DNA from: Methylomonas sp.
GTDB taxonomy: Bacteria > Pseudomonadota > Gammaproteobacteria > Methylococcales > Methylomonadaceae
Length of the DNA stretch: 64,000 bases
Direction of reading: 5' to 3'
NCBI GenBank assembly: GCA_002928965.1
Contig: PERU01000001.1
Location: 310,001-374,000 of the forward strand
Made by a program: the position numbers and the translations under genes. Under the pieces are notes generated by a model. The model was not told the origin of the DNA. It was given only the letters and a program-made list of their open reading frames with translations, and did not search any database. Positions 1-64,000 of the stretch are shown here, piece after piece; within the stretch, counting starts at the first letter, position 1; every line of letters starts with the position of its first letter.

Positions 1-2
1 AA

Positions 3-317
3 GGCGAGGGCGGGGTTGCTGCGATTGAGCAACGTAATATCAACAAAGCCAATAAGCTGTATCAGGCGATTGATCAATCCAGCATGTATCGTAACCCGGT
101 TGCATTGGATTGCCGTTCGAGGATGAATGTACCATTCGTTCTGGCAGATGCGGGGTTGGATAAAGAGTTTTTGAAACTGGCCGAGCAACATGGCTTGAGT
201 ACATTGGCAGGACATCGTTCTGTTGGCGGCATGCGCGCCAGTATTTACAACGCCATGCCGGAAGCGGGTGTCGATGCGTTAATTGAATTCATGGCCGAGT
301 TTGAACGAACCCACTAA
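3..317 (+). CDS. serC: phosphoserine aminotransferase, 3' end only
   Basis: Frame 3 is open from the window edge to the TAA at 315-317, so only the C-terminal ~104 residues are present. They match the end of SerC, which transaminates 3-phosphohydroxypyruvate to phosphoserine in serine (and pyridoxine) synthesis using PLP. Visible family hallmarks are the [12 protein letters not shown] stretch near the edge, the [11 protein letters not shown] helix, and the terminal part with [16 protein letters not shown]. The stop lies 7 bases before pheA, consistent with a serC-pheA-hisC-tyrA-aroA operon. Serine made from glyoxylate-linked or glycolytic carbon is central in methylotrophs, but SerC itself is a general housekeeping enzyme. 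An ATG at 84 is internal, not a start. Confidence 0.93.
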
Positions 318-324
318 ATTCAGC

Positions 325-1410
325 ATGAAAGACATTATTCCTTTGTCGGAACTGCGGGCACAGATTGATGCGATTGATCAGCAAATCCTCAAGCTGATTA
401 ATCAGCGCGCCAATTGTGCCATTGAAGTGGCCAGAACCAAGCAAGCCGAGGGCGAAACCGGTAGTTTCTATCGCCCCGACCGGGAGGCGCAGGTTTTGCG
501 ACGCATTAAGGAAATCAATCCAGGCCCATTAAGCGACGATGCCGCTGCGCATTTGTTTCGCGAGGTGATGTCAGCCTGTCTGGCCTTGGAAAAACCTCTG
601 GAAGTGGCGTATTTGGGGCCGCAAGGCACTTTTACCCAGCAGGCGACATTTAAGCATTTCGGTCATGCTGTCAAAGATATTCCCGTACCGACTATTCATG
701 AAATTTTCCAAGCGGTAGAAACCGGCCATTGTCAGTTTGGCGTGGTGCCTGTGGAAAACTCTACCGAGGGTGTGGTTGCACATACTTTAGATCGCTTCAT
801 GGATAGCTCATTGCAGATTTGCGGTGAAGTGGAAATCAGAGTGCATCAAAATTTGCTCGGTAAAATGGATTCTTTGCTGGGGATTAATGAAGTGTTTTCA
901 CATCAGCAGTCGTTAGCCCAGTGCAGACAGTGGCTGGTAACGTATTTGCCCGGTGTGCCGGTTACATCCGTCAGTAGCAATGCAGAAGCAGCGCGTTTGG
1001 CATCATTGGATCACAGCAAAGCTGCTATTGCCGGCTTGATGGCTGCAGATCTTTATGAACTGAATGTCATTGAAAAGCACATCGAAGACGAAGCCAATAA
1101 TACTACCCGGTTCATCATTATTGGTTCTCAGCAACCCATGTCCACGGGGTGCGACAAAACTTCGATTCTGGTTTCAACCGGTAATCAATCCGGCGCTTTG
1201 CATCGTATTCTCGGCCCTTTTGCCGAATACGGCATTAGCATGGCGCATATTGAATCGCGGCCTTCCCGGCAAGGGTTATGGGAATATGTGTTTTTCATCG
1301 ACATTGAAGGGCATCGTGATGACCCGGATGTCGCCAGTGCCTTAAAAGCCCTACAAAATAACGTGAAGATGTTGAAAATTCTTGGCTCTTACCCTAAAGC
1401 GGTGATTTAA
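325..1410 (+). CDS. pheA: bifunctional chorismate mutase/prephenate dehydratase (P-protein)
   Basis: This 361-residue protein converts chorismate to prephenate and then to phenylpyruvate, the committed branch to phenylalanine. An AroQ-type helical chorismate mutase domain occupies about residues 6-90 (ELRAQIDAIDQQILKLINQR). A prephenate dehydratase domain begins near residue 93 (EVAYLGPQGTFTQQA) and carries the TTRF motif near 260. A C-terminal ACT regulatory domain starts near 277 and has the ESRPS motif at 310-314, which in this family forms part of the phenylalanine feedback site. I chose the ATG at 325; an in-frame ATG at 283 would overlap serC and add residues with no family match. The length is typical. 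hisC follows after 8 bases. Confidence 0.95.
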   Translation: MKDIIPLSELRAQIDAIDQQILKLINQRANCAIEVARTKQAEGETGSFYRPDREAQVLRRIKEINPGPLSDDAAAHLFREVMSACLALEKPLEVAYLGPQGTFTQQATFKHFGHAVKDIPVPTIHEIFQAVETGHCQFGVVPVENSTEGVVAHTLDRFMDSSLQICGEVEIRVHQNLLGKMDSLLGINEVFSHQQSLAQCRQWLVTYLPGVPVTSVSSNAEAARLASLDHSKAAIAGLMAADLYELNVIEKHIEDEANNTTRFIIIGSQQPMSTGCDKTSILVSTGNQSGALHRILGPFAEYGISMAHIESRPSRQGLWEYVFFIDIEGHRDDPDVASALKALQNNVKMLKILGSYPKAVI

Positions 1411-1418
1411 ACGATCGT

Positions 1419-2522
1419 ATGAATACATTTTTAGAACTTGCCCTGTCCGGTGTACAACAGTTGGTGCCATATGTTCCGGGCAAACCGGTTGATGAGTTGC
1501 AGCGTGAACTGGGTTTGACCGAAGTCGTCAAATTGGCATCCAATGAAAATCCATTGGGAACCGGCTCGAAAGTCATCGAAGCGATTAAAAACACCCTGCC
1601 GGAATTGACTCGCTATCCCGATGGCAGTGGGTTTGCTTTAAAAGCCGCGTTAGCGGAAAAACTGGCAGTGTCCCCAGAACAAATTACCTTGGGTAATGGT
1701 TCTAGCGAGATTCTGGAATTGGTGATGCGCACTTTTGTTGCCCCAGAACATGAGGTGGTATTTTCGCAGCATGCATTTGCTCTGTATCCTATTCTGACCC
1801 AAGCCGTAGGCGCAAAAGCCAAGATAGCGCCAGCTAGAAACTATGGTCATGACTTGGCGGCCATGCGCGCTTTGATTTCTGATAAAACCCGGGTGGTGTT
1901 TGTTGCCAATCCGAATAATCCGACAGGCACTTTATTGGCACGGGATGAACTGGAACAGTTTGTCGCGGCTTTGCCTGCCCATGTGTTGTGCGTGCTGGAT
2001 GAAGCCTATTATGAATTTGTTGATCCTGCGGTAAGAACTGAGTCATTAGCGTGGCCGCAACGCTACCCCAATTTAATTATTGCGCGCACATTTTCCAAAG
2101 CTTATGGCTTGGCCGGATTACGGATTGGCTATGGCATTTCCACAGTCGACATCGCCGACCTGTTGAATCGGGTCAGGCAGCCTTTTAATTCTAATATGCT
2201 GGCATTGGCAGCAGCGGAAGCGGCTTTAGGCGATGCCGACTATTTGCAACAAACGCTGGCAGTGAATAACACGGGTATGGCCCAGTTAATTGCTGCGTTT
2301 AAGGCGCTGAATTTGGACTGGATACCTTCATCCGGCAATTTTGTTTCAGTAGATTTAAAGCAAAATGCCCTGCCTGTTTACCAAGCCTTGCTCCAGAAAG
2401 GCGTCATCGTCCGCCCGGTTGCCAATTACGAAATGCCTAACCATTTGCGTATCAGCATAGGCACCCAGCGGGAAAATCAGGTTTTCATTAAAGCGCTGCA
2501 AGAGGTGCTAAGCGGTGTTTAA
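1419..2522 (+). CDS. hisC: histidinol-phosphate / aromatic aminotransferase (HisC family)
   Basis: A 367-residue class I/II PLP-dependent aminotransferase. The PLP-lysine motif FSKAYGLAGLRIGYG puts the Schiff-base lysine at about residue 227. VKLASNENPLG near the N-terminus and NPNNPTGT in the middle are family signatures. HisC enzymes transaminate imidazole-acetol phosphate in histidine synthesis, and many also act on aromatic keto acids. Its place between pheA and tyrA, rather than in a his operon, suggests (inference) that it mainly converts phenylpyruvate or hydroxyphenylpyruvate to the amino acids. Its 3' end overlaps the tyrA start by 8 bases, implying translational coupling. Confidence 0.9.
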   Translation: MNTFLELALSGVQQLVPYVPGKPVDELQRELGLTEVVKLASNENPLGTGSKVIEAIKNTLPELTRYPDGSGFALKAALAEKLAVSPEQITLGNGSSEILELVMRTFVAPEHEVVFSQHAFALYPILTQAVGAKAKIAPARNYGHDLAAMRALISDKTRVVFVANPNNPTGTLLARDELEQFVAALPAHVLCVLDEAYYEFVDPAVRTESLAWPQRYPNLIIARTFSKAYGLAGLRIGYGISTVDIADLLNRVRQPFNSNMLALAAAEAALGDADYLQQTLAVNNTGMAQLIAAFKALNLDWIPSSGNFVSVDLKQNALPVYQALLQKGVIVRPVANYEMPNHLRISIGTQRENQVFIKALQEVLSGV

Positions 2523-3390
2523 ACGCTTATGCGTGATTGGCACCGGCTTGATTGGCGGTTCGATTGCTCGCGCTGCCCGTGCTGAAAATCTATGTGACGA
2601 GATTGTTGCTTTTGGCCGGGAAAAAAATCTGCCCAATTTGCAATTGGCAAAAGAGTTGGGTGTCGTTGATCAATTTTATGTCGATATGGCTTCCGCTTTG
2701 GAGCAGGCTGATTTAGTGATTGTTGCTACCCCGGTCGGCAGTATGCAAAGCATATTTGAGTCGATCAAACCCCATTGGAATAGCCACGCTATCTACAGTG
2801 ATGCCGGCAGTACTAAAGGCAGTGTGGTGGATGCGGTAAGAACTGTTTTTGGTGATGTGCCGAGTAATTTTGTTCCAGCGCATCCGATTGCCGGTGCCGA
2901 ACGCAGCGGTGTTGACGCCTCGACTGTCGATTTATTCAAAAACAGGCGACTGATCCTGACGCCACTGGATAACACCGACGCACGAGCAGTGGATAAACTG
3001 AAAGCGTTTTGGCAAAAAATCGGTTCCAGCGTTTCAATCATGAGCGTTGAGCATCATGACACCGTATTGGCAGCCACCAGCCATTTGCCGCATATCCTGG
3101 CCTTTGCTTTGGTCGGTCTGCTGGGTCGTAAAGACGAGCAGCGGGAGATCTTTAAGTATGCTGCCGGCGGTTTCAAGGATTTCAGCCGAATTGCCTCCAG
3201 CGACCCGACCATGTGGCAGGATATTTGTCTTGCCAATAAAGCTGAAATCATTCCGTTGATTCAACAATTTCAAACAGAACTCAGTCAAATCGAGCAGATG
3301 CTACAACAGGATCAGGCTCAGCAATTGTTCGATACCTTTACTTATGCCCGCAATGCCCGGCAACGATTTCTCGATACTTTAGACGATTAA
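2515..3390 (+). CDS. tyrA: prephenate/arogenate dehydrogenase
   Basis: A 291-residue NAD(P)-dependent dehydrogenase of the TyrA family, which oxidatively decarboxylates prephenate (or arogenate) on the way to tyrosine. The Rossmann nucleotide-binding motif GTGLIGGSIARAA lies at residues 9-21. The SDAGSTKG and HPIAGAERSG segments are family signatures around the substrate and catalytic histidine. There is no fused chorismate mutase or ACT domain, so it is the monofunctional form. The start is GTG at 2515 inside the hisC 3' end; no ATG fits as well. aroA follows after 12 bases. The substrate choice (prephenate or arogenate) cannot be decided by eye. Confidence 0.92.
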   Translation: MFKRLCVIGTGLIGGSIARAARAENLCDEIVAFGREKNLPNLQLAKELGVVDQFYVDMASALEQADLVIVATPVGSMQSIFESIKPHWNSHAIYSDAGSTKGSVVDAVRTVFGDVPSNFVPAHPIAGAERSGVDASTVDLFKNRRLILTPLDNTDARAVDKLKAFWQKIGSSVSIMSVEHHDTVLAATSHLPHILAFALVGLLGRKDEQREIFKYAAGGFKDFSRIASSDPTMWQDICLANKAEIIPLIQQFQTELSQIEQMLQQDQAQQLFDTFTYARNARQRFLDTLDD

Positions 3391-3402
3391 TAGAAGACCA
3401 CT

Positions 3403-4716
3403 ATGTCACAAGATATTACTTTTCAAGTCCAACCCGGCGGCAGTTTGCGCGGCGAAATACGCGTACCCGGCGATAAATCCATGTCGCATCGCTCTATCAT
3501 GCTGGGTTCTATCGCCGAGGGCGTTACTCATGTCAGAGGTTTTCTGAATGCCGAAGACGCCATGTCGACACTGGAAGCGTTTCGCGCCATGGGTGTGCAA
3601 ATAGAAGGCCCTGTGAATGGTGAAGTGACTATTCATGGGGTCGGCAAGCATGGTTTGAAAGCACCGGAAAAGCCTTTGTATCTGGGCAACTCCGGCACCT
3701 CCATGCGTTTATTGAGTGGCCTTTTGGCGGGGCAACCGTTTGATTGCATTCTGACCGGCGACAAGTCTTTGGAATCGCGGCCGATGAAACGCGTGACGGC
3801 GCCTTTAGCTGAAATGGGTGCGGAAATTGAAACACAGGCAAATGGCACTGCACCTTTGCATATCAAAGGCAAGGCTGGCAAATTGAAAGGGATGCATTAT
3901 CAAATGCCGATCGCCAGCGCTCAGGTTAAATCCTGTTTATTACTGGCCGGTATGTATGCAGAGGGTGAGACCAGCGTCACTGAACCCGCACCGACCCGTG
4001 ATCATACCGAACGGATGTTGAACGGTTTTGGTTATCCGGTGCAGCGCGAAGGCAGCACTGCGCATATCAACAATCAAGGTAAATTGACTGCGACTGAAAT
4101 TGATGTGCCCAGCGATATTTCTTCGGCAGCATTTTTCCTGGTTGGAGCCAGTATTGCGCCTGATTCCGATGTGACTTTGCGTCACGTAGGCATCAATCCA
4201 ACCCGGACCGGCGTGATCGATATCCTGCGTTTGATGGGGGCCAATATCGACGTTTTGAATGAACGTGAAGTCGGTGGCGAACCGGTAGCTGATTTGCGTG
4301 TGCGTTCTGCTCAGTTAAAAGGTATTAACATCCCGGAACATTTGGTGCCGTTGGCGATTGATGAGTTTCCGGTGCTATTTGTCGCCGCGTCCTGTGCCGA
4401 AGGGCAAACTGTGCTGACCGGAGCGGAGGAATTGCGCGTCAAGGAATCCGACCGAATTCAGGTCATGGCCGATGGCTTGCAAATTCTGGGTGTCGATGCG
4501 CAGCCAACCAAAGATGGTATGGTCATTAATGGTGGCAAATTAGGAGCTGGCGAAGTCGATTCTCATGGCGATCACCGCATCGCGATGTCATTCTCGATTG
4601 CAGGCTTGCGTTCGAGTGGGGCGATTACTATTAAAGACTGCGCCAATGTCAATACCTCGTTTCCTGAGTTTAGACAATTGGCTACCCATTTAGGTTTGAA
4701 TTTGGTGTCGTTGTAA
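3403..4716 (+). CDS. aroA: 3-phosphoshikimate 1-carboxyvinyltransferase (EPSP synthase)
   Basis: A 437-residue cytosolic enzyme joining shikimate-3-phosphate and phosphoenolpyruvate to EPSP, the sixth step of the shikimate pathway. Signatures seen are PGDKSMSHRS near residue 22, LGNSGTSMRLL near 97, the SAQVKSCLLLAG strand, RVKESDRI, and HGDHRIAMSFSIAG near the C-terminus. Length is normal for the family. Its stop TAA at 4714-4716 shares its last base with the ATG of cmk, so the two are translationally coupled. aroC, the next step of the same pathway, lies much farther on at 61183-62271. Confidence 0.96.
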   Translation: MSQDITFQVQPGGSLRGEIRVPGDKSMSHRSIMLGSIAEGVTHVRGFLNAEDAMSTLEAFRAMGVQIEGPVNGEVTIHGVGKHGLKAPEKPLYLGNSGTSMRLLSGLLAGQPFDCILTGDKSLESRPMKRVTAPLAEMGAEIETQANGTAPLHIKGKAGKLKGMHYQMPIASAQVKSCLLLAGMYAEGETSVTEPAPTRDHTERMLNGFGYPVQREGSTAHINNQGKLTATEIDVPSDISSAAFFLVGASIAPDSDVTLRHVGINPTRTGVIDILRLMGANIDVLNEREVGGEPVADLRVRSAQLKGINIPEHLVPLAIDEFPVLFVAASCAEGQTVLTGAEELRVKESDRIQVMADGLQILGVDAQPTKDGMVINGGKLGAGEVDSHGDHRIAMSFSIAGLRSSGAITIKDCANVNTSFPEFRQLATHLGLNLVSL

Positions 4717-5375
4717 TGATGGGTACCCCCGTTTTAACGATTGATGGCCCTAGTGGTGCCGGTAAAGGCACTGTCAGTCGTGCGGTGGCCAATTTATTAG
4801 GCTGGCATTACCTGGATAGCGGTTCCATTTATCGGTCTTTGGCCATTGCTTGTTTGCAAACAGAAGTCGATTTGAGCGATGTGGCCGCGGTCTGTGATAT
4901 TGCTCAAAACATGCAGTTGAGTTTTGAGTGTGGTGAAACGCTGCAAGTCAGTCTTAATGAGCAAAACATAACGCATTTGTTAGGCACGGAAACCACCGGC
5001 AATGCCGCCTCGATTGTTGCCGCTTATCCTGAAGTGAGAGCGATTTTGTTGCAAAAACAAAAGGATTTTCAACAACTTCCCGGCTTGGTGGCCGATGGTC
5101 GCGATATGGGTAGCGTGGTATTTCCCCATGCTGAATTTAAGGTCTATTTAACGGCAAGTGCGGAAGAAAGAGCGAGCAGACGCTATAAGCAGTTGATTGA
5201 AAAGGGAATCGATGCTAACCTTTCGCAGATTACCAGGGAAATTGAAGAGCGTGATCGTCGCGATAGCGAACGAGCCACTGCTCCCTTGATGGTGCCGGAA
5301 GGCGCCACCTTTATTGATTCCTCCAGTTTAAGCATCCAGCAGGTGATAGACGCGGTAATAGCATTAGTCCGTTAG
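4716..5375 (+). CDS. cmk: cytidylate kinase
   Basis: A 219-residue (d)CMP kinase that makes (d)CDP from (d)CMP with ATP. The P-loop GPSGAGKGT is at residues 11-19, and the YLDSGSIYR and VVADGRDMGSVVFPHA-type segments (seen as VADGRDMGSVVFPHAEFK) are family signatures. The LID region with RDRRDSERATAPL is present. It starts at the ATG overlapping the aroA stop; the second ATG at 4719 is an equally possible start. aroA-cmk-rpsA is a conserved gene order in gammaproteobacteria. A terminator follows directly. Confidence 0.95.
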   Translation: MMGTPVLTIDGPSGAGKGTVSRAVANLLGWHYLDSGSIYRSLAIACLQTEVDLSDVAAVCDIAQNMQLSFECGETLQVSLNEQNITHLLGTETTGNAASIVAAYPEVRAILLQKQKDFQQLPGLVADGRDMGSVVFPHAEFKVYLTASAEERASRRYKQLIEKGIDANLSQITREIEERDRRDSERATAPLMVPEGATFIDSSSLSIQQVIDAVIALVR

Positions 5376-5388
5376 GACTTTATTTGGT

Positions 5389-5412
5389 GGCTGTCATTTG
5401 GCAGCTTTTTTT
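5389..5412 (+). terminator. rho-independent terminator after cmk
   Basis: A short stem pairs GGCTGTC (5389-5395) with GGCAGCT (5400-5406), including two wobble pairs, around an ATTT loop, and is followed by a run of seven T. It lies just after the cmk stop and would separate the aromatic/cmk operon from rpsA. Confidence 0.75.
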
Positions 5413-5470
5413 AATTTTATTGATAAAAGAAAGCCTGTTTGTGTCTTAGCAGGTTTGGGAAAGTAAAGAA

Positions 5471-7132
5471 ATGAGCGAAAGCTTTGCACAGTTGTTAGAA
5501 GAGAGTTTTGCCAAGACCGAAATGCGTCCTGGCGCCATGCTGATCGGCACCGTGATCGACATCGAAAACGAATTTGTCATCGTCAGCACCCAAGCCAAAT
5601 CGGAAGGTGTAATTCCGAAATGGCAGTTTTTGAATGCAGATGGCGATTTGGAAGTCAATGTCGGTGATGAAATCGAAGTAGCTCTCGACATGTTCGAAGA
5701 CGGCTTGGGTTCTACACTGCTTTCCCGCGATAAAGCTAAGAAAAGTAAAGCCTGGACCGAACTGGAAAAAGCCTTTGAAACCCAAGAGACTGTTATTGGT
5801 CGGATCAACGGTAAAGTTCGTGGTGGTTTCACCGTGGCTGTCGGCGCATTGCGTGCGTTCTTGCCGGGTTCTTTGGTGGATGTGCGTCCTATCCGTGACA
5901 CCGCATTCCTGGAAAACCGCGATCTGGAATTCAAAGTCATCAAAATCGACCAAAAACGTAACAACGTGGTGTTGTCACGTCGTGCAGTCGTCGAAAGCGA
6001 ATACAGCGCAGAAAGAGAAGAGTTGGTCAAAACCCTGCAGGAAGGCGCGATCGTTACCGGTATCGTTAAAAACCTCACCGATTACGGTGCGTTTATCGAT
6101 CTGGGTGGCGTCGATGGTCTGTTGCATATCACCGACATGGCATGGCGTCGGGTACGTCACCCATCCGAGTGCGTAGAAATCGGCCAGGAAGTCAATGTCA
6201 AAGTCTTGAAGTTCGACAAAGACAAAACCCGCGTATCGTTGGGCATGAAGCAAATGGAAGAAGATCCATGGCAAAACATTGCCCGCCGTTACCCAGCCGG
6301 TACTCGTGTATTCGGTAAGGTCAACAATCTGACTGACTACGGTTGCTTCGTTGAAATCGAAGAGGGCGTTGAAGGCTTGGTTCACGTTTCCGAAATGGAT
6401 TGGACCAACAAAAACGTCAATCCTTCTAAAGTCGTCCAGTTGGGTGATGAAGTTGAAGTCATGGTGCTGGAAATCGACGAAGAACGTCGTCGTATTTCAT
6501 TGGGTATGAAGCAATGCCGTTCAAACCCATGGGATGAGTTTGCTGCAACCCATAACAAAGGCGACAAAATCTCAGGCAAAATCAAATCCATCACTGATTT
6601 CGGTATCTTCATCGGTCTGGATGGTGGTATTGACGGTCTGGTGCATATGTCTGACATTTCCTGGAATGAAAACGATGAAGAAGCCATTCGTAACTACAAG
6701 AAAGGCGATGAAGTCGAGACTGTGATTTTGGCGGTTGATCCGGAACGTGAGCGTATCTCGCTGGGTATCAAACAATTGGAACAAGATCCATTCCAAAACT
6801 ATATTGCCCTGAATGAAAAAGGTGCATTGGTTAAAGGTACTGTCAAAGAAGTGGATGCTAAAGGTGCAGTGATTACCTTGGCTGATAACGTCGAAGGCTA
6901 CCTGCGTGCCGCTGAAATTCAACGTGACCGTGTCGAAGATGCGCGTACATTCTTGAAAGAAGGCGATGAAATCGAAGCTAAATTTGTCGGTGTTGACAAA
7001 AAAACCAAATCAATTTCTTTGTCTATTAAGGCCAAGGATGTTGAGGAAGAGTCAAATGCGATTAAAGATTATTCACAACAAAGTGCTGGCACTGCCACAT
7101 TAGGCGATATCTTTAAACAAATGGACAAATAA
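5471..7132 (+). CDS. rpsA: 30S ribosomal protein S1
   Basis: A 553-residue S1 protein, close to the E. coli length of about 557. It binds mRNA on the 30S subunit and helps load structured messages. Six successive S1/OB-fold repeats can be read, with recurrent motifs such as [23 protein letters not shown] and [21 protein letters not shown]; repeats 1-2 bind the ribosome and 3-6 bind RNA in characterised homologues. The ATG is preceded by a purine-rich stretch AAGTAAAGAA. A strong terminator follows. Its own promoter probably lies in 5413-5470, though I cannot point to a clear consensus. Confidence 0.97.
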
Positions 7133-7142
7133 ATCCGTTTAT

Positions 7143-7170
7143 GGGTGATGCGTTTACGCATCACCCTTTT
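7143..7170 (+). terminator. rho-independent terminator after rpsA
   Basis: A perfect 10-bp stem, GGGTGATGCG (7143-7152) with CGCATCACCC (7157-7166), encloses a TTTA loop and is followed by TTTT. It sits 11 bases past the rpsA stop and 20 bases before ihfB. The hairpin also generates an in-frame upstream ATG (7145) that is not the real ihfB start. Confidence 0.88.
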
Positions 7171-7189
7171 CGATTACTCAGGGTTAGCT

Positions 7190-7495
7190 GTGACAAAATC
7201 AGAATTGATAGAGGTGTTGGCGCGTAAACAGCCACATCTTCCACTTAAAGATGTTGAATTGGCTGTTAGATGCGTGGTCGATCATTTAAGTGACACGCTG
7301 GCAAGCGGTGAACGCATCGAAATTCGTGGGTTTGGTAGCTTTTCTTTACATCATCGCGATGCGCGTTTAGGCAGAAATCCCAAAACCGGCGAATCGGTTT
7401 CTTTAACCGAAAAACATGTACCCCACTTTAAACCTGGCAAAGAACTGCGCGACATGGTCGACGCCTCCAGGGAAAAATTTAAAATTGTCGATTAA
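7190..7495 (+). CDS. ihfB: integration host factor beta subunit
   Basis: A 101-residue DNA-bending protein that pairs with IhfA. The sequence [17 protein letters not shown] at the N-terminus and [22 protein letters not shown] with [10 protein letters not shown] at the C-terminus are the HU/IHF signatures, with the DNA-contacting beta arm containing the RNPKTG motif and its intercalating proline. I chose GTG at 7190 because the alignment to IhfB begins exactly there; an in-frame ATG at 7145 lies in the rpsA terminator hairpin and would add 15 unrelated residues. rpsA-ihfB adjacency is conserved in gammaproteobacteria. Confidence 0.94.
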
Positions 7496-7632
7496 CACGC
7501 TGCATTAAAATTGTTACGGAGACAGGCACTTTATTTTTTGGATCACAACAACGTCCAGATGATTTTGGTTTTCAATGCTTGTCTCGCAGCTGTTTTGTTT
7601 TTATCACGACTCACCTTTCAAATTAATTAGTC

Positions 7633-8598
7633 GTGCCTCACTTGCGTCATCCATTTTCTTTTGATCCCAGTTACGGCTTTACGCTTGAGCAACTACTGGA
7701 TATAAAACCTCCCGATTTTCCAGCGGACTTTGCCCAGTTTTGGCAAAGACGTTATTTGCAAACACTTAAAACTCAACCGGTTTTTAAACTGGAACCGGCT
7801 TATAAACAGGCAGGGTTTAGAGTTTTTGATGTGCACTATCAATCTACTGACGACTTTACTATTGGTGGCTGGTTACTTGAGCCGGAATATCAAGACGTAC
7901 ATCAGGTCATTATGGTCGGTCATGGCTATGGTGGGCGAGAGCAGCCGGATTTTCATTTCAACATACCGAACACTGCTTTTTTATTCCCTTGTTTTAGAGG
8001 CATTTCCCGAAGTCGTTCGCCACGGGTTTCTGATCAACCTCATCAACACGTTTTGAAAGATATTGCAGATCCTCAGCACTATATTTTAGGTGGCTGCGTT
8101 GACGATTTGTGGTTGGGCGTTTCGCTTCTTCATGAACTGTATCCTGCAGCCAAAGAGCAAACGGGTTACATGGGGATTAGCTTCGGTGGCGGTATAGGTG
8201 CGTTGGCATTACCTTGGGATAAACGTATCAAACGTGGGCATTTCAATGTGCCAACCTTTGGCTGCCATCCTTTAAGATTGGCGTTGCCAACCATTGGTAG
8301 CGGGTCGGCTGTGACTGAATATGTGCAACAACTGGGTCATACTCCTGACACTTTAACTTATTACGATGCGGCAGTTGCGGCAACATTTGCCGTACAACCT
8401 ATACACATAGCGGCAGCATTGTTTGATCCGATGGTGGCTCCACCGGGTCAGTTTGCCATCTACAATGCTTGGACAGGCCCGAAAAAATTATTTGTTTTAG
8501 ATGCTGGACACTTTGAGTATCCTGGACAGTCGGAACAAAATCAGCAGCTATTAGGTCAGTTACAGATGTTCTTCGGAGATTGGTCAAAATCAATATGA
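7633..8598 (+). CDS. acetyl-xylan esterase / cephalosporin-C deacetylase-like hydrolase
   Basis: A 321-residue alpha/beta hydrolase of the AXE1 type. It has the family N-terminal segment (PPDFPADFAQFWQRR), a GHGYGGRE oxyanion region, the nucleophile elbow GISFGGG with Ser183, and a C-terminal DAGHFEYPGQ segment with the probable catalytic His293. No signal peptide is visible, so it is probably cytoplasmic. Family members deacetylate sugars or antibiotics; the substrate here is unknown. The start is taken as GTG at 7633, with no good Shine-Dalgarno in view, so the exact start is uncertain. The next gene begins at an ATGA overlap, so both esterases are probably made together. Confidence 0.75.
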   Translation: MPHLRHPFSFDPSYGFTLEQLLDIKPPDFPADFAQFWQRRYLQTLKTQPVFKLEPAYKQAGFRVFDVHYQSTDDFTIGGWLLEPEYQDVHQVIMVGHGYGGREQPDFHFNIPNTAFLFPCFRGISRSRSPRVSDQPHQHVLKDIADPQHYILGGCVDDLWLGVSLLHELYPAAKEQTGYMGISFGGGIGALALPWDKRIKRGHFNVPTFGCHPLRLALPTIGSGSAVTEYVQQLGHTPDTLTYYDAAVAATFAVQPIHIAAALFDPMVAPPGQFAIYNAWTGPKKLFVLDAGHFEYPGQSEQNQQLLGQLQMFFGDWSKSI

Positions 8599-9323
8599 AT
8601 CGCGAATACCATCACTGGTACAGCCCGCGTTTGGGCCGAGACATGGAGTTTCTGGTGTTTGGCCATGCCGGTGCAAAAGTGTTGATATTTCCTACTCGCG
8701 ATGGCCGTTTTTATGAGTATGAAAACCTCAGAATCGTCGAATCCCTGCAGCACAAAATCAACGCCGGTCACTTGCAATTATTTTGCGTGGATAGTATTGA
8801 TCACGAAACATTTTATTGTTTTTGGTGCGATCCCCAAAACCGCATTCAACGCCACATTCATTTTGAAGAATACATTCTGAATGAAATCATGCCCTTTATG
8901 GATGCTAAAAATCCGCATCCATGTACCATTGCCCATGGCTGCAGTTTAGGCGCATATCATGCAGCCAATATTGCCTTCAGGCATCCGCAGCGTTTTAAAA
9001 AGTTAGTGGCTTTTTCCGGACGTTTTGATTTGACGTTGGAAGTGGAACATTTTAAAGATTTGTTTGATGGCTATTACGATAATAATGTTTACTTTCATAC
9101 GCCTAGTCATTTTCTGCCAAATTTGACCAATACCACGCAATTGAACCAGTTACGTCAAATGGACGTTACGCTGGTTATTGGCAAAGATGATCCTTTTCTG
9201 CAGAACAATCGCGAATTAAGTCATGTCCTGACAAAAAAAGGCATCCGTCATGCTCTTTATGAATGGGATAGTCGTGCGCATCAAGGCTATTATTGGCGGC
9301 AGATGGCCCGCATATATATTTGA
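8595..9323 (+). CDS. alpha/beta-hydrolase, putative esterase family
   Basis: A 242-residue protein of the esterase D/antigen 85-like family. The nucleophile elbow AHGCSLGAYHA places Ser117; an aspartate in IGKDDPF and a histidine in WDSRAHQGYYW near the C-terminus complete a likely triad. Proteins of this shape, starting with YHHWYSPRLGRDMEFLVFGH, are common but mostly uncharacterised. The start ATG at 8595 overlaps the upstream esterase stop (ATGA), which favours it over an in-frame TTG at 8580. No signal peptide is visible. The function is inferred only to the level of ester hydrolysis. Confidence 0.72.
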   Translation: MNREYHHWYSPRLGRDMEFLVFGHAGAKVLIFPTRDGRFYEYENLRIVESLQHKINAGHLQLFCVDSIDHETFYCFWCDPQNRIQRHIHFEEYILNEIMPFMDAKNPHPCTIAHGCSLGAYHAANIAFRHPQRFKKLVAFSGRFDLTLEVEHFKDLFDGYYDNNVYFHTPSHFLPNLTNTTQLNQLRQMDVTLVIGKDDPFLQNNRELSHVLTKKGIRHALYEWDSRAHQGYYWRQMARIYI

Positions 9324-9376
9324 AAATCTTGAGTTTCATTCCTGATTACCTATTTTCTATTACATCTAACTTGCAG

Positions 9377-10471
9377 ATGATCAAACGTATTGTTGTCGTT
9401 CTTTTCCTGACCTTATTAGTTCTGGGGGGATTGTTCGGATTTAAGTTTTACCAAATTCAACAGGCCATTAACCAGATAAAACCACCACCTCCGGCTATGG
9501 TTGCTGCTGCCACGGTTAAATCTGAAAATTGGTCAACTTCCTTAATCAGTGTTGGAAGCTTTACCCCGGTTGCGGGTGTTTACGTCAGCAATGAAGTGGC
9601 CGGTAAAATCAAAGCCCTGCATTTTCATTCAGGACAATCCATTAAAGCCGGTGATTTGTTGCTCGAATTGGATAGCGATACCGATCAAGCAGAATTGGCA
9701 GGTCTGCAAGCTGAACTGCAATTGGCAAAATCACGCTTGCAACGCAGTGAGCAAATGATTCAAAAAAAGTTTGTGTCGCAGGCGGACTACGATCAGCACA
9801 CTGCGCTTTTGGAACAAGCAGCGGCAGCAGTACACGCTAAAAGAACACGTATCGATAAGAAAATGATCCGGGCACCATTTGCCGGAGAGTTGGGGATTCG
9901 CGAGGTGAATTTAGGTCAATATTTAGCAGAGGGTGCTGCTATCGTAAGTTTGCAGCAACTCGACCCCATTCATCTGGATTTTACCTTGCCAGAGCGCTAT
10001 GTCAGTCAATTGGCGGTGAATCAAATTATTACTGCCACCGTGCAAGCGTATCCAAATCGGGAATTCAGAGGCAAAATCGTCGCCCTTAACCCCTCTGTTG
10101 AACAGGATACGCGTGCATTAAAAGTACGGGCTAAATTAGACAACAAAGATAAAGCGCTGCGCCCGGGTATGTTTGCACAAGTGCACATTAAATCAGGTAA
10201 CCCGCTAACAGTTCTAACTCTGCCTGATACGGCTATTACCTATAACCCTTATGGCAATTCCGTGTTTTTGATTCAGCAAACCGATAATCAATTCACTGTG
10301 CAAAGTCGGCAGATTGAAACCGGTCAAACCCGCGACGGGCGTGTCGAAATTGTTGGCGGTTTGCAACTTGGAGACCGAGTGGTCAGCGCAGGACAAGTCA
10401 AATTGCGTAATGGCATGCCCGTCAACATTGACGGGCAACCTGCACCCGGCGAACGGGAGACCGGCCAGTGA
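9377..10471 (+). CDS. RND efflux system periplasmic adaptor (MFP) subunit
   Basis: A 364-residue membrane-fusion protein that links the inner-membrane RND pump to an outer-membrane channel. It has one N-terminal membrane anchor (IVVVLFLTLLVLGGLFGF), a lipoyl/biotinyl-like half-motif (GQSIKAGDLLLELDS), a coiled-coil hairpin around residues 90-150, and RAPFAGELGIREVNLGQYL leading into the beta-barrel. I chose ATG at 9377; earlier in-frame codons overlap the preceding esterase and precede the anchor without family similarity. Its stop overlaps the GTG start of the pump (GTGA). No outer-membrane factor or regulator is adjacent. The substrate is unknown. Confidence 0.9.
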   Translation: MIKRIVVVLFLTLLVLGGLFGFKFYQIQQAINQIKPPPPAMVAAATVKSENWSTSLISVGSFTPVAGVYVSNEVAGKIKALHFHSGQSIKAGDLLLELDSDTDQAELAGLQAELQLAKSRLQRSEQMIQKKFVSQADYDQHTALLEQAAAAVHAKRTRIDKKMIRAPFAGELGIREVNLGQYLAEGAAIVSLQQLDPIHLDFTLPERYVSQLAVNQIITATVQAYPNREFRGKIVALNPSVEQDTRALKVRAKLDNKDKALRPGMFAQVHIKSGNPLTVLTLPDTAITYNPYGNSVFLIQQTDNQFTVQSRQIETGQTRDGRVEIVGGLQLGDRVVSAGQVKLRNGMPVNIDGQPAPGERETGQ

Positions 10472-13400
10472 AGTTTACGGATTTATTTATCCGGCGTCCG
10501 GTATTGGCCAGTGTTATCAGTTTATTGATTCTGGTATTGGGACTAAGAGCTATTGCCGCATTGGATCTAAGGCAATATCCTGAAACTGAGAATACCGTGG
10601 TCACAGTCAGTACCAGTTATCCTGGAGCCAATAGTGAATTGATCAAAGGCTTCATCACCAACCCGTTGCAACAGGCCATTGCTGAAGCGGATGGTATTGA
10701 TTATTTATCCTCCAGCAGTCGGCAGGGCAGTTCGGTCATAGAAGCGCATATGCGCTTGAATTACGATCCTAATGCCGCGGTAGCGGAAATTCAGGCCAAA
10801 GTTGCCAGTCAGCGTAACGTTTTACCGGCTGAAGCGGAAGACCCGGTGATCACTTCTCAAACCGGCGAAGCCACGGCCTTGATGTATGTAGCTTTGTATA
10901 GCGACACTTTGGCCGCCGCTCAATTGAGCGATTACATCCTGCGGGTGGTGCAACCCAAAATCCAGGCGGTGTCCGGGGTTGGTAAAGCTAAGGTATTGGG
11001 TAATAAAACCTTTGCGATGCGCATATGGCTAGATCCGCAACGTATGTCAGCATTGGGTGTTACCGCTACGGATGTCACTGAGGTGTTGAGGGCAAACAAT
11101 TACTTGTCCGGGGTCGGTGGAACGAAAGGAAATTTCGTAAAAATCGATTTACGGGCCACAACCGATGCGGTCAACGAGCAGCAATTTCGACAACTGGTGG
11201 TCAGCAATCGTAACGGCACTTTAGTCAGGTTGGAAGATATTGCCGACACGGAGTTAGGTAGTGAAGACTACGATTCGGTGAATTGGTATAAAGGCAAAAT
11301 GGCTATATTTGTGGGGATTGAGCAAGCGCCGGGTGCCAATCCACTAACAGTGGCTAAAGCCGTCAAACTGGAGTTGAAGGAAATTGAACGGGATCTGCCG
11401 GATGCCATGCGAATATTATTACCTTATGATGCCAGTCAATTCATTGAAGATTCAATCAATGAAGTGTTCAGTACTTTGATAGAGGCTGTAATCATTGTTT
11501 TGGTGGTGATTTTCTTATCCTTGGGTTCATTGCGTGCCGCCCTGGTGCCGGCCATTACAGTGCCGTTGTCCTTGATCGGCGGGGCTTTTTTGATGCTGGT
11601 CATGGGATTTTCCATCAATTTATTGACCATGCTGGCTCTGGTTCTGGCGATAGGATTGGTGGTGGATGATGCCATTGTAATGGTGGAAAACATCCATCGG
11701 CATATCGAAGCCGGACAACCCCGCATGCAGGCAGCCATTTTGGGTGCGCGTGAACTTGGTCTGCCGATTATCGCCATGACCACTACCCTGATTGCCGTGT
11801 ACGCACCGATTGGCTTTATGGGTGGTTTGGTCGGTACCTTGTTTACCGAGTTTGCGTTTTCTTTGGCTGGCGCTGTCCTTATATCCGGCGTGGTAGCATT
11901 GACCTTATCGCCGATGATGAGTAGCCGGTTTTTAAAGGAGGCCGGTCATCCAGGACGATTTGAATTGGCTGTCGAGCATTTTTTTGACGGTTTGGCCGGG
12001 TTGTATCAACGCCTGTTACATAAAATTTTAGAGTTTCCCGGGAGTGTCGGACTGTTTGCACTGTTAGTGCTGGTGAGCATCTATTTCATGTTCATGTTCA
12101 CCAATAAAGAATTGGCACCCACCGAAGACCAAAGCATTTTGTTTACCATTGCCACCGGTCCGCAGACAGCAACCCTGCATTACAATGAAACTTACTCACG
12201 CGAGCTGATCAAGCAATTCGAAAGTATTCCTGAATATAAGGAAAGCTTCTTGATCATGGGTTTTGGCGGTGACACCAATACAGTATTCAGCGGCTTCAAA
12301 ATGCCGTCCACCTTTGACCGTAAACGTTCGCAAACCGACATACAACCGGAATTGCAGGCCAAAGTAGGCCAGATTGCCGGCTTTCAAACTGCCGTGATTC
12401 CAAGGCCGAGTTTGCCGGGTTCGGGGGGCGGTTTACCTTTGCAGTTTGTGATGGTCACCGATGCGGATTACACCGCACTTGATCAAGTCTCCGACCAACT
12501 GCTGGACAAAGCCATGCAAAGCGGCAAATTTGCGTTTTTATCCAAAGATGTCAATTTCAATCGTCCGCAAACAACTTTGGTGATTGATCGTGACCGGGCT
12601 GCGGATTTGGGTATCAATATGCAGGATATTGGTAATAATCTGGCGGCTCTGCTGGGGGGGCAGTATGTCAATCGATTTAGCTTACAAGGCCGTAGTTACA
12701 AGGTCATTCCACAGGTGGATGATTTGGCGCGGATGGATCTGAGTAAGCTGGATCATTATTATTTGCGGACCGCATCGGGTGGTCAGGTGCCGATGTCGTC
12801 ATTGATCAAGTTTGAGCATAGCGTAGAACCGGGTAAGCGAACCCAGTTTCAACAATTGAATAGCTTGACCATCAACGGCCTTATGCTGCCCGGTGTCGGT
12901 TTGGGCGATGCTATGGCTTATATGGAAAACATTTCGGCTGAAATTTTCCCGCGTGGCTTCAGTTTTGATTATACCGGTGCCTCCAGGCAGTATGCACAGC
13001 AGGGCAGTGCGTTGATTCTGACCTTTTTTATGGCGCTGTTAGTGATCTATCTGGTGCTGGCTGCACAATTTGAGAGTTGGCGAGATCCGTTGATAATTCT
13101 GATTTCAGTGCCGCTGTCAATTGCCAGTGCGCTGGCCTTCATGATGCTGGGTTTTGCCACAGTGAATATCTACACGCAGGTGGGGTTGATTACCTTAATC
13201 GGCTTGGTGTCCAAAAATGGTATCTTGATCGTCGAATTTGCCAACCAGTTACAGATTGAAAAAGGTCTGGACAAGTTCAATGCGGTTGAGCAGGCCGCTA
13301 CTATCCGTTTGCGACCCATTTTGATGACCACGGTGTCCATGATTGTGGCAATGGTGCCGTTGTTAATGGCTTCTGGTCCTGGGGCGGCCAGTCGTTTTGA

Positions 13401-13530
13401 CATTGGTTTGGTCATCGCCAGTGGTTTAGGTATCGGCACTTTATTTACCTTGTTTGTGGTGCCGGCGTTTTATTTACTGTTGGCCAGAGAGCATCAACAA
13501 AACACGGTTGAACTCAATTTTGCCGAATAA
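10468..13530 (+). CDS. RND multidrug efflux permease (MexF/AcrB-like, HAE1 family)
   Basis: A 1020-residue inner-membrane proton antiporter. It opens with FTDLFIRRPVLASVISLLILVLG (first transmembrane segment), then a large periplasmic loop beginning YPETENTVVTVSTSYPGA, then a block of membrane helices containing the proton-relay pair of aspartates in VLAIGLVVDDAIVMVENIHRH. A second periplasmic loop and second helix bundle follow, ending in GLVSKNGILIVEFANQ and RLRPILMTTVSMI. Length is normal for drug-type RND pumps. The GTG start overlaps the adaptor stop, so the two are coupled. No sequence feature fixes the substrate. Confidence 0.92.
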   Translation: MKFTDLFIRRPVLASVISLLILVLGLRAIAALDLRQYPETENTVVTVSTSYPGANSELIKGFITNPLQQAIAEADGIDYLSSSSRQGSSVIEAHMRLNYDPNAAVAEIQAKVASQRNVLPAEAEDPVITSQTGEATALMYVALYSDTLAAAQLSDYILRVVQPKIQAVSGVGKAKVLGNKTFAMRIWLDPQRMSALGVTATDVTEVLRANNYLSGVGGTKGNFVKIDLRATTDAVNEQQFRQLVVSNRNGTLVRLEDIADTELGSEDYDSVNWYKGKMAIFVGIEQAPGANPLTVAKAVKLELKEIERDLPDAMRILLPYDASQFIEDSINEVFSTLIEAVIIVLVVIFLSLGSLRAALVPAITVPLSLIGGAFLMLVMGFSINLLTMLALVLAIGLVVDDAIVMVENIHRHIEAGQPRMQAAILGARELGLPIIAMTTTLIAVYAPIGFMGGLVGTLFTEFAFSLAGAVLISGVVALTLSPMMSSRFLKEAGHPGRFELAVEHFFDGLAGLYQRLLHKILEFPGSVGLFALLVLVSIYFMFMFTNKELAPTEDQSILFTIATGPQTATLHYNETYSRELIKQFESIPEYKESFLIMGFGGDTNTVFSGFKMPSTFDRKRSQTDIQPELQAKVGQIAGFQTAVIPRPSLPGSGGGLPLQFVMVTDADYTALDQVSDQLLDKAMQSGKFAFLSKDVNFNRPQTTLVIDRDRAADLGINMQDIGNNLAALLGGQYVNRFSLQGRSYKVIPQVDDLARMDLSKLDHYYLRTASGGQVPMSSLIKFEHSVEPGKRTQFQQLNSLTINGLMLPGVGLGDAMAYMENISAEIFPRGFSFDYTGASRQYAQQGSALILTFFMALLVIYLVLAAQFESWRDPLIILISVPLSIASALAFMMLGFATVNIYTQVGLITLIGLVSKNGILIVEFANQLQIEKGLDKFNAVEQAATIRLRPILMTTVSMIVAMVPLLMASGPGAASRFDIGLVIASGLGIGTLFTLFVVPAFYLLLAREHQQNTVELNFAE

Positions 13531-13753
13531 GCCGCTAAGCATGCTATGTGATCCGGGTGTCGCGTTTAGTTTAATTACTATTAAAATAGTTAATAATCCA
13601 GTATGATGTTGTTTTAATGGTTATTGCTGTGGCGCTTATTTGACACAATGAGCTGTTGGCTTATTGCGTTTAAGAATTTGCTGCCAGATTATTCAGTTGA
13701 GTGGATGTCCATTTCCAATATCCAAGTTTTTTACTTTAGATTGGAGCTCCATC

Positions 13754-14017
13754 ATGATGACACTGGTTGTAAGAGGCATTCCGCCCAATGCTACAGAATC
13801 TGGCTTGCATGATTTGTTTGCTGCCTATGGTCGAGTGTTTGGTATGAAAGTCAATCAGGATTTCTTTACCGGTCAATTACGTGGCTTTGCAACAGTGGAT
13901 ATGGAAGGACATGAAGCGCGGGCAGCCATTGCGGCTTTAAACGGGCGCGATTTTCTAGGCAAAACCATCTATGTAGATGTTGACAAAGGCATAAAGGGCA
14001 AACGAGGTCGGCGTTAA
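13754..14017 (+). CDS. single-RRM RNA-binding protein
   Basis: An 87-residue protein consisting of one RNA recognition motif: RNP2-like LVVRGI near residue 4, RNP1-like RGFATVDM near 42, and a basic tail (GIKGKRGRR). Such short RRM proteins occur in cyanobacteria and several proteobacteria and are often induced by cold, but the bacterial role is mostly unknown. ATG at 13754 is preceded by GGAG at 13743-13746, which decides this start over an earlier in-frame ATG at 13664 with no similarity. It stands alone, with 223 bases upstream and 137 downstream. Confidence 0.85.
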   Translation: MMTLVVRGIPPNATESGLHDLFAAYGRVFGMKVNQDFFTGQLRGFATVDMEGHEARAAIAALNGRDFLGKTIYVDVDKGIKGKRGRR

Positions 14018-14154
14018 TCAACTGCTGATTTTGAGCAGATTTTGATTTTTCATGACACTCACTTTACCGGTTTAATAGTAATTTGTTGTCAGCGAATGTG
14101 TATGAAAATAGTCGTAATAATTTTCCATCATTACCAGTTCGTTAAAACATCAGA

Positions 14155-14883
14155 ATGACTGAAATCAGCTTGCCTACCTTGGGCGCACGGGTCAGATTTT
14201 ATCGTGAGCGCTTGGGCTTGAGTCAGGATGAATTGGCCCTGAGCGTGGGCGCAGCGCAACAAACCATCCAAAGTCTTGAATCCGGCAAAATCCGCAAAAG
14301 TACTTTTTTGCCGCATATTGCCAAAGCACTTGGGGTTGACCTTGATTATCTGTTATTTGGCAGAGACCAAACTGTGGTCTCTGCCGCCCAGCCTATTATT
14401 ATGGCAACTGCGCGTCGAGTGCCGTTATTTACCACCTGCGATTGTGATTCGGTATTGGCCTTTCTTCAAGATCAGGCTGTTGAATCGCCTAGTGGCAAAT
14501 GGGTGTACATGGATTATTCATTACCATTTGCCGGCTCTGGGACTCGCCTGTTTGGCTTGAAACTGACGCTAAGTGACGACGCTTTTCAGCCGGAGTTTCG
14601 TCCTGGGGATCAATTGGTGATTGATCCCGATGCCATGGTTCAGCCTAGTGATCCGGTGGTTGTTTACAAATCAGGCACCGAACGGCTGGATCTAAAACGC
14701 TATCGGGTGCTGTCTCAATCGGCAGAAGGAATAGCCTATGAACTGACACCCATTCATCCGGATTTTCCCAGCTTCTCGGGCAAGGAACTTCTATCTATTC
14801 AAGTGTTAGGACTGGTGCTGCAAGTCCGACGGCCCGTATCGAGTCGGGTGCGTCTGGCGGTATTGGAAGAGCAATACCGTTAA
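14155..14883 (+). CDS. XRE-family regulator with degenerate S24/LexA-like domain
   Basis: A 242-residue cI-like protein. An N-terminal helix-turn-helix (VRFYRERLGLSQDELALSVGAAQQTIQSLESGKIRKS) spans about residues 13-65. The C-terminal half resembles the peptidase S24 fold (AFQPEFRPGDQLVIDPDA, then DPVVVYKSG and LDLKRY). In autocleaving members the serine sits in a GDSM-x-P motif; here the aligned stretch is DDAFQP, so alanine 143 replaces the serine, while a lysine (K181) remains near the expected general base. It should therefore be unable to self-cleave and may instead sense a ligand or only dimerise. No phage genes adjoin it. Confidence 0.82.
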   Translation: MTEISLPTLGARVRFYRERLGLSQDELALSVGAAQQTIQSLESGKIRKSTFLPHIAKALGVDLDYLLFGRDQTVVSAAQPIIMATARRVPLFTTCDCDSVLAFLQDQAVESPSGKWVYMDYSLPFAGSGTRLFGLKLTLSDDAFQPEFRPGDQLVIDPDAMVQPSDPVVVYKSGTERLDLKRYRVLSQSAEGIAYELTPIHPDFPSFSGKELLSIQVLGLVLQVRRPVSSRVRLAVLEEQYR

Positions 14884-14934
14884 TTTCTAAATGGCGGGCT
14901 CATCAATTTGTAATACTCAACAACTCACAAAGAA

Positions 14935-15276
14935 ATGACGAATTTACCGAATTGTCCGCAGTGCGGCTGTGAATACACCTATCAGGATGGCGGCATGTAT
15001 ATGTGTCCTGACTGTTCGTACGAATGGAGTATTGATGCTCAGATCGCGGGTAGCGATGATGAACGGGTTATCAAGGATGCCAATGGAAATGTGCTGCAAG
15101 ACGGTGATAGCATCAGCGTAATCAAGGATTTGAAAGTTAAAGGCACTTCCTTGGTGGTTAAAGTAGGCACGAAAGTCAAAAATATCCGTCTGGTAAATGG
15201 CGATCATGATATTGATTGTAAAATCGATGGTATCGGAGCTATGAAGTTAAAGTCGGAGTTTGTTAAAAAAGTCTAG
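14935..15276 (+). CDS. yjdM: PhnA/YjdM-family zinc-ribbon protein
   Basis: A 113-residue protein with an N-terminal zinc ribbon, [21 protein letters not shown] (two CxxC pairs), and the PhnA-type C-terminal domain ([26 protein letters not shown]). The E. coli homologue was named for alkylphosphonate use but is not part of the C-P lyase, and its role is unclear. Length and both domains are complete. It begins 51 bases after the XRE gene and is followed by about 110 bases without a gene before queA. Confidence 0.9.
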
Positions 15277-15389
15277 CGAGCGTTTTACCCAAATAATCCT
15301 AGCTTTTTTGCGTTCTAGCGAATTAATATTTGCCGCGATTACTAACAGTTTAACAGTGGGTTATGCCTGATATTTCTCCAAGTCATTGT

Positions 15390-16409
15390 ATGAAAAAAAG
15401 CGATTTTAACTATCATTTACCGCCTGAGCTGATTGCGCAAAAACCTTTGCCACAAAGAAGCGCCAGCCGCTTATTGCAAATCAACAAACAAACCGGGTCA
15501 CTAACGGATGCCCAATTTATTGATTTTATAGAGATGCTGCAGCCGAAGGACTTAGTGGTGTTTAACGATACCAAAGTGATTCCTGCGCGTTTGTTTGCTA
15601 CCAAAGCCAGTGGCGGCAAGGCGGAAATTCTGATTGAGCGAATCGAAAATCAGCAACAGGCCCTGGCGCATGTGCGAGCCAGCAAATCACCTAAAACCGA
15701 TACATTACTGCATTTACAAGACGGCACTGTTTGCAGGATTTTGGGGCGAGAGCATGATTTGTTCCGGCTGCAGTTTGAAACAGATAAGGATGTACTGTCA
15801 GTATTGACCGAGATTGGGCATATGCCATTACCGCCATATATCGATAGACAGGATGATGACGAGGATCTGGAACGCTACCAGACAGTTTTTGCCAAGCAAG
15901 TTGGTGCTGTGGCCGCACCTACAGCAGGGCTGCATTTTGATGAACATACCATGCAGCTATTGGAGCAAAAAAACATATCGCGCAGCTTTATAACCCTGCA
16001 CGTCGGCAGCGGTACTTTTCAGCCCGTTCGAGTGGACGATTTAACCCAACATGTCATGCATAGTGAGTATTTTCATGTGTCTGATTCTTGTGTCGAAATG
16101 GTACGAAACACCAAAGCCAATGGTGGTCGGGTAGTGGCGATAGGCACAACAGCTGTCAGAGCACTGGAGTCGGCATCTGCATCGGGTGAGTTGCAGTCCG
16201 GGTGTGGTGATACCGAGCTATTCATTACTCCGGGGTATCGGTTTAAAACAGTTGATGCCATGCTGACCAACTTTCATTTGCCGGAATCGACTTTGTTGAT
16301 GTTGATTTCCGCATTCGCCGGCTACGATTTGGTCATGAATGCTTATCAGCACGCCGTTGAGCAGCGCTATCGATTCTTCAGTTATGGCGATGCCATGGCA
16401 ATCTTCTAA
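15390..16409 (+). CDS. queA: S-adenosylmethionine:tRNA ribosyltransferase-isomerase
   Basis: A 339-residue QueA, which transfers the ribosyl part of AdoMet to preQ1 in tRNA to give epoxyqueuosine. Signatures are FNYHLPPELIAQKPL near the start, DLVVFNDTKVIPARL, GAVAAPTAGLHFDE, VGSGTFQPV and LTNFHLPESTLLMLISAFAG near the end. I chose the ATG at 15390, where family similarity begins; an ATG at 15363 would add nine unrelated residues. tgt, the usual partner, is not in the window downstream, so the queuosine genes are not clustered here. Confidence 0.95.
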   Translation: MKKSDFNYHLPPELIAQKPLPQRSASRLLQINKQTGSLTDAQFIDFIEMLQPKDLVVFNDTKVIPARLFATKASGGKAEILIERIENQQQALAHVRASKSPKTDTLLHLQDGTVCRILGREHDLFRLQFETDKDVLSVLTEIGHMPLPPYIDRQDDDEDLERYQTVFAKQVGAVAAPTAGLHFDEHTMQLLEQKNISRSFITLHVGSGTFQPVRVDDLTQHVMHSEYFHVSDSCVEMVRNTKANGGRVVAIGTTAVRALESASASGELQSGCGDTELFITPGYRFKTVDAMLTNFHLPESTLLMLISAFAGYDLVMNAYQHAVEQRYRFFSYGDAMAIF

Positions 16410-16462
16410 ACGGATTGCAGTTTAAATAATCCTTTATTGTTTCAATCTTGATTGTATACGCC

Positions 16463-17053
16463 ATGATTACCAAACCCGCCATCACTGCTGAAAAAATCCA
16501 CGACATTATTCAAAACCGTTGGAGTCCTCGGGCATTCGATGCCTCTAAAACCATTACCGAGGATGTTTTACACGCCCTTTTGGAAGCGGCACGTTGGGCG
16601 CCTTCTTGCATGAACGAACAGCCTTGGCGTTTTCTGGTGTGCAACAAAGCTCAAAATGAGGCGTCATGGGAGAGTTTATTGGGCTGTTTGGCTGAAAAAA
16701 ATCAGCAATGGGCCATGAATGCCCCTCTTTTGTTAATGGCTGTTGCCATGAACACGTTTAACCAGAATCAAAAACCCAATCGCTGGGCTGCATATGACAC
16801 GGGCGCTGCCAGTTTAAATTTATGTTTGCAGGCGACTGCGATGGGACTGGTGACGCACCAGATGGGTGGTTTTGATACCGACCAATGTATTCAGCGATTC
16901 AATCTGCCTGATGGATGCACGCCACTATCTGTAATAGCTGTAGGTTATCAGTCTGATATTGATTGTTTGAACGATGAGTTCAAACAAAGGGAATTAGCCG
17001 AACGTTCACGTGCCGCGCTCACAGAGCGGTTTTATTTTGGGTGTTGGGGTTAG
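16463..17053 (+). CDS. nitroreductase-family flavoprotein
   Basis: A 196-residue FMN-dependent nitroreductase-like protein. The RWSPRAFD motif at the N-terminus, EAARWAPSCMNEQPWRF with the flavin-contacting serine/asparagine region, and the AMGLVTHQMGGFD and VIAVGY strands are typical. Members reduce nitro groups, quinones or flavins with NAD(P)H, and the natural substrate here is not evident. ATG at 16463 is preferred to an in-frame TTG at 16448. The gene ends 34 bases before the lysozyme-inhibitor fusion gene. Confidence 0.87.
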   Translation: MITKPAITAEKIHDIIQNRWSPRAFDASKTITEDVLHALLEAARWAPSCMNEQPWRFLVCNKAQNEASWESLLGCLAEKNQQWAMNAPLLLMAVAMNTFNQNQKPNRWAAYDTGAASLNLCLQATAMGLVTHQMGGFDTDQCIQRFNLPDGCTPLSVIAVGYQSDIDCLNDEFKQRELAERSRAALTERFYFGCWG

Positions 17054-17087
17054 CCGCCGCTGCCAAGTCAAGTCTGAGGTATTGAAT

Positions 17088-17723
17088 ATGCGCAAGAAAA
17101 TCCATAAAAACATCCGCTTTCGATTGATCCAAACAGGTTTGCAGATGACTGGTTTTTGCTTGTCGGTTTTGCATACAGATTTGGCAATCGCCACAGAACC
17201 CGCATTTAATTGCAAAAAAGTGGCCGAGGGCAGCATCGAAGCGTTGGTTTGCCATGATGCGGAATTGGCAGCCCTGGATCGCCAGTTAGCAACGGTGTTT
17301 AAGCAAGCCGCTAAACTTGCCAGCAACGAACATCCGCCCGTGTTAAAAGCTGAGCAAAGAGGCTGGATCAAGGGACGTAATGATTGCTGGAAAAGTCCGG
17401 ACAACAGACAATGCGTCAAAGATGCTTATCTGCAACGCATTTCAGAATTGCAGGCTCGCTATCAATTGGTTGTGGGTACCGGACCCATTGTATTTGTCTG
17501 TAATGCCAATCCGGCTGATCAAGTGACGGTATCGTTTTTCCAAAGTGAATTACCTACTTTGATTGCCGAACGAGGCGACAGCGTGTCGTTAATGTATCAG
17601 CAACCCAGTGCCAGCGGCACCCGCTATCAAGGTCGCAACGAAACATTTTGGGAGCATCAGGGAGAGGCAATGATTACCTGGGGCTTTGACGCGCCGGAAA
17701 TGCATTGTCGACACACTGATTAA
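17088..17723 (+). CDS. LprI-MliC fusion, putative lysozyme inhibitor
   Basis: A 211-residue exported protein with two inhibitor domains in tandem. After an N-terminal signal-like segment (basic start, then TGLQMTGFCLSVLHTDLAIA), residues about 40-125 form a LprI/DUF1311-type domain with CKKV...CHD, EQRGWIKGRNDCW and QCVKDAYLQRI. Residues about 130-210 form a MliC-type domain: FVCN...VTVSFF, then GTRYQGRNETFWEHQGEAMITWG. MliC proteins block C-type lysozymes and LprI-type domains are linked to lysozyme resistance. There is no lipobox, so it is probably periplasmic rather than lipid-anchored. ATG at 17088 is chosen because it directly precedes the basic signal-peptide region. Confidence 0.8.
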   Translation: MRKKIHKNIRFRLIQTGLQMTGFCLSVLHTDLAIATEPAFNCKKVAEGSIEALVCHDAELAALDRQLATVFKQAAKLASNEHPPVLKAEQRGWIKGRNDCWKSPDNRQCVKDAYLQRISELQARYQLVVGTGPIVFVCNANPADQVTVSFFQSELPTLIAERGDSVSLMYQQPSASGTRYQGRNETFWEHQGEAMITWGFDAPEMHCRHTD

Positions 17724-17821
17724 AATGGCTAAAAGACATCAGGCAAGTTGACACTGCCTTTTACATCAACTTAGACTGCATTTGACAAGACATCACGCTA
17801 ACCAAAATACGGGGAACCAGT

Positions 17822-18343
17822 ATGGCCAGCAGCAATAATACACAGAGTAATCGGGCTGATAGCATCGGTGGCAATGATAGCCTTACAGTTGCAGGGACAC
17901 GAAATGCCAGTATTGGTAACAATGATAATTTATCAGTAGGTGTCGGGCGAAATGTCTCTGTGGGTAATAACGATACGCTTTCGGTAGGGTCAGGGCGTAA
18001 TGTCAATGTGGGAAACACTGATACGCTGAATGTGGGTGGAGGGCTTAATGTCAATGTTGGCAGCAATGCGAGTTTGACCGTCAATTTCAACCAAGCGGTG
18101 TCCATCGGTAAAGATTCTAAAGTAACAGTTGGTGCCAACGCGCAATACAAGGTGGCTAAAAACCTGCGCATAGAGGCGGGTGATTCAATTGAATTGGTGG
18201 TGGGTAGCGCTAAATTGATAATGAAAAAAGATGGTTCAATTATATTAAGCGGTCATGACATCACTATTAACGGCAGCGGTACTGTCAACGTTAAATCAAG
18301 CAAAAATATGGCGTTAAAGGGAAGTAAAATTTTACAGAACTAA
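17822..18343 (+). CDS. stand-alone gp5/VgrG-tail-like beta-helix repeat protein
   Basis: A 173-residue protein. Residues 14-109 are six imperfect 16-residue repeats of the type xIGxNxxLxVGxxxNV (for example SVGNNDTLSVGSGRNV, then NVGNTDTLNVGGGLNV). This resembles the triple-stranded beta-helix needle of T4 gp5 and the C-terminal part of VgrG (DUF2345-like). The C-terminal part (IEAGDSIELVVGSAKLIMKKDGSIILSGHDITINGSG) is also VgrG-tail-like. No OB or gp27 module, and no type VI secretion or phage tail gene, is adjacent. It could be an independent spike-like protein or a remnant of a vgrG gene. There is no signal peptide. Confidence 0.7.
   Translation: MASSNNTQSNRADSIGGNDSLTVAGTRNASIGNNDNLSVGVGRNVSVGNNDTLSVGSGRNVNVGNTDTLNVGGGLNVNVGSNASLTVNFNQAVSIGKDSKVTVGANAQYKVAKNLRIEAGDSIELVVGSAKLIMKKDGSIILSGHDITINGSGTVNVKSSKNMALKGSKILQN
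17861..18148 (+). repeat. six in-frame 48-bp coding repeats
   Basis: Six diverged 48-base units encode the 16-residue beta-helix repeats of the surrounding gene. Recurrent words such as GTGGGTAAYAAYGATA and GTAGGTGTCGGGCG mark the period. Divergence is high enough that slippage is unlikely to be frequent. Confidence 0.75.
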
Positions 18344-18432
18344 GCCCTAAGCTACTGTTTCGAAGAGATATTCAGGATGGCACTTGAGTGGGATTCTACT
18401 GTAGTGATGAACCAGATAATTTACAGTCGGAA

Positions 18433-18849
18433 TCAGCAGTTATCTTTGAACATTTTCAGTAATTCCCAGCAGTCGTTTCCATCGAACTTTTGAAATTCGG
18501 CTGCTTTAGGACGATTAAGGATCTGGCTGAAACCGGGCAAAGTTTCCAGCGATTTGTCAGATAAATCGCGAAAACCCATGGACCAGTCGCCGAAATAAGC
18601 AGTTTCCGCTGGTTCATCTATCAGAACAATCGAATTATGATGACGCGGATCGTGGCTTATGGTTTCAAACAACTGCCTCACCGTATTGTCTTCACCTTCC
18701 AGCAATTGCATGAAATTGCCATCTTTGTAAAGTAGCATACCGGTTATACCCAATTTGCTGTTCTTGATTCTGGATTTAGTCAGTAGTTCAAGCAACTCGG
18801 CGTTGCTGAAAGGGGTTGTGGCAGAACTGACATAAACGAGTTGTAGCAT
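18433..18849 (-). CDS. BLUF-domain blue-light sensor
   Basis: A 138-residue protein made almost entirely of a BLUF domain, which binds FAD and senses blue light. The flavin tyrosine is in LVYVSSA (Tyr6), followed by the LGITGMLLYKDGNFMQLLEGE region with the switch glutamine after FM, and GDWSMGF with the variable tryptophan. The short C-terminal extension (about residues 98-138) is not a recognisable output domain, so it probably signals by protein-protein contact. It stands alone on the minus strand, with repeat-rich DNA upstream. Confidence 0.9.
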   Translation of the reverse strand: MLQLVYVSSATTPFSNAELLELLTKSRIKNSKLGITGMLLYKDGNFMQLLEGEDNTVRQLFETISHDPRHHNSIVLIDEPAETAYFGDWSMGFRDLSDKSLETLPGFSQILNRPKAAEFQKFDGNDCWELLKMFKDNC

Positions 18850-18952
18850 GTTAAAGCGCCTTTAAACTTGGCTAGAGCCAAAAAAATTAGAGAGAAAAGC
18901 AGTTTTCACCGAATTGACAGCTGTGGTATTGGGGCGTAAGGATATGAGTAAG

Positions 18953-19057
18953 GAATGATCATGAAATAACCTATAAGTGTTCGGCGTAGGTGCGGATTTA
19001 TCCGCACGATGCGAATGAATTTGCACCTACCTTGTCGAACTTGTTTCTCACGTATTC
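18953..19057. repeat. ~105-bp palindromic dispersed repeat, copy 1
   Basis: This stretch is nearly identical to 55272-55377. It is palindromic: CGTAGGTGCGGATTTAT near 18985 pairs with ATGAATTTGCACCTAC near 19014, and GTTCGGCG pairs roughly with TGTCGAAC. It looks like a REP/BIME-like or small MITE-like element. A minus-strand open stretch across it has no protein character. Confidence 0.75.
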
Positions 19058-19934
19058 CTAACATCACTGATTTCGTTACATCTGAAACGTTATGCCGTAA
19101 GACAACCGGCTCCAAATCCCGTTCCCTAATCCCGTATGTGCCAAAACGATCGGCGTGATGCCTAGAATAGACTAAACACAGCGGCCAATTCTGATGTCAA
19201 CTTCATCCTCTCTGCTACCTATCCCTTGAATGCCCATGTCATCGTATGGCAATTTTGGGAAATCATCAAATTGGCAAATAGATGGCTGTACTTGATGATC
19301 TTCAGTTGATTTTCTCGCATTGCTATCTTGAGCCAACAGTTTAGACACGCTCTGAGCATTGCAGGTTTGGTGCAGAAGATTTAAAAGGTAATTTTACCAA
19401 ACGCTTTAAATAGAAGTCGAAAGATAAGCATCGACCCATTCCTGTATGTCACGTATTCTCAATACCGGCCATTCAACCAAACCCAGATTCTGCAAACTTG
19501 AAGGCAACAAAGCAGTCGTTGGAGACCTCACCTGAATCTCTAATGTTACCGGACTGCTGTCTATGATTATGGTTCACAGTAAATGAATCAGTAAGTGCCT
19601 TCCAAATTGGTCATAAATGATTGATTGAAAGATCAGATATTGGCGAAGCTTCGTTAATCGGTCAAAAAGGTAATTGTGAAATGAAGTCACTAAACTAATG
19701 GAATCTGTCAGTCATTGATTTAGAATCTGTTTTACGTGATTACTTACTTCATGATCACTTACTTGGCAATCTGTTTAGATTGAATACGAGTTCTTTAAAG
19801 CTCTAGACCTTTGGTTGACTTCTGTTCGTTGCGTTTGGTCGAAGAGTGAAAACGGGAATTTATATTTTCGATGTAACCACTGGTTTGGGAGAGATAACGG
19901 GCGAAATCCCGTCATCTACACCCATCGTTTCAAA
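19058..19934. other. gene-poor interval
   Basis: About 880 bases without a convincing intact gene, AT-richer than the flanks. The only protein-like trace is the short minus-strand fragment at 19406-19573, listed separately. Plus-strand open stretches near 19815-20067 lie mostly antisense to the PEP-CTERM gene and have no family character. Confidence 0.5.
19406..19573 (-). pseudogene. possible remnant of a small protein gene
   Basis: On the minus strand a 55-codon stretch with no proper ATG ends in TAA at 19408-19406. It reads with a protein-like pattern, including ALLPSSLQNLGLVEWPVLRI followed by RDIQEWVDAYLSTSI. The only internal start is a GTG that would give about 41 residues. The pattern looks more like a gene end than random translation, so it may be the decayed 3' part of a small gene. 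I do not recognise the family with confidence. Confidence 0.25.
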
Positions 19935-20810
19935 TCAACCCATTCTCAATGTGGTCACTCTTTTGCGATTCAAGCCCATCAAACCCGCTATAGCGCTGCC
20001 CATCAACCACACTGACCCAGGTACAGGCACAGTCGCCAACTGTCCGTCACGCACAGCTATTGCATAAAACCGGCTGTTATCGTCCTTGGGGCTAGTACCC
20101 TGGGCGCCATTAGCGTTACTGAACAGCCACGCATGCTGGAAATCGGTAGTTGTAGTTGGAAACTGGAATTCTGTCCCTGTCCAATACCCTCCGTTTTGAA
20201 AATTTTCAAATGGGCCGCTGTTGACCAAACCAGAACCGGCTTGTGCCACTCCTGAAATGTTAAAAGCCGACAGGTTGCCAAGTTCATTGGAAAACAAATA
20301 GGCCAATTCACTAGCCGTTGGATTCAAGATGTTCACATTGAAGCCCCGATCAGTTGTGCCATTGAACGAAACGTTGTGGTTGAAGCTGCTACCGTTAACC
20401 GGGGTGACATTCGGTAAACGCCAGTCGGTCTCGCCCGCATAACTTATACTGTTCAGGTAGTTGACCCAGGCTTTCGCACCCCAGAAGTTCATATTGCCGG
20501 TGCTGGTATTGAAATCGCTGGCTGACAGGTTGTAACTGCCGCTGTTGGCCGGGGTATCCAACGAATTAGGCAAGTCGGAAATCGTGCCGCCCGAAGTGTT
20601 GATCACAGTCGTCACGAATGCCGCAGCGCCCCCAGAATAGCTGTTGGCTTGAGTGAGAAACAGGTTCGCATCCCGTGTCCAGGCTAGGTTCATGCCGCTG
20701 GAGTTAACCACCAGACTGTTGCCTGCCGGCACACTCAGCGCCGCCTGTGCCGATGTTGCAGCCATTGTCAGTGCAGCTGCTGTTGCTAAGTTTTTCATTG
20801 TTTGCTTCAT
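19935..20810 (-). CDS. DUF1566-like exported protein with PEP-CTERM-type sorting signal
   Basis: A 291-residue secreted protein. It has a signal peptide (MKQTMKNLATAAALTMAATSAQA), then a DUF1566-like body in which TWRL/TDWRLPN, GYWTGTEF and FYAIAVRDGQ are typical. The C-terminus carries a sorting tag: a VPVPGSVWLMGSAIAGLMGL segment followed by NRKR, matching the VPxP-hydrophobic-basic pattern recognised by exosortase. Such proteins are exported and often associated with exopolysaccharide or biofilm. The ATG is preceded on its strand by AGGAG, supporting this start. No exosortase gene is in the window. Confidence 0.85.
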   Translation of the reverse strand: MKQTMKNLATAAALTMAATSAQAALSVPAGNSLVVNSSGMNLAWTRDANLFLTQANSYSGGAAAFVTTVINTSGGTISDLPNSLDTPANSGSYNLSASDFNTSTGNMNFWGAKAWVNYLNSISYAGETDWRLPNVTPVNGSSFNHNVSFNGTTDRGFNVNILNPTASELAYLFSNELGNLSAFNISGVAQAGSGLVNSGPFENFQNGGYWTGTEFQFPTTTTDFQHAWLFSNANGAQGTSPKDDNSRFYAIAVRDGQLATVPVPGSVWLMGSAIAGLMGLNRKRVTTLRMG

Positions 20811-21842
20811 AAGTTTTCTCCTAGTCTTAAGGTCATTTGTATAGATTTGAAAATTGGCGAGTGCTTCCCTGTTGATTCGAGGTTTCTCCCTAGGAGCCTG
20901 TCCGAGAATAGGAATCGTCGCGAGGGAAAGCTATTTTGAGTCAGATTTTTTGATCATTTGAGACGAATAGTGGTGCTATTTAACGAAAATGAGCGGGAAA
21001 TCTGGCCAAAAGGGCTTTTCCGTAGCATGTTCTCTATTCCCGGACAGGCTCCTAGCGCTCTTTGGAGTCAGAGCTAGCCGATTAGCCATAGCGTAATCGG
21101 AGGGCAACGCCGCCGCTCATAGATAAGTACCCATTATTGGTGTTATCGTAAAAAATGATCGCCATGCTTGCTTTCGGTATCATGACGGCTTGCAGCCCAA
21201 GCGGGCTTCCTGTCCGAAGTTTCCGGTAGCGTGTGAATTCAAGCAATAAACTCGCCAGCTATAAACTAATTATTTTTCAGATAGTTGTGATTTGCTATAA
21301 AAGTTGGTATAAGGGATATGCCCCATATTGAGGGATTTGACGCAATTCTGCATGTCATCCGTGCACCCGTAAAACCTGTTAACTAGACGGTAATAACGTT
21401 AAATAGCCATACTTTTTTGGCCCAGGTGTGGTAGTGGGAATGTCAATTTTCTTGCCGAATACCAGACATCCGTTTGGGTTACCGGAAGCCTTAACTATTT
21501 AAATTGGAAAGTCGCCTCGACCGGCAGGTTATGACCGATCTCTGTCGATGGTAAGCGACCTATTGCAATTGCATATAATTCCGATTGCACTGGATTTTTA
21601 AAAATCGGGGGCAACGATTGCCGCCTCAGTAGTAAATACATCGGTTATAACACCCGTCGGTTGCATATATTCCTGATCGAAAAAACGCTGATTGTAAGCC
21701 AAAACTTGGAGCTCAGATTCAATCCGAAGCAGATCAATATCTAGTAAACAATATAATGCGCTTTTCCAAATATAGCCTACGCTTTTCTTCTGTGGATTAT
21801 CACTATCATCCGCACTATCAGCCACCCTATAAGGAGATAAAT
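20811..21842. other. repeat-bearing non-coding interval
   Basis: About 1 kb between the PEP-CTERM gene and the hypothetical gene at 21843. It holds a complete MITE-like element (20891-21054). The remainder shows no convincing gene. A minus-strand open frame at 21598-21825 has no ribosome-binding site and starts within the plus-strand gene's leader. Confidence 0.5.
20891..21054. mobile_element. MITE-like element, family 1, complete copy
   Basis: A ~160-bp non-coding element. Near-perfect terminal inverted repeats begin GAGCCTGTCCGAGAATAG at the left; the right end is CTATTCCCGGACAGGCTC, one mismatch. Both ends are flanked by CTAG (20890-20893 and 21052-21055), compatible with a 4-base target duplication of the kind made by some IS5-group transposases. 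The interior has no open frame. Related copies lie at 46065-46373 (interrupted) and 57950-58020 (fragment, opposite orientation). Confidence 0.8.
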
Positions 21843-22319
21843 ATGAGCCAACATCTGATTTCTTTAAGCCTTTCAGATAATGATCTGACGGATATAGACG
21901 CCGCCCTGAAGATACTGGAAGACCGCTTCGCCGGCTTTCTGGCCTTAACGCCCGAAGAACGCCGCACTATCCTCAAAATGGGCGATAAAACCGAAGCGTT
22001 CTGCCGCCAGACGCTGACGGTGGCCATCCAAAACACGCAGGCCATTCCTCCCAGTCTCGATGTCGTCGAAGCGCAAAGCGATCTGCTGACTCTTGATAAA
22101 CTCCGCCCGCGTCTGCATCGCCTGCGCGATTTATTGAGCAGAGGTGAAGATACCGACATGGCACTGGGCAGCGATATTTATAGTTTTAGCCTGGATGCTT
22201 ACGCCTCATTGAAAATCGCCGGTAAAGGCGCAGGCCTGGAAACGCTGCGGCAGGCCATGTCGGTTCGATTTAACCGTGGCGGCAAGGCAAAAACTCAAGC
22301 CACTCAGCCTGTCGGCTAA
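21843..22319 (+). CDS. conserved-looking hypothetical protein
   Basis: A 158-residue soluble, mostly helical protein that I do not recognise. It has no signal peptide or membrane segment. Motif-like features are LSLSDNDLTDIDAALKILE near the start and RLHRLRDLLSRGEDTDMALG in the middle. A strong AAGGAG at 21830-21835 sits ahead of the ATG at 21843, which decides the start over an upstream in-frame ATG at 21756. The coding sequence looks more GC-rich than the AT-rich repeats around it. It stands alone. Confidence 0.75.
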   Translation: MSQHLISLSLSDNDLTDIDAALKILEDRFAGFLALTPEERRTILKMGDKTEAFCRQTLTVAIQNTQAIPPSLDVVEAQSDLLTLDKLRPRLHRLRDLLSRGEDTDMALGSDIYSFSLDAYASLKIAGKGAGLETLRQAMSVRFNRGGKAKTQATQPVG

Positions 22320-22868
22320 ATAAGAAATGCAAAATGGCTGTCCCGCGAGTCTTTCCGGCTTGCGGGTCAACCCTTATGCCGTAGCGGCATGGACGAAAGG
22401 CTAGCTTGCAAGCTTTTACGCCATAGCCGCAAGCTTAAATGAGCCGTTCTTTATTCTCAATGCCTTGCCCGCAACCTAAATTACGTTGCGGGCAAGGCAA
22501 CTTGCCATCAGCGCCAGCCTAAATGGCTTGAACGCAAGCCAAATAGGGTAGCCGTATTTATAAAATGCCTTGCGCGATTAGCTAAACAGCTTGCGCACGA
22601 TTCAGCGAAGCTTGCCGGTATGGCAAATAGGCTTGTCGTCATAGTATGACGTGCACTTGTTGTGCCCCAGAAGATATCCTTTCGGTCTTTTCCAAATTGA
22701 TGCATTTTTTATCAATATAATGCGGATACAACTTTATCGGGTTTTATGCATAAATTGGCCTGCTTGGTGCCTGTAGCCGGTTTTGAGAGCAATAAAACTT
22801 ACCTGCCAGCCCGCTTTACCTTACAATTTAAGAGCGTTACTAACAATAACAACATTCTGGAGGATGAT
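22320..22868. other. hairpin-rich intergenic region
   Basis: About 550 bases without a gene. Several palindromes occur: ATGCCGTAGCGGCAT near 22376, AGCTTGCAAGCTT near 22404, and a 15-bp-stem hairpin at 22461-22499. The last part forms the leader of the peroxidase gene, with TATAAT at 22716-22721 as a possible -10 element but no convincing -35 at the right distance. Confidence 0.5.
22461..22499. terminator. strong stem-loop, possible terminator or repeat
   Basis: TGCCTTGCCCGCAAC (22461-22475) pairs perfectly with GTTGCGGGCAAGGCA (22485-22499) around a 9-base loop. No T-run follows, so it may be a REP-like element rather than an intrinsic terminator. Confidence 0.45.
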
Positions 22869-23876
22869 ATGTTTAAAATTCGTTTGCTGGTCACTGCGCT
22901 TGCTTTGACCTCTTCGCTTTCTGTTATGGCAGCCGACTCTCTGCCAAAAACTGCACCAGCACCTGCTGACAATCCAACTACACCTGAAAAAGTAGAGTTG
23001 GGCAAAATGCTGTACCACGATCCACGCTTATCTTCGACTGGCACTGTGTCTTGTGCGTCTTGCCACAACACCATGTTGGGCGGTGAAGATAATCGTCCAA
23101 ATTCCATGGGTGTGAATGGCCAAACCGGTGGTCGCAGTGCGCCAACCGTTTGGAACGCGGCGTTCAACAAAGTGCAATTCTGGGATGGTCGCGCTGACAG
23201 TCTGGAAGCGCAAGCTGCGGGGCCTGTAACCAATCCAATCGAAATGGGTATGAAAAGTTGGGATGATGTGGTTGCACGCTTGAAAACCATCAAAGGTTAT
23301 CGCCAAGCATTTGATTTAGCCTTTGGCAGCGATCATGAAACTATCACCAAAGATAACGCCACCAAAGCGATTGCAGCGTATGAGCGTACATTGATTACCC
23401 CAAATAGCGCTTATGACAAATACGTCGAGGGTGATAAAGCTGCAATGAACGAACAACAAGTACGTGGCATGCAAAAAGCCGTGGAACTGGGATGCACCAG
23501 TTGCCACAGTGGGCCAGCATTCAATGGTCCTGGCATGTTCCAAAAATTCCCTGTGCATAATAATGGATACTTTGAAGCGCAGTATCACTTCAAAAAAGAT
23601 AAAGGTTTAGCGGAAGTGACTAAAAAAGAAACCGACGAGCATCTGTTTAAAGTGCCTACATTGCGCAACATTGCTTTGACAGCACCTTACATGCACAACG
23701 GTTCAGTTAAAACCCTTGATAAAGCGGTAAAAATCATGGCTAAAGTTCAGTTGGATAAAGAATTGTCTGATGAAGATACAGCCGACATCGTGGCGTTCCT
23801 GAATGCCTTGACCGGTGAATTCCCAAAACAAACCATGCCAGTTTTACCAGGCACACCCGGTAGCTCGTTTAACTAA
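22869..23876 (+). CDS. di-haem cytochrome c peroxidase
   Basis: A 335-residue periplasmic protein of the bacterial cytochrome c peroxidase/MauG family, which reduces hydrogen peroxide with electrons from small c-type cytochromes. The signal peptide ends near SLSVMAADS. Two haem-binding motifs are present: CASCH (Cys62-His66) and CTSCH (Cys209-His213). The [20 protein letters not shown] segment is a family hallmark. ATG at 22869 follows GGAGG and directly begins a signal peptide, so it is preferred to an upstream in-frame ATG at 22746. A strong terminator follows. It may protect the periplasmic PQQ/cytochrome c oxidation chain (inference). Confidence 0.92.
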
Positions 23877-23890
23877 ACGATTGCTCTGGG

Positions 23891-23917
23891 AAAAGGGGCC
23901 TTATGGCCCCTTTTTTT
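23891..23917 (+). terminator. rho-independent terminator after the peroxidase gene
   Basis: AAAAGGGGCC (23891-23900) pairs with GGCCCCTTTT around a TTAT loop and continues into a T-run. It lies 15 bases after the peroxidase stop and separates it from the beta-propeller operon. Confidence 0.9.
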
Positions 23918-24079
23918 ATGGTTATATTCTCAACGCCATGGTTAATACAACCCTTGCGGCATCAAGTAAATCCCAGTTTAGGTTTTTTTCCTGGGCTCTT
24001 CGGGGTAAACTTTTTGATTGGGTTAATTTGTGAAAAATTGAGTAAATTTGCACTGCATCTTTTAAGGAATAGATAAACG

Positions 24080-25045
24080 ATGAAACAGATAAAAATGGTC
24101 AGTCTGGTTGGCTTGATGGCATTGAGTGGTCCGGTATTTGCCGAAACAGTATTCGTGAGTCTGGAAAAAGACAACGCAATTGCCTTGGTTGATCCAGTAG
24201 ACGGCAAGCTAATTAAAACCGTACCAATTGGCCAGCGTCCGCGCGGTGTGGCATTGAGTCTGGACGGCAAACAGCTCTATGTTGCCACCAGCGATGACAA
24301 CACCATTAGAATAATGGATACCGAAACGCTGAAAGAAGTCGGTCGACTGCCATCCGGTGAAGACCCTGAAACTTTCGCAGTCAGCCCAGATGGCAAGTTG
24401 ATGTATGTGTCCAATGAAGATGACAACGAAGTCACCGTCATTGATATTGCCGCCAAAAAAGCCGTGACAAAAATCAAGGTCGGGGTTGAGCCGGAAGGCG
24501 TGACCGTCAGTCCGGATAACAAATGGGCCATCAGCTCATCAGAAACCACCAACATGCTGCACTGGATTGATACCAAAACCCATCAGATCGTTGACAATAC
24601 GTTAGTAGACCCACGACCGCGCGCAGTGAGTTTTACCCCCGATAGTCAACAGCTCTGGGCAACCTCGGAAATGGCCGGCACAGTGATGGTATTGGATTCT
24701 GCCAGCAAACAAATCATTCAAACCATTAAATTGCAAGTTCAAGGCGTGACCGACGAGTTGATCCAACCGGTCGGTGTGGTGATTGATAAGGACCGTAAAT
24801 ATGCCTATGTGGCGATGGGGCCGGCCAACCGGGTAGCGGTGATCAACGCGCAAACTTATCAAGTGGAAAAATACTTATTGGTAGGGCAGCGGGTCTGGAA
24901 TCTGGCATTTTCACCCGACCAAAAACGCCTGTACACCACTAACGGCACCAGCAACGATATTTCCATCATTGACCTGCAGGAGCATAAAGTCACCAAGTCG
25001 GTAGCAGTAGGTCGTTACCCCTGGGGCGTGGCGGTTAAACCATGA
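24080..25045 (+). CDS. PQQ-dependent-catabolism-associated YVTN beta-propeller protein
   Basis: A 321-residue exported protein. After a signal peptide (MKQIKMVSLVGLMALSGPVFAE), the chain is YVTN-type beta-propeller repeats: KLIKTVPIGQRPRGVALSLDG, EVGRLPSGEDPETFAVSPDG, KAVTKIKVGVEPEGVTVSPDN, and the last near GRYPWGVAVKP. This family is found beside PQQ-dependent alcohol dehydrogenases in methylotrophs and pseudomonads; its biochemical role is not settled. The stop overlaps the ATG of the ABC ATPase gene (ATGA), so the three genes 24080-26588 form one coupled operon. Confidence 0.88.
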   Translation: MKQIKMVSLVGLMALSGPVFAETVFVSLEKDNAIALVDPVDGKLIKTVPIGQRPRGVALSLDGKQLYVATSDDNTIRIMDTETLKEVGRLPSGEDPETFAVSPDGKLMYVSNEDDNEVTVIDIAAKKAVTKIKVGVEPEGVTVSPDNKWAISSSETTNMLHWIDTKTHQIVDNTLVDPRPRAVSFTPDSQQLWATSEMAGTVMVLDSASKQIIQTIKLQVQGVTDELIQPVGVVIDKDRKYAYVAMGPANRVAVINAQTYQVEKYLLVGQRVWNLAFSPDQKRLYTTNGTSNDISIIDLQEHKVTKSVAVGRYPWGVAVKP

Positions 25046-25782
25046 GGCAAGCTGCACTAGCTGTTGACGGTTTAAGTTTTGCCTACGGAGCTAAAAAAGC
25101 TCTGGATAATGTGGCGTTTGAGGTGCAATCCGCTGAATGTACTATTTTGTTGGGGCCGAATGGCGCCGGTAAGAGCACGCTGTTTTCTTTGATAACCCGG
25201 CTTTACGATGCGCGCGAAGGCCGCATCGAACTCTGTGGCTTTGATATTAAGCGGCAAAGTTTGAATGCTTTAGCCAAACTGGGCGTTGTGTTTCAACAGA
25301 CCACGCTGGATCCGGATTTATCGGTCACTCAAAATCTGCGTTACCACGCTGCCTTGCATGGCATTAGCCGCAAAGCGGCTGATATTCGCATTCAGGAAGA
25401 ACTGGAACGTTTGAGCATGTTTGAGCGGCGAGGGGAAAAAGTTCGCCAGTTAAACGGTGGCCACAAGCGCCGGGTGGAAATTGCCCGCGCCTTGCTGCAC
25501 AAACCCAGTTTGTTGTTACTGGATGAACCCACTGTGGGTTTGGATATGCCCAGCCGACAGGCGATCGTCAACCATGTACACGAGTTGGTCAAACAACAAC
25601 ACCTAGCCGTACTCTGGGCGACGCATTTGATCGACGAAATTGCTGCCGATGACAGTCTGATTGTTCTACACAAAGGTCAGGTTAAGGCCAAAGGCAAACT
25701 CACTGATGTATTGCAAGCTAACGGTTGCGCCGATGCCGGCCAAGTGTTTCAAAAACTCACCGAAGGAGGGCCAAAGCCATGA
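25042..25782 (+). CDS. ABC transporter ATP-binding protein (PQQ-alcohol-dehydrogenase-associated type)
   Basis: A 246-residue ATPase. The Walker A is GPNGAGKST, the Q-loop lies near VVFQQTTLDPDLSVTQNL, and the Walker B is LLLLDEPTVGLD followed by the H-loop WATHL. The ABC signature reads LNGGHKRR rather than LSGGQ, a variation seen in this subgroup. It pairs with the permease that follows through an ATGA overlap. Transporters of this kind next to PQQ-linked beta-propellers may export something needed for periplasmic alcohol oxidation, but the substrate is unknown. Confidence 0.88.
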   Translation: MRQAALAVDGLSFAYGAKKALDNVAFEVQSAECTILLGPNGAGKSTLFSLITRLYDAREGRIELCGFDIKRQSLNALAKLGVVFQQTTLDPDLSVTQNLRYHAALHGISRKAADIRIQEELERLSMFERRGEKVRQLNGGHKRRVEIARALLHKPSLLLLDEPTVGLDMPSRQAIVNHVHELVKQQHLAVLWATHLIDEIAADDSLIVLHKGQVKAKGKLTDVLQANGCADAGQVFQKLTEGGPKP

Positions 25783-26588
25783 GATTGTTACATTATTGGC
25801 GGGCGATGGCTGGCATAGTCGGTCGGGAAATATTGCGTTTTCTACATCAACGGGAACGTTTCATATCAGCGTTAGTGCGGCCATTGGTATGGTTGTTTGT
25901 GTTCGCCGCCGGTTTTCGTGCTGCACTGGGCATCGCCATCAGCCCACCTTATGAAACCTATATCTTATATGAGGTTTACATCACGCCGGGCCTGATTGGC
26001 ATGATACAGCTATTCAATGGTATGCAAAGCTCCTTGTCCATGGTCTACGATCGGGAAATGGGTAGTATGCGCATGCTGATGGTCTGTCCGTTGCCACGCT
26101 GGTTTTTGCTGTGCAGTAAACTGATTGCGGGCACAGCGGTGTCTGTGTTGCAAGCCTATGCGTTTTTGGGTATTGCCTGGTTGTATGATATTCAAGCGCC
26201 GCTGATGGGCTATGTATGGATTTTACCGGCCTTGTTGCTGGTGGGTATGATGCTGGGTGCATTGGGCTTGCTGTTGTCGTCGTTCATCAAACAACTGGAA
26301 AACTTTGCCGGCGTCATGAATTTCGTTATCTTCCCGCTGTTCTTCATGTCCACCGCTTTGTATCCGCTTTGGAAAATCAAGGAATCGAGTGAAATTCTTT
26401 ACACGCTAGCTCAATACAATCCATTCTCACAAGCTGTCGAACTGATCCGTTTTGCCCTCTACGAACAATTCAATCCACAAGCGTTGATTTTTACCGGCGG
26501 CGCTTTTTTGCTGTTCATGGGTGCGGCTATTTTGGGCTACAACCCAAGTAAGGGGATGATGGTTAGAAAAGGGGGAGGCGGCGATTAA
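25779..26588 (+). CDS. ABC-2 type transporter permease
   Basis: A 269-residue inner-membrane permease with about six hydrophobic segments, including VRPLVWLFVFAAGF, VWILPALLLVGMMLGALGLLL and FVIFPLFFMSTALYP, the last being a typical ABC-2 motif. ATG at 25779 overlaps the ATPase stop and is preceded by GAAGGAGG; an upstream in-frame start at 25725 is inside the ATPase gene and has no similarity. It ends the three-gene operon. A bidirectional-looking hairpin follows downstream before the convergent hypB. Confidence 0.87.
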   Translation: MRLLHYWRAMAGIVGREILRFLHQRERFISALVRPLVWLFVFAAGFRAALGIAISPPYETYILYEVYITPGLIGMIQLFNGMQSSLSMVYDREMGSMRMLMVCPLPRWFLLCSKLIAGTAVSVLQAYAFLGIAWLYDIQAPLMGYVWILPALLLVGMMLGALGLLLSSFIKQLENFAGVMNFVIFPLFFMSTALYPLWKIKESSEILYTLAQYNPFSQAVELIRFALYEQFNPQALIFTGGAFLLFMGAAILGYNPSKGMMVRKGGGGD

Positions 26589-26660
26589 TCGGTAACCGTC
26601 ACCGAGCGGCGGTTGGTTATAAGATTAAAAATCTGCCCGGAACCTAAAAAATACATCAAC

Positions 26661-26686
26661 ACAGGCCCAAAAGCTTCTGGGCCTGT
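26661..26686. terminator. stem-loop between convergent operons
   Basis: ACAGGCCCA (26661-26669) pairs with TGGGCCTGT (26678-26686) around an 8-base loop. It lies between the plus-strand ABC operon and the minus-strand hypA-hypB pair and could serve either; T-runs are weak on both sides. Confidence 0.6.
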
Positions 26687-26802
26687 TTACGCTGAAAGGC
26701 ATTGCTGCTATCACACTGTTAGTGTCCAGGGTGATTCACCGACTTAGCGATTCATCGGCCTAATTTTTCAAGGTGAGGGAAGGTGGGTCACAGGACAAAA
26801 CA

Positions 26803-27618
26803 TCAGGCATAGTCAATCCGCTGCAATTCCAACTCCGCCTTCAACCATTTCAACCAATTGTCCATCCCTTCACCGGTTTTGGCCGACAGCGACAAGACCT
26901 TGATTTTCGGATTGACCCGTTTCGCATAAGCAATGCATTCGGCGCTATTAAAGTCAAGATAAGGCAGCAGGTCGGTTTTATTCAGAATCATCAGATCGGC
27001 GGCATGGAACATGTCGGGGTATTTGATGGGTTTGTCTTCGCCTTCGGTCACGGAAAGAATGACTACTTTGTGCGCTTCGCCTAAATCAAACGCGGATGGG
27101 CAAACCAGATTGCCGACGTTTTCTATAAATAACAGACTGTGATCGGATAAGGCTAAATGCTCAAAAGCGTGGCCGACCCGATGCGCATCCAGATGACAGC
27201 CTTTGCCGGTATTGATTTGCAGGGCGGGAACGCCTGTGGCGCGGATACGCTCGGCATCGCGAGTGGTTTGCTGGTCGCCTTCAATGACGGCGATGGATAG
27301 CTCCTCTTTCAAACGTTTGATGGTTTCGGTTAGCAGGCTGGTTTTGCCGGAGCCGGGACTGGAAACCAGATTCAACGCCAGAATGCCGCGCTGACTTAAA
27401 TAGCGGCGGTTTTCATCGGCATAAGCATTGTTTTTGGCCAGAATGTCCTGCTCGATTTGCACCATGCGGGCTGGGCTGAGACCCTGCGCATGAGTGTGTT
27501 GAGCAGCGTGTTGGTGGCCGTCAATAGGGTTATGGTGGTCATGATCAAGGCTATCATGGCTATGATCTTCTTCGTGCGAGTGGGTATGGCCCTCGCCGCA
27601 GCCGCAGATGCCGCACAT
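26803..27618 (-). CDS. hypB: hydrogenase nickel incorporation GTPase
   Basis: A 271-residue HypB, a GTPase that delivers nickel to NiFe-hydrogenase (or, with UreG-like overlap, to other nickel enzymes). It begins MCGICGCG, the N-terminal high-affinity nickel motif, followed by a histidine-rich stretch (about residues 10-45) that stores nickel. The P-loop is SSPGSGKTS, and NKTDLLPY is the guanine-specificity motif. hypA lies immediately upstream on the same strand with no gap. No hydrogenase structural or other hyp genes are nearby. Confidence 0.95.
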
Positions 27619-27960
27619 TTATTCTACCTCCAGTTGTTTGATACGCATTTGATCACCGGCAACGATCTGTAACGGGAAATGTCCGCATTCCGGGCAGGCA
27701 TCATAGCGTTGTTGAATCGGCACATTTTTCGCGCAGTGTGAACAGTAAGCCTGACCGGCTATGTCGATGATTTCCAACCGAGCTTGATCCGCTATCGAGT
27801 CTTGCATCACGCTGTCGAAACTAAAACGTAAAGCATCTGCTTCCACGCCTGCCAATTCGCCGATTTCCAGCCAAATCGTTTTCACTTTGCTGTATTGTTG
27901 GGCATTTGCCTGTTGTTGCAGGGTTTGCAGAATGTTCTCGCACAGCGACATTTCGTGCAT
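27619..27960 (-). CDS. hypA: hydrogenase nickel incorporation protein HypA
   Basis: A 113-residue nickel metallochaperone. It starts MHEMSLC, with His2 as nickel ligand, and has a zinc site with two CxxC pairs (CSHC and CPEC). ATG at 27960 is required by the conserved MHE start; an upstream in-frame ATG (27993) would bury it and abolish the N-terminal nickel site. The stop abuts the hypB start. Together HypA and HypB load nickel into hydrogenase large subunits. Confidence 0.94.
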   Translation of the reverse strand: MHEMSLCENILQTLQQQANAQQYSKVKTIWLEIGELAGVEADALRFSFDSVMQDSIADQARLEIIDIAGQAYCSHCAKNVPIQQRYDACPECGHFPLQIVAGDQMRIKQLEVE

Positions 27961-28235
27961 CGGCTTTGCTGGTTCAAGTGAATATGACTGCATTTTACCC
28001 GTCGAACCAGTGCTTTGATATGGAAATTTGCTTATGCCAAGGCAGCGCTGGTTAAATCCTTAGATAGGCTCAGGGCGAACGGTAAGTGTTTGATTCCTTC
28101 TGTGATCGATTGCAAGGATGCAGGCGTTAGAACTGCTCAGGAGCCGTTGCCGATAACTTGTCGAACCACTTGTGTCCCAGAGGGTATGCCGGAACGACGT
28201 GTCCGGAGTTGCGGGAAATTATTTTCAACCAAATC

Positions 28236-28466
28236 CTAACTGATCCGACTGATGGCTACAAATTTGTTTTGCGGGGTCAATTCCATCTGAAAATAGCCGC
28301 GAATGCCGTCTTTGGTCAGATAGCGTTGAATGTTGCCGGCTGGAAACTGAATGGTGCGGCCATCATCAGCGGTGGCGATGACATTTTTGGCGATACCTTG
28401 GTAGACGCTGAGAAATTGCTCGTAACTCAGGTTAAGTCTGAAACGGATAAATTGATTGCCGGCCAT
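28236..28466 (-). CDS. DUF2835-family small protein
   Basis: A 76-residue protein matching the DUF2835 pattern: FRLNLSYEQFLSVYQGIAKNV, then DDGRTIQFPAGNIQRYLTKDGIRGYF, ending with NKFVAISRI. The family is widespread in gammaproteobacteria and of unknown function; it looks like a small soluble beta-rich domain. It lies directly downstream of htpX on the same strand with a 46-base gap, so they may be co-transcribed. Confidence 0.82.
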   Translation of the reverse strand: MAGNQFIRFRLNLSYEQFLSVYQGIAKNVIATADDGRTIQFPAGNIQRYLTKDGIRGYFQMELTPQNKFVAISRIS

Positions 28467-28512
28467 GTCAATAGCACTGTGCCGGTAGAAACCGGCACAG
28501 TTGAAGAGCAGA

Positions 28513-29388
28513 TTAACGTTGATTTTGCAAAGCGGCGATACGCTCTTCCAGTGGCGGATGGCTCATGAACAAGCGTTGTACGCCACCACCATTGATGCCA
28601 AACGCTGCCAGTTCGCCCGGCAATTGTGCCGGTTCATGTGAACGTTGCAGTGCACGCAGGGCATTAATCATTTTCTGGCGACCTGCCAGATTGGCACCAC
28701 CGGCATCGGCGCGGAATTCGCGATAACGGGAGAACCACATCACCAGCATGGAAGCCAAAATCGACAGAGCAATTTGTGCCACCATTTGTACGATGTAATA
28801 GGCCGGGCCATAGCCGCGTTCGGTTTTGAACACAACCCTATCAACCACATGACCAATTACGGTGGCGAAGAAATACACAAAGGTATTTACCACGCCTTGC
28901 ATCAGTGCCATGGTGACCATGTCGCCGTTGGCAACGTGACTGATTTCATGCCCGACTACAGCTTCCACTTCATCGGCGCTCATGCTTTGCAGCAGACCGG
29001 TGCTGACCGCGACCAGTGCATTATTACGGTTGGCGCCTGTGGCAAAGGCGTTAGGCTCGGGTGCCTGGAAAATACCGACTTCCGGCATGCCAATCCCGGC
29101 CTGACGGGATTGTCTTTCGACAATACTGAGCAGCCATTGTTCGGTCTGGTTTTGCGGATGGTCGATGACATGCACGCCCATGGCGCTTTTGGCCGACCAC
29201 TTGGACATGAACAGCGAAATAATCGAACCGGCCATGCCAATGACGGCAGACATCACCAACAAGGCATCCAGGTTTAAATTCACGCCTTGTGCATCAAGGG
29301 TGCTTTTTAAGCCCAGTACGCTAAAAATCACGCTAATTGCGATCATAATCGCTACGTTGGTAGCCAAAAATAGCAATATTCTTATCAT
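28513..29388 (-). CDS. htpX: membrane zinc metalloprotease HtpX
   Basis: A 291-residue inner-membrane M48 protease that degrades misfolded membrane proteins under stress. The zinc motif HEISH is preceded by DEVEAVVG and the third ligand lies in REFRADAGGANL. Membrane segments are seen at the N-terminus (ILLFLATNVAIMIAISVIF), near residues 40-60, and after the HEISH region (VYFFATVIGHVVD, IALSILASMLVMWF). Length matches the E. coli enzyme. On the other strand 29498 begins a divergent gene. Confidence 0.95.
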   Translation of the reverse strand: MIRILLFLATNVAIMIAISVIFSVLGLKSTLDAQGVNLNLDALLVMSAVIGMAGSIISLFMSKWSAKSAMGVHVIDHPQNQTEQWLLSIVERQSRQAGIGMPEVGIFQAPEPNAFATGANRNNALVAVSTGLLQSMSADEVEAVVGHEISHVANGDMVTMALMQGVVNTFVYFFATVIGHVVDRVVFKTERGYGPAYYIVQMVAQIALSILASMLVMWFSRYREFRADAGGANLAGRQKMINALRALQRSHEPAQLPGELAAFGINGGGVQRLFMSHPPLEERIAALQNQR

Positions 29389-29497
29389 TGTAATGATCCT
29401 CTGTGGTTGGTTGTTGCAGACAAGGTGGGTGCAAAATGATTAAATTCAAGGCTTTGAGTGATAATATGTCATAAAGTTTATTTTAGGGGGCTAGAAA

Positions 29498-30613
29498 ATG
29501 AAAGGATCAAAGTCGGCATTTTTATTGGTGATGCTGTTGTTGACGCCACTGGCGTTTGCAGCAGCGCCCAATCATGATGCCGTGTTGAAGCAATTACAAT
29601 TACCATACGGCTTCAAAATTTCAATTTTTGCTGAAAACGTGCCCAATGCCCGGCAAATTGCGGTGGGTGAATACGGTGCAGTATTTGTCGGCACCCGGGA
29701 TGGCAATGTTTACGCTTTAAAGGACAATGACGGTGATGGAGTGGCAGAGCAGCGATTTATCGTGGCGCAAAATCTATATATGCCGAATGGTGTGGCCTAT
29801 AAAAGTGGCGCATTGTATGTAGCGGAAGTGAATCGGATTATCCGCTTTAATGAAATTGAGTCGAGTCTGGATAATCCCCCCATCCCCACGGTGGTGTTTG
29901 ACAAATTACCCTCTGAAAAACACCACGGCTGGAAATATTTGCGCTTTGGCCCTGACGGCAAACTATACAGCTCAGTAGGTGCGCCCTGTAACGTCTGCAA
30001 ACCGGACGGAAAAATCTACGGTTCCATGTTTCGTGTCAATACCGATGGAACTGATTTTCAGATTATAGCGGAGGGCATTCGGAATACGGTCGGCTTCGAT
30101 TGGGAACCCAGAACTCAGCATTTGTTTTTTAACGATAATGGCAGAGACAATTTAGGCGACGATGTGCCAGCGGATGAATTGAATCAATGGACCGGGACCT
30201 ATGCTGATTATGGTTTTCCTTATTGCCATGCCGGCATTGTGCCAGATCCCGAATTTACAGGTAAAGCCAAGTGCGCTTTGCTGAAAGGCCCCGTCTGGCG
30301 TTACAAAGCCCATGTAGCACCACTGGGTATGCGTTTTTATACCGGTTCACAATTCCCGGAACACTATTACAAACAGTTGTTTGTGGCTCAACATGGTTCT
30401 TGGAATCGCAGTCAGCCGCAGGGTTATCAGGTGGCATTGATCAAGTTTCGAGGATCAGAGCCCTTTAGCGAGCAGCCCTTTATAACGGGTTGGCTAACTC
30501 AAAATAACGAAGTGCTGGGTCGGCCAGTGGATATTGTGCAGTTGCCCAATGGCAGTTTGTTGATTAGCGATGACAAATTAGGCGTGATCTATAAAGTCGA
30601 GTACCGTCCGTGA
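29498..30613 (+). CDS. periplasmic sorbosone/glucose-dehydrogenase-like beta-propeller
   Basis: A 371-residue exported protein with a signal peptide (SAFLLVMLLLTPLAFAAAP). The body is a six-bladed propeller of the soluble PQQ glucose/sorbosone dehydrogenase type: VGTRDGNVYALKDNDGDG, YMPNGVAYKSGALYVAEVNRI, HHGWKYLRFGPDGKLY, GIRNTVGFDWEP, HGSWNRSQPQGY and RPVDIVQLPNGSLLISDD. Family members oxidise aldoses or aldehydes using PQQ; substrate and cofactor here are inferred. It has a good AGGGGG upstream. The stop overlaps the GTG of nudF. Confidence 0.82.
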   Translation: MKGSKSAFLLVMLLLTPLAFAAAPNHDAVLKQLQLPYGFKISIFAENVPNARQIAVGEYGAVFVGTRDGNVYALKDNDGDGVAEQRFIVAQNLYMPNGVAYKSGALYVAEVNRIIRFNEIESSLDNPPIPTVVFDKLPSEKHHGWKYLRFGPDGKLYSSVGAPCNVCKPDGKIYGSMFRVNTDGTDFQIIAEGIRNTVGFDWEPRTQHLFFNDNGRDNLGDDVPADELNQWTGTYADYGFPYCHAGIVPDPEFTGKAKCALLKGPVWRYKAHVAPLGMRFYTGSQFPEHYYKQLFVAQHGSWNRSQPQGYQVALIKFRGSEPFSEQPFITGWLTQNNEVLGRPVDIVQLPNGSLLISDDKLGVIYKVEYRP

Positions 30614-31209
30614 GTTTGAAACAATTTGAAGTGCTTGATACTGAAACGGTTTATCAAGGTTTTTTTAGGCTGGAACAGTACACCTTAAAACATACTTTAT
30701 TCAAAGGGGGGTGGAGTCAACCCATAACCCGTGAATTATTTCGACGTGGCAATTGTGTGGCGGTATTGCTGTATGATCCTCAACGGGATGAAGTGGTGTT
30801 GATTGAACAATTTCGGGTGGGTGCTGTGCATCAGCCTGATAGGGCATGGTTGATCGAAATTGTCGCCGGCGCAATCGAGGCAGGCGAAACGGCAGAAGAT
30901 GTAGCCTACCGCGAGGCAATTGAGGAGGCGGGTTGTGAGATAAAAGAACTCCTGGAAATTCAGCAGTTTTATACCACCCCTGGTGGTTGCTCGGAACGTA
31001 TTACATTATTTTGTGGCCGAGTGGATAGCTCGGCTGTTGGCGGTGTACATGGATTGGTCGAAGAGGACGAAGATATTCGGGTGACCGCTGTTAAGTTTGC
31101 GCAGGTGTTTAAAATGCTGGAGGATGGTGATATTGAATCCGGCATTCCCATTATCGCTATCCAATGGTTGTACATCCATCGTGAACAGTTAAGAGCTCGC
31201 TGGCTGTAA
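30610..31209 (+). CDS. nudF: ADP-ribose pyrophosphatase (Nudix)
   Basis: A 199-residue Nudix hydrolase that splits ADP-ribose to AMP and ribose-5-phosphate. The Nudix box reads GAIEAGETAEDVAYREAIEEAGCE, followed by the family FYTTPGGCSERITLFCGR. Length fits NudF. The start is GTG at 30610, overlapping the stop of the dehydrogenase gene, with no better ATG nearby. Confidence 0.9.
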   Translation: MSLKQFEVLDTETVYQGFFRLEQYTLKHTLFKGGWSQPITRELFRRGNCVAVLLYDPQRDEVVLIEQFRVGAVHQPDRAWLIEIVAGAIEAGETAEDVAYREAIEEAGCEIKELLEIQQFYTTPGGCSERITLFCGRVDSSAVGGVHGLVEEDEDIRVTAVKFAQVFKMLEDGDIESGIPIIAIQWLYIHREQLRARWL

Positions 31210-31325
31210 CAATACTAAACAAAGCTTATTTTTGTTACGCTATTCAAAGCTTGTTAATTGCCGACTGAAATCGGATCATTTATAGTCTATAAACCTAATT
31301 TCATTGAACTTTAAAGCCTAACTTT

Positions 31326-31970
31326 GTGGCCAATATTCTGATTTATTCCAATAATCCAAAGCACTCTGCGATTTGGTCGCATGCTTTGATTGCCGACCAT
31401 AGCGTTAGCAGATTGTTGAATGCGCGGCTGGAATACCATGCGGATGCGGTGATCTTTGATGGTTGCAAGCTCGATGAGGATATGGGGTTGATGACTATGT
31501 TTGCCAACCAAAACACCCGGATTTTGGTGGTGGGGTCAAACTGGCCGGATGAACGGCAGATAGACATTATCGTGCGAGGCGCTGCGGGGTATTGCGAAGA
31601 GCTGGAAGTGCCGCAAACATTGAAGCGTGCCGTAGACTGTATCTTAAAAGGTGATGTGTGGATACGGCGCACGTTGGTGCCTAAAGTCATTGGTGTGCTG
31701 TCCGGGCATCTGCAACATAACAACACTCATCACTTGAGTACTGATGAACGCGAGAAACTGATTCGGATGGCGGATTCGTTATCCACTCGTGAAATCGAAG
31801 TGGCCAATATGATCAGGCAAGGTGAAAACAATCGCAAAATTGCCGAAGCCATGAATATATCCGAGCGGACTGTGAAAGCTCACTTGTCTTCGATTTTTAG
31901 AAAATTCGATGTCGATGATCGGCTGCGTCTGGCGATACGCCTGAAAGAAGTGGATCAATACCGCATGTAG
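31326..31970 (+). CDS. LuxR/NarL-type regulator with atypical receiver
   Basis: A 214-residue protein. The C-terminal quarter is a classic LuxR helix-turn-helix (LSTREIEVANMIRQGENNRKIAEAMNISERTVKAHLSSIFRKF). The N-terminal ~120 residues have receiver-like strands, with VIFDG placing Asp45 at a possible phosphorylation site, but the acidic pocket pair near residue 8-10 is replaced by SNN. It may therefore act without Mg-dependent phosphorylation. The start is GTG at 31326. No partner kinase is next to it. Confidence 0.82.
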   Translation: MANILIYSNNPKHSAIWSHALIADHSVSRLLNARLEYHADAVIFDGCKLDEDMGLMTMFANQNTRILVVGSNWPDERQIDIIVRGAAGYCEELEVPQTLKRAVDCILKGDVWIRRTLVPKVIGVLSGHLQHNNTHHLSTDEREKLIRMADSLSTREIEVANMIRQGENNRKIAEAMNISERTVKAHLSSIFRKFDVDDRLRLAIRLKEVDQYRM

Positions 31971-32038
31971 TTTAATTCTGGAGACGCCTTAGTTCAGCGC
32001 CCCCGCGGCATCAGTTTCAGGAAAAACATCCCCGGTGT

Positions 32039-32785
32039 TTAAACAAAACTTTCCAGTGACAGTGTGTTAAATCCATGCGCTGCAGCAGTGATTTTATCTT
32101 CTGCGGTGTTATAACCCCAGTCGGCAAAAAACAGTTTCACGGCAGCAAGTTCAGGGTGTTTTTGCACATTGATCAAGGTCTGTAGTCTATCTTCTAAAAA
32201 TTCAATTGTCTGTTGTGGATGGTTTTTTGCAACAATTTTCAGTACATCCGGTTTGCTCATGTTGCGGTCTAACCCATAAATTCGTTCATCTGCCAGATTA
32301 ATTCCATGGGCGTTTAAAATTTTTCTGATAAATCGTTCATGCTTGGTGGTGATGATGTACCAGGTTTCAGCGTGTCCCAGTAGCTGCAATTTTTCCTTGA
32401 TGCCAGGGAAAAGTGGATTCATGGCAATCCAGCCAGCCCGATCATTTGCAATCCAGATATCCCGGGTTGCGCCAAACAGTGTTTTAAGATCGTCGGCAGT
32501 TACGTTGGCGTGCTGCATCAGTTGTTGAATCTTTGCATGGTAATTGCTGAAGATACTTGCACAACTTTCCCCCAAAAATAACAGACGCATGGCCAAAATC
32601 GCTTCAAAGCCGGTTTCAATAATGGGTCTTACTAAACGAAATTGCTCGATGAAGGCCGGCGGCGTGTCGGCAGGCATATCTGCCCAAAGTTGCCCTGCGG
32701 CCTTCCAGCCGGTGATGGCTGTTTCAATAGCGCTATCACAGATAACGCCATCAAAATCGAATGCATGAATGATGGAATGGCTCAT
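32039..32785 (-). CDS. HAD-superfamily hydrolase
   Basis: A 248-residue HAD phosphatase-like protein. Motif I is DFDGVICDS (nucleophile Asp10, acid/base Asp12), a threonine in IITTKHERF serves as motif II, and FLEDRLQTL supplies the acidic motif IV. It has an inserted cap domain of about 100 residues. Similar proteins are annotated as phosphoglycolate phosphatase-like, but substrate cannot be deduced. It stands alone on the minus strand. Confidence 0.82.
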   Translation of the reverse strand: MSHSIIHAFDFDGVICDSAIETAITGWKAAGQLWADMPADTPPAFIEQFRLVRPIIETGFEAILAMRLLFLGESCASIFSNYHAKIQQLMQHANVTADDLKTLFGATRDIWIANDRAGWIAMNPLFPGIKEKLQLLGHAETWYIITTKHERFIRKILNAHGINLADERIYGLDRNMSKPDVLKIVAKNHPQQTIEFLEDRLQTLINVQKHPELAAVKLFFADWGYNTAEDKITAAAHGFNTLSLESFV

Positions 32786-33284
32786 TGTGGTTTTTCAGTC
32801 GGTAAATATAGAAAAGCTGCTCATTGTAGCCGATGCCGTTGGTTATAAAGGCACAAGCTTGAAGGATTTTGTTTGTGTAACCAAAATTTGTGATCAAAGT
32901 CAGAATCAGGCCGACTAAACTCCTTGTGAGGCTGTCGTAAAAGTCGAAACAGTTCCTTCTCCCACCGGGAGAAGGTTAGGATGAGGGCATATAAATCAGC
33001 TGTTTGCATTATATATTCCCCTCACCCCAGCCCTCTCCCGCGAGGAGAGGGGACGACAGGGTCCATCCGTTCGGATGGTGAAATGAGTTAAGATTTTACT
33101 GGGTGGGGCTTCTGCGGATAATTCACGTCCTGTATAGTTCTTTTGAAATTACCGGTTTTTGAGTGTTTTGTAATAGATCAGGCGCAGGAATTAACACAGT
33201 CTTATTCTCATGCTCAATGAATGCATTAGCTATGATCGATAATTAAGCATGGCTACTAAAAATTTCCAATCACAACATTTGAAT
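32786..33284. other. intergenic region with a repeat
   Basis: About 500 bases between divergently read genes. It contains a degraded copy of the family-2 element at 32928-33060; the rest is AT-rich and probably carries the promoters of both flanking genes, although I cannot fix their elements. Confidence 0.5.
32928..33060. mobile_element. MITE-like element, family 2, degraded copy
   Basis: Closely matches 46215-46356. The left end GAGGCTGTCGTAAAAGTCG is intact; the right end decays after the CCCTCTCCCGCGAGGAGAGGG hairpin into GACGACAGGG. Two internal hairpins are present, one built on CCTTCTCCCACCGGGAGAAGG. It has no open frame. Confidence 0.7.
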
Positions 33285-33989
33285 ATGTCTAAAATTTATC
33301 AGAGTATTTTATTTTTTATTATTAGCTTTTATGCAAGCAATGCATTTTCAGGGTCTGTAAACGATGATTGGTCGGTATGGTTAAGTAATACCTATCAAAC
33401 TGATTTTGGTGGTAGTAAATATCTGGCATTTTTAGAGTTGGCACCTCGAACCAGAAATGATAACGCTGAGTTTAGCCAAAGTATTGTAAGGCCATTAATT
33501 GGCTATAAATTAACCGAAAAGCTACAAATTGGTCTAAGTTATACTTGGCAGGGTGAATATAGTCAGCAGGCTGATTTTGATCTGGCTACAAACGACGCTA
33601 TGCAGCAATTGCAATGGATAGATAATCTAACCCCACAGCTGAATTTTCAATATCGTTTTCGACTTGAACAGCGGTTTTTTGCACATGAGGATGACATCGG
33701 CCATCGTATGCGACATCGAGTCAGATTTGTATATTCCTTAACGGATAGCAACGCCTATTTGATTGCCGCTGACGAATTATTCGTTTACTTCAATTCGATT
33801 GATGAAGGTCGCTTATCACATTCTGTTCAAACAGGTGTCAATCAAAACCGTACTTATCTGGGGGTTGGGTATAAATTAACTCCTGAACTAAATATTGACA
33901 CGGGTTATCAACTCCAGTATGTACATAATTACGGCACAGCGGATTTAGTAAATCATGTTTGGTTAACAAACGTTAACGTTAATTTCTAG
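33285..33989 (+). CDS. DUF2490-type outer-membrane-like protein
   Basis: A 234-residue exported protein. The N-terminus is a signal peptide (MSKIYQSILFFIISFYASNAFSG), followed by alternating amphipathic beta strands such as LQIGLSYTWQGEYS, QYRFRLEQRFF, RHRVRFVYSL and NRTYLGVGYKLTPELNIDTGYQLQY, ending in an aromatic residue (VNVNF), as beta-barrel proteins do. This fits the DUF2490 family of unknown function. An earlier in-frame ATG at 33249 would precede the signal peptide; 33285 is preferred for that reason. Confidence 0.75.
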   Translation: MSKIYQSILFFIISFYASNAFSGSVNDDWSVWLSNTYQTDFGGSKYLAFLELAPRTRNDNAEFSQSIVRPLIGYKLTEKLQIGLSYTWQGEYSQQADFDLATNDAMQQLQWIDNLTPQLNFQYRFRLEQRFFAHEDDIGHRMRHRVRFVYSLTDSNAYLIAADELFVYFNSIDEGRLSHSVQTGVNQNRTYLGVGYKLTPELNIDTGYQLQYVHNYGTADLVNHVWLTNVNVNF

Positions 33990-34032
33990 ATTACCAATTT
34001 TTTCAGGTTCCAATATTCTGGATGAGGCATAC

Positions 34033-34428
34033 ATGAATAAACTGCAATGGCAGGATAAATACAAAGTGGGTAACGAGGTTGTAGACAGTCAGCATCAGCA
34101 GTTATTTGAACTGGCTAAACTCACTATAGAAGCTAGCGATCATGCTGAAATTACACGGTTATTCATGTTGTTTTACAAGCACGTCAGAGAGCATTTTAAA
34201 ACTGAAGAAGATTTTATGCGGAATATTAACTATGAGGGCTACCTGCAACATTTGGAGGCGCATAATAAAATGCTGGATCATTTAATTGAAGTGAGTGAAA
34301 AACAACATAGCAAGCAACTCGTATCAGCAGAGATACAAACGTTTGTTGAAAGCTGGGTGCTTGAGCATATTCTGGAAGAAGATCTGAAACTGGATCATGA
34401 TTTAAAGCAGCATAAACGCTTCAAATGA
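34033..34428 (+). CDS. bacteriohemerythrin
   Basis: A 131-residue single-domain hemerythrin with a di-iron oxygen-binding site in a four-helix bundle. The iron ligands are visible as DSQHQQLFELA, YKHVREHFKTEEDFM, LQHLEAHNKMLDHL and the C-terminal EHILEEDLKLDHDL. Homologues in Methylococcus deliver oxygen to particulate methane monooxygenase, and others act in oxygen sensing. It lies next to the chemotaxis genes but on the opposite strand. This gene fits a methanotroph but does not prove it. Confidence 0.93.
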   Translation: MNKLQWQDKYKVGNEVVDSQHQQLFELAKLTIEASDHAEITRLFMLFYKHVREHFKTEEDFMRNINYEGYLQHLEAHNKMLDHLIEVSEKQHSKQLVSAEIQTFVESWVLEHILEEDLKLDHDLKQHKRFK

Positions 34429-34430
34429 TC

Positions 34431-34587
34431 TGATTATAAAGACGCTTCAGCTGTAAACACCGTCTCTCAGGCAAGTGGATTGCTGAGATCCAAGGGTTAA
34501 GGATGGCAAGCGTTTAACAGACCCGTATAGTCAGATTCCGGCAACCCATACCCGAATGACGTTGTTGCTGAAGCAGCTTTCTAATCA
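34431..34587. mobile_element. MITE-like element, family 3, with both ends
   Basis: A 157-bp non-coding stretch starting TGATTATAAAGACGCTTCAG and ending in the approximate inverse (reads TGATTAGAAAGCTGCTTCAG on the other strand). It fills most of the space between the convergent bacteriohemerythrin and cheW genes. Single-ended relatives occur near 43188, 54551 and 55182. Confidence 0.65.
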
Positions 34588-34604
34588 TGATGCGGGTTTG
34601 TTAT

Positions 34605-34637
34605 GCAGCCAGTCCGGTATAGATCCGGATTGGCTGC
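34605..34637. terminator. stem-loop between convergent genes
   Basis: GCAGCCAGTCCGG (34605-34617) pairs with CCGGATTGGCTGC (34625-34637), one wobble pair, 7-base loop. It is placed 18 bases past the cheW stop on the minus strand. The following bases are not U-rich, so termination strength is uncertain. Confidence 0.5.
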
Positions 34638-34654
34638 GATTTGATGGGTTGATA

Positions 34655-35206
34655 TTAGTCTGCAGATTCAGCAATACGACTGCCAGAAGATTCAGTAATC
34701 TGGCCCAACTGGGATAATTCTTCCAGGGACAGAACTTTATTGATAGCCAGCAAGATTATAAATTTTTCGTCAACCCTGGCCATGGATTGAATAAAGTCAG
34801 TACGGATGTCTGTACCAAAATCAGGTGCAGGTTGAATGTTATCAGGAGGAATTTCCAGAATCTCCCTCACTTCATCAACCAACATACCGATCAGTTGCAC
34901 ACTATCGGCCATCTCAACTTCAACCAGCACGATACAACTGCGTTTACTGACTTCAGCACATTGGTGCTTGAGTCTGGCCGACAAATCTATTACCGGTACG
35001 ACATTGCCACGAAGATTAATGACCCCGTGAATATAATCGGGCGTCAAAGGTACGTGGGTTATGTTGGCTATTTCTATGATTTCCTTGACATCCAGGATAC
35101 TGATAGCAAAGCTTTCCTTATCCACCAGAAAGGTCAAATATTGCCCGACTTGTTCCTGACTGGCTAAAGCATGGTGACTGCTTTCTTTTCGAATCAGTTT
35201 GCTCAT
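34655..35206 (-). CDS. cheW: chemotaxis coupling protein
   Basis: A 183-residue CheW, the SH3-like adaptor linking receptors to CheA. The body reads QYLTFLVDKESFAISILDVKEI, then HGVINLRGNVVPVIDL and VRDEVREILEIPPDNI-like (seen as VDEVREILEIPPDNIQPAP), all family marks. It has about 20 extra residues at each end over a minimal CheW. It is the last gene of the minus-strand chemotaxis operon, just downstream of the receptor gene. Confidence 0.93.
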   Translation of the reverse strand: MSKLIRKESSHHALASQEQVGQYLTFLVDKESFAISILDVKEIIEIANITHVPLTPDYIHGVINLRGNVVPVIDLSARLKHQCAEVSKRSCIVLVEVEMADSVQLIGMLVDEVREILEIPPDNIQPAPDFGTDIRTDFIQSMARVDEKFIILLAINKVLSLEELSQLGQITESSGSRIAESAD

Positions 35207-35223
35207 GGTCTGTTCTCCGAGAA

Positions 35224-37242
35224 TTAGAAGCGCTCAAAATCAGAGTCATCAAAATCCAATGAGTTATCGCTGACACTCGCGTTGGCAATGGGTTTTTTTG
35301 CGGGCTTTGATGGTGCACGGGTGTTACGGGGATTTGAGCCGGAAGTTGGAGATTTCCTGCTGTTTGCATCCAGTTTGAAGAAGGCTACTGCATGTTGCAG
35401 CTGGGCTGCTTGACCGTTTAATTCTTCAGCAGTGGCCGCCAATTCTTCAGCGCTGGCGGCATTTTGTTGAGTGGCTTTATCCAGTTGGCGCATCGCATCA
35501 TTGATTTGATTGATACCGCTGGATTGTTCAATTGAAGCAGCGTTAATTTCCTGTACCAAGTCGGATGTTTTAACGATATTGGGTACTACAGTTGTAATCA
35601 ATTGACCGGCCTTTTCAGCTATGGCAACGCTATTGGTGGCCAGTTCGTTGATTTCTTCAGCCGTAATCCGGCTACTTTCTGCAAGTTTACGAACCTCGGC
35701 AGCCACCACAGCAAAGCCTTTACCGTGTTCGCCAGCTGAGGCCGCTTCAATAGCCGCATTCAGAGAAAGCAGGTTGGTTTTGTAAGCAATGTCTTCGATA
35801 AGACCGATTTTCTTGGCGATGTTTTTCATTGCCGAAACCGTTTCATTCACAGCTTCTCCGCCATCGCGAGCTTCGCCTGCAGATTTGGTCGCCATTTGTT
35901 CGGTGATATGAGCATTTTCGGTATTCTGTTGAACTGATGCATTCAGCTGTTCAATGGACGAAGTGGTTTCTTCTACGCTGGATGCTTGCTCGGTGGCCAT
36001 TTGACTCATGGCCTGGGCTGTGGAGCTGACTTGTTGAGACGCGCTGGATAAGGTATCGGAATTTGAACGCACTTGTTCAACGACTCGGCTCAGTTGGTCG
36101 CGCATGTTGATCAAGGCCTGTGCCAGTTGTCCAATTTCATCTTTTCCATCCACTTCCAATTTTGCGGTCAGATCACCTTCAGATAAAGATTTGGCAAATT
36201 TTACGCCTAAAATGATTGGAACCGTAATCAGGTTGGCCAGGAACATGGCAATCACGATGCCTAAAATTAACGCGGCTATGATGGTGCCAATGATGATTTT
36301 ATTGGCTTCATTTACTAAGGTTTCTGCCTGACTCCGGGCAACAATCAATTGTGAATAGCCCGATTCTTCAGCGGTCTGGGCTTGTTTAATAACGTTTTCA
36401 CCCAATTCCGACATGTCTTTCAGAATAGCTTTTAAGTCGTCGTCATTCTTGATCCAGGATTGAGCGGCTTGTTGATATTCTTGTGTGGCTTTACGTGCTT
36501 CACTGATTAAGCGTAAGGCTTCTTCACTATTGGCGATTTTTTCCAAATCATTATAAAACTGCATCAGTTCAGGCAACCATATCTGCATTTGATTCCAGGC
36601 TACCCTGTCTTTGTAGTTCACTTCTTCTTTTTCAGCGCGCATGATTTCCATGGCTTTGACGTAAATTTTGGTGGCGCCAATGTAACGTTGTACATAGCCA
36701 TCAAGTTCCTGTGCATTAGCACCTCGTTTCATTGCGTCGAGGTAAAGCGTCACTTGGCGATTGAGGAAGGTATCTGCTGCTTTAGCCACGACGCCACCCT
36801 TAATTGTCATTTGTTCGACCGCAGCTTTATTGGCTTTAAGTGCAGCTACACCGGCGCGATATTTTTCAGCGTATTTGCTGGTTCCATCCCGGGCAATTTT
36901 GGATTGATTGAGTAATTCGGTGTTGTTGTATTGCTTGGCGACTTGATCGACCTTGTCCAAGAAGCCCATCAGGTTTTTAACATTTTCTTCTGCTCGTTGA
37001 TGAATCTCATCTTTTTCATAAAGTAAGTAGTTCTTTTCCTCCATGATGGTCGACAGCGCCATTCGTTCGACACCGGTAGCGTATTCCACCGATTTGCCAT
37101 TGTTATCGGTAATGCCAAACAAGGCATCTGATACCTTCCCAATGTAGAGATTGGCCAGTAAGCCAAAACCTATGGTAATAGCTACCAGCAGCATCGCCCC
37201 GGTAAGTATTTTGGTTTTTATTTTGAAGTCTTTAAGGTTCAT
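35224..37242 (-). CDS. methyl-accepting chemotaxis protein, transmembrane
   Basis: A 672-residue receptor. TM1 is at about 9-31 ([24 protein letters not shown]). A long helical periplasmic domain of about 280 residues follows (HBM-like), then TM2 ([24 protein letters not shown]), a HAMP domain ([25 protein letters not shown]) and a cytoplasmic coiled coil with the hairpin tip [36 protein letters not shown]. The C-terminus ends in an acidic [12 protein letters not shown]-like tail (reads [13 protein letters not shown]), not the NWETF receptor pentapeptide. ATG at 37242 is preceded by AGAGGAA, preferred over an upstream ATG. Confidence 0.92.
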
Positions 37243-37288
37243 CTGATTTCCTCTAAAGCTATTAAATTTCAATTAAATGGAATGATTG

Positions 37289-39469
37289 CTAGTGCAAAAG
37301 GGCCGGTTTTCTTTTTCTTTTACCAATTGCGGCTTCAATCAATCCCTGAACATCAAGAATTAGTGCAACATTGCCATCGCCCAACACTGTCGCGCCGGTG
37401 ATGCCTTTTAGTTTTTCAAACATCTTACCCAGGGGTTTGATGACGGTCTGATGTTCACCGTGTAATTCATCCACGACAAAGCCGGCACGATCCTGCCCAA
37501 ACTTAACCACCACCACGCTTTCATGTTTTTTGACGACATTGCTTTTGGGCGTGTTGAAATACTCACCCAGTCTTAAATAGGGTAAGGCATGACCACGCAG
37601 GTTGATGAAATGTTCGATTTCGTTAATTTCACTTTCGGTTGAGTCCATTTCTATGCACTCGTCAACCATGCTTAACGGGATGATGTAACGCACTTGTTCG
37701 GTACCCACCATGAACCCATCAATGATAGCCAGGGTTAATGGCAGCTGAATGCTGATGGTGGTGCCTTCTCCAGGTATGCTGTCGATCATTACGGAACCAC
37801 GCAGGGCTTCAATGTTTTTCTTCACCACATCCATGCCGACGCCACGACCGGACAGATTGGTAGCCTGTGCTTTTGTGCTGAGTCCAGCCGCAAAAATCAG
37901 GTTATAGATTTCCTGTTGGGTAAGGCTGTGATCGGCTTTGATGATGCCATTGGCGATGGCCTTTTCGACAATCTTATCGCTGTCGAGTCCCGCGCCATCA
38001 TCGGCGATTTGAATAACGATATGTCCGGACTCGTGATAGGCATTGAGTTGCACGATACCTTGAGCAGGCTTGCCAACGGCTAAACGTTGCGCAGGACTTT
38101 CTATGCCATGATCCAGAGAATTGCGGATTAAATGCATCAGAGGGTCGTTAATTTTTTCAACGACTGTTTTATCCAGTTCGGTTTCTCCCCCGCTGATTTG
38201 TAAATCAATTTCTTTGCCGAGTTCATTGCTGACATCGCGCACTACCCGGCGAAAACGGCTGAAGGTCTCGCCGATTTGCACCATACGCAATTCCAGCGCA
38301 GTGTCGCGAATACTGCTTACCAAACTGTTCATGCTGGCAGCCACGTCGCCGGCATCGGTTAAGCCATGGCGTTCCACAATCAGATTCATGGCAGCACTGG
38401 AAATAACCAACTCGCCAACCAGATTAATCAAGTGGCCAAGCTTGTCGGCATCCACCCGTATATAACTATTTTCGGCAGCGACTTTTTGTTTGGTCTGTTC
38501 CTGTTTTTTCAAGGCATGTTCAACAACCGGTTTTTGTACCATCTGTTGTTCCACCAGAATTTCTCCCAGTGGTTTGGCTGTGTCCTGCTGCGCGTCGGAT
38601 TGGTCTTTTAAAGCATGTTCTACATCGTGTTCTGTCAAAGCACCCACTTGAATCAGCATTTCGCCTAAACGGCTGACATGATTTTCATCCAGCGAATCCA
38701 ATAATTGCAGGTAGGCATTGACTTTGGAGTTGGGTGGTAGGATTTTTATGTCGCAATCATCAGCCGCATATTCAAATACGGATTCAATGGTTTGTTTGCT
38801 GGCATCGCTGGTAAAGGCAATTTTAAAGTGCAGATAGCAGCTTTCCGGGTCCATGACCTCACCATGCGGCATCTCAGGAAAGAAGGTCAGAATTTGTTTG
38901 ATTTCGCCAAGCGTTTTCAGGTAACGAATGAACGACAAGGGATCCATGCCATTTCGAAAGGCGTTGTCTCTGAAATCCAAAGAAATCAGCCAACTGTCAT
39001 CGATGGAAATATTTCCACCCCCTTCGCTGTGCACTTGACTGGTGTCTGTCGCCTGCGCCTGAATATGCGTATGCTGTTTTCCAGTCAAGCGTTTGATTAA
39101 CGCGTCACTGGCAACAGTCAATTCGTCTGGCAATGGCTGGTCAGGCGAGGACAGGCAATGTTCAATCAACCGCGCGGTATGGTCTTTGCTGTCCAGCATC
39201 ACTGAAATCAACTCGCCATCAATAGCCCGCTCGTTGTTGCGCACTTTATCCAGCACGGATTCCGCTTCATGAGTAAACGCCACGATAGGGTTGAACCCGA
39301 ACAAGCCTGAAGAGCCTTTGATGGTATGCATGGCCCGGAACAGGCTGTTAATCATTTCCGAATCATCCGGATCGGATTCCAGCGATAACAGAGCACCTTC
39401 CATGTCCAGCAGTAATTGTTCGGATTCCTGAGCAAAAATTTTTAAGGCAGAGTCGAATTCACTCATCAT
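37289..39469 (-). CDS. cheA: chemotaxis histidine kinase
   Basis: A 726-residue CheA. The N-terminal HPt domain carries His48 in AMHTIKGSSGLFGF. Residues about 150-330 are a linker with two similar segments (GEMLIQVGALTEHDVEHALKDQ and GEILVEQQMVQKPVVEHALKKQ). The dimerisation domain, HATPase (HLIRNSLDHGIE N-box, DDGAGLD, GRGVGMDVVK) and a C-terminal CheW-like domain follow. It phosphorylates CheY and CheB. Its start overlaps the STAS gene stop (ATGA), so the two are coupled. Confidence 0.95.
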   Translation of the reverse strand: MMSEFDSALKIFAQESEQLLLDMEGALLSLESDPDDSEMINSLFRAMHTIKGSSGLFGFNPIVAFTHEAESVLDKVRNNERAIDGELISVMLDSKDHTARLIEHCLSSPDQPLPDELTVASDALIKRLTGKQHTHIQAQATDTSQVHSEGGGNISIDDSWLISLDFRDNAFRNGMDPLSFIRYLKTLGEIKQILTFFPEMPHGEVMDPESCYLHFKIAFTSDASKQTIESVFEYAADDCDIKILPPNSKVNAYLQLLDSLDENHVSRLGEMLIQVGALTEHDVEHALKDQSDAQQDTAKPLGEILVEQQMVQKPVVEHALKKQEQTKQKVAAENSYIRVDADKLGHLINLVGELVISSAAMNLIVERHGLTDAGDVAASMNSLVSSIRDTALELRMVQIGETFSRFRRVVRDVSNELGKEIDLQISGGETELDKTVVEKINDPLMHLIRNSLDHGIESPAQRLAVGKPAQGIVQLNAYHESGHIVIQIADDGAGLDSDKIVEKAIANGIIKADHSLTQQEIYNLIFAAGLSTKAQATNLSGRGVGMDVVKKNIEALRGSVMIDSIPGEGTTISIQLPLTLAIIDGFMVGTEQVRYIIPLSMVDECIEMDSTESEINEIEHFINLRGHALPYLRLGEYFNTPKSNVVKKHESVVVVKFGQDRAGFVVDELHGEHQTVIKPLGKMFEKLKGITGATVLGDGNVALILDVQGLIEAAIGKRKRKPALLH

Positions 39470-39810
39470 TGTTTCCAGTCTGCGGATATTACGATTGGAT
39501 CGCCGAAATGATTGCCAAGATCCAGTAACTCAAATACTTCTACAACGGCTTGACTATGTTGAGTCAAGGTTAGATTGATTTGCTGTTCAATTGCTTGACG
39601 TTTCAAAAACAACAATAGCTGCAAGCCAGCGCAATCGATTTCAGTCACCCCGCTCAAATCAATTTGAATATCCTTGTTGTTTTTCAGGTGGTCGGTCAGG
39701 GTGGTTTTATGCTCCAGCGCAGTATAGATAGTCATCTCGTTTTCTATACTTAACTTGGTAAGCTGATGTTCTTGCTGATTTACTTTTATGGACAAGTCGT
39801 TCTCCAGCAA
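39466..39810 (-). CDS. STAS-domain protein of the chemotaxis operon
   Basis: A 114-residue single STAS domain (anti-sigma-antagonist-like fold). The signature loop reads DLSGVTEIDCAGLQLLLFLK; where SpoIIAA-type proteins have a phosphorylatable serine after the aspartate (D-S-S-G), this one has Cys60-Ala61. It is therefore unlikely to be controlled by serine phosphorylation. STAS proteins of this type recur upstream of cheA in gammaproteobacteria and may tune the array. Its stop overlaps the cheA start. Confidence 0.82.
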   Translation of the reverse strand: MLENDLSIKVNQQEHQLTKLSIENEMTIYTALEHKTTLTDHLKNNKDIQIDLSGVTEIDCAGLQLLLFLKRQAIEQQINLTLTQHSQAVVEVFELLDLGNHFGDPIVISADWKQ

Positions 39811-39992
39811 ATTTAAGTATTTGTATCATTCAGCGCGATGCACCAATAGCCCTTCCTGTGGGAAAAGGCAGGGTGAGGGGCTGCAACCTGGCAAAAAGCA
39901 GGTTTTACCCCTCTATCCTGGTCTTCTCCTTTATACCCTGCAGGTACGGAGGGTGAAAGGATAATTCATCAATGCTGAATGGTTTCAGTATT
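39811..39992. repeat. palindromic intergenic repeat related to family 2
   Basis: A stretch between the STAS gene and cheY with GC-rich inverted segments such as GGGTGAGGGGCTGC and GCAGGTTTTACCCCTC near 39870-39920. It resembles a diverged relative of the family-2 element but the ends cannot be defined. Confidence 0.4.
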
Positions 39993-40361
39993 TTAAGGCA
40001 GCACAAGTTTGGACACGGCATCCAGCAAAGTAGGGGCTTGAAAAGGTTTAGTCAGCCAGGCTTTGGCGCCTGCAGCCTTGCCAGCCTGTTTTTTATCATC
40101 GGCAGACTCGGTGGTTAACATCATCATGGGTGTAAATTTATAGGCAGCCAGTTTCTTGGCTTCCTGAACAAATGTTATGCCGTCCATGATAGGCATGTTG
40201 ACATCGGTGATTATCAGATTGATTTTTTGGCCGGTGAGTTTGCTCAACGCATCCTTACCATCTACGGCTTCAATCACATCGTAGCCTGCACCTTTCAACG
40301 CAATTGTCACAACTTGCCGAATCGAGGCTGAGTCGTCGACAATCATGATGGTCTTTGCCAT
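39993..40361 (-). CDS. cheY: chemotaxis response regulator CheY
   Basis: A 122-residue single receiver domain. The acidic pair is IVDDS (Asp9-Asp10), the phospho-acceptor is in IITDVNMPIMDG (Asp53), the conserved threonine in MMLTTES, and the lysine in WLTKPFQ. This is a free-standing CheY that would bind the flagellar switch or type IV pilus machinery when phosphorylated by CheA. It lies in the same minus-strand operon. Confidence 0.94.
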   Translation of the reverse strand: MAKTIMIVDDSASIRQVVTIALKGAGYDVIEAVDGKDALSKLTGQKINLIITDVNMPIMDGITFVQEAKKLAAYKFTPMMMLTTESADDKKQAGKAAGAKAWLTKPFQAPTLLDAVSKLVLP

Positions 40362-40406
40362 GGGTATTACCTACTTACTGTAAAAATTTAAAAAAAAGTT
40401 AAATCG

Positions 40407-41606
40407 TTATCTTTGTTTACGCTTTCGTGACTGACTGACTGCACTGGAAGCCGTATGGTTTAAAACTTCCTCAGGCATGGTGTAATTGAGTTCCATACCG
40501 GTCAGTGTTTTATCCACGTTAAGCATGTTTGCATGACGTTCGTTGCCGGATTGCCTGCTGTTTTCTACCGTAGCTTGCAAACTTTGCAGGTTGTTTTCCA
40601 CATGAGCCAACATCTGGCTGACTCTGTCTTGAAACTGGAATGCGGTCAAAACGCTGAAAATCTCGTCGCGGATGCTTGAGCTATTGGTCCTGAGCATCTC
40701 GGCATCGTTTTTAAACATGTTCAATGCATACTGCAAATCACTCAGGGCAGACTTGATGCTGGCCTCTGCATCGCGAATGGTTTTATCTTCGGTGTTGCCT
40801 GATGATTCGGACATTTTCAGTGTCGTGCTCATGGCGGAGTTGATGTCGGCAATGGCGGAACTGATTTTTTCGCCGGTAGACGATGAAAAACCAGCCAGTT
40901 TTCTGACTTCATCTGCCACCACGGCAAAGCCTCGACCATTTTCTCCCGCGCGTGCTGCTTCAATGGCAGCATTTAATGCGAGTAAATTAATCTGTTCAGC
41001 TACTTTCCGCACTTCTTGGGCCATAGTGTCCAGCTGATGGGTGTGGGTGGATAACTTGCGGACTTCATCAACTACAGCATGTTCAACATCCTGAATCTGG
41101 CTCAATGCTTTCAGAACAGCGGTCAATGCGGCACGGCTTTCGTCAAAAATGGTATCGATATTCCGGCTATTCTCGCCGTGACCCGTACCGGTAATAATGC
41201 TGTTCAATTGTTCGACCATGGCTGCAAAACGGTTGGTCAGCACCGTAACTTCTTTTTCGGTGTGAGTACGGGATGTTTCTACCTGACGTAATAAAATCGG
41301 CACCACTTGCACAAATAAGCGCTCAAGTTCGGTGACATAGGCTGTCACGTCACCCAGTTTGACGGTCTCATCGTGTTGCCAATGGGTGTTGTTGGCAGCT
41401 AATTCGGATGTTTGTTTGCTAAGTAAGAATAAACCTATTAACAGTCCGGCAATGACGAACGCAATGGTTAAAAGTATGCTTATCAAATTCAAGCCGGCCA
41501 TCAGGGTAAGCGAAAAACCGCAGATTAAACCGAGGCTAGCAGGTAATATGTAAAAGCTGGCTTTGCTATGCTGTGTACCTGGATTGGGGCTCTCAGAGCG
41601 TGACAT
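40407..41606 (-). CDS. MCP-like receptor with short membrane hairpin
   Basis: A 399-residue receptor-like protein. Two close membrane segments ([39 protein letters not shown]) leave almost no periplasmic loop. The cytoplasmic part includes the MCP signalling tip ([46 protein letters not shown]). With no periplasmic sensor it may detect membrane or cytoplasmic state (energy taxis). It is the first gene of the minus-strand operon, 164 bases from the divergent cheR. Confidence 0.85.
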
Positions 41607-41770
41607 ATGAATTCCGTAAAACTAATAAATGCTTTTATGTCGATACTAGAGGGTTTCGGATTGCCATTCAAGCTATAAAAACGCGGGCTACGCAAAAACG
41701 TTAGCTTGCCCATGGTTTTTGGCTGTAGGTATTGACTTACATTAGCTTAACTTGAGATTGTGAGGAACGT
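41607..41770. promoter_or_regulatory. divergent promoter region of the chemotaxis operons
   Basis: The 164 bases between the divergent MCP-like gene and cheR must hold the promoters of both transcripts. No unambiguous sigma-70 or flagellar sigma-28 box was found by eye. CheR's GAGG ribosome site is at 41762-41765. Confidence 0.5.
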
Positions 41771-42577
41771 TTGGCCATTTCACCAATAACAACTGAAGAG
41801 TTCGAGTGTTTCCGGCGGTTGATTTATGATCATGCGGGGATTTCACTGGTGCCTGAAAAGAAAGTGATGGTTGCCAGTCGATTGGCTAAACGCCTGGATC
41901 ACTATGGTTTATCGCTGTACGGCGATTATTATCAATTGGTGGTTGGGCGCGACAATCCACAGGAATTTCAAGTGATGGTCAATATTTTGACCACCAATGA
42001 AACTTATTTTTTTCGTGAACCCAAGCATTTCGAATATTTCCGTGATGAAATTCTGCGGCCTTGGCGTGGCAATTCATTCAGGGTTTGGAGCGCCGCAAGT
42101 TCTACTGGCGAAGAGGCTTATAGCTTGGCGATGGTCATGTCGGAGCATTTAAGGTCTCAACAATGGGAAATATTTGCTTCCGATTTAAGTACTAAAGTGT
42201 TGGATGTGGCTCGTAATGGCGTCTATACCATGGACAGACTGGAGCATATGGATCCGCGATTTCTGGAAAAATACTGCCTGAAAGGTGTGCGAGCGCAATC
42301 CGGTTTTTTTCGAGTCGATAAAAATATACGCAGTCGGGTGACGTTTTCCCAGGTCAATCTGATGTCGCCCTTGCCGGTTAATTTGGGACTGTTTGATGTG
42401 ATATTTCTGCGTAACGTGTTGATTTACTTTGACCAGGAAACCAAAAAACACGTTGTGGAACGTTTAGCCACTGCGTTAAAGCCGGGTGGTTATTTTTTCG
42501 TCAGTCATTCTGAAAGCTTGCACCGTGTCACAGATCATCTTCGTATGCTTAAACCGTCTATTTATCGGAAGATATGA
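41771..42577 (+). CDS. cheR: chemotaxis protein methyltransferase
   Basis: A 268-residue CheR, an AdoMet-dependent methyltransferase acting on receptor glutamates. ITTEEFECFRRLIYDHAGISL starts the N-terminal domain. The SAM-binding domain shows VWSAASSTGEEAYSLAM, IFASDLSTKVL and DVIFLRNVLIYFDQE. The start is TTG at 41771 with GAGG five bases before it; no ATG is available in that position. Its stop overlaps the cheD ATG. Confidence 0.93.
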   Translation: MAISPITTEEFECFRRLIYDHAGISLVPEKKVMVASRLAKRLDHYGLSLYGDYYQLVVGRDNPQEFQVMVNILTTNETYFFREPKHFEYFRDEILRPWRGNSFRVWSAASSTGEEAYSLAMVMSEHLRSQQWEIFASDLSTKVLDVARNGVYTMDRLEHMDPRFLEKYCLKGVRAQSGFFRVDKNIRSRVTFSQVNLMSPLPVNLGLFDVIFLRNVLIYFDQETKKHVVERLATALKPGGYFFVSHSESLHRVTDHLRMLKPSIYRKI

Positions 42578-43173
42578 AAGCAGTACCTTTTAAAACGACG
42601 CGCCGAATTATTATCGATCCGGGGGAATATTATGCCAGTCGCCATCCGGAGGTCATTTCCACTTTGCTGGGCTCATGCGTTGCAGCGTGTTTGTTTGACC
42701 CAGTCAAACGGGTGTTTGGCATGAATCATTTTTTGCTGGCATACCGGCATCATGCAAACAATCTGCCGATTATTGAATCCGATGAGGGGCGATATGGTAT
42801 CTACGCCATGGAGTTGCTGATCAACGACATGATGAAATTAGGTGCCACACGGCAAAATCTCAAGGCAAAATGTTTCGGTGGCGGTAATGTCCTCAGGTTA
42901 AGGGAAGACAAACAAAATCAAGCAACCGTTGGTGATGTGAATGTGGAATTCATTAAAGCATTTCTGAGTAATGAAAAAATCCCCATTTTAAGTTCTTGTC
43001 TGGGTGGGACTCATGGCAGAAATGTCCACTTCGTGGGGACTGATTTTAGCGTTTTTATCAAAAAAATCGGTGAAACCCAAGAACGTCTGCTGGAAAATCA
43101 AGAGCGTAGTTATTGGAAGAAACATATTGAAGATCGTGAAAAGGCTAAAACCTCTAGCGCGGAATTCTGGTGA
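42574..43173 (+). CDS. cheD: chemoreceptor glutamine deamidase
   Basis: A 199-residue CheD, which deamidates glutamines on receptors. TLLGSCVAACLFDP carries the catalytic cysteine and GMNHFLL the histidine; CFGGGNVL is a further family mark. It follows cheR by an ATGA overlap. The C-terminal helix (about the last 40 residues) is charged and longer than in minimal CheD. A family-3 repeat end lies just downstream, at 43188. Confidence 0.93.
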   Translation: MKAVPFKTTRRIIIDPGEYYASRHPEVISTLLGSCVAACLFDPVKRVFGMNHFLLAYRHHANNLPIIESDEGRYGIYAMELLINDMMKLGATRQNLKAKCFGGGNVLRLREDKQNQATVGDVNVEFIKAFLSNEKIPILSSCLGGTHGRNVHFVGTDFSVFIKKIGETQERLLENQERSYWKKHIEDREKAKTSSAEFW

Positions 43174-43187
43174 TACAAATAAAATCC

Positions 43188-43330
43188 TGATTACAAAGCA
43201 GCTTCAGCAACCACATCATTCCGGCATAGCCTCTGGGGCACCAGTGGACTCCCGGAGCCAAAGACCGCTAGGCGATACACAATTGTGTTCGACGCTTGGC
43301 ATCCTTGGCACCTGGATCTCGACAAGCCCT
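43188..43330. repeat. family-3 repeat copy between cheD and cheB
   Basis: Begins TGATTACAAAGCAGCTTCAG and continues CAACCACATCATTCCGG, matching the right end of 34431-34587 read in reverse. The opposite end is not recognisable. It separates cheD from cheB by about 240 bases. Confidence 0.55.
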
Positions 43331-43411
43331 GTTGAGATGACCATTTTTGACATGGCTGAAGTAATTTAAAGAAACAGGAACAAACACATAATTTGAAACG
43401 GTTAGGCACGC

Positions 43412-44512
43412 ATGGCAGATATCAAGGTTTTTATAGTGGACGATTCGGCTGTCGTCCGGCAAGTTTTGACCAGCTTGCTGGATAGCTTGCCGGGCATCGC
43501 AGTTATCGGCGCGGCGCCCGATCCTATTTTTGCTTTAAAGCGCATGGAAACCGACTGGCCGGATGTGATTGTTCTGGATATCGAGATGCCGCGCATGGAT
43601 GGCATCACTTTTTTGAAAAAGTTGATGCATGAGCATCCAACCCCGGTAGTGATTTGCTCGACGTTGACCGCGAAAGGTGCGGAAGTCACCATGCAGGCGA
43701 TGAGTGCGGGGGCTGTCGACATCATTACCAAGCCCACCGTGAACTTGAAAGGTTTTCTGCAAGATTCCCGGACCTTGCTGGCTGATGCCATTAAAGCAGC
43801 GTCTCATGCACGTTTAAAACGGTCGTCGCCATCATCCGGTTCTCAACACAATGAGGTCAAGCCCAAATTAACGGCCGATTCGGTGATTTTACCCAGCGGC
43901 CTTGCCCCTATGTCGGAAACGACTGACCGGGTCATTGCAATTGGGACATCGACCGGCGGCACACAAGCTTTGGAGTATGTTTTAACCCGCCTGCCACGTA
44001 ACGTACCCGGAATCGTCATCGTGCAACATATGCCAGAAGCCTTTACGGCGGCATTTGCCAAGCGTCTGGATAGTCTGTCACAAATCAACGTCAAAGAAGC
44101 TGAGCAAAACGATAGGGTCATTCCGGGGTTGGCATTGATCGCACCGGGTGGTAAGCACATGCTGCTCCGTCGGAGTGGCGCGCAATATCGGGTGGAAATC
44201 AAGGAGGGTCCGTTAGTCAGTCGGCACAGGCCTTCTGTGGATGTGTTGTTTCGATCCACTGCCCAGTCTGCAGGCAGAAATGCCATAGGTATCATCATGA
44301 CCGGTATGGGCGATGACGGTGCGCGTGGATTAAAGGAATTACATGAAACCGGCGCCCTGACCGTAGCCCAGGATGAGGCCAGTTGCGTGGTGTATGGCAT
44401 GCCCAAAGAAGCCGTTAAATTAGGTGCTACTGATGTAGAGATGTCTTTATCGCACATTCCGGAATTAATTATCCGTTCACCCAGCAGAGCCTTGTTTTTG
44501 AAAGGGCGTTAA
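43412..44512 (+). CDS. cheB: chemotaxis methylesterase
   Basis: A 366-residue CheB. The N-terminal receiver has [13 protein letters not shown] and [13 protein letters not shown] with the phospho-aspartate. The C-terminal methylesterase has [16 protein letters not shown] with the nucleophilic serine, [18 protein letters not shown] and [11 protein letters not shown]. It removes methyl groups from receptors when phosphorylated by CheA. ATG at 43412 begins directly with the first receiver strand. Confidence 0.95.
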
Positions 44513-44667
44513 AAAATTGATTTTAGACAGACTTGAGTCGATTACCCAAACCACACCCTGCAACTCATGGTGAGAGCGACGCCAGTCCAAACCAGAAATC
44601 ATGAAATCGCGACTGGCCGCAATCCCCAACTTTCAATTGCCGGAGTGAAGCTCTGACTTCATGATTC

Positions 44668-45945
44668 TTAGCTGGGCTGCTTGATGGGTAAGCGGATCTT
44701 GAAAAGGGAGCCCCGGCCGGGCGTGCTATCAACCTCAATTTTGCCATGATGAGCGGCAATGATGTTTTGTGCAGTTGATAAGCCCAGACCAATGCCCTGA
44801 CCCAGTGGCCGGGTCGTAAAAAAAGGCTCGAATAGATGTTTTAAATGTTCGGGCGCGATGCCATGTCCATCATCAGCAAATTCCACCCATACCTGCTCTG
44901 CATTGTCGCAACCACTTCGGATAGTGATGTTGCCTGCTTTTTGCATGGCTTGGGATGCGTTGATTAACAAGCTTAAAAACACGTGTTTTAACTGGATCGG
45001 TAAACAATAAATCGCTGGGATGTCGGCGTACTGTTTATGAATCGCGCAGTAGGCGTTCTTTTCACTGGCGAAAATGTCTAGTGTGGTGTCCAGGCATTGA
45101 TTGATGTCAGCAAGTTGCCACTGATGATCATCACCTTCGGCAAAGCTGTTCAGGCTTTTTATGATATTGCGAACCCTGGATAATCCGTCACGCGATTCCG
45201 TCAGCAACGCCGGTAAATCCTCACGTAAAAAATCCAGCTCTTTTTGTGCCTTCAGTCGGGTGAAATAGGCAATCGTCTCAGCGGAAACCTGGTCCGGAAC
45301 CAGCAGTTGATCCAACGCATCCAGAAGCTCGAAAATATCCCGGTAGTAATTCTGCAAGGTATTGAAGTTTGCATAGATATAGCCCAGCGGGTTATTGATT
45401 TCATGAGCAACGCCGGCTGCCAGTTGTCCTATTGCTGCCAGTTTTTCCGATTGTAATAATTCCAACTGTATCAATTGATTTTCGCGCAAGCGTTTGGTCA
45501 GTTCCGCTTCAAGATAACTGTTCTGATCTTGCAACCTTTCGCGGGCATTTTTAAGTTCAAGCTGGGTTGTGATGCGAGCCAACAGAATGGCCAGATTGCA
45601 GGGTTTATAGATGTAATCGACAGCCCCCAGTTCAAAGCCTCTGGATTCGTCCAGATCGGAGGTGAGGGCAGTGACGAAAATCACCGGAATATCACGAGTG
45701 ACCGGGTCAGCTTTCAAACAGCTGATTACTTCGTAACCATCCATTTCAGGCATCATCACGTCCAATAAAATCAAATCCGGTTTAGGCGTGTCTTTGGCAA
45801 TTTCCAGCGCTCTTCGACCGGAAGTGGCGGCCAGAACCGAATAGGAGTCCAGTAAATACTGTCCAAATACTGACAGATTGATACTGTCGTCGTCCACAAT
45901 CAGGATGGTGCTGGTTCGCAGGCTTTTCGAGGTAGCGTCAGGCAT
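44668..45945 (-). CDS. receiver-histidine kinase (hybrid, REC first)
   Basis: A 425-residue soluble protein. An N-terminal receiver (ILIVDDDSINLSVFG, LILLDVMMPEMDGYE) is followed by a coiled coil and a kinase: LAAGVAHEINNPLGYI is the H-box, SLLINASQAM the N-box, and DDGHGIAPEH and GQGIGLGLS the G-boxes. There is no membrane segment. REC-first kinases often relay phosphoryl groups between pathways. It is convergent with cheB and divergent from the corrinoid operon, so it could couple chemotaxis and that system (inference). Confidence 0.88.
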   Translation of the reverse strand: MPDATSKSLRTSTILIVDDDSINLSVFGQYLLDSYSVLAATSGRRALEIAKDTPKPDLILLDVMMPEMDGYEVISCLKADPVTRDIPVIFVTALTSDLDESRGFELGAVDYIYKPCNLAILLARITTQLELKNARERLQDQNSYLEAELTKRLRENQLIQLELLQSEKLAAIGQLAAGVAHEINNPLGYIYANFNTLQNYYRDIFELLDALDQLLVPDQVSAETIAYFTRLKAQKELDFLREDLPALLTESRDGLSRVRNIIKSLNSFAEGDDHQWQLADINQCLDTTLDIFASEKNAYCAIHKQYADIPAIYCLPIQLKHVFLSLLINASQAMQKAGNITIRSGCDNAEQVWVEFADDGHGIAPEHLKHLFEPFFTTRPLGQGIGLGLSTAQNIIAAHHGKIEVDSTPGRGSLFKIRLPIKQPS

Positions 45946-46064
45946 TAAGGCTGGACTTTTTTAAGGTAGTTTTTGTAAAGGTATTCGATTTGTGGTTATT
46001 ATCAAACCTTAATTTTGTGAAACGTCTTGGGTTGGACATGATTCGCAGGTGATTTTACCCTGCC

Positions 46065-46373
46065 AGAAGCCTTTCCGAGAATAGGCATCGTCGCGAGTGA
46101 AGCCAAGTTGAGTCAGATTTTTTGATCAGTTAAGGCAAATGGTGGTGCTATTGAACGAAAATGAGCGGGAAATCTGGCCAAAAGGGCGCTTTTGCGTAGC
46201 AGGTTCTCTCTTATGAGGCTGTCGTAAACGTCGAAACAGTTCCTTCTCCCACTGGGAGAAGGTTAGGATGAAGGCATATAAATCAGCTGTTTGCATTATA
46301 TATGCCCCTCACCCCAGCCCTCTCCCGCGAGTAGAGGGGGCTTTTACGACAGCCTCCTTATTGAACAGGTTGC
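46065..46373. mobile_element. MITE-like element, family 1, interrupted copy
   Basis: The left part (46065-46209) matches the complete copy at 20891-21054, including TCAGATTTTTTGATCA and AACGAAAATGAGCGGGAAAT. The right end resumes after 46361 as a decayed inverted repeat (TATTGAACAGGTTGC). Between them sits the family-2 element, so this copy was present first. Confidence 0.65.
46215..46356. mobile_element. MITE-like element, family 2, complete copy
   Basis: A 142-bp element with inverted ends GAGGCTGTCGTAAA and TTTACGACAGCCTC. It is flanked on both sides by CTTAT (46210-46214 and 46357-46361), an exact 5-base target duplication. Two internal hairpins (CCTTCTCCCACTGGGAGAAGG and a CCCTCTCCCGCGAG-type stem) are present and there is no open frame. 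Confidence 0.78.
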
Positions 46374-46441
46374 ATGTTCCCAATAAAGATGCGCTATAAA
46401 ACCCATTAATTACCGGCTTTGGTTATCGAGTATACAAGCTT

Positions 46442-48085
46442 ATGTCTGATGCATTACTGCCACCTGCACAGCCAGTCCAACATACGCTGTCTGTACAAAA
46501 TGACGATTGTGTTTTGCAACTGCAGGTTGCTGAGACTGTCTGTATCCGCGAAGCGCTGGACCAGACCAGTTTGAGAGTACGGGCTGCTTGTGGCGGCATG
46601 GGCAGTTGTGGTGCGTGCCTGATTAAAATCGTCGACGGGCAATTTAATCCACCGACCCTGGCGGAACGACAAAAGTTGATGCCGGAAGATTTGTCAGAAG
46701 GAATGCGCTTGGCTTGTCAACTGCATGCACGCAGCCAGGGAACATTGTATCTGCAGCATCCGGCACCGCATTCGCAGTGGAAAAGTATTGATTTATCCGA
46801 TGTTAAACGCCAGGTTTTCTGTCACGACAGCTTGGTGCAGTGTCCCTATGGGGTGGCTGTTGATTTGGGTACGACCCATATTCGGTTATCACTATGGCAT
46901 AGACCCAGCGGGCGACAAATTGCCAATCGGATAGGGATTAATCCGCAGGTGGCCTATGGGGCGGATGTATTGACCCGCTTGGACGCCAACCGCTTGAGTC
47001 CGCAGGACAATCAGCGGCTGCAGCAAGCTGCGCGTAAAGCCGTCATCGAGGGTGTCCGCGACATTTTAAGCCGTGACATGGGCGAAATAACTCCCATATT
47101 GAAGCAGATCGGCAAAGTGTTGATTGTCGGCAATACCGTGATGTTGACGCTGATAAGTGGCGAAGATAGCAATGCCTTATATGACTTGCAAAACTGGCAT
47201 CAACACGTGGCGTGTCAACCGCAAGACCATGACCCGTGGCGACGTGAATGGCGCATGCCGAATGCAGAGATTGAAATTGTGCAGCCTTTGGCTGGTTTTG
47301 TCGGTTCGGACTTGCTGGCTGATTTGCTGGCTACCGAATTAACCCAACAGCCGGCTCCGGCATTGTTGCTTGATTTGGGCACCAATACCGAAATTGCTTT
47401 ATGGGATGGCAAAACAGTCTGGGTCACCTCCGTGCCGGGAGGGCCAGCCTTTGAAGGTGTTGGAATGCGCAATGGTATGTCATCGGAAACAGGCGCTATT
47501 CATAAAGTCAGTAAGCACAACGACACCTGCTCCGACTCATGGCAGATATTTACGCTAGGCAATGCTGCTGTGCGCGGGTTTTGCGCCAGCGGCTTTATCG
47601 ATGCGGTTGCGTTGTTGCTTCAAACACAGCATTTGAAGCCTTCCGGACGCTTCGCCCAGTCGCAAACGGAGCATGGTTTCCGTTTACAGCACGATAATCG
47701 GTTTTCGGCTATTTATGCTAGCGATATCGATATTTTTCAACGCGCTAAAGCATCGACTGCCGCAGGCATGGCACAATTGATGGCGTTCTCGGGGCTGGAT
47801 TTTTCTGATCTCAACGCATTATGGATTTGCGGTAGTCTGGGGCAGCATATGGACCTAACAAACGCCATTGATGTGGGACTACTCCCCGACATTGATATTC
47901 ATACCATCAACCGCATGACTCATGCCAGTTTGTTAGGTTGTGAGCAGTTGTTGTTAAACCCAGGCGCGGGCACACGCTTGGCTGACATTTTGCAAAAAAC
48001 CAAGTTGATCAATCTGGGCGAGGTGGATCAATACGAACAGCTTTTTATTGACAATCTTCGCTTGCAGCCCTTGAGACCAAGGTAG
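46442..48085 (+). CDS. corrinoid-protein reactivation ATPase (RACo/RamA-like, [2Fe-2S] + ASKHA)
   Basis: A 547-residue protein of the DUF4445/RACo group. The N-terminal 2Fe-2S ferredoxin domain has Cys50, Cys56, Cys59 and Cys92 (ACGGMGSCGAC...RLACQ). The ATPase fold follows: VAVDLGTTHIRLSL (phosphate-1), then LLLDLGTNTEIAL and the SETGAIHKVS region. Characterised RACo-type proteins reduce Co(II) corrinoid back to the active Co(I) state using ATP. It is the first gene of the 46442-54077 operon and is followed by the corrinoid protein after 3 bases. It has no membrane segment. Confidence 0.88.
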   Translation: MSDALLPPAQPVQHTLSVQNDDCVLQLQVAETVCIREALDQTSLRVRAACGGMGSCGACLIKIVDGQFNPPTLAERQKLMPEDLSEGMRLACQLHARSQGTLYLQHPAPHSQWKSIDLSDVKRQVFCHDSLVQCPYGVAVDLGTTHIRLSLWHRPSGRQIANRIGINPQVAYGADVLTRLDANRLSPQDNQRLQQAARKAVIEGVRDILSRDMGEITPILKQIGKVLIVGNTVMLTLISGEDSNALYDLQNWHQHVACQPQDHDPWRREWRMPNAEIEIVQPLAGFVGSDLLADLLATELTQQPAPALLLDLGTNTEIALWDGKTVWVTSVPGGPAFEGVGMRNGMSSETGAIHKVSKHNDTCSDSWQIFTLGNAAVRGFCASGFIDAVALLLQTQHLKPSGRFAQSQTEHGFRLQHDNRFSAIYASDIDIFQRAKASTAAGMAQLMAFSGLDFSDLNALWICGSLGQHMDLTNAIDVGLLPDIDIHTINRMTHASLLGCEQLLLNPGAGTRLADILQKTKLINLGEVDQYEQLFIDNLRLQPLRPR

Positions 48086-48088
48086 CCC

Positions 48089-48757
48089 ATGAATCTGACA
48101 AAATATATTGAGAGCTATAATGAGGCTGTTTTTGAGACAGATAAGCCGGCTGCCTTAGCGGTTGTCAATCAAGCTTTACATGATGGCTACAGCCCGGAAG
48201 AGATCGTCTTCAAACTGGTAATACCGGCGGTTGAGTCCATGATGGAACGGATTGAAAAAGACCCGGATTCCAATTTGGCTCAGCACTTCATGACAGCGCA
48301 AATAGCGGCGGATGTCACCGAAAAAATGCTGGAGAAATTTAGCACGCCGCCTCAAATTATCGGCAAAGTGGTGATCGGTGCTGCGGCAGGTGATTTACAT
48401 TCTTTGGGTAAACGGATTGTGATCGGCTGTCTTAAATCATTGATGGTAGATGTTGTTGACTTGGGTATTAATGTCAGCGCCGAAAGATTTGTGGATGCAG
48501 CCGTTGCCAACAACGCCCAAGTCATAGCTGTTTCCGCCATGATGGTGCATACCGCCACCGGTGAGCATGGCAGTTTGGAAATTCGCGCACTTTTAAAACA
48601 GCGTGGTCTGGAAGATAAAATCAAAATTGCTGTGGGTGGCGCACCGTATCGTTTTGACCCCAAGCTTTATCAAAAAGTCGGTGCCGATGCCTGGGCGGCA
48701 GACGGCGTTACCGCAGCAAAAGTCATCGTGCAATTAATCAATGAGGTTAAAGCATGA
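48089..48757 (+). CDS. B12-binding corrinoid protein (MtaC/MtbC-like)
   Basis: A 222-residue methyltransferase corrinoid protein. An N-terminal helical cap (about residues 1-85) precedes a Rossmann-like B12 domain. The cobalt-ligand motif DxHxxG appears as GDLHSLG, with His104 as lower ligand; a serine in VIAVSAMMVHTATG and IAVGGAPYR complete the cobalamin pocket. Such proteins shuttle methyl groups between two methyltransferases. Here it sits between the reactivation ATPase and the UroD-fold gene, overlapping the latter by an ATGA. Confidence 0.92.
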   Translation: MNLTKYIESYNEAVFETDKPAALAVVNQALHDGYSPEEIVFKLVIPAVESMMERIEKDPDSNLAQHFMTAQIAADVTEKMLEKFSTPPQIIGKVVIGAAAGDLHSLGKRIVIGCLKSLMVDVVDLGINVSAERFVDAAVANNAQVIAVSAMMVHTATGEHGSLEIRALLKQRGLEDKIKIAVGGAPYRFDPKLYQKVGADAWAADGVTAAKVIVQLINEVKA

Positions 48758-49782
48758 CACCTTTGCAGATTCTTGACGCAGCCATAAATGGCACACCAGC
48801 ACCACGCATACCGATTTTCTGTAACTTGTTGGATCAAGGTGCGCGCGAATTGGGTATAGCCTCTAAAGAGTATTTCAATAACGGAACCAAGGTCGCCGAA
48901 GCGCAATTACGCATGCTGAACCGGTACGGACATGACAATGTCTGGAGCCTGCATTATGTTGGTAAAGAGGCTGAGTTACTGGGATGTCAGTCGGTATTGT
49001 TTGCCGATGACGGCCCGCCGAATGTTGCGGATTTTGTTATCAAAACCTGGGACGACATTGCCAAGTTTGAAATCCCTGCCGATATTACCCAACATCCAGC
49101 CTGGGAAACAGTGGCGGATTGTCTGACCTTATTACGTCGTGAAGTGGGCAACACTCACCCCATTTGCGCATATGTAACCGCATCTACCACCTTACCCGCT
49201 ATTTTGATGGGGATGGATAAATGGATGGAGTTGCTGTTGATGGGGCCGGCAGATTTACGCGATGCCTTATTGCGTAAATGTAATCAGTTCGTCAAACAAA
49301 ATATTACCGCCTTGAGTGCTGCCGGTGCCAACGTGTTGATTTATTCATCACCATTTGGATCAACCTATTTCGTCAATAAAAAAATCCTGCAATCGCTGAT
49401 CATGCCCTGGATGCAACAAGATTTACAGCCCGGTGGTGTGCATGATGTGGTGTATTACTGTGGTATGGCGCCGTTTAACGATGTCATTGATGATGTGTTC
49501 GAGCAACTGCAGATCAAGTGTCACTACATCAGCCCGCTAGCCGATTTGGCTGTAGCCAAGCGGATCATTCATCGCCGCGGTCTTACCTGCGGGGTCATTG
49601 ATGACATTAAAATGATTAATTGGAGTGCTGACGAGACACGGGCCGAAGTCAAACGAATTATCGACATCGGCAAAACAGAGGGTCATTTCTTGTTCGGTAC
49701 CGGCGTGATGCCAATGGCGATCCCTGAAACCAATATCAAGGCAATGCTGGATGCAGCCTTCGAATATGGAGCGTTAGCATGA
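48754..49782 (+). CDS. UroD-fold (MtaA/CmuA-like) methyltransferase homologue with degenerate zinc site
   Basis: A 342-residue protein of the uroporphyrinogen-decarboxylase/MtaA/CmuA superfamily. In MtaA-type enzymes a zinc for thiol activation is held by H-x-C-x(n)-C. The equivalent first part reads VVYYCGM (Tyr234, Cys236) so the histidine is tyrosine, and the final cysteine is Thr316 in FLFGTGVMP. Only Cys236 remains, so zinc-dependent methyl transfer is doubtful. Other superfamily marks are PVTN/ITYVTAS-like CAYVTASTTL and MPMAIPETNIKAML. It is not heme UroD: it lies beside the corrinoid protein. It overlaps both neighbours by 4 bases. Confidence 0.85.
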   Translation: MTPLQILDAAINGTPAPRIPIFCNLLDQGARELGIASKEYFNNGTKVAEAQLRMLNRYGHDNVWSLHYVGKEAELLGCQSVLFADDGPPNVADFVIKTWDDIAKFEIPADITQHPAWETVADCLTLLRREVGNTHPICAYVTASTTLPAILMGMDKWMELLLMGPADLRDALLRKCNQFVKQNITALSAAGANVLIYSSPFGSTYFVNKKILQSLIMPWMQQDLQPGGVHDVVYYCGMAPFNDVIDDVFEQLQIKCHYISPLADLAVAKRIIHRRGLTCGVIDDIKMINWSADETRAEVKRIIDIGKTEGHFLFGTGVMPMAIPETNIKAMLDAAFEYGALA

Positions 49783-50396
49783 AAACCTTTACCCTGCATC
49801 AAGAAAACCCGCCACCCTTGACCATGATTGGTTGCGGCATTCTCAGAAAAGAAGTCGAACGCTTGGTTGAAAAAAATCATTGGAATTTGCAGACGCATTT
49901 TCTGGACTCTGCCTTACACAATTACTTGAATCGTTTGTCCAAGGAACTGAATCAGGCTTTGGATGAGCGGGAACAGCGCGGAGAAAAAACTGTGGTGTTA
50001 TACGGCAGTTGTCATCCGTTGATGGAACAGTACCTGGAAGATCATCAAACCTGTCGAACGCATGGTCAGAATTGTATCGTGATGTTACTTGGGTACGAGC
50101 GATTTATGCAGGAACTGGAAAAGGGTGCGTATTTTTTATTGGAAGACTGGGCGCTGACTTGGCATCCGATGATTACCGCCTGTTTTGGCAGCAATGTCAG
50201 TGTGGTCAGGGAGATTTTCCATAGCGGTCACAAATTTATTTTAGCGCTCAGAACCCCTTGTAACGGTGATTTTGTCGAGGCAGCCGAAAGTGCTGCGCAG
50301 TTTGTAGACTTGCCGTTGTATTGGCTGGACGTCTCCTTAGACCATCTGGAGCAGGTCATCTCGGACGCTATTGAAGAACGGCTTAGTCTGGAATGA
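49779..50396 (+). CDS. DUF1638 protein, corrinoid-methyltransferase-associated
   Basis: A 205-residue protein of the DUF1638 family, recognised by MIGCGILRKEVERLVEKNHW, VVLYGSCHPLM and LLGYERF. The family usually occurs near corrinoid methyltransferase genes; its reaction is unknown. Several conserved Cys/His (Cys19, SCHPLM, the TCRTHGQNC stretch and HP in WHPMITACFG) look like a metal site. It overlaps both the UroD-like gene (ATGA) and the kinase gene. Confidence 0.85.
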   Translation: MKTFTLHQENPPPLTMIGCGILRKEVERLVEKNHWNLQTHFLDSALHNYLNRLSKELNQALDEREQRGEKTVVLYGSCHPLMEQYLEDHQTCRTHGQNCIVMLLGYERFMQELEKGAYFLLEDWALTWHPMITACFGSNVSVVREIFHSGHKFILALRTPCNGDFVEAAESAAQFVDLPLYWLDVSLDHLEQVISDAIEERLSLE

Positions 50397-51970
50397 TCAC
50401 CTCATCCCCCACCTATCAGGAACTGCAACAGCAGGTAACCCAGTTGGAAAGTCGGGTACGCAAATTATCCGAAGACAAAGCCAATTTGTACTTGGTGTTG
50501 CATATGGTGGAGTTGTTAAACCCCATCGCCGGGGTGGACAGCTTTTTGGACAGTTTGATGTCGGCTTTGTGTGGCAGCATGGGAGGGACTAATGTCGAGA
50601 TTTATTACCTCGATGTAGGCGAAATTCATTATCAGAATTTGCTGTCAAAAGAACAGCGGATACTGGAAAAAATTGAAGATCCGTTGGTAGAAAGGGTTTT
50701 TAAATGTCATGGATTGGTTGAGGACTCGACCGACCTGAATCACACGCTGTTAAAAGAAAATATTGCGGCTGTGGCCTGTACCTGGGTAATACCCTTGTTG
50801 GTTGCCAACAAATTCCTGGGCGCGATCAAAATGTCGGATTTACTGGGTTCTGCACAGATGCGCGACTATCTGACACCGTTTTTCACCCATATCGCCCTGA
50901 TTCTGGATAACAAGATTCAAACCCGTAAAGCGGAGAGTGCCAACAAAGCCAAATCCAGCTTTTTGGCCACCATGTCGCACGAAATACGAACGCCGTTAAA
51001 CGGTATCTTCGGCATGGCGCAGCTGTTGTCGGCGGCAGATTGCAGCTTTGAACAGCGTCAGGAATATGCCAAAATCATCCTCAATTCAGGCCAAACTTTG
51101 TTGACCTTGCTGAATGATATTTTGGATTTGTCAAAAATTGAAGCCGAACGCTTGGATCTACAATTTTCCTCCGCCAGTCCCGAGCAGATACTCAATGATG
51201 TGCTGGTATTGTTTTCCGGGAATGCCCAGCAAAAGGGTTTGAACATCAGCGCTGTTTGGCATGGACCCAAGCATAAAACCTATCAGTTGGATAAGCTGAG
51301 AGTGAAGCAGATGTTATCCAATTTGGTTAACAATGCCATCAAATTTACGCCGCAGGGCAGTATTTTGATTGAGGCAAATGAATGCGGCGCAGACGCTAAA
51401 CAGCCCAAATTGGAATTTTCAGTGACTGATACCGGGGTCGGGATAGCTAAAGATAAACAACACGAACTGTTCAAGCCTTTCACTCAAGTCGATAGCAGTT
51501 CTACCAGACGTCATGAAGGTACTGGATTGGGTTTATCACTGGTGCTTCGATTTGCAGAATTGATGCAAGGCAAAGCAGGTGTAAGCAGTAGTGAAGGGCA
51601 GGGCGCACGCTTCTGGTTTCGAATAGCCGTTCAGGGCGCTGAGGTGCTTGCCAGCAGTGACGTGGTTCAGGCGACGGATATGGATAAGGTGGAGTCCAGT
51701 ACCCTGGAAGCATTATCAGACGCGGACAAGGTTGTATTGCCGGGTTATACAGGGATAGAGGCAGACCTAAACGAGTTAAAGCGATTATTAGAAAAAAATA
51801 TGTTTAATGCCATTGGCCAGTTCAAAATGATTCAGAGCAAATGCGAGGCGGATACAGCACTGTCTGCACACTTTGACAAACTGGGAAGATTGATAAACAG
51901 CATGCAATTTGAACAAGCAACCAGCCAGTTACAGTCGTTATGTACATTACTGGACGCATCCCATGATTGA
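50393..51970 (+). CDS. GAF-histidine kinase coupled to the corrinoid module
   Basis: A 525-residue cytoplasmic sensor kinase. A short coiled coil (residues 5-30) leads into a GAF-like domain (about 35-180), then HisKA with FLATMSHEIRTPLNG (His196) and a HATPase with NLVNNAIKFTP, DTGVGIAKDK and GTGLGLSL. After the kinase there is a ~90-residue helical tail without the HPt histidine. No transmembrane segment, so it senses something in the cytoplasm. The start overlaps DUF1638 by 4 bases and its stop overlaps the next regulator by 8. Confidence 0.88.
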   Translation: MITSSPTYQELQQQVTQLESRVRKLSEDKANLYLVLHMVELLNPIAGVDSFLDSLMSALCGSMGGTNVEIYYLDVGEIHYQNLLSKEQRILEKIEDPLVERVFKCHGLVEDSTDLNHTLLKENIAAVACTWVIPLLVANKFLGAIKMSDLLGSAQMRDYLTPFFTHIALILDNKIQTRKAESANKAKSSFLATMSHEIRTPLNGIFGMAQLLSAADCSFEQRQEYAKIILNSGQTLLTLLNDILDLSKIEAERLDLQFSSASPEQILNDVLVLFSGNAQQKGLNISAVWHGPKHKTYQLDKLRVKQMLSNLVNNAIKFTPQGSILIEANECGADAKQPKLEFSVTDTGVGIAKDKQHELFKPFTQVDSSSTRRHEGTGLGLSLVLRFAELMQGKAGVSSSEGQGARFWFRIAVQGAEVLASSDVVQATDMDKVESSTLEALSDADKVVLPGYTGIEADLNELKRLLEKNMFNAIGQFKMIQSKCEADTALSAHFDKLGRLINSMQFEQATSQLQSLCTLLDASHD

Positions 51971-54077
51971 TTTACCGACCGAAGCGCGCTTCAAAATTTT
52001 AATCATTGATGATACCCCTGCCAATATTGCGTTGTTGGGTTTGGCATTACAGGATGAGTATGAAATTCAAATAGCAACCTCCGGCAGTAAAGGTTTGGAA
52101 TTGGCCACGCAGGATCCACCACCGGACTTGATTCTGCTGGACATCATGATGCCAGATATGGATGGGTATCAAACCTGTCAGCGCATAAAACAAACGCCGG
52201 AACTGCAAAATATCCCCATCATATTTGTTACTGCTCTGAATGAAATCGATGCAGAAGTGCAGGGCTTGTCCCTGGGTGCGGCTGACTTTCTGGTTAAACC
52301 CATCAATATCGAAACTGCCCGTTTACGCATTCACTATCAACTGGAACGCGAGGGTATGCGACGCGAGTTAGAGCGTCGGGAGTCTTCGTTACGTTTGGCT
52401 GCCAGCGTATTTGCCTTTAGTCATGACGGCATTATGATCACCGATGCCGAGAATAATATTATCAATGTTAATGCCGCATTTTCGCGTATTTCCGGCTATG
52501 AACTGGAAGATGTCAGAGGTAAAAATCCCAGAATTTTAAAATCAGGTCGGCAATCGGACGAGTTTTATAGGGCTATGTGGCATAGCCTGCTTACCCATAA
52601 CCACTGGAATGGTGAAATCTGGAATCGAAATAAAAACGGTGAGATTTACGCGGCTTTAACATCCATTTCTACCGTCAAGGATGAACAGGGCGGCATTCAT
52701 CACTTTATCGGTATTTTTGCCGATATCACCTTGTTGAAAAATCAGCAATATAACCTGGAGCGGATTGCCCATTTCGATGCATTAACCGGAGTTCCCAATC
52801 GGGTGCTGTTGATAGACCGCATCGATCAAGCCATCGCCCAAACCCAGCGTTCAGGTAATTTGATGGCACTTTGTTATCTGGATTTAGATGGATTTAAACC
52901 GGTAAATGACACTTACGGGCATGACATCGGCGACCAATTGCTAATAGCGGTGACCCGGCGGATCAAGGAATGCCTGCGAGCCGGCGATACCCTGGCCAGG
53001 ATTGGGGGCGATGAGTTTGTACTGGTGTTGCTGGATATCAAAGAAGGTTCGGAATGCCAGACTGTCTTAAACAGAATTTTGGCTAGAGTCGCTGAAAATA
53101 CTGTGTTGGCAGGACATAGCGTTTCGGTGTCCGTCAGTTTGGGTTTTACCTTATATCCTGACGATTTATCGGATGCTGAAACCCTGATACGCCATGCAGA
53201 TCAAGCAATGTATGTTGCCAAGCAGCGAGGTAAAAATCGCTATCAACGGTTCGACCCGTTTTTAGATCAGCAGGCTTTGGAACACGGCAAAATGCTGTCA
53301 AGACTGGAAGCGGCGTTTGCCAATCAGGAATTCGTGCTCTATTTCCAGCCCAAAATTAACATGCGTTTGGGCAAGATTCTAGGGGCCGAAGCCTTGATTC
53401 GTTGGCAGCATCCGTTGCGCGGTGTTTTGTCGCCAGCGGAGTTTCTGCCGCAAATTATGGGTACAGAGCTGGAAGTGACATTGGGTCAGTGGGTTTTGGC
53501 ACAGGCCCTAAGCTATTTGCAAACATGGCAAGCCATGGGCATGCAATTGACCATCAGCATCAATATTTCCCCTGCACATTTGCTGAACGCCAGCTTTGTG
53601 GATGAGTTAGCGGCCCAATTGGCTCTGCATCCCGGTTTTACCCCCGACTGTCTTGAGCTGGAAATCCTGGAAACTGCGGCATTGGATGATATGGTCAAAG
53701 TCACCCAGGTGATGCATGCCTGTCAGCAATTAGGCATCGAGTTTGCGCTGGATGATTTTGGTACCGGATATTCGTCCTTAACCTATTTGAAAACCCTGCC
53801 CGCTAAAACCTTAAAAATTGATAAGTCATTTGTAATGGATATGCTCAATGATGCTGAAGATTTGGCGATTGTCACCGGCATAATTGATTTAACCCGTACC
53901 TTCGGCAGGGATGTGATAGCCGAAGGTGTGGAGTCACTGCAGCATGGCAGCAAGCTATTGGAATTGGGTTGCGCTAATGCACAGGGATTTGCGATTGCCC
54001 GCCCTATGCCAGCCGAAACGTTTATCCAATGGGTGAAAGACTGGCAACCCATCAAAGCTTGGTTTAACAAAGACTGA
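51963..54077 (+). CDS. response regulator with PAS, GGDEF and EAL domains
   Basis: A 704-residue protein that should both make and degrade cyclic-di-GMP. A receiver domain (ILIIDDTPANIALLG, LILLDIMMPDMDGYQ) is followed by a PAS domain (about 155-275), a GGDEF domain with the intact GGDEF active site and a RAGD inhibitory site five residues before it, and an EAL domain with intact EAL (GAEALIRW) and DDFGTGYSSL. ATG at 51963 begins just before the receiver and overlaps the kinase stop by 8 bases, implying that it is the kinase's partner. An earlier ATG lies inside the kinase gene. Confidence 0.9.
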   Translation: MIDLPTEARFKILIIDDTPANIALLGLALQDEYEIQIATSGSKGLELATQDPPPDLILLDIMMPDMDGYQTCQRIKQTPELQNIPIIFVTALNEIDAEVQGLSLGAADFLVKPINIETARLRIHYQLEREGMRRELERRESSLRLAASVFAFSHDGIMITDAENNIINVNAAFSRISGYELEDVRGKNPRILKSGRQSDEFYRAMWHSLLTHNHWNGEIWNRNKNGEIYAALTSISTVKDEQGGIHHFIGIFADITLLKNQQYNLERIAHFDALTGVPNRVLLIDRIDQAIAQTQRSGNLMALCYLDLDGFKPVNDTYGHDIGDQLLIAVTRRIKECLRAGDTLARIGGDEFVLVLLDIKEGSECQTVLNRILARVAENTVLAGHSVSVSVSLGFTLYPDDLSDAETLIRHADQAMYVAKQRGKNRYQRFDPFLDQQALEHGKMLSRLEAAFANQEFVLYFQPKINMRLGKILGAEALIRWQHPLRGVLSPAEFLPQIMGTELEVTLGQWVLAQALSYLQTWQAMGMQLTISINISPAHLLNASFVDELAAQLALHPGFTPDCLELEILETAALDDMVKVTQVMHACQQLGIEFALDDFGTGYSSLTYLKTLPAKTLKIDKSFVMDMLNDAEDLAIVTGIIDLTRTFGRDVIAEGVESLQHGSKLLELGCANAQGFAIARPMPAETFIQWVKDWQPIKAWFNKD

Positions 54078-54294
54078 TCGACTGGCGTTTGGTTTTAAAA
54101 CTCAGCTTTCCTGTGAAGGTCTTTGTCTGAGTGATGCCAGTTGAGAGTCGGATGCTCAATGAATCGCGACTGGCGTCGCTCCTGCCCCAACTGGCATCCT
54201 GATGAGTAATACGCTCCGGTCGTGTCAAGAATCGTGGTTCTATGTGAAATTGAGTGGGTTGATAGTTGCGATTGGCAAGAGGTTAGTCGCCTTG

Positions 54295-54351
54295 CTCAAA
54301 GTAAATCCGCTCATCCTTCGACAGGCTCAGGACGAACGGATTTACTTTGAG
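54295..54351. repeat. palindromic REP-like element
   Basis: CTCAAAGTAAATCCG (54295-54309) and its exact inverse CGGATTTACTTTGAG (54337-54351) enclose CTTCGACAGGCTCAGGACG, a motif that also recurs in altered form near 28066 (GGCTCAGGGCGAACGG). Confidence 0.65.
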
Positions 54352-54509
54352 TAGCGTCTTTACCCTTTTGTTGCTTACCCACTGAATTTCATTTAGAGCC
54401 AGAATCGTTATCTCGGGAGACCCACTGCTGCTCAAGTGACTTGCCTAGATTCAGTATCCATGGATGGCAAGCCTGTGTAGTCTGGATTCGCTTCGCGGTC
54501 ATCGGTACA

Positions 54510-54551
54510 GAATCCTGGAATGTCGGTATTACTGAAACAGCTTTATAATCA
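54510..54551. repeat. family-3 repeat end, reverse orientation
   Basis: Reads TGATTATAAAGCTGTTTCAG on the minus strand, matching the ends of 34431-34587. Only one end is recognisable. Confidence 0.5.
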
Positions 54552-54702
54552 GCTAAAATCTTGACTTTATCAAATGGCATGGAATTATTCTTTCTGAGTA
54601 GATAATGTAACGGCTTACATTAAAGCGGGTTTAATAATTTAAATATAACCAGTTGCTTATCTAGTTAATTACGCTGCACATAATAACCTGGGGAATAAAG
54701 TC

Positions 54703-54843
54703 ATGAAAATAAGTAAAGTAATATTAGTCGTGTTGGGTACACTGTTACTAAGCGGTTGTGGTGATCAGTTTTGGTGTGGGGATGATGGTTGCAATGCTTC
54801 ATCATCGTATGAACCTATCTTTGGTTCGTCAAAAAAAGTTTAA
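54703..54843 (+). CDS. small lipoprotein, 46 residues
   Basis: A very short gene. It starts MKISKVILVVLGTLLLSGCG, a signal peptide with lipobox LSGC, so Cys19 should be lipidated. The mature part of 28 residues is cysteine-containing (CGDDGC) and ends in SSKKV. CTGGGGA lies before the ATG, and an intrinsic terminator follows about 120 bases after the stop. I do not recognise the family; small lipoproteins can be entericidin- or lysis-related, or structural. Confidence 0.65.
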   Translation: MKISKVILVVLGTLLLSGCGDQFWCGDDGCNASSSYEPIFGSSKKV

Positions 54844-54964
54844 ACTAATTATTGTTATTTGATTATAAGTATTGAGTAAAACTCCAAAACCGCCAAGCCA
54901 CTGTAAATTTCCAGTTGATTGACGGGTAAGACTTGAAGTCAATTAAACTGGTTTGTTGGATATT

Positions 54965-55000
54965 AAAAACCCTGTTATTTAAAAAAATAACAGGGTTTTT
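54965..55000 (+). terminator. rho-independent terminator after the lipoprotein gene
   Basis: AAAAACCCTGTTATTT pairs with AAATAACAGGGTTTTT around a short A-rich loop, ending in a T-run. A strong bidirectional-looking terminator. Confidence 0.85.
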
Positions 55001-55181
55001 TATTGAGTTAAATCAATACCCATATATTATTCCATAGCCATACACCGGTATTAACCCAATGGATTACCGTAAATATGAGCCGTTATAGGGTATCAGCAGA
55101 CACAGATTAACCTTAATCGGCTTTCATGAGGTTTTGGCCAGTTCAGGCCAACCTGTTCTATTGTCAAGTTAATACATGTCC

Positions 55182-55210
55182 TGATTATAAAGTTGCTTCA
55201 GCAACAACAT
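55182..55210. repeat. family-3 repeat end, forward orientation
   Basis: Begins TGATTATAAAGTTGCTTCAG and continues CAACAACAT, matching the consensus of the other family-3 ends. No opposite end is recognised. Confidence 0.55.
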
Positions 55211-55271
55211 GATTGCGATATAGCCACTTATTGTGTGCCTGAGAGTATGCTGACAGGACGTTTTATACTGG

Positions 55272-55377
55272 GAAATGATCATGAATAACCTAATAAGCGT
55301 TCGGCGTAGGTGCGAATTTATCCGCACACTGCCAATGAATTTGCACCTACCTTGCCGAACTTGTTTCTCACGTATTG
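55272..55377. repeat. ~105-bp palindromic dispersed repeat, copy 2
   Basis: Nearly identical to 18953-19057, including ATTTATCCGCAC and TTGCACCTACCTTG. Same orientation as copy 1. Its hairpin arms are GTAGGTGCGAATTTAT and ATGAATTTGCACCTAC. Confidence 0.75.
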
Positions 55378-55494
55378 CTTAGCTGAAGGTTTTGTCCCGG
55401 CAATCCAATTGTCCCAAACAGGGTCTGATAAAGCACGATGGACCGCAGCAGGTGACTTTGCATCAAATGTATCAGCGTATTAATCAGATACTTT

Positions 55495-56853
55495 TTATAC
55501 CGAAGAAACTCTTCCAATCACTGGTCTGTCAGGTTTTAGGGTAACGCTAAATGCCGCCTTGGCAACAATATCTGTATCGAAATCAAATTCTCTAAACATA
55601 CAGACGATGATCAGCAGCATTTCCAGTTCGGCAAAATGTTTGCCTATGCAGTTATGTATCCCACCGCCAAATGGGAAGAAGGCATATTTGTGTCTTCCCT
55701 GGGTCGACGATTCCAGAAATCTATCTGGAATAAACGCTTCGGGATTATCCCAAAGCCGTGGGTTATGGTGTGTGGTGTACATGCTGAGCAACACGGTTGT
55801 GCCTTTGTCGATAGGGTAGTCGCCGAGTTCGATGTCCTGCACGGTTTGCGTGGACAATGCCGATGTTGGCGGATACAGGCGTAAGGTTTCGTTGAGGGCC
55901 GCCTTGGTATAGGTCAGTTGATTTACATGGTCTGCGCTTAGCGGCTGGTTTGATAGTTGGCGAACTTCGTTGGCAATCTTGCTACGAATATCCGCATGCT
56001 TTCCGGTTAAATAAAAGAACCACAACAGCGCATTGATAGTGGTTTCCTGGCCGGCAAAGAATAAATTCACCGCTTCGTCTTGCAACAGTTCGTCCGGCAT
56101 TGTGTAGCCTGTGGTGCGGTCGTTTGACTGAATCAGTAGCGATACGAGGTCTTGCCCCGGCTTTTGTTGTTTCTCTGCAATTTCCTCACTGATAAAGGCT
56201 TTAAGGTAATTGACTGCAGCATGATAACGCTTAAATTTCAGCGGAATAAATTGCTTTAGCCGCTTGCCTAACACAATTTCACCCCCTAATTGCAGCGGAA
56301 GTTCCTGGCAGATTATTTCTATGACTTTAATCAGTTCGGCACTATTACTGAGGGTATCCACCGATTTTCCAAGCAGAATCTGAATGAAAATTCGTTGGAT
56401 CAGATTTTTCATCTCGATGCTGAGATTGACCGGTTCATTGGCTGTTTTCAATCTAGCTGCTACAGTGCTGGCTTCCGTCACGATAGTTTTTTCCCACTGC
56501 TTGATCGCCTCCTTGGTAAATAAAGGCTGCATCAATCGACGTTGTTTACTCCAGACCTCGTTATCGCTATTGACCAAGCCATTACCAAAAAGCACTTTCT
56601 TGGCATCGTAAAGAAACCCACGGTTCAGTAATCCTTTACCCTCCAGATTGAAGAGTTGCTCGATATATTCCGGCGCACAGACGAACAGTATTTTCTTGCT
56701 GAAAAGGCGCCCGAGCACCAGTTCGCCATAAGTATTGTGAATTGCTGCCAAGGTTGCGATGGGTCGCCAGATTAACTGTAGCATCGGCATAATGACCGAA
56801 TGTTCCGGTAAAGTGGGTTTAAAAGCTTGATTAGGCGGTGTCAGATTGGGCAT
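55495..56853 (-). CDS. cytochrome P450
   Basis: A 452-residue soluble bacterial P450. The heme motif FFPFGGGIHNCIGKHFAELE holds the cysteine thiolate. The I-helix has FAGQETT, and the ExxR motif is NETLRLYPP. There is no membrane anchor or fused reductase. Redox partner genes are not adjacent. Its substrate is unknown; methanotroph P450s include CYP51 sterol demethylases, but I do not see the CYP51 signature. Minus strand, alone. Confidence 0.93.
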   Translation of the reverse strand: MPNLTPPNQAFKPTLPEHSVIMPMLQLIWRPIATLAAIHNTYGELVLGRLFSKKILFVCAPEYIEQLFNLEGKGLLNRGFLYDAKKVLFGNGLVNSDNEVWSKQRRLMQPLFTKEAIKQWEKTIVTEASTVAARLKTANEPVNLSIEMKNLIQRIFIQILLGKSVDTLSNSAELIKVIEIICQELPLQLGGEIVLGKRLKQFIPLKFKRYHAAVNYLKAFISEEIAEKQQKPGQDLVSLLIQSNDRTTGYTMPDELLQDEAVNLFFAGQETTINALLWFFYLTGKHADIRSKIANEVRQLSNQPLSADHVNQLTYTKAALNETLRLYPPTSALSTQTVQDIELGDYPIDKGTTVLLSMYTTHHNPRLWDNPEAFIPDRFLESSTQGRHKYAFFPFGGGIHNCIGKHFAELEMLLIIVCMFREFDFDTDIVAKAAFSVTLKPDRPVIGRVSSV

Positions 56854-57147
56854 GGATTGGATCGCTAAATTGGATTTTAGCCATTATCCTAAAAAAATCA
56901 GTTGGAATTAGTGAAATCGGTTCGTGCAGAGTGTATTCATTTGAGCGATTTTTATCTAACGATCATTAAAGCTGGGCATTACCCCGCGACTCGCAACTAA
57001 CCCACGCCAACGTCAGAGTAAGGGTTATGTCGCAACAACGCCCCAAAATTCTGACCTTAACCAGTCTCAGCGGCCATAATGCGAACGAATTTTATAGACT
57101 TGTTCTACAGCTTGAATAGTAAGGCGATTTGTTAAGCATGTGTCACT

Positions 57148-57750
57148 TTACTGATCGGCACAAGGGGTTGATAGCGGCTGTAATTTTAGCCAAATCTGTG
57201 CATCGACCGGCAATCTGGCTTTTGCAGAAATCCCCTTGGGTAAGGTTGTTTTATCCGGAAATATGTCCTTGGCTTTATACACCAACACCTTTTCTACATC
57301 ACTGACACAAGCCCTCAGTTGATAGTTTGCAAACAGTGTTTGCAAATGGTGCGGATAGGCTGAGCCATTTAAAAGCAATCGAACCCGCTGATTGTTGCTT
57401 TCATTAAGCGTGCTCGGACGCCCCCTTTTTGAGTTCCAGGTAGCTGATTTCGCCGCGGCTTTAGCTAAATCTTCCGACCATTCGGGGTATTCCATCAAGC
57501 GTCCCAGGTAAATGCCATGAAAAGGCATTAGGTGATCCGATAAAAATCGCTGAAAGCCCCTGTCCAAAAGCGTAGATAGCGATTGTAGCGACAGTGGACA
57601 TCCGCTACGTACTATCAGCACATGAGCTTCTACTGTTGGACGCTGCAAACTTGCGGTGCATTCGGGCAATACCACAGACAACTCATCATCAGCCCAAGCC
57701 CAGTCAAGCAGCGGTAACATCAATGCTATCGCAAGGAGTAATCTTGTCAT
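57148..57750 (-). CDS. secreted hypothetical protein
   Basis: A 200-residue protein with a signal peptide (MTRLLLAIALMLPLLDWAWAD) and a mature part containing several cysteines (PECTAS, SGCPLS, RACVSD, TPCADQ) that could form disulfides. The middle part (FLSDHLMPFHGIYLGRLMEYPEW) is distinctive but I do not recognise the family. It stands alone on the minus strand between the P450 and the amidohydrolase genes. Confidence 0.65.
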   Translation of the reverse strand: MTRLLLAIALMLPLLDWAWADDELSVVLPECTASLQRPTVEAHVLIVRSGCPLSLQSLSTLLDRGFQRFLSDHLMPFHGIYLGRLMEYPEWSEDLAKAAAKSATWNSKRGRPSTLNESNNQRVRLLLNGSAYPHHLQTLFANYQLRACVSDVEKVLVYKAKDIFPDKTTLPKGISAKARLPVDAQIWLKLQPLSTPCADQ

Positions 57751-58078
57751 CGGCCCATAAAATGAAAGGTATAAAATTCTTCAAGGCTTTGGGTCAGAAT
57801 AAAGCCTAAAGGGTTGTTGTGTAGGTTTGAAATGGTTAACACCGTCGAAATACCCAATAGTAAAAATCTACTGCACACCAACAGAAAGTAAAAATGATTT
57901 TTCAAGTTTATGCAAAACTAATGATGCAGTTGCCTGCTTCACTATTGGCCTCAAATGATCAAAAAACTGACTCCAAATGGCTTTCCCTCGCGACGATTCC
58001 TGTTCTCGGACAAGCGCCTAGACACTATGGGGATCCAGTAAATATAAAAAGACGTCAATTTAAAAAAGGGTTGTCCTA
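57751..58078. other. intergenic region with family-1 fragment
   Basis: About 330 bases between divergent genes, AT-rich; it presumably holds the promoters of both. It includes a reversed fragment of the family-1 element (57950-58020), which ends 58 bases before the amidohydrolase start. Confidence 0.5.
57950..58020. mobile_element. MITE-like element, family 1, fragment in reverse
   Basis: Reads GCTTGTCCGAGAACAGGAAT and CGTCGCGAGGGAAAG on the minus strand, matching the left ~70 bases of 20891-21054. The other end is missing. Confidence 0.65.
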
Positions 58079-59302
58079 ATGTCTAACCAAATTATCAAAC
58101 ACCAGCAACTATTGCCGGAGATTGTTGCAAACATCGCTTCAATCCGAGACTTCAGACGCGAAATTCACGCTCACCCCGAATTGTGTTTTGAAGAAGTGCG
58201 GACTGCTGAACGCGTGGCGGATAAGTTGACTGAATGGGGTATTCCAATCCATAAAGGCTTGGGCAAGACCGGCGTGGTCGGTATTATCAAATCCGGCACT
58301 TCAGCAAGAGCCATTGGTTTGCGTGCCGACATGGATGCTTTGCCAATTTTGGAACAAAACAGTTTTGCCCATGCTTCGGTGTACCCCGGGAAAATGCATG
58401 CTTGTGGTCATGATGGACATACCGCCATGCTATTGGCAGCGGCACATTATCTTGCCGAACACAGAGATTTTGACGGTACGGTATATGTGATTTTTCAGCC
58501 GGCCGAGGAGGGCGGTGGCGGTGCCAAGGTGATGATTGAGAATGGGCTTTTTGAGCTGTTTCCGATGCAGGCGGTTTACGGCATGCACAACTGGCCGGGA
58601 TTGCCGGTAGGTCAATTTGCGGTGAGTCCGGGACCGGTGATGGCCGCATTTGATACCTTTAAAGTTGTCATCAAAGGCAAAGGCTGTCATGCCGCCTTAC
58701 CGCACCTGGGTTTGGACCCGGTTCCGGTAGCGGCGCAGATCATTCTAGCGTTTCAAACCATACTCAGTCGCAATGCCAATCCCCTGGACGCAGGCGTGTT
58801 ATCGGTTACCACTGTGCATATTGGCGAAGCTAAAAACGTGATTGCCGATAGCTGCGAAATGACCGGCACCTTGCGCACATTTTCCAATGAACTGATGGAT
58901 ATGATTCAACAGCGGATGCGGGAGATTGCCACACACACTTGCTTAGCGCATGGTTTGAGCAGCGAGATTGAATTCTTCAAAGGGTATCCTCCCACCGTAA
59001 ATCATTCAGAGCATGCCGAATTATCCCGGCAGGTAATGACCGGTATCGTGGGTGAAGACAATGTACTGACTCAACATCCCACCATGGGCGCGGAAGACTT
59101 TGCATTCATGTTGCACCAGTTGCCGGGGTGTTATTGTTTTATCGGCAACGGCGAGGGTGGACATCGCATGCCGGATCATGGCGCAGGACCGTGTCAGTTA
59201 CACAACGCCAGTTACGATTTTAACGATGACATTTTGCCGCTGGGCGCAACCTACTGGGTTAAATTGGTGCAGGCGTGTTTGCCGGTTTTCAGTAAAACTT
59301 AA
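58079..59302 (+). CDS. M20-family amidohydrolase
   Basis: A 407-residue zinc amidohydrolase of the hippurate/N-acyl-amino-acid hydrolase type (M20D). MHACGHDGHTAMLL supplies the first metal ligands, FQPAEEGGGGA the bridging region, and MGAEDFAFM a distal ligand motif. Family members cleave N-acyl amino acids, indole-acetyl conjugates or diaminopimelate derivatives. It has no signal peptide. A family-1 MITE fragment ends shortly upstream of its start. It is convergent with the HDOD gene, with a 4-base overlap of stop codons. Confidence 0.88.
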   Translation: MSNQIIKHQQLLPEIVANIASIRDFRREIHAHPELCFEEVRTAERVADKLTEWGIPIHKGLGKTGVVGIIKSGTSARAIGLRADMDALPILEQNSFAHASVYPGKMHACGHDGHTAMLLAAAHYLAEHRDFDGTVYVIFQPAEEGGGGAKVMIENGLFELFPMQAVYGMHNWPGLPVGQFAVSPGPVMAAFDTFKVVIKGKGCHAALPHLGLDPVPVAAQIILAFQTILSRNANPLDAGVLSVTTVHIGEAKNVIADSCEMTGTLRTFSNELMDMIQQRMREIATHTCLAHGLSSEIEFFKGYPPTVNHSEHAELSRQVMTGIVGEDNVLTQHPTMGAEDFAFMLHQLPGCYCFIGNGEGGHRMPDHGAGPCQLHNASYDFNDDILPLGATYWVKLVQACLPVFSKT

Positions 59303-60177
59303 TTCAACATCAGGCGGATATGCTCAATTTCATCCTTGACCTGATCAAGGATGTTGATACTGAGGTCAGCATTCATATTGCCGGCGGCCAATTTTTTATA
59401 GGCCGGTAAATCATCCATTTTTGGCATTTTTTTGATGTCGACTTTGCCGATGAAGCTATGTAGCTGCGAGACCATCACAATATCGCTATAAGTAGCGTGG
59501 GGGCCGCTGTCGCGAAACCAGTTTTCCGCATGGCTCACCACATCTTCAAAATCATTTGGAAAATCCCATTTGCGTATAATTTGTACGCCGATCTGGCTGC
59601 GTAACTCACGCACTGTTTCTGCTAAATCAGCGGGCGAAGCCAGAATGTCCGGTTGTCTGTCCGCATAAGCCAGGATCGGCACAACGCCGATGTCGTGAAT
59701 CAAGCCGGCCAGCATGGCGCGGTCCGGATCAAAGCCGGGGGTTTTATGCGCCAACACCGCGCTGATGGCGGCAACATGACTGCTGTGCGCCCAAAGCTCC
59801 TGCATTTTTCGGCGAATGATGCCGGTTTTGGCGTTAAAAACAGCTTTTAGGGCAAAGGCGGTGATAATGTCCTGCGCAGCTTTTAAACCCAATCGGGTCA
59901 ATGCTTCCGGGCAGCTTTCGATTTTGCGTCGACCACGATACAGCGGGCTGTTGGATATTTTGATCAGCCGCGCAGTAATGCTGGGGTCGATTTGCACCAC
60001 TCGAGCGATTTTGCTGCTGTTGGCGCTGGGTTCGTTGATGGCCCGACGGATTTTTACGGAAACGTCCGGTATGGTTGGCAAGGCCAGTTTCTCGGACTGC
60101 ATGTATTTAAAACAATCCAGATATAAACGGTTTTTGGCCAAATGGCTGGCTGTGGTGTCGGGTGCTGCCTCGGTCAT
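59299..60177 (-). CDS. HDOD-domain protein
   Basis: A 292-residue protein made of an HDOD domain (LPTIPDVSVKIRRAINEPSANSSKIARVVQIDPSITARLIKISNSPLY, then AMLAGLIHDIGVVPIL). HDOD proteins are degenerate HD hydrolases found in signalling, often without enzymatic activity; here HDIG is still present. It lies on the minus strand, divergent from prmB, with only 73 bases between. Confidence 0.88.
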   Translation of the reverse strand: MTEAAPDTTASHLAKNRLYLDCFKYMQSEKLALPTIPDVSVKIRRAINEPSANSSKIARVVQIDPSITARLIKISNSPLYRGRRKIESCPEALTRLGLKAAQDIITAFALKAVFNAKTGIIRRKMQELWAHSSHVAAISAVLAHKTPGFDPDRAMLAGLIHDIGVVPILAYADRQPDILASPADLAETVRELRSQIGVQIIRKWDFPNDFEDVVSHAENWFRDSGPHATYSDIVMVSQLHSFIGKVDIKKMPKMDDLPAYKKLAAGNMNADLSINILDQVKDEIEHIRLMLN

Positions 60178-60250
60178 CGGTGTTTGCTTAATTCGGACAA
60201 GCGAGTGGGGTTTAGTTTAAAATTTGCAGCCTTTTTAGCTGAGGCTGCCT

Positions 60251-61180
60251 ATGACTATCATTTCGCCCGATGTTATCACAACCCTGAACAGCATCAGAGA
60301 CTATATTCGCTGGGCTGCCAGTCGTTTTGCCGAGCACAATGTCTTCCTGGGACATGGCACTGTTACCCCATTGGACGAAGCAGCTGCCATTGTATTGCAT
60401 ACTGTGCATCAGCCTTACGATTTGGCTGACAGCTATCTGGATAGCGTTTTAACCCAAGCAGAAAGACAAGCGGTATTGGCGGTTATAGAACGGCGGATTG
60501 TGGAACGCAAACCCTCTGCTTATCTTACTCACGATGCCGTTTTTGCCGGTCTGTCGTTTTATGTCGATGAACGGGTATTAGTGCCGCGTTCACCCATTGC
60601 CGAATTGATTGCCGAACGTTTCGAACCCTGGATCGACGAAGAACAGGTGTTCACCATTCTGGATTTATGTACCGGCAGCGCCTGTATTGCCATCGCCTGC
60701 GCCTATGCCTTTCCGGATGCACAAGTCGATGCGGTGGATTTGTCGGAAGATGCGCTGGATGTGGCGGAAATCAATGTCGACAAGCATGATATGGCCGAAC
60801 AGGTCACATTGTATCAATCGGATTTATTTGCCGAATTACCGCAAAAGCCCTACGACATCATCGTCAGCAATCCGCCTTATGTTGCCATTAGCGAATGGGA
60901 AAATTTACCTGCCGAGTTTCATGCAGAACCGGAAATGGGTTTTACCGGTGGCGAAACAGGCTTGGATTTGGTCCTTAGGATTCTGGTAGAAGCCAAGCAA
61001 TATCTGGCCGAGCAGGGTATCTTGATCGTGGAAGTCGGTAGTAGCGCCGAAACCCTGCAGGAAATGTTCCCGAATGTACCGTTCCATTGGCTGGAATTTG
61101 AACGCGGTGGCGACGGGGTGTTTTTACTAACGGCGGCTCAGGTCAATCAATATCACTCTTTATTTGCAAGCGCGGGTTAA
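60251..61180 (+). CDS. prmB: ribosomal protein L3 N5-glutamine methyltransferase
   Basis: A 309-residue AdoMet methyltransferase of the PrmB/HemK type. The SAM motif [16 protein letters not shown] and the catalytic NPPYV are present, with the PrmB-type N-terminus ([19 protein letters not shown]). It methylates a glutamine of L3. aroC follows after 2 bases; prmB-aroC is a common gammaproteobacterial gene order. Confidence 0.94.
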
Positions 61181-61182
61181 GC

Positions 61183-62271
61183 ATGTCAGGAAACACGATA
61201 GGAAAATTATTTACAGTCACCACCTTCGGCGAAAGCCATGGCCCGGCCATCGGTGCCATTATTGATGGTTGCCCTCCCGGTTTGGAACTCTGCGAAGCGG
61301 ATTTGCAGATCGATCTGGATAGACGCAAACCCGGCACGTCCCGACATACTACGCAGCGCCGTGAAGCGGACGAAGTGAAAATCTTGTCGGGTGTATTTGA
61401 AGGTAAAACTACCGGCTGTCCGATTGGCTTGTTGATCGAGAATACCGATCAGCGTTCCAAAGACTATTCAAAAATCGCCGAAAGTTTCCGCCCTGGTCAT
61501 GCTGATTACACCTACCAACACAAATATGGTTTTCGCGACTATCGCGGCGGCGGGCGTTCGTCTGCTCGGGAAACTGCCATGCGGGTGGCGGCAGGCGCCA
61601 TCGCCAAGAAATATCTGTTCGAACACTGCGGGATTCAGGTGCGCGGCTATTTATCCCAACTGGGTCCGATCAAAATTGACGGCTTTGACTGGCAAGAAAT
61701 TGGCAATAACCCGTTCTTTTGTCCGGATGTGAATAAAGTTGCCGAGATGGAAAGCTACATGGATGCCTTGCGTAAGGAAGGTGAGTCCATCGGCGCCAAA
61801 ATCGAAGTCATCGCCAGCAACGTCCCACCCGGTTTGGGTGAACCGATTTTCGATCGACTGGATGCCGAACTGGCCTATGCTTTGATGAGCATCAATGCGG
61901 TAAAAGGTGTGGAAATTGGCGACGGTTTCGATTGTATCGATACCAAAGGCACGAAATTCCGTGACGAAATTACCTTGGATGGCTTTTTAAGCAATCACGC
62001 CGGCGGTATCTTGGGCGGTATTTCCACGGGTCAGGAGATTGTGGCGAGAATTGCCTTGAAACCCACTTCCAGTTTGCGTTTGCCGGGTCGCAGTATCAAC
62101 AGTAAAGGCGAGTCAATTGAGGTTATTACCGAAGGGCGTCACGATCCCTGTGTGGGCATTCGTGCCACACCGATTGCCGAAGCCATGACCGCGATTGTAT
62201 TGATGGATCATTTGCTAAGACATCGCGGCCAAAACATGCACGTCGATTCGGGTTTACCTGTGTTGCGTTGA
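61183..62271 (+). CDS. aroC: chorismate synthase
   Basis: A 362-residue flavin-dependent enzyme that makes chorismate from EPSP, the last step of the shikimate pathway. [20 protein letters not shown] near the start, [27 protein letters not shown], and [18 protein letters not shown] are the three family signatures. Complete length. The stop overlaps the MFS start by one base (TGATG). Confidence 0.97.
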
Positions 62272-63425
62272 TGAGACTGCCTTACTGGCGCTTATCCGGT
62301 TTTTACTTCTGTTATTTTGCAACGCTGGGGGCGTTTTTACCGTTTTGGAGTTTGTATCTCAAGCAAATCGGTTTTGCAGCCCAAGAGATAGGTGAACTCA
62401 CCGCCATGCTGGTGGCCACCAAAGTGGTGGCGCCGCACGTATGGAGTTGGCTGGCAGACAAACGCGGCCGCTGTATGGGGCTGATTCGCATCACGGCCTT
62501 ATTGTCCATGCTGATTTTTGGCGGATTTTTAGTGCGACATGATTATCAATGGGTGGCGATAGTCACCGTGGCCTTCAGTTTTTTTTGGAACGCCACGCTG
62601 CCGCAATTTGAAGCCGCGACATTGTTGCATTTAAAAGCCGAACCGCAACGCTATAGTCGGATTCGGTTGTGGGGTTCGGTGGGGTTTATCCTTGCGGTAT
62701 TGGGCATTGGCCGGTTTCTGGATGATTTCAGTATTGAATGGTTGCCCTGGATCATCACCGGTTTGTTAGTCATCAATTGGCTGATGGCGTTGATTACCCC
62801 GGAAGTGATTCAGTCGCAACAGCCAGCAGCAGTCGGCAGCGTGTTTGCGGTATTGTTCAAACCGGAAATTCTGGCTTTTTTTGCCGTTTACATGTTGCTG
62901 CAAGTCGCGCATGGCCCGTATTACGTATTCTATTCTGTGTATCTACAGCAAAATGGTTACTCAGCGACCTTCACCGGCATGCTTTGGGCTTTGGGCGTGT
63001 GCGCGGAAATTGGCGTGTTTTACTGGATGTTTGGGTTGTTAAAATGGTTTAGTTTGCGCGGTTTATTGTTGGCCAGTTTGGCTTTGAGTATGCTGCGCTG
63101 GTTAATGATTGCCTATGGCACCCAGTCGCTGACCATCATTGTGGTCGCACAATTGTTGCACGCGGCCAGCTTCGGTTTGGCGCACGTGGTGGCCATCCAA
63201 TTATTGCATCGATATTTTGGCGAAGCTCATCAAAGCAAAGCGCAGGGCTTGTATAGCAGCATCAGTTTTGGTTTGGGTGGCATGTTAGGCAGTTTTTATA
63301 GCGGCTATTGCTGGGACAAAATAGGCGGCGATTTGGTATTCGTGATTGCATCGCTGGCCTGTGGCTTGGCATTGATCATTGCCTTTATCGGTGTAGCGCG
63401 GCAAAAGCCTGTTACATTGGGTTAA
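62271..63425 (+). CDS. MFS transporter (HcaT-like)
   Basis: A 384-residue 12-helix major facilitator. It begins LPYWRLSGFYFCYFATLGAFLPFWSLYL and has the loop WSWLADKRGR after TM2, which corresponds to the family's D-K-R-G motif. HcaT-type members are implicated in aromatic acid uptake, but the substrate is unknown. ATG at 62271 is preferred to a TTG three bases earlier. It is coupled to aroC. exbB follows after 33 bases. Confidence 0.87.
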   Translation: MRLPYWRLSGFYFCYFATLGAFLPFWSLYLKQIGFAAQEIGELTAMLVATKVVAPHVWSWLADKRGRCMGLIRITALLSMLIFGGFLVRHDYQWVAIVTVAFSFFWNATLPQFEAATLLHLKAEPQRYSRIRLWGSVGFILAVLGIGRFLDDFSIEWLPWIITGLLVINWLMALITPEVIQSQQPAAVGSVFAVLFKPEILAFFAVYMLLQVAHGPYYVFYSVYLQQNGYSATFTGMLWALGVCAEIGVFYWMFGLLKWFSLRGLLLASLALSMLRWLMIAYGTQSLTIIVVAQLLHAASFGLAHVVAIQLLHRYFGEAHQSKAQGLYSSISFGLGGMLGSFYSGYCWDKIGGDLVFVIASLACGLALIIAFIGVARQKPVTLG

Positions 63426-63458
63426 AATTGCCATAATTTATTCATGAGGAACTGCTAG

Positions 63459-64000
63459 GTGTTTGAAATCATTAAAAGCGGCGGCTGGATGATGTTGCCG
63501 ATTATTTTATGTTCGATTGCTGCCATGGCAATTATCGGCGAGCGATTCTGGTCATTACAGCGTAAACGCATTATTCCTGCCGAACTGGTGCCGTATATCT
63601 GGCAACTACATCGGGATAACAAACTGGATGATGCCGGGATACGCCGCATCAAACTCAGTTCACCGTTGGGTCGGGTGTTAGCTGCAGGTTTGATCAATCG
63701 CAAGCATGGCCGCGAAATCATGAAATCCAGTATCGAAGAAGTGGGGCGACAAGTGGCGCACGAACTGGAACGCTATCTGAATGCGCTGGGCAGTATAGCC
63801 ACCGTAACACCGTTGCTGGGTTTGCTGGGTACGGTAGGCGGCATCATTCGAGTGTTTTCAGATATTGCCGTCAGCGGTATGGGTGATCCGGGTGTGTTAA
63901 GTGCCGGGATTTCAGAAGCTTTGATCTGTACTGCATCAGGTCTGACGGTGGCGATTCCGAGTTTGTTTTTTCACCGTTACTTTGAACGTTTGGTGGATGA
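63459..64000 (+). CDS. exbB: MotA/TolQ/ExbB proton channel protein, 5' part
   Basis: The gene runs off the right edge after about 180 codons. It starts at GTG 63459 with GAGGA upstream. FEIIKSGGWMMLPIILCSIAAMAIIGERFWSL gives TM1, and SIATVTPLLGLLGTVGGIIRVFSDIAVSG followed by SAGISEALICTASGLTVAIPSLFF are the ExbB/TolQ family marks. It would power an outer-membrane transport complex with ExbD/TolR, probably encoded just beyond the edge. Whether ExbB or TolQ cannot be fixed without the partner. Confidence 0.85.
   Translation, partial: MFEIIKSGGWMMLPIILCSIAAMAIIGERFWSLQRKRIIPAELVPYIWQLHRDNKLDDAGIRRIKLSSPLGRVLAAGLINRKHGREIMKSSIEEVGRQVAHELERYLNALGSIATVTPLLGLLGTVGGIIRVFSDIAVSGMGDPGVLSAGISEALICTASGLTVAIPSLFFHRYFERLVD

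Follow-up and report, generated by a model that had tools for sequence, protein, structure and literature searches.

A corrinoid methyl-transfer half-chain as the probable input of a signalling operon in Methylomonas

An operon of Methylomonas sp. probably encodes a sensory system that takes its input from a corrinoid methyl-transfer half-chain. Genomic context strongly supports the idea of a signalling pathway fed by the corrinoid module. The sensory reading draws in addition on the swapping of outputs behind a constant GAF domain, fusions between DUF1638 and kinases, the failure of MttB and pterin-protein queries to match nearby, and a MetH with an activation domain of its own. The known role of corrinoid methyltransferases is metabolic. 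Each domain of the operon belongs to a known family, and the novelty would lie in the system as a whole, the function of which we infer from sequence.

Architecture of the operon

The window (the whole stretch of 64,000 nucleotides analysed here) contains the following features.

44668..45945, - strand: divergent REC-HisKA-HATPase gene, possible extra component (Pfam; synteny)
46442..48085, + strand: RACo-type corrinoid reductive activase with 2Fe-2S, RACo middle and C-terminal ASKHA domains (Pfam PF14574, PF17651, PF00111)
48089..48757, + strand: corrinoid protein, helical cap and B12-binding domain (Pfam PF02607, PF02310)
48754..49782, + strand: UroD-fold protein, predicted to be a methyl-donor:corrinoid methyltransferase or a relative that binds a ligand (Pfam PF01208)
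49779..50396, + strand: DUF1638 protein, presumed to help activate or read the corrinoid (Pfam PF07796)
50393..50938, + strand: GAF sensor domain and signalling helix, kinase residues 1-182 (alignment, AlphaFold, Foldseek, co-occurrence)
50393..51970, + strand: histidine kinase, GAF with HisKA and HATPase_c (Pfam PF00512, PF02518)
51957..54077, + strand: response regulator REC-PAS-GGDEF-EAL (Pfam PF00072, PAS, PF00990, PF00563; ORF list)

The original prediction of six genes that overlap or nearly touch in one operon agrees with the ORF list and the Pfam matches, which place all six on the + strand between 46442 and 54077. The RACo and corrinoid protein genes are separated by 3 bases, three 4-base overlaps follow in a row (corrinoid/UroD-fold, UroD-fold/DUF1638 and DUF1638/kinase), and the kinase and regulator genes overlap by 14 bases if the regulator starts at the ATG at 51957; its predicted ORF begins at an alternative TTG at 51909. 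By Pfam the last two genes have a two-component make-up, a HisKA/HATPase kinase with a REC partner, and the translated regulator contains GGDEF and EAL motifs. That this pair is a chance neighbour of the corrinoid genes was considered and rejected, because the gene order recurs in relatives and in distant phyla. Among 35 related loci, 18 have a divergent REC-kinase gene upstream. Scans for promoters and terminators did not outperform shuffled sequence (14 found versus 11.8 and 5 versus 9.2), and riboswitch control was rejected since no Rfam family reached its cut-off within the window.

The description of the fifth gene as a GAF-histidine kinase holds at the level of fold. Pfam gives no GAF match in the window kinase at E <= 0.001; its homologues give weak Pfam GAF matches, and the AlphaFold model (mean pLDDT 90.3) is matched by Foldseek to many structures named as GAF domains. 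Used as a profile, the GAF alignment found no PDB sequence.

The first two proteins have the features expected of their classes. The activase combines N-terminal 2Fe-2S, RACo middle and C-terminal domains in Pfam and matches the RACo structure entry 3zyy (E 2e-50). The corrinoid protein, a separate ORF of 222 aa, joins a helical cap to a B12 domain with the DxHxxG motif of methyltransferase-type corrinoid proteins (48392-48409), and D102, H104 and G107 are kept in 82/82 aligned copies. Its sole further match in its own genome is a full-length MetH with a pterin-binding domain of the PF00809 type. The proposal that RACo and DUF1638 are dedicated to this MetH was rejected because it bears its own activation domain (PF02965), although they may also help it.

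A B12-binding domain linked to signalling brings to mind a CarH-like cobalamin photoreceptor, a class not known to have an activase or methyltransferase partner. This identity is very improbable here: the B12 domain is not fused to an output in one protein but has an ORF of its own, as a methyltransferase-type corrinoid protein with DxHxxG next to a UroD-fold protein, and a Co(I) activase, needless for a photoreceptor, is present in 55 of 80 loci, even though the available text of PMC11796333 reports fusions of light-responsive B12 domains to DGC or GAF domains.

Distribution of the GAF family and its outputs

The corrinoid protein class (E<1e-80) is present in 35 of 151 related genomes, and 34 of them have one copy of the GAF family (E<1e-40), against 0/116 genomes without the class. 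The regular separation of kinase and regulator from the corrinoid genes, which the original prediction had named as the observation that would count against it, is not what the relatives contain. In the one genome with the class and no GAF match (G137), genes for a kinase and a REC protein lie just upstream of the module. Five weak GAF matches, among them those of G114 and G141, lie outside the module-bearing set, with no module nearby in G114. Across 398 genomes of the same phylum the GAF profile matches 11, the Methylomonas genome included, and all 11 adjoin DUF1638 and UroD.

A wider set of 80 loci was gathered through the UroD protein, so that all its counts are conditional on UroD similarity; it spans 11 phyla by record title, in which bins may be mislabelled. 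The GAF family is found in 74/80 of these loci, mostly in the next gene, and in 76/80 a same-strand signalling gene lies no more than 2.5 kb downstream of UroD. Three of the other four loci end at a contig edge. Locus L072 belongs to a laboratory methanotroph that has the operon, Methylotuvimicrobium buryatense 5G. The modules L123, L140 and L141, which are without the GAF, form one clade in the UroD tree, and L115 has a module with no adjacent GAF gene in a genome with a GAF elsewhere (L278). Three GAF kinases (L273, L274 and L278) have no module in the fetched stretch; their genomes, which had been picked for having a module, do contain one.

What the GAF domain is joined to changes from locus to locus. 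Across the UroD-found loci it precedes a kinase, a kinase-REC, PAS-GGDEF-EAL or GGDEF, the split between kinase and kinase-REC being rough because REC was sought with single queries and its detection is incomplete. Fusions of the form GAF-PAS-GGDEF-EAL (L084, L091 and L098) mirror the pair of kinase and REC-PAS-GGDEF-EAL regulator in the window, and five complete GAF ORFs have no recognised kinase or cyclase domain (L114, L118, L131, L133 and the second of L127). The four cyclase fusions require four changes on the UroD tree, on which 12 of 80 rows carry no output label, some of them left blank by hand as cut or unclear, and L117 was set by hand to kinase on an HWE_HK match. The claim that the corrinoid state is reported to c-di-GMP survives in its first half, the link of corrinoid to signalling by genomic context; of the 35 related loci, 25 have a c-di-GMP output next to the kinase, and this output is one of several, not the conserved feature.

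The half-chain and the state that may be read

In the mechanism we propose, a small methyl donor or ligand would act through the UroD-fold protein, as its family suggests, to place a methyl group on the corrinoid cobalt. RACo with DUF1638 would return Co(II) to Co(I) and keep the corrinoid protein ready, as expected from their families and from the available text of PMC5764234. The kinase GAF domain, probably with DUF1638, would then distinguish methyl-Co(III) from Co(I)/Co(II) by recognising one state of the corrinoid protein, and so control the kinase, a step to which co-occurrence and fusions point. By standard two-component logic phosphate would pass to the REC-PAS-GGDEF-EAL protein and change c-di-GMP; elsewhere among the lineages this GAF domain would drive different outputs.

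The UroD-fold protein is not a CoM methyltransferase of the MtaA/MtbA type, an identity rejected because two of the three MtaA zinc ligands are lost: Tyr234 and Thr316 occupy their positions in the alignment with 4ay7. Among the 81 of 82 rows that are readable at these columns (one row is gapped there), the His position is Tyr in 81/81, the middle Cys is retained in 75/81 and the last Cys is Thr, Asn or Ser in 81/81, so that the His-Cys-Cys site of thiol methyltransferases (MtaA/MtbA/Mlp) is absent from every readable copy. The original prediction also held that no methyltransferase of the MtaB/MtbB/MttB type is present. For MttB this is correct, as PF06253 is over its cut-off in 0/151 genomes, the Methylomonas genome included; G115 has one PF06253 fragment below the cut-off. 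As a claim that there is no MT1 it is not established, because UroD-superfamily proteins can themselves be substrate:corrinoid methyltransferases, one zinc-free MT1 among them, according to the available text of PMC13222342 and, for the superfamily, PMC9768040. The UroD-fold protein may be the MT1 itself, and what one pterin-protein query did not find nearby, at the loci searched, is the acceptor side.

A redox or oxygen sensor would also be built from these parts if Co(I)/Co(II) cycling were the signal, with RACo setting the balance, a non-catalytic or ligand-binding UroD-fold protein, and a GAF domain reporting cobalt oxidation rather than methylation. Co(I) is very prone to oxidation, and the lost zinc ligands and the lack of an acceptor protein match nearby fit this scheme. 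We consider it unlikely, given 99 invariant columns among 12 diverse UroD-fold copies and loci in which RACo is not seen (25/80, within the locus stretches), and since a zinc-free methyltransferase of the UroD family is known from the available text of PMC13222342.

Single queries with MttB and with an MtgD-like pterin protein over 7123 ORFs matched no sensory locus; the former found only L229, L231 and L232 and the latter only L228-L232, all of them DUF1638 loci without UroD. Nine such UroD-less loci were read: three have MttB, five a pterin protein and none a UroD-fold protein, and none has a kinase, REC or GGDEF match. These results bear on the view that the operon is an ordinary metabolic one, in which demethylation of a substrate is the module's task and the two-component system does no more than regulate it. 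Such an arrangement has precedent in the available text of PMC9768040, where the mec cassette sets a two-component pair beside a corrinoid protein and UroD-superfamily MTIs, and proteins of the corrinoid, RamA-like and DUF1638 kinds work in methionine synthesis and in the use of glycine betaine (PMC5764234 and PMC12478193, in part). It is nevertheless quite unlikely here, where the sensor domain stays constant while outputs change, the response regulator is a c-di-GMP enzyme, the pterin-protein query has no match in the sensory loci searched, and the nine UroD-less loci have no signalling genes. A corrinoid protein tree sets the sensory class apart at a branch with support 77; we do not rely on it, because long branches meet and only 2 rows come from UroD-less loci, 8 of 9 of which have a corrinoid match.

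DUF1638 may take part in activating or in reading the corrinoid. Cys19, Cys78 and Cys99 are kept in 71/71 class I copies and in 9/9 copies from UroD-less loci. The AlphaFold model is confident (pLDDT 93.6), has no PDB match at E <= 0.001 and gave no reading of function from its fold. Fitness evidence exists for a relative in the available text of PMC5764234. One locus (L138) encodes DUF1638-GAF-kinase in a single ORF, and in a second family DUF1638 is fused to a kinase.

Small-ligand binding is common among GAF domains, and the one here could bind a small ligand made or removed by the corrinoid enzyme, the corrinoid state itself going unread. In this GAF family no column has His or Cys in the majority of 73 copies (best 33/73), so that direct cobalt ligation is unlikely; the absence of a conserved metal ligand also suits ligand binding. 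Since the DUF1638-kinase fusions favour a physical interaction with the module over the sensing of a product, we regard a separate ligand as distinctly unlikely.

Implications and comparison with known systems

We tentatively extend the sensory reading to some 11 phyla, in which a dedicated corrinoid protein might signal within the cell through its methylation state. The half-chain without acceptor would be a sensor only, and a GAF family of its own, attached to kinases or c-di-GMP enzymes, would read it. What the sensor reports may be a methylated compound or the redox boundary at which many of the organisms are found. Recurrence in many groups with different outputs suggests, from gene content, an undescribed form of sensing via B12 chemistry. 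If true, methane oxidisers, Geobacter-type bacteria, magnetotactic bacteria and others have turned a methyl-transfer half-chain into a sensor that has an exchangeable signalling domain of its own; two-component and c-di-GMP signalling would gain a new class of input, DUF1638 a testable role, and clusters of UroD, corrinoid protein and RACo that resemble methyltransferases a possible reading.

No description of this module was found in the open-access PMC literature, with subscription papers mostly outside it. The closest systems share parts of the set, and each is compared here from the available text of its source. In split methionine synthase and MtgBCD glycine betaine demethylation, a corrinoid protein, a RamA/RACo-like activase and DUF1638 act together as a set, as here (PMC5764234, PMC12478193), whereas the UroD-fold protein and signalling genes, both present in the window, are absent from the nine UroD-less DUF1638 loci. 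Type 1 mlp clusters likewise combine UroD-superfamily proteins, a corrinoid protein and a RACE activase without a folate methyltransferase, but have several Mlps per cluster with a His-Cys-Cys zinc site (some Mlp1 excepted) and belong to obligate anaerobes (PMC10418091); the main text of that paper uses 'kinase' two times, each time as part of a metabolic enzyme's name, and has neither 'sensor' nor 'signal'. The mec cassette for dichloromethane use resembles the operon in its corrinoid protein, UroD-superfamily MTIs and two-component pair, and differs in having an MTII (MecF) and in that its pair is transcriptional, with a PocR domain in the kinase (PMC9768040). The CdmBCA chloromethane system and O-demethylases pair a UroD-family MTI with a corrinoid protein, and CdmB works without zinc; CdmBCA is catabolic, with the MTII CdmA, and 'kinase' is absent from the main text of PMC13222342. 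CarH-type photoreceptors share with the operon a B12-binding domain as sensory input, which in their case is fused to the output and driven by light (PMC11796333).

Operon structure and the sensor domain

The original prediction described a six-gene operon reporting the state of a corrinoid protein to c-di-GMP, and all six genes are present in the window (G000:C1:310001-374000 of the 4.03 Mb genome). Pfam backs each assignment below except the GAF part of the kinase.

46442-48085, + strand, RACo activase
48089-48757, + strand, corrinoid protein
48754-49782, + strand, UroD-fold protein
49779-50396, + strand, DUF1638 protein
50393-51970, + strand, kinase
51957 (ATG)-54077, + strand, REC-PAS-GGDEF-EAL protein

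Pfam recognises nothing in kinase residues 1 to ~180. A search with this N-terminus through 4313 ORFs from 80 loci found homologues in 79 ORFs, each with E <= 2e-12, and 73 copies were aligned (A2). The AlphaFold model of the A2 domain (mean pLDDT 90.3) resembles 114 PDB entries at E <= 0.001, a large number of them bearing the name GAF domain, and weak Pfam GAF matches in some homologues agree with them; the GAF label is therefore right. The domain is a separate GAF family of its own, and no column of the family alignment has a majority His or Cys.

Upstream of and divergent from RACo lies a REC-HisKA-HATPase gene (44668-45945, - strand). A divergent REC-kinase occupies this position in 18 of 35 related loci, including stretches where cheR/cheB were not seen, and is possibly an extra component of the system. 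The intergenic sequence upstream of RACo contains a dispersed repeat with inverted ends (46205-46365) that has 28 matches in its own genome including itself, 25 of the other 27 at 90-97% identity.

Linkage of the GAF family to the corrinoid module

Conservation in relatives bears out the proposed association. Among 151 related genomes, 35 carry a corrinoid protein of the window class (E<1e-80), and the GAF family (E<1e-40) occurs as a single copy in 34 of these versus none of the 116 others, in raw counts that ignore kinship and at thresholds chosen after the gap between strong and weak matches was visible. Weak GAF matches near 1e-4 occur outside the 35 in G114, with no module close by, and G141. 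The sole corrinoid-class genome lacking the GAF family, G137, carries genes for a PAS-kinase-REC protein and for a REC protein directly upstream of its module, where a fusion of a response regulator domain with a carbohydrate phosphorylase (PF00343; L064 13130-16015, - strand) is encoded. DUF1638 (E<1e-50) is found in 33 of the 35 genomes, and in G061 and G126 the corrinoid, UroD and GAF-kinase genes lie together with no DUF1638 adjoining. Across 35 related loci (the window, 32 others and two more, leaving out the weak DUF1638 loci L065 and L066), the GAF-kinase follows the module in 33; the locus of G029 is cut, yet GAF adjoins the module, and in G137 GAF is absent. Downstream of the kinase, 25 of the 35 have a c-di-GMP gene.

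In 398 evenly sampled genomes of the same phylum, DUF1638 occurs in 57. The GAF family is present in 11, counting the window's own genome, and adjoins DUF1638 and UroD in all 11. A UroD-alignment scan of named genomes gave 129 relatives, and record titles place the best 80, selected by UroD similarity, in 11 phyla, although bins may be mislabelled (e.g., near-identical L119 and L121). Methylomonas sequences gave the top named matches to the UroD protein of the window, whose genome is therefore probably related to that genus. These 80 loci contain the corrinoid protein in 80, DUF1638 in 70, RACo in 55 (counted only within fetched stretches) and the GAF family in 74, the latter not being found in L090, L103 (contig end), L115, L123, L140 and L141. 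A same-strand signalling gene lies <=2.5 kb downstream of UroD in 76 of 80. The corrinoid and UroD-fold proteins can be read as a single ORF in L100 (ORF at 9224) and L140 (9338-11029).

An A2 search of the genomes behind 40 of the 80 loci found the GAF family in 38, plus three weak matches; these genomes had been picked for carrying the module, so this is no independent test. Nine extra places were fetched, one being the weak G114 match. Five (L272, L275, L276, L277, L280) hold a whole or partial module, and three (L273, L274, L278) encode GAF-kinases unaccompanied by a module in the fetched sequence, their genomes having the module elsewhere; L278 shares its genome with L115, whose module has no GAF gene. 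L275, L276 and L277 are second, diverged modules with their own GAF kinase (GAF E ~1e-34) in the genomes of L111, L109 and L112.

Outputs and DUF1638

A quick UroD tree with 80 rows (the window and 79 loci, 12 rows unlabelled for output) shows as outputs kinase (34), kinase-REC (26), direct cyclase fusion (4) and none recognised (4). The cyclase fusions (L084, L091, L098, L106) require four changes on this tree; three (L084, L091, L098) are GAF-PAS-GGDEF-EAL, and the window has the same PAS-GGDEF-EAL block behind REC. Neither a kinase nor a cyclase domain was found in five complete GAF ORFs (L114, L118, L131, L133 and the second ORF of L127).

DUF1638 is itself joined to kinases, as DUF1638-GAF-HisKA-HATPase in a single ORF of L138 and as DUF1638-kinase fusions in L065 and L220-L224. 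The latter, class II, adjoin their own corrinoid and UroD genes in five of six. The sixth, L223, starts at the edge of its contig, and two further loci, L225 and L226, are truncated. Class II is a second, more distant putative corrinoid-signalling family. The kinase fusions suggest that DUF1638 touches the reader. For contrast, nine DUF1638 loci without GAF (L227-L235, ~18 kb each) were taken from the 46 genomes of the 398-genome survey with DUF1638 and no GAF match, five of the 46 being class II. UroD, kinase, REC and GGDEF had no match in any of the nine; MttB occurs in three, a pterin protein in five and neither in four. The MttB and pterin-protein queries matched no sensory locus (7123 ORFs, L272-L281 left out). 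Cys19, Cys78 and Cys99 of DUF1638 are kept in 71/71 class I and 9/9 UroD-less copies, and in 4/8, 6/8 and 8/8 class II copies, respectively, the remainder being gaps. This conservation fits a common role in corrinoid activation. DUF1638/RamA-like proteins are described as partners of methionine synthase (PMC5764234) and of MtgBCD (PMC12478193), which the nine UroD-less loci fit.

The putative signal and comparison with known methyltransferases

The operon parts would make up the donor side of a methyl-transfer chain with reactivation. In 82/82 copies of the corrinoid protein, the D, H and G residues of the DxHxxG motif are intact. No acceptor was found near the chain and the signalling domain travels with the module; from the parts and gene context, we infer that the state of the corrinoid protein would be the signal. 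The main rival is that redox state is sensed instead of methylation.

The UroD-fold protein, with 99 invariant columns common to twelve copies, aligns with MtaA (4ay7) along its full length. UroD-superfamily S-methyltransferases have a His-Cys-Cys zinc site (PMC10418091), whereas the UroD-fold protein has Tyr (81/81), Cys (75/81) and Thr/Asn/Ser (81/81) at these positions (one of 82 rows is gapped). Since two of the three zinc positions are changed, thiol activation as in MtaA is unlikely. The original prediction found no MT1 in the operon, which holds for the MttB type, but the UroD-fold protein may itself be the MT1 that seemed missing, given the precedent of CdmB, a UroD-family MTI described in PMC13222342 as working without zinc and having an aromatic cavity.
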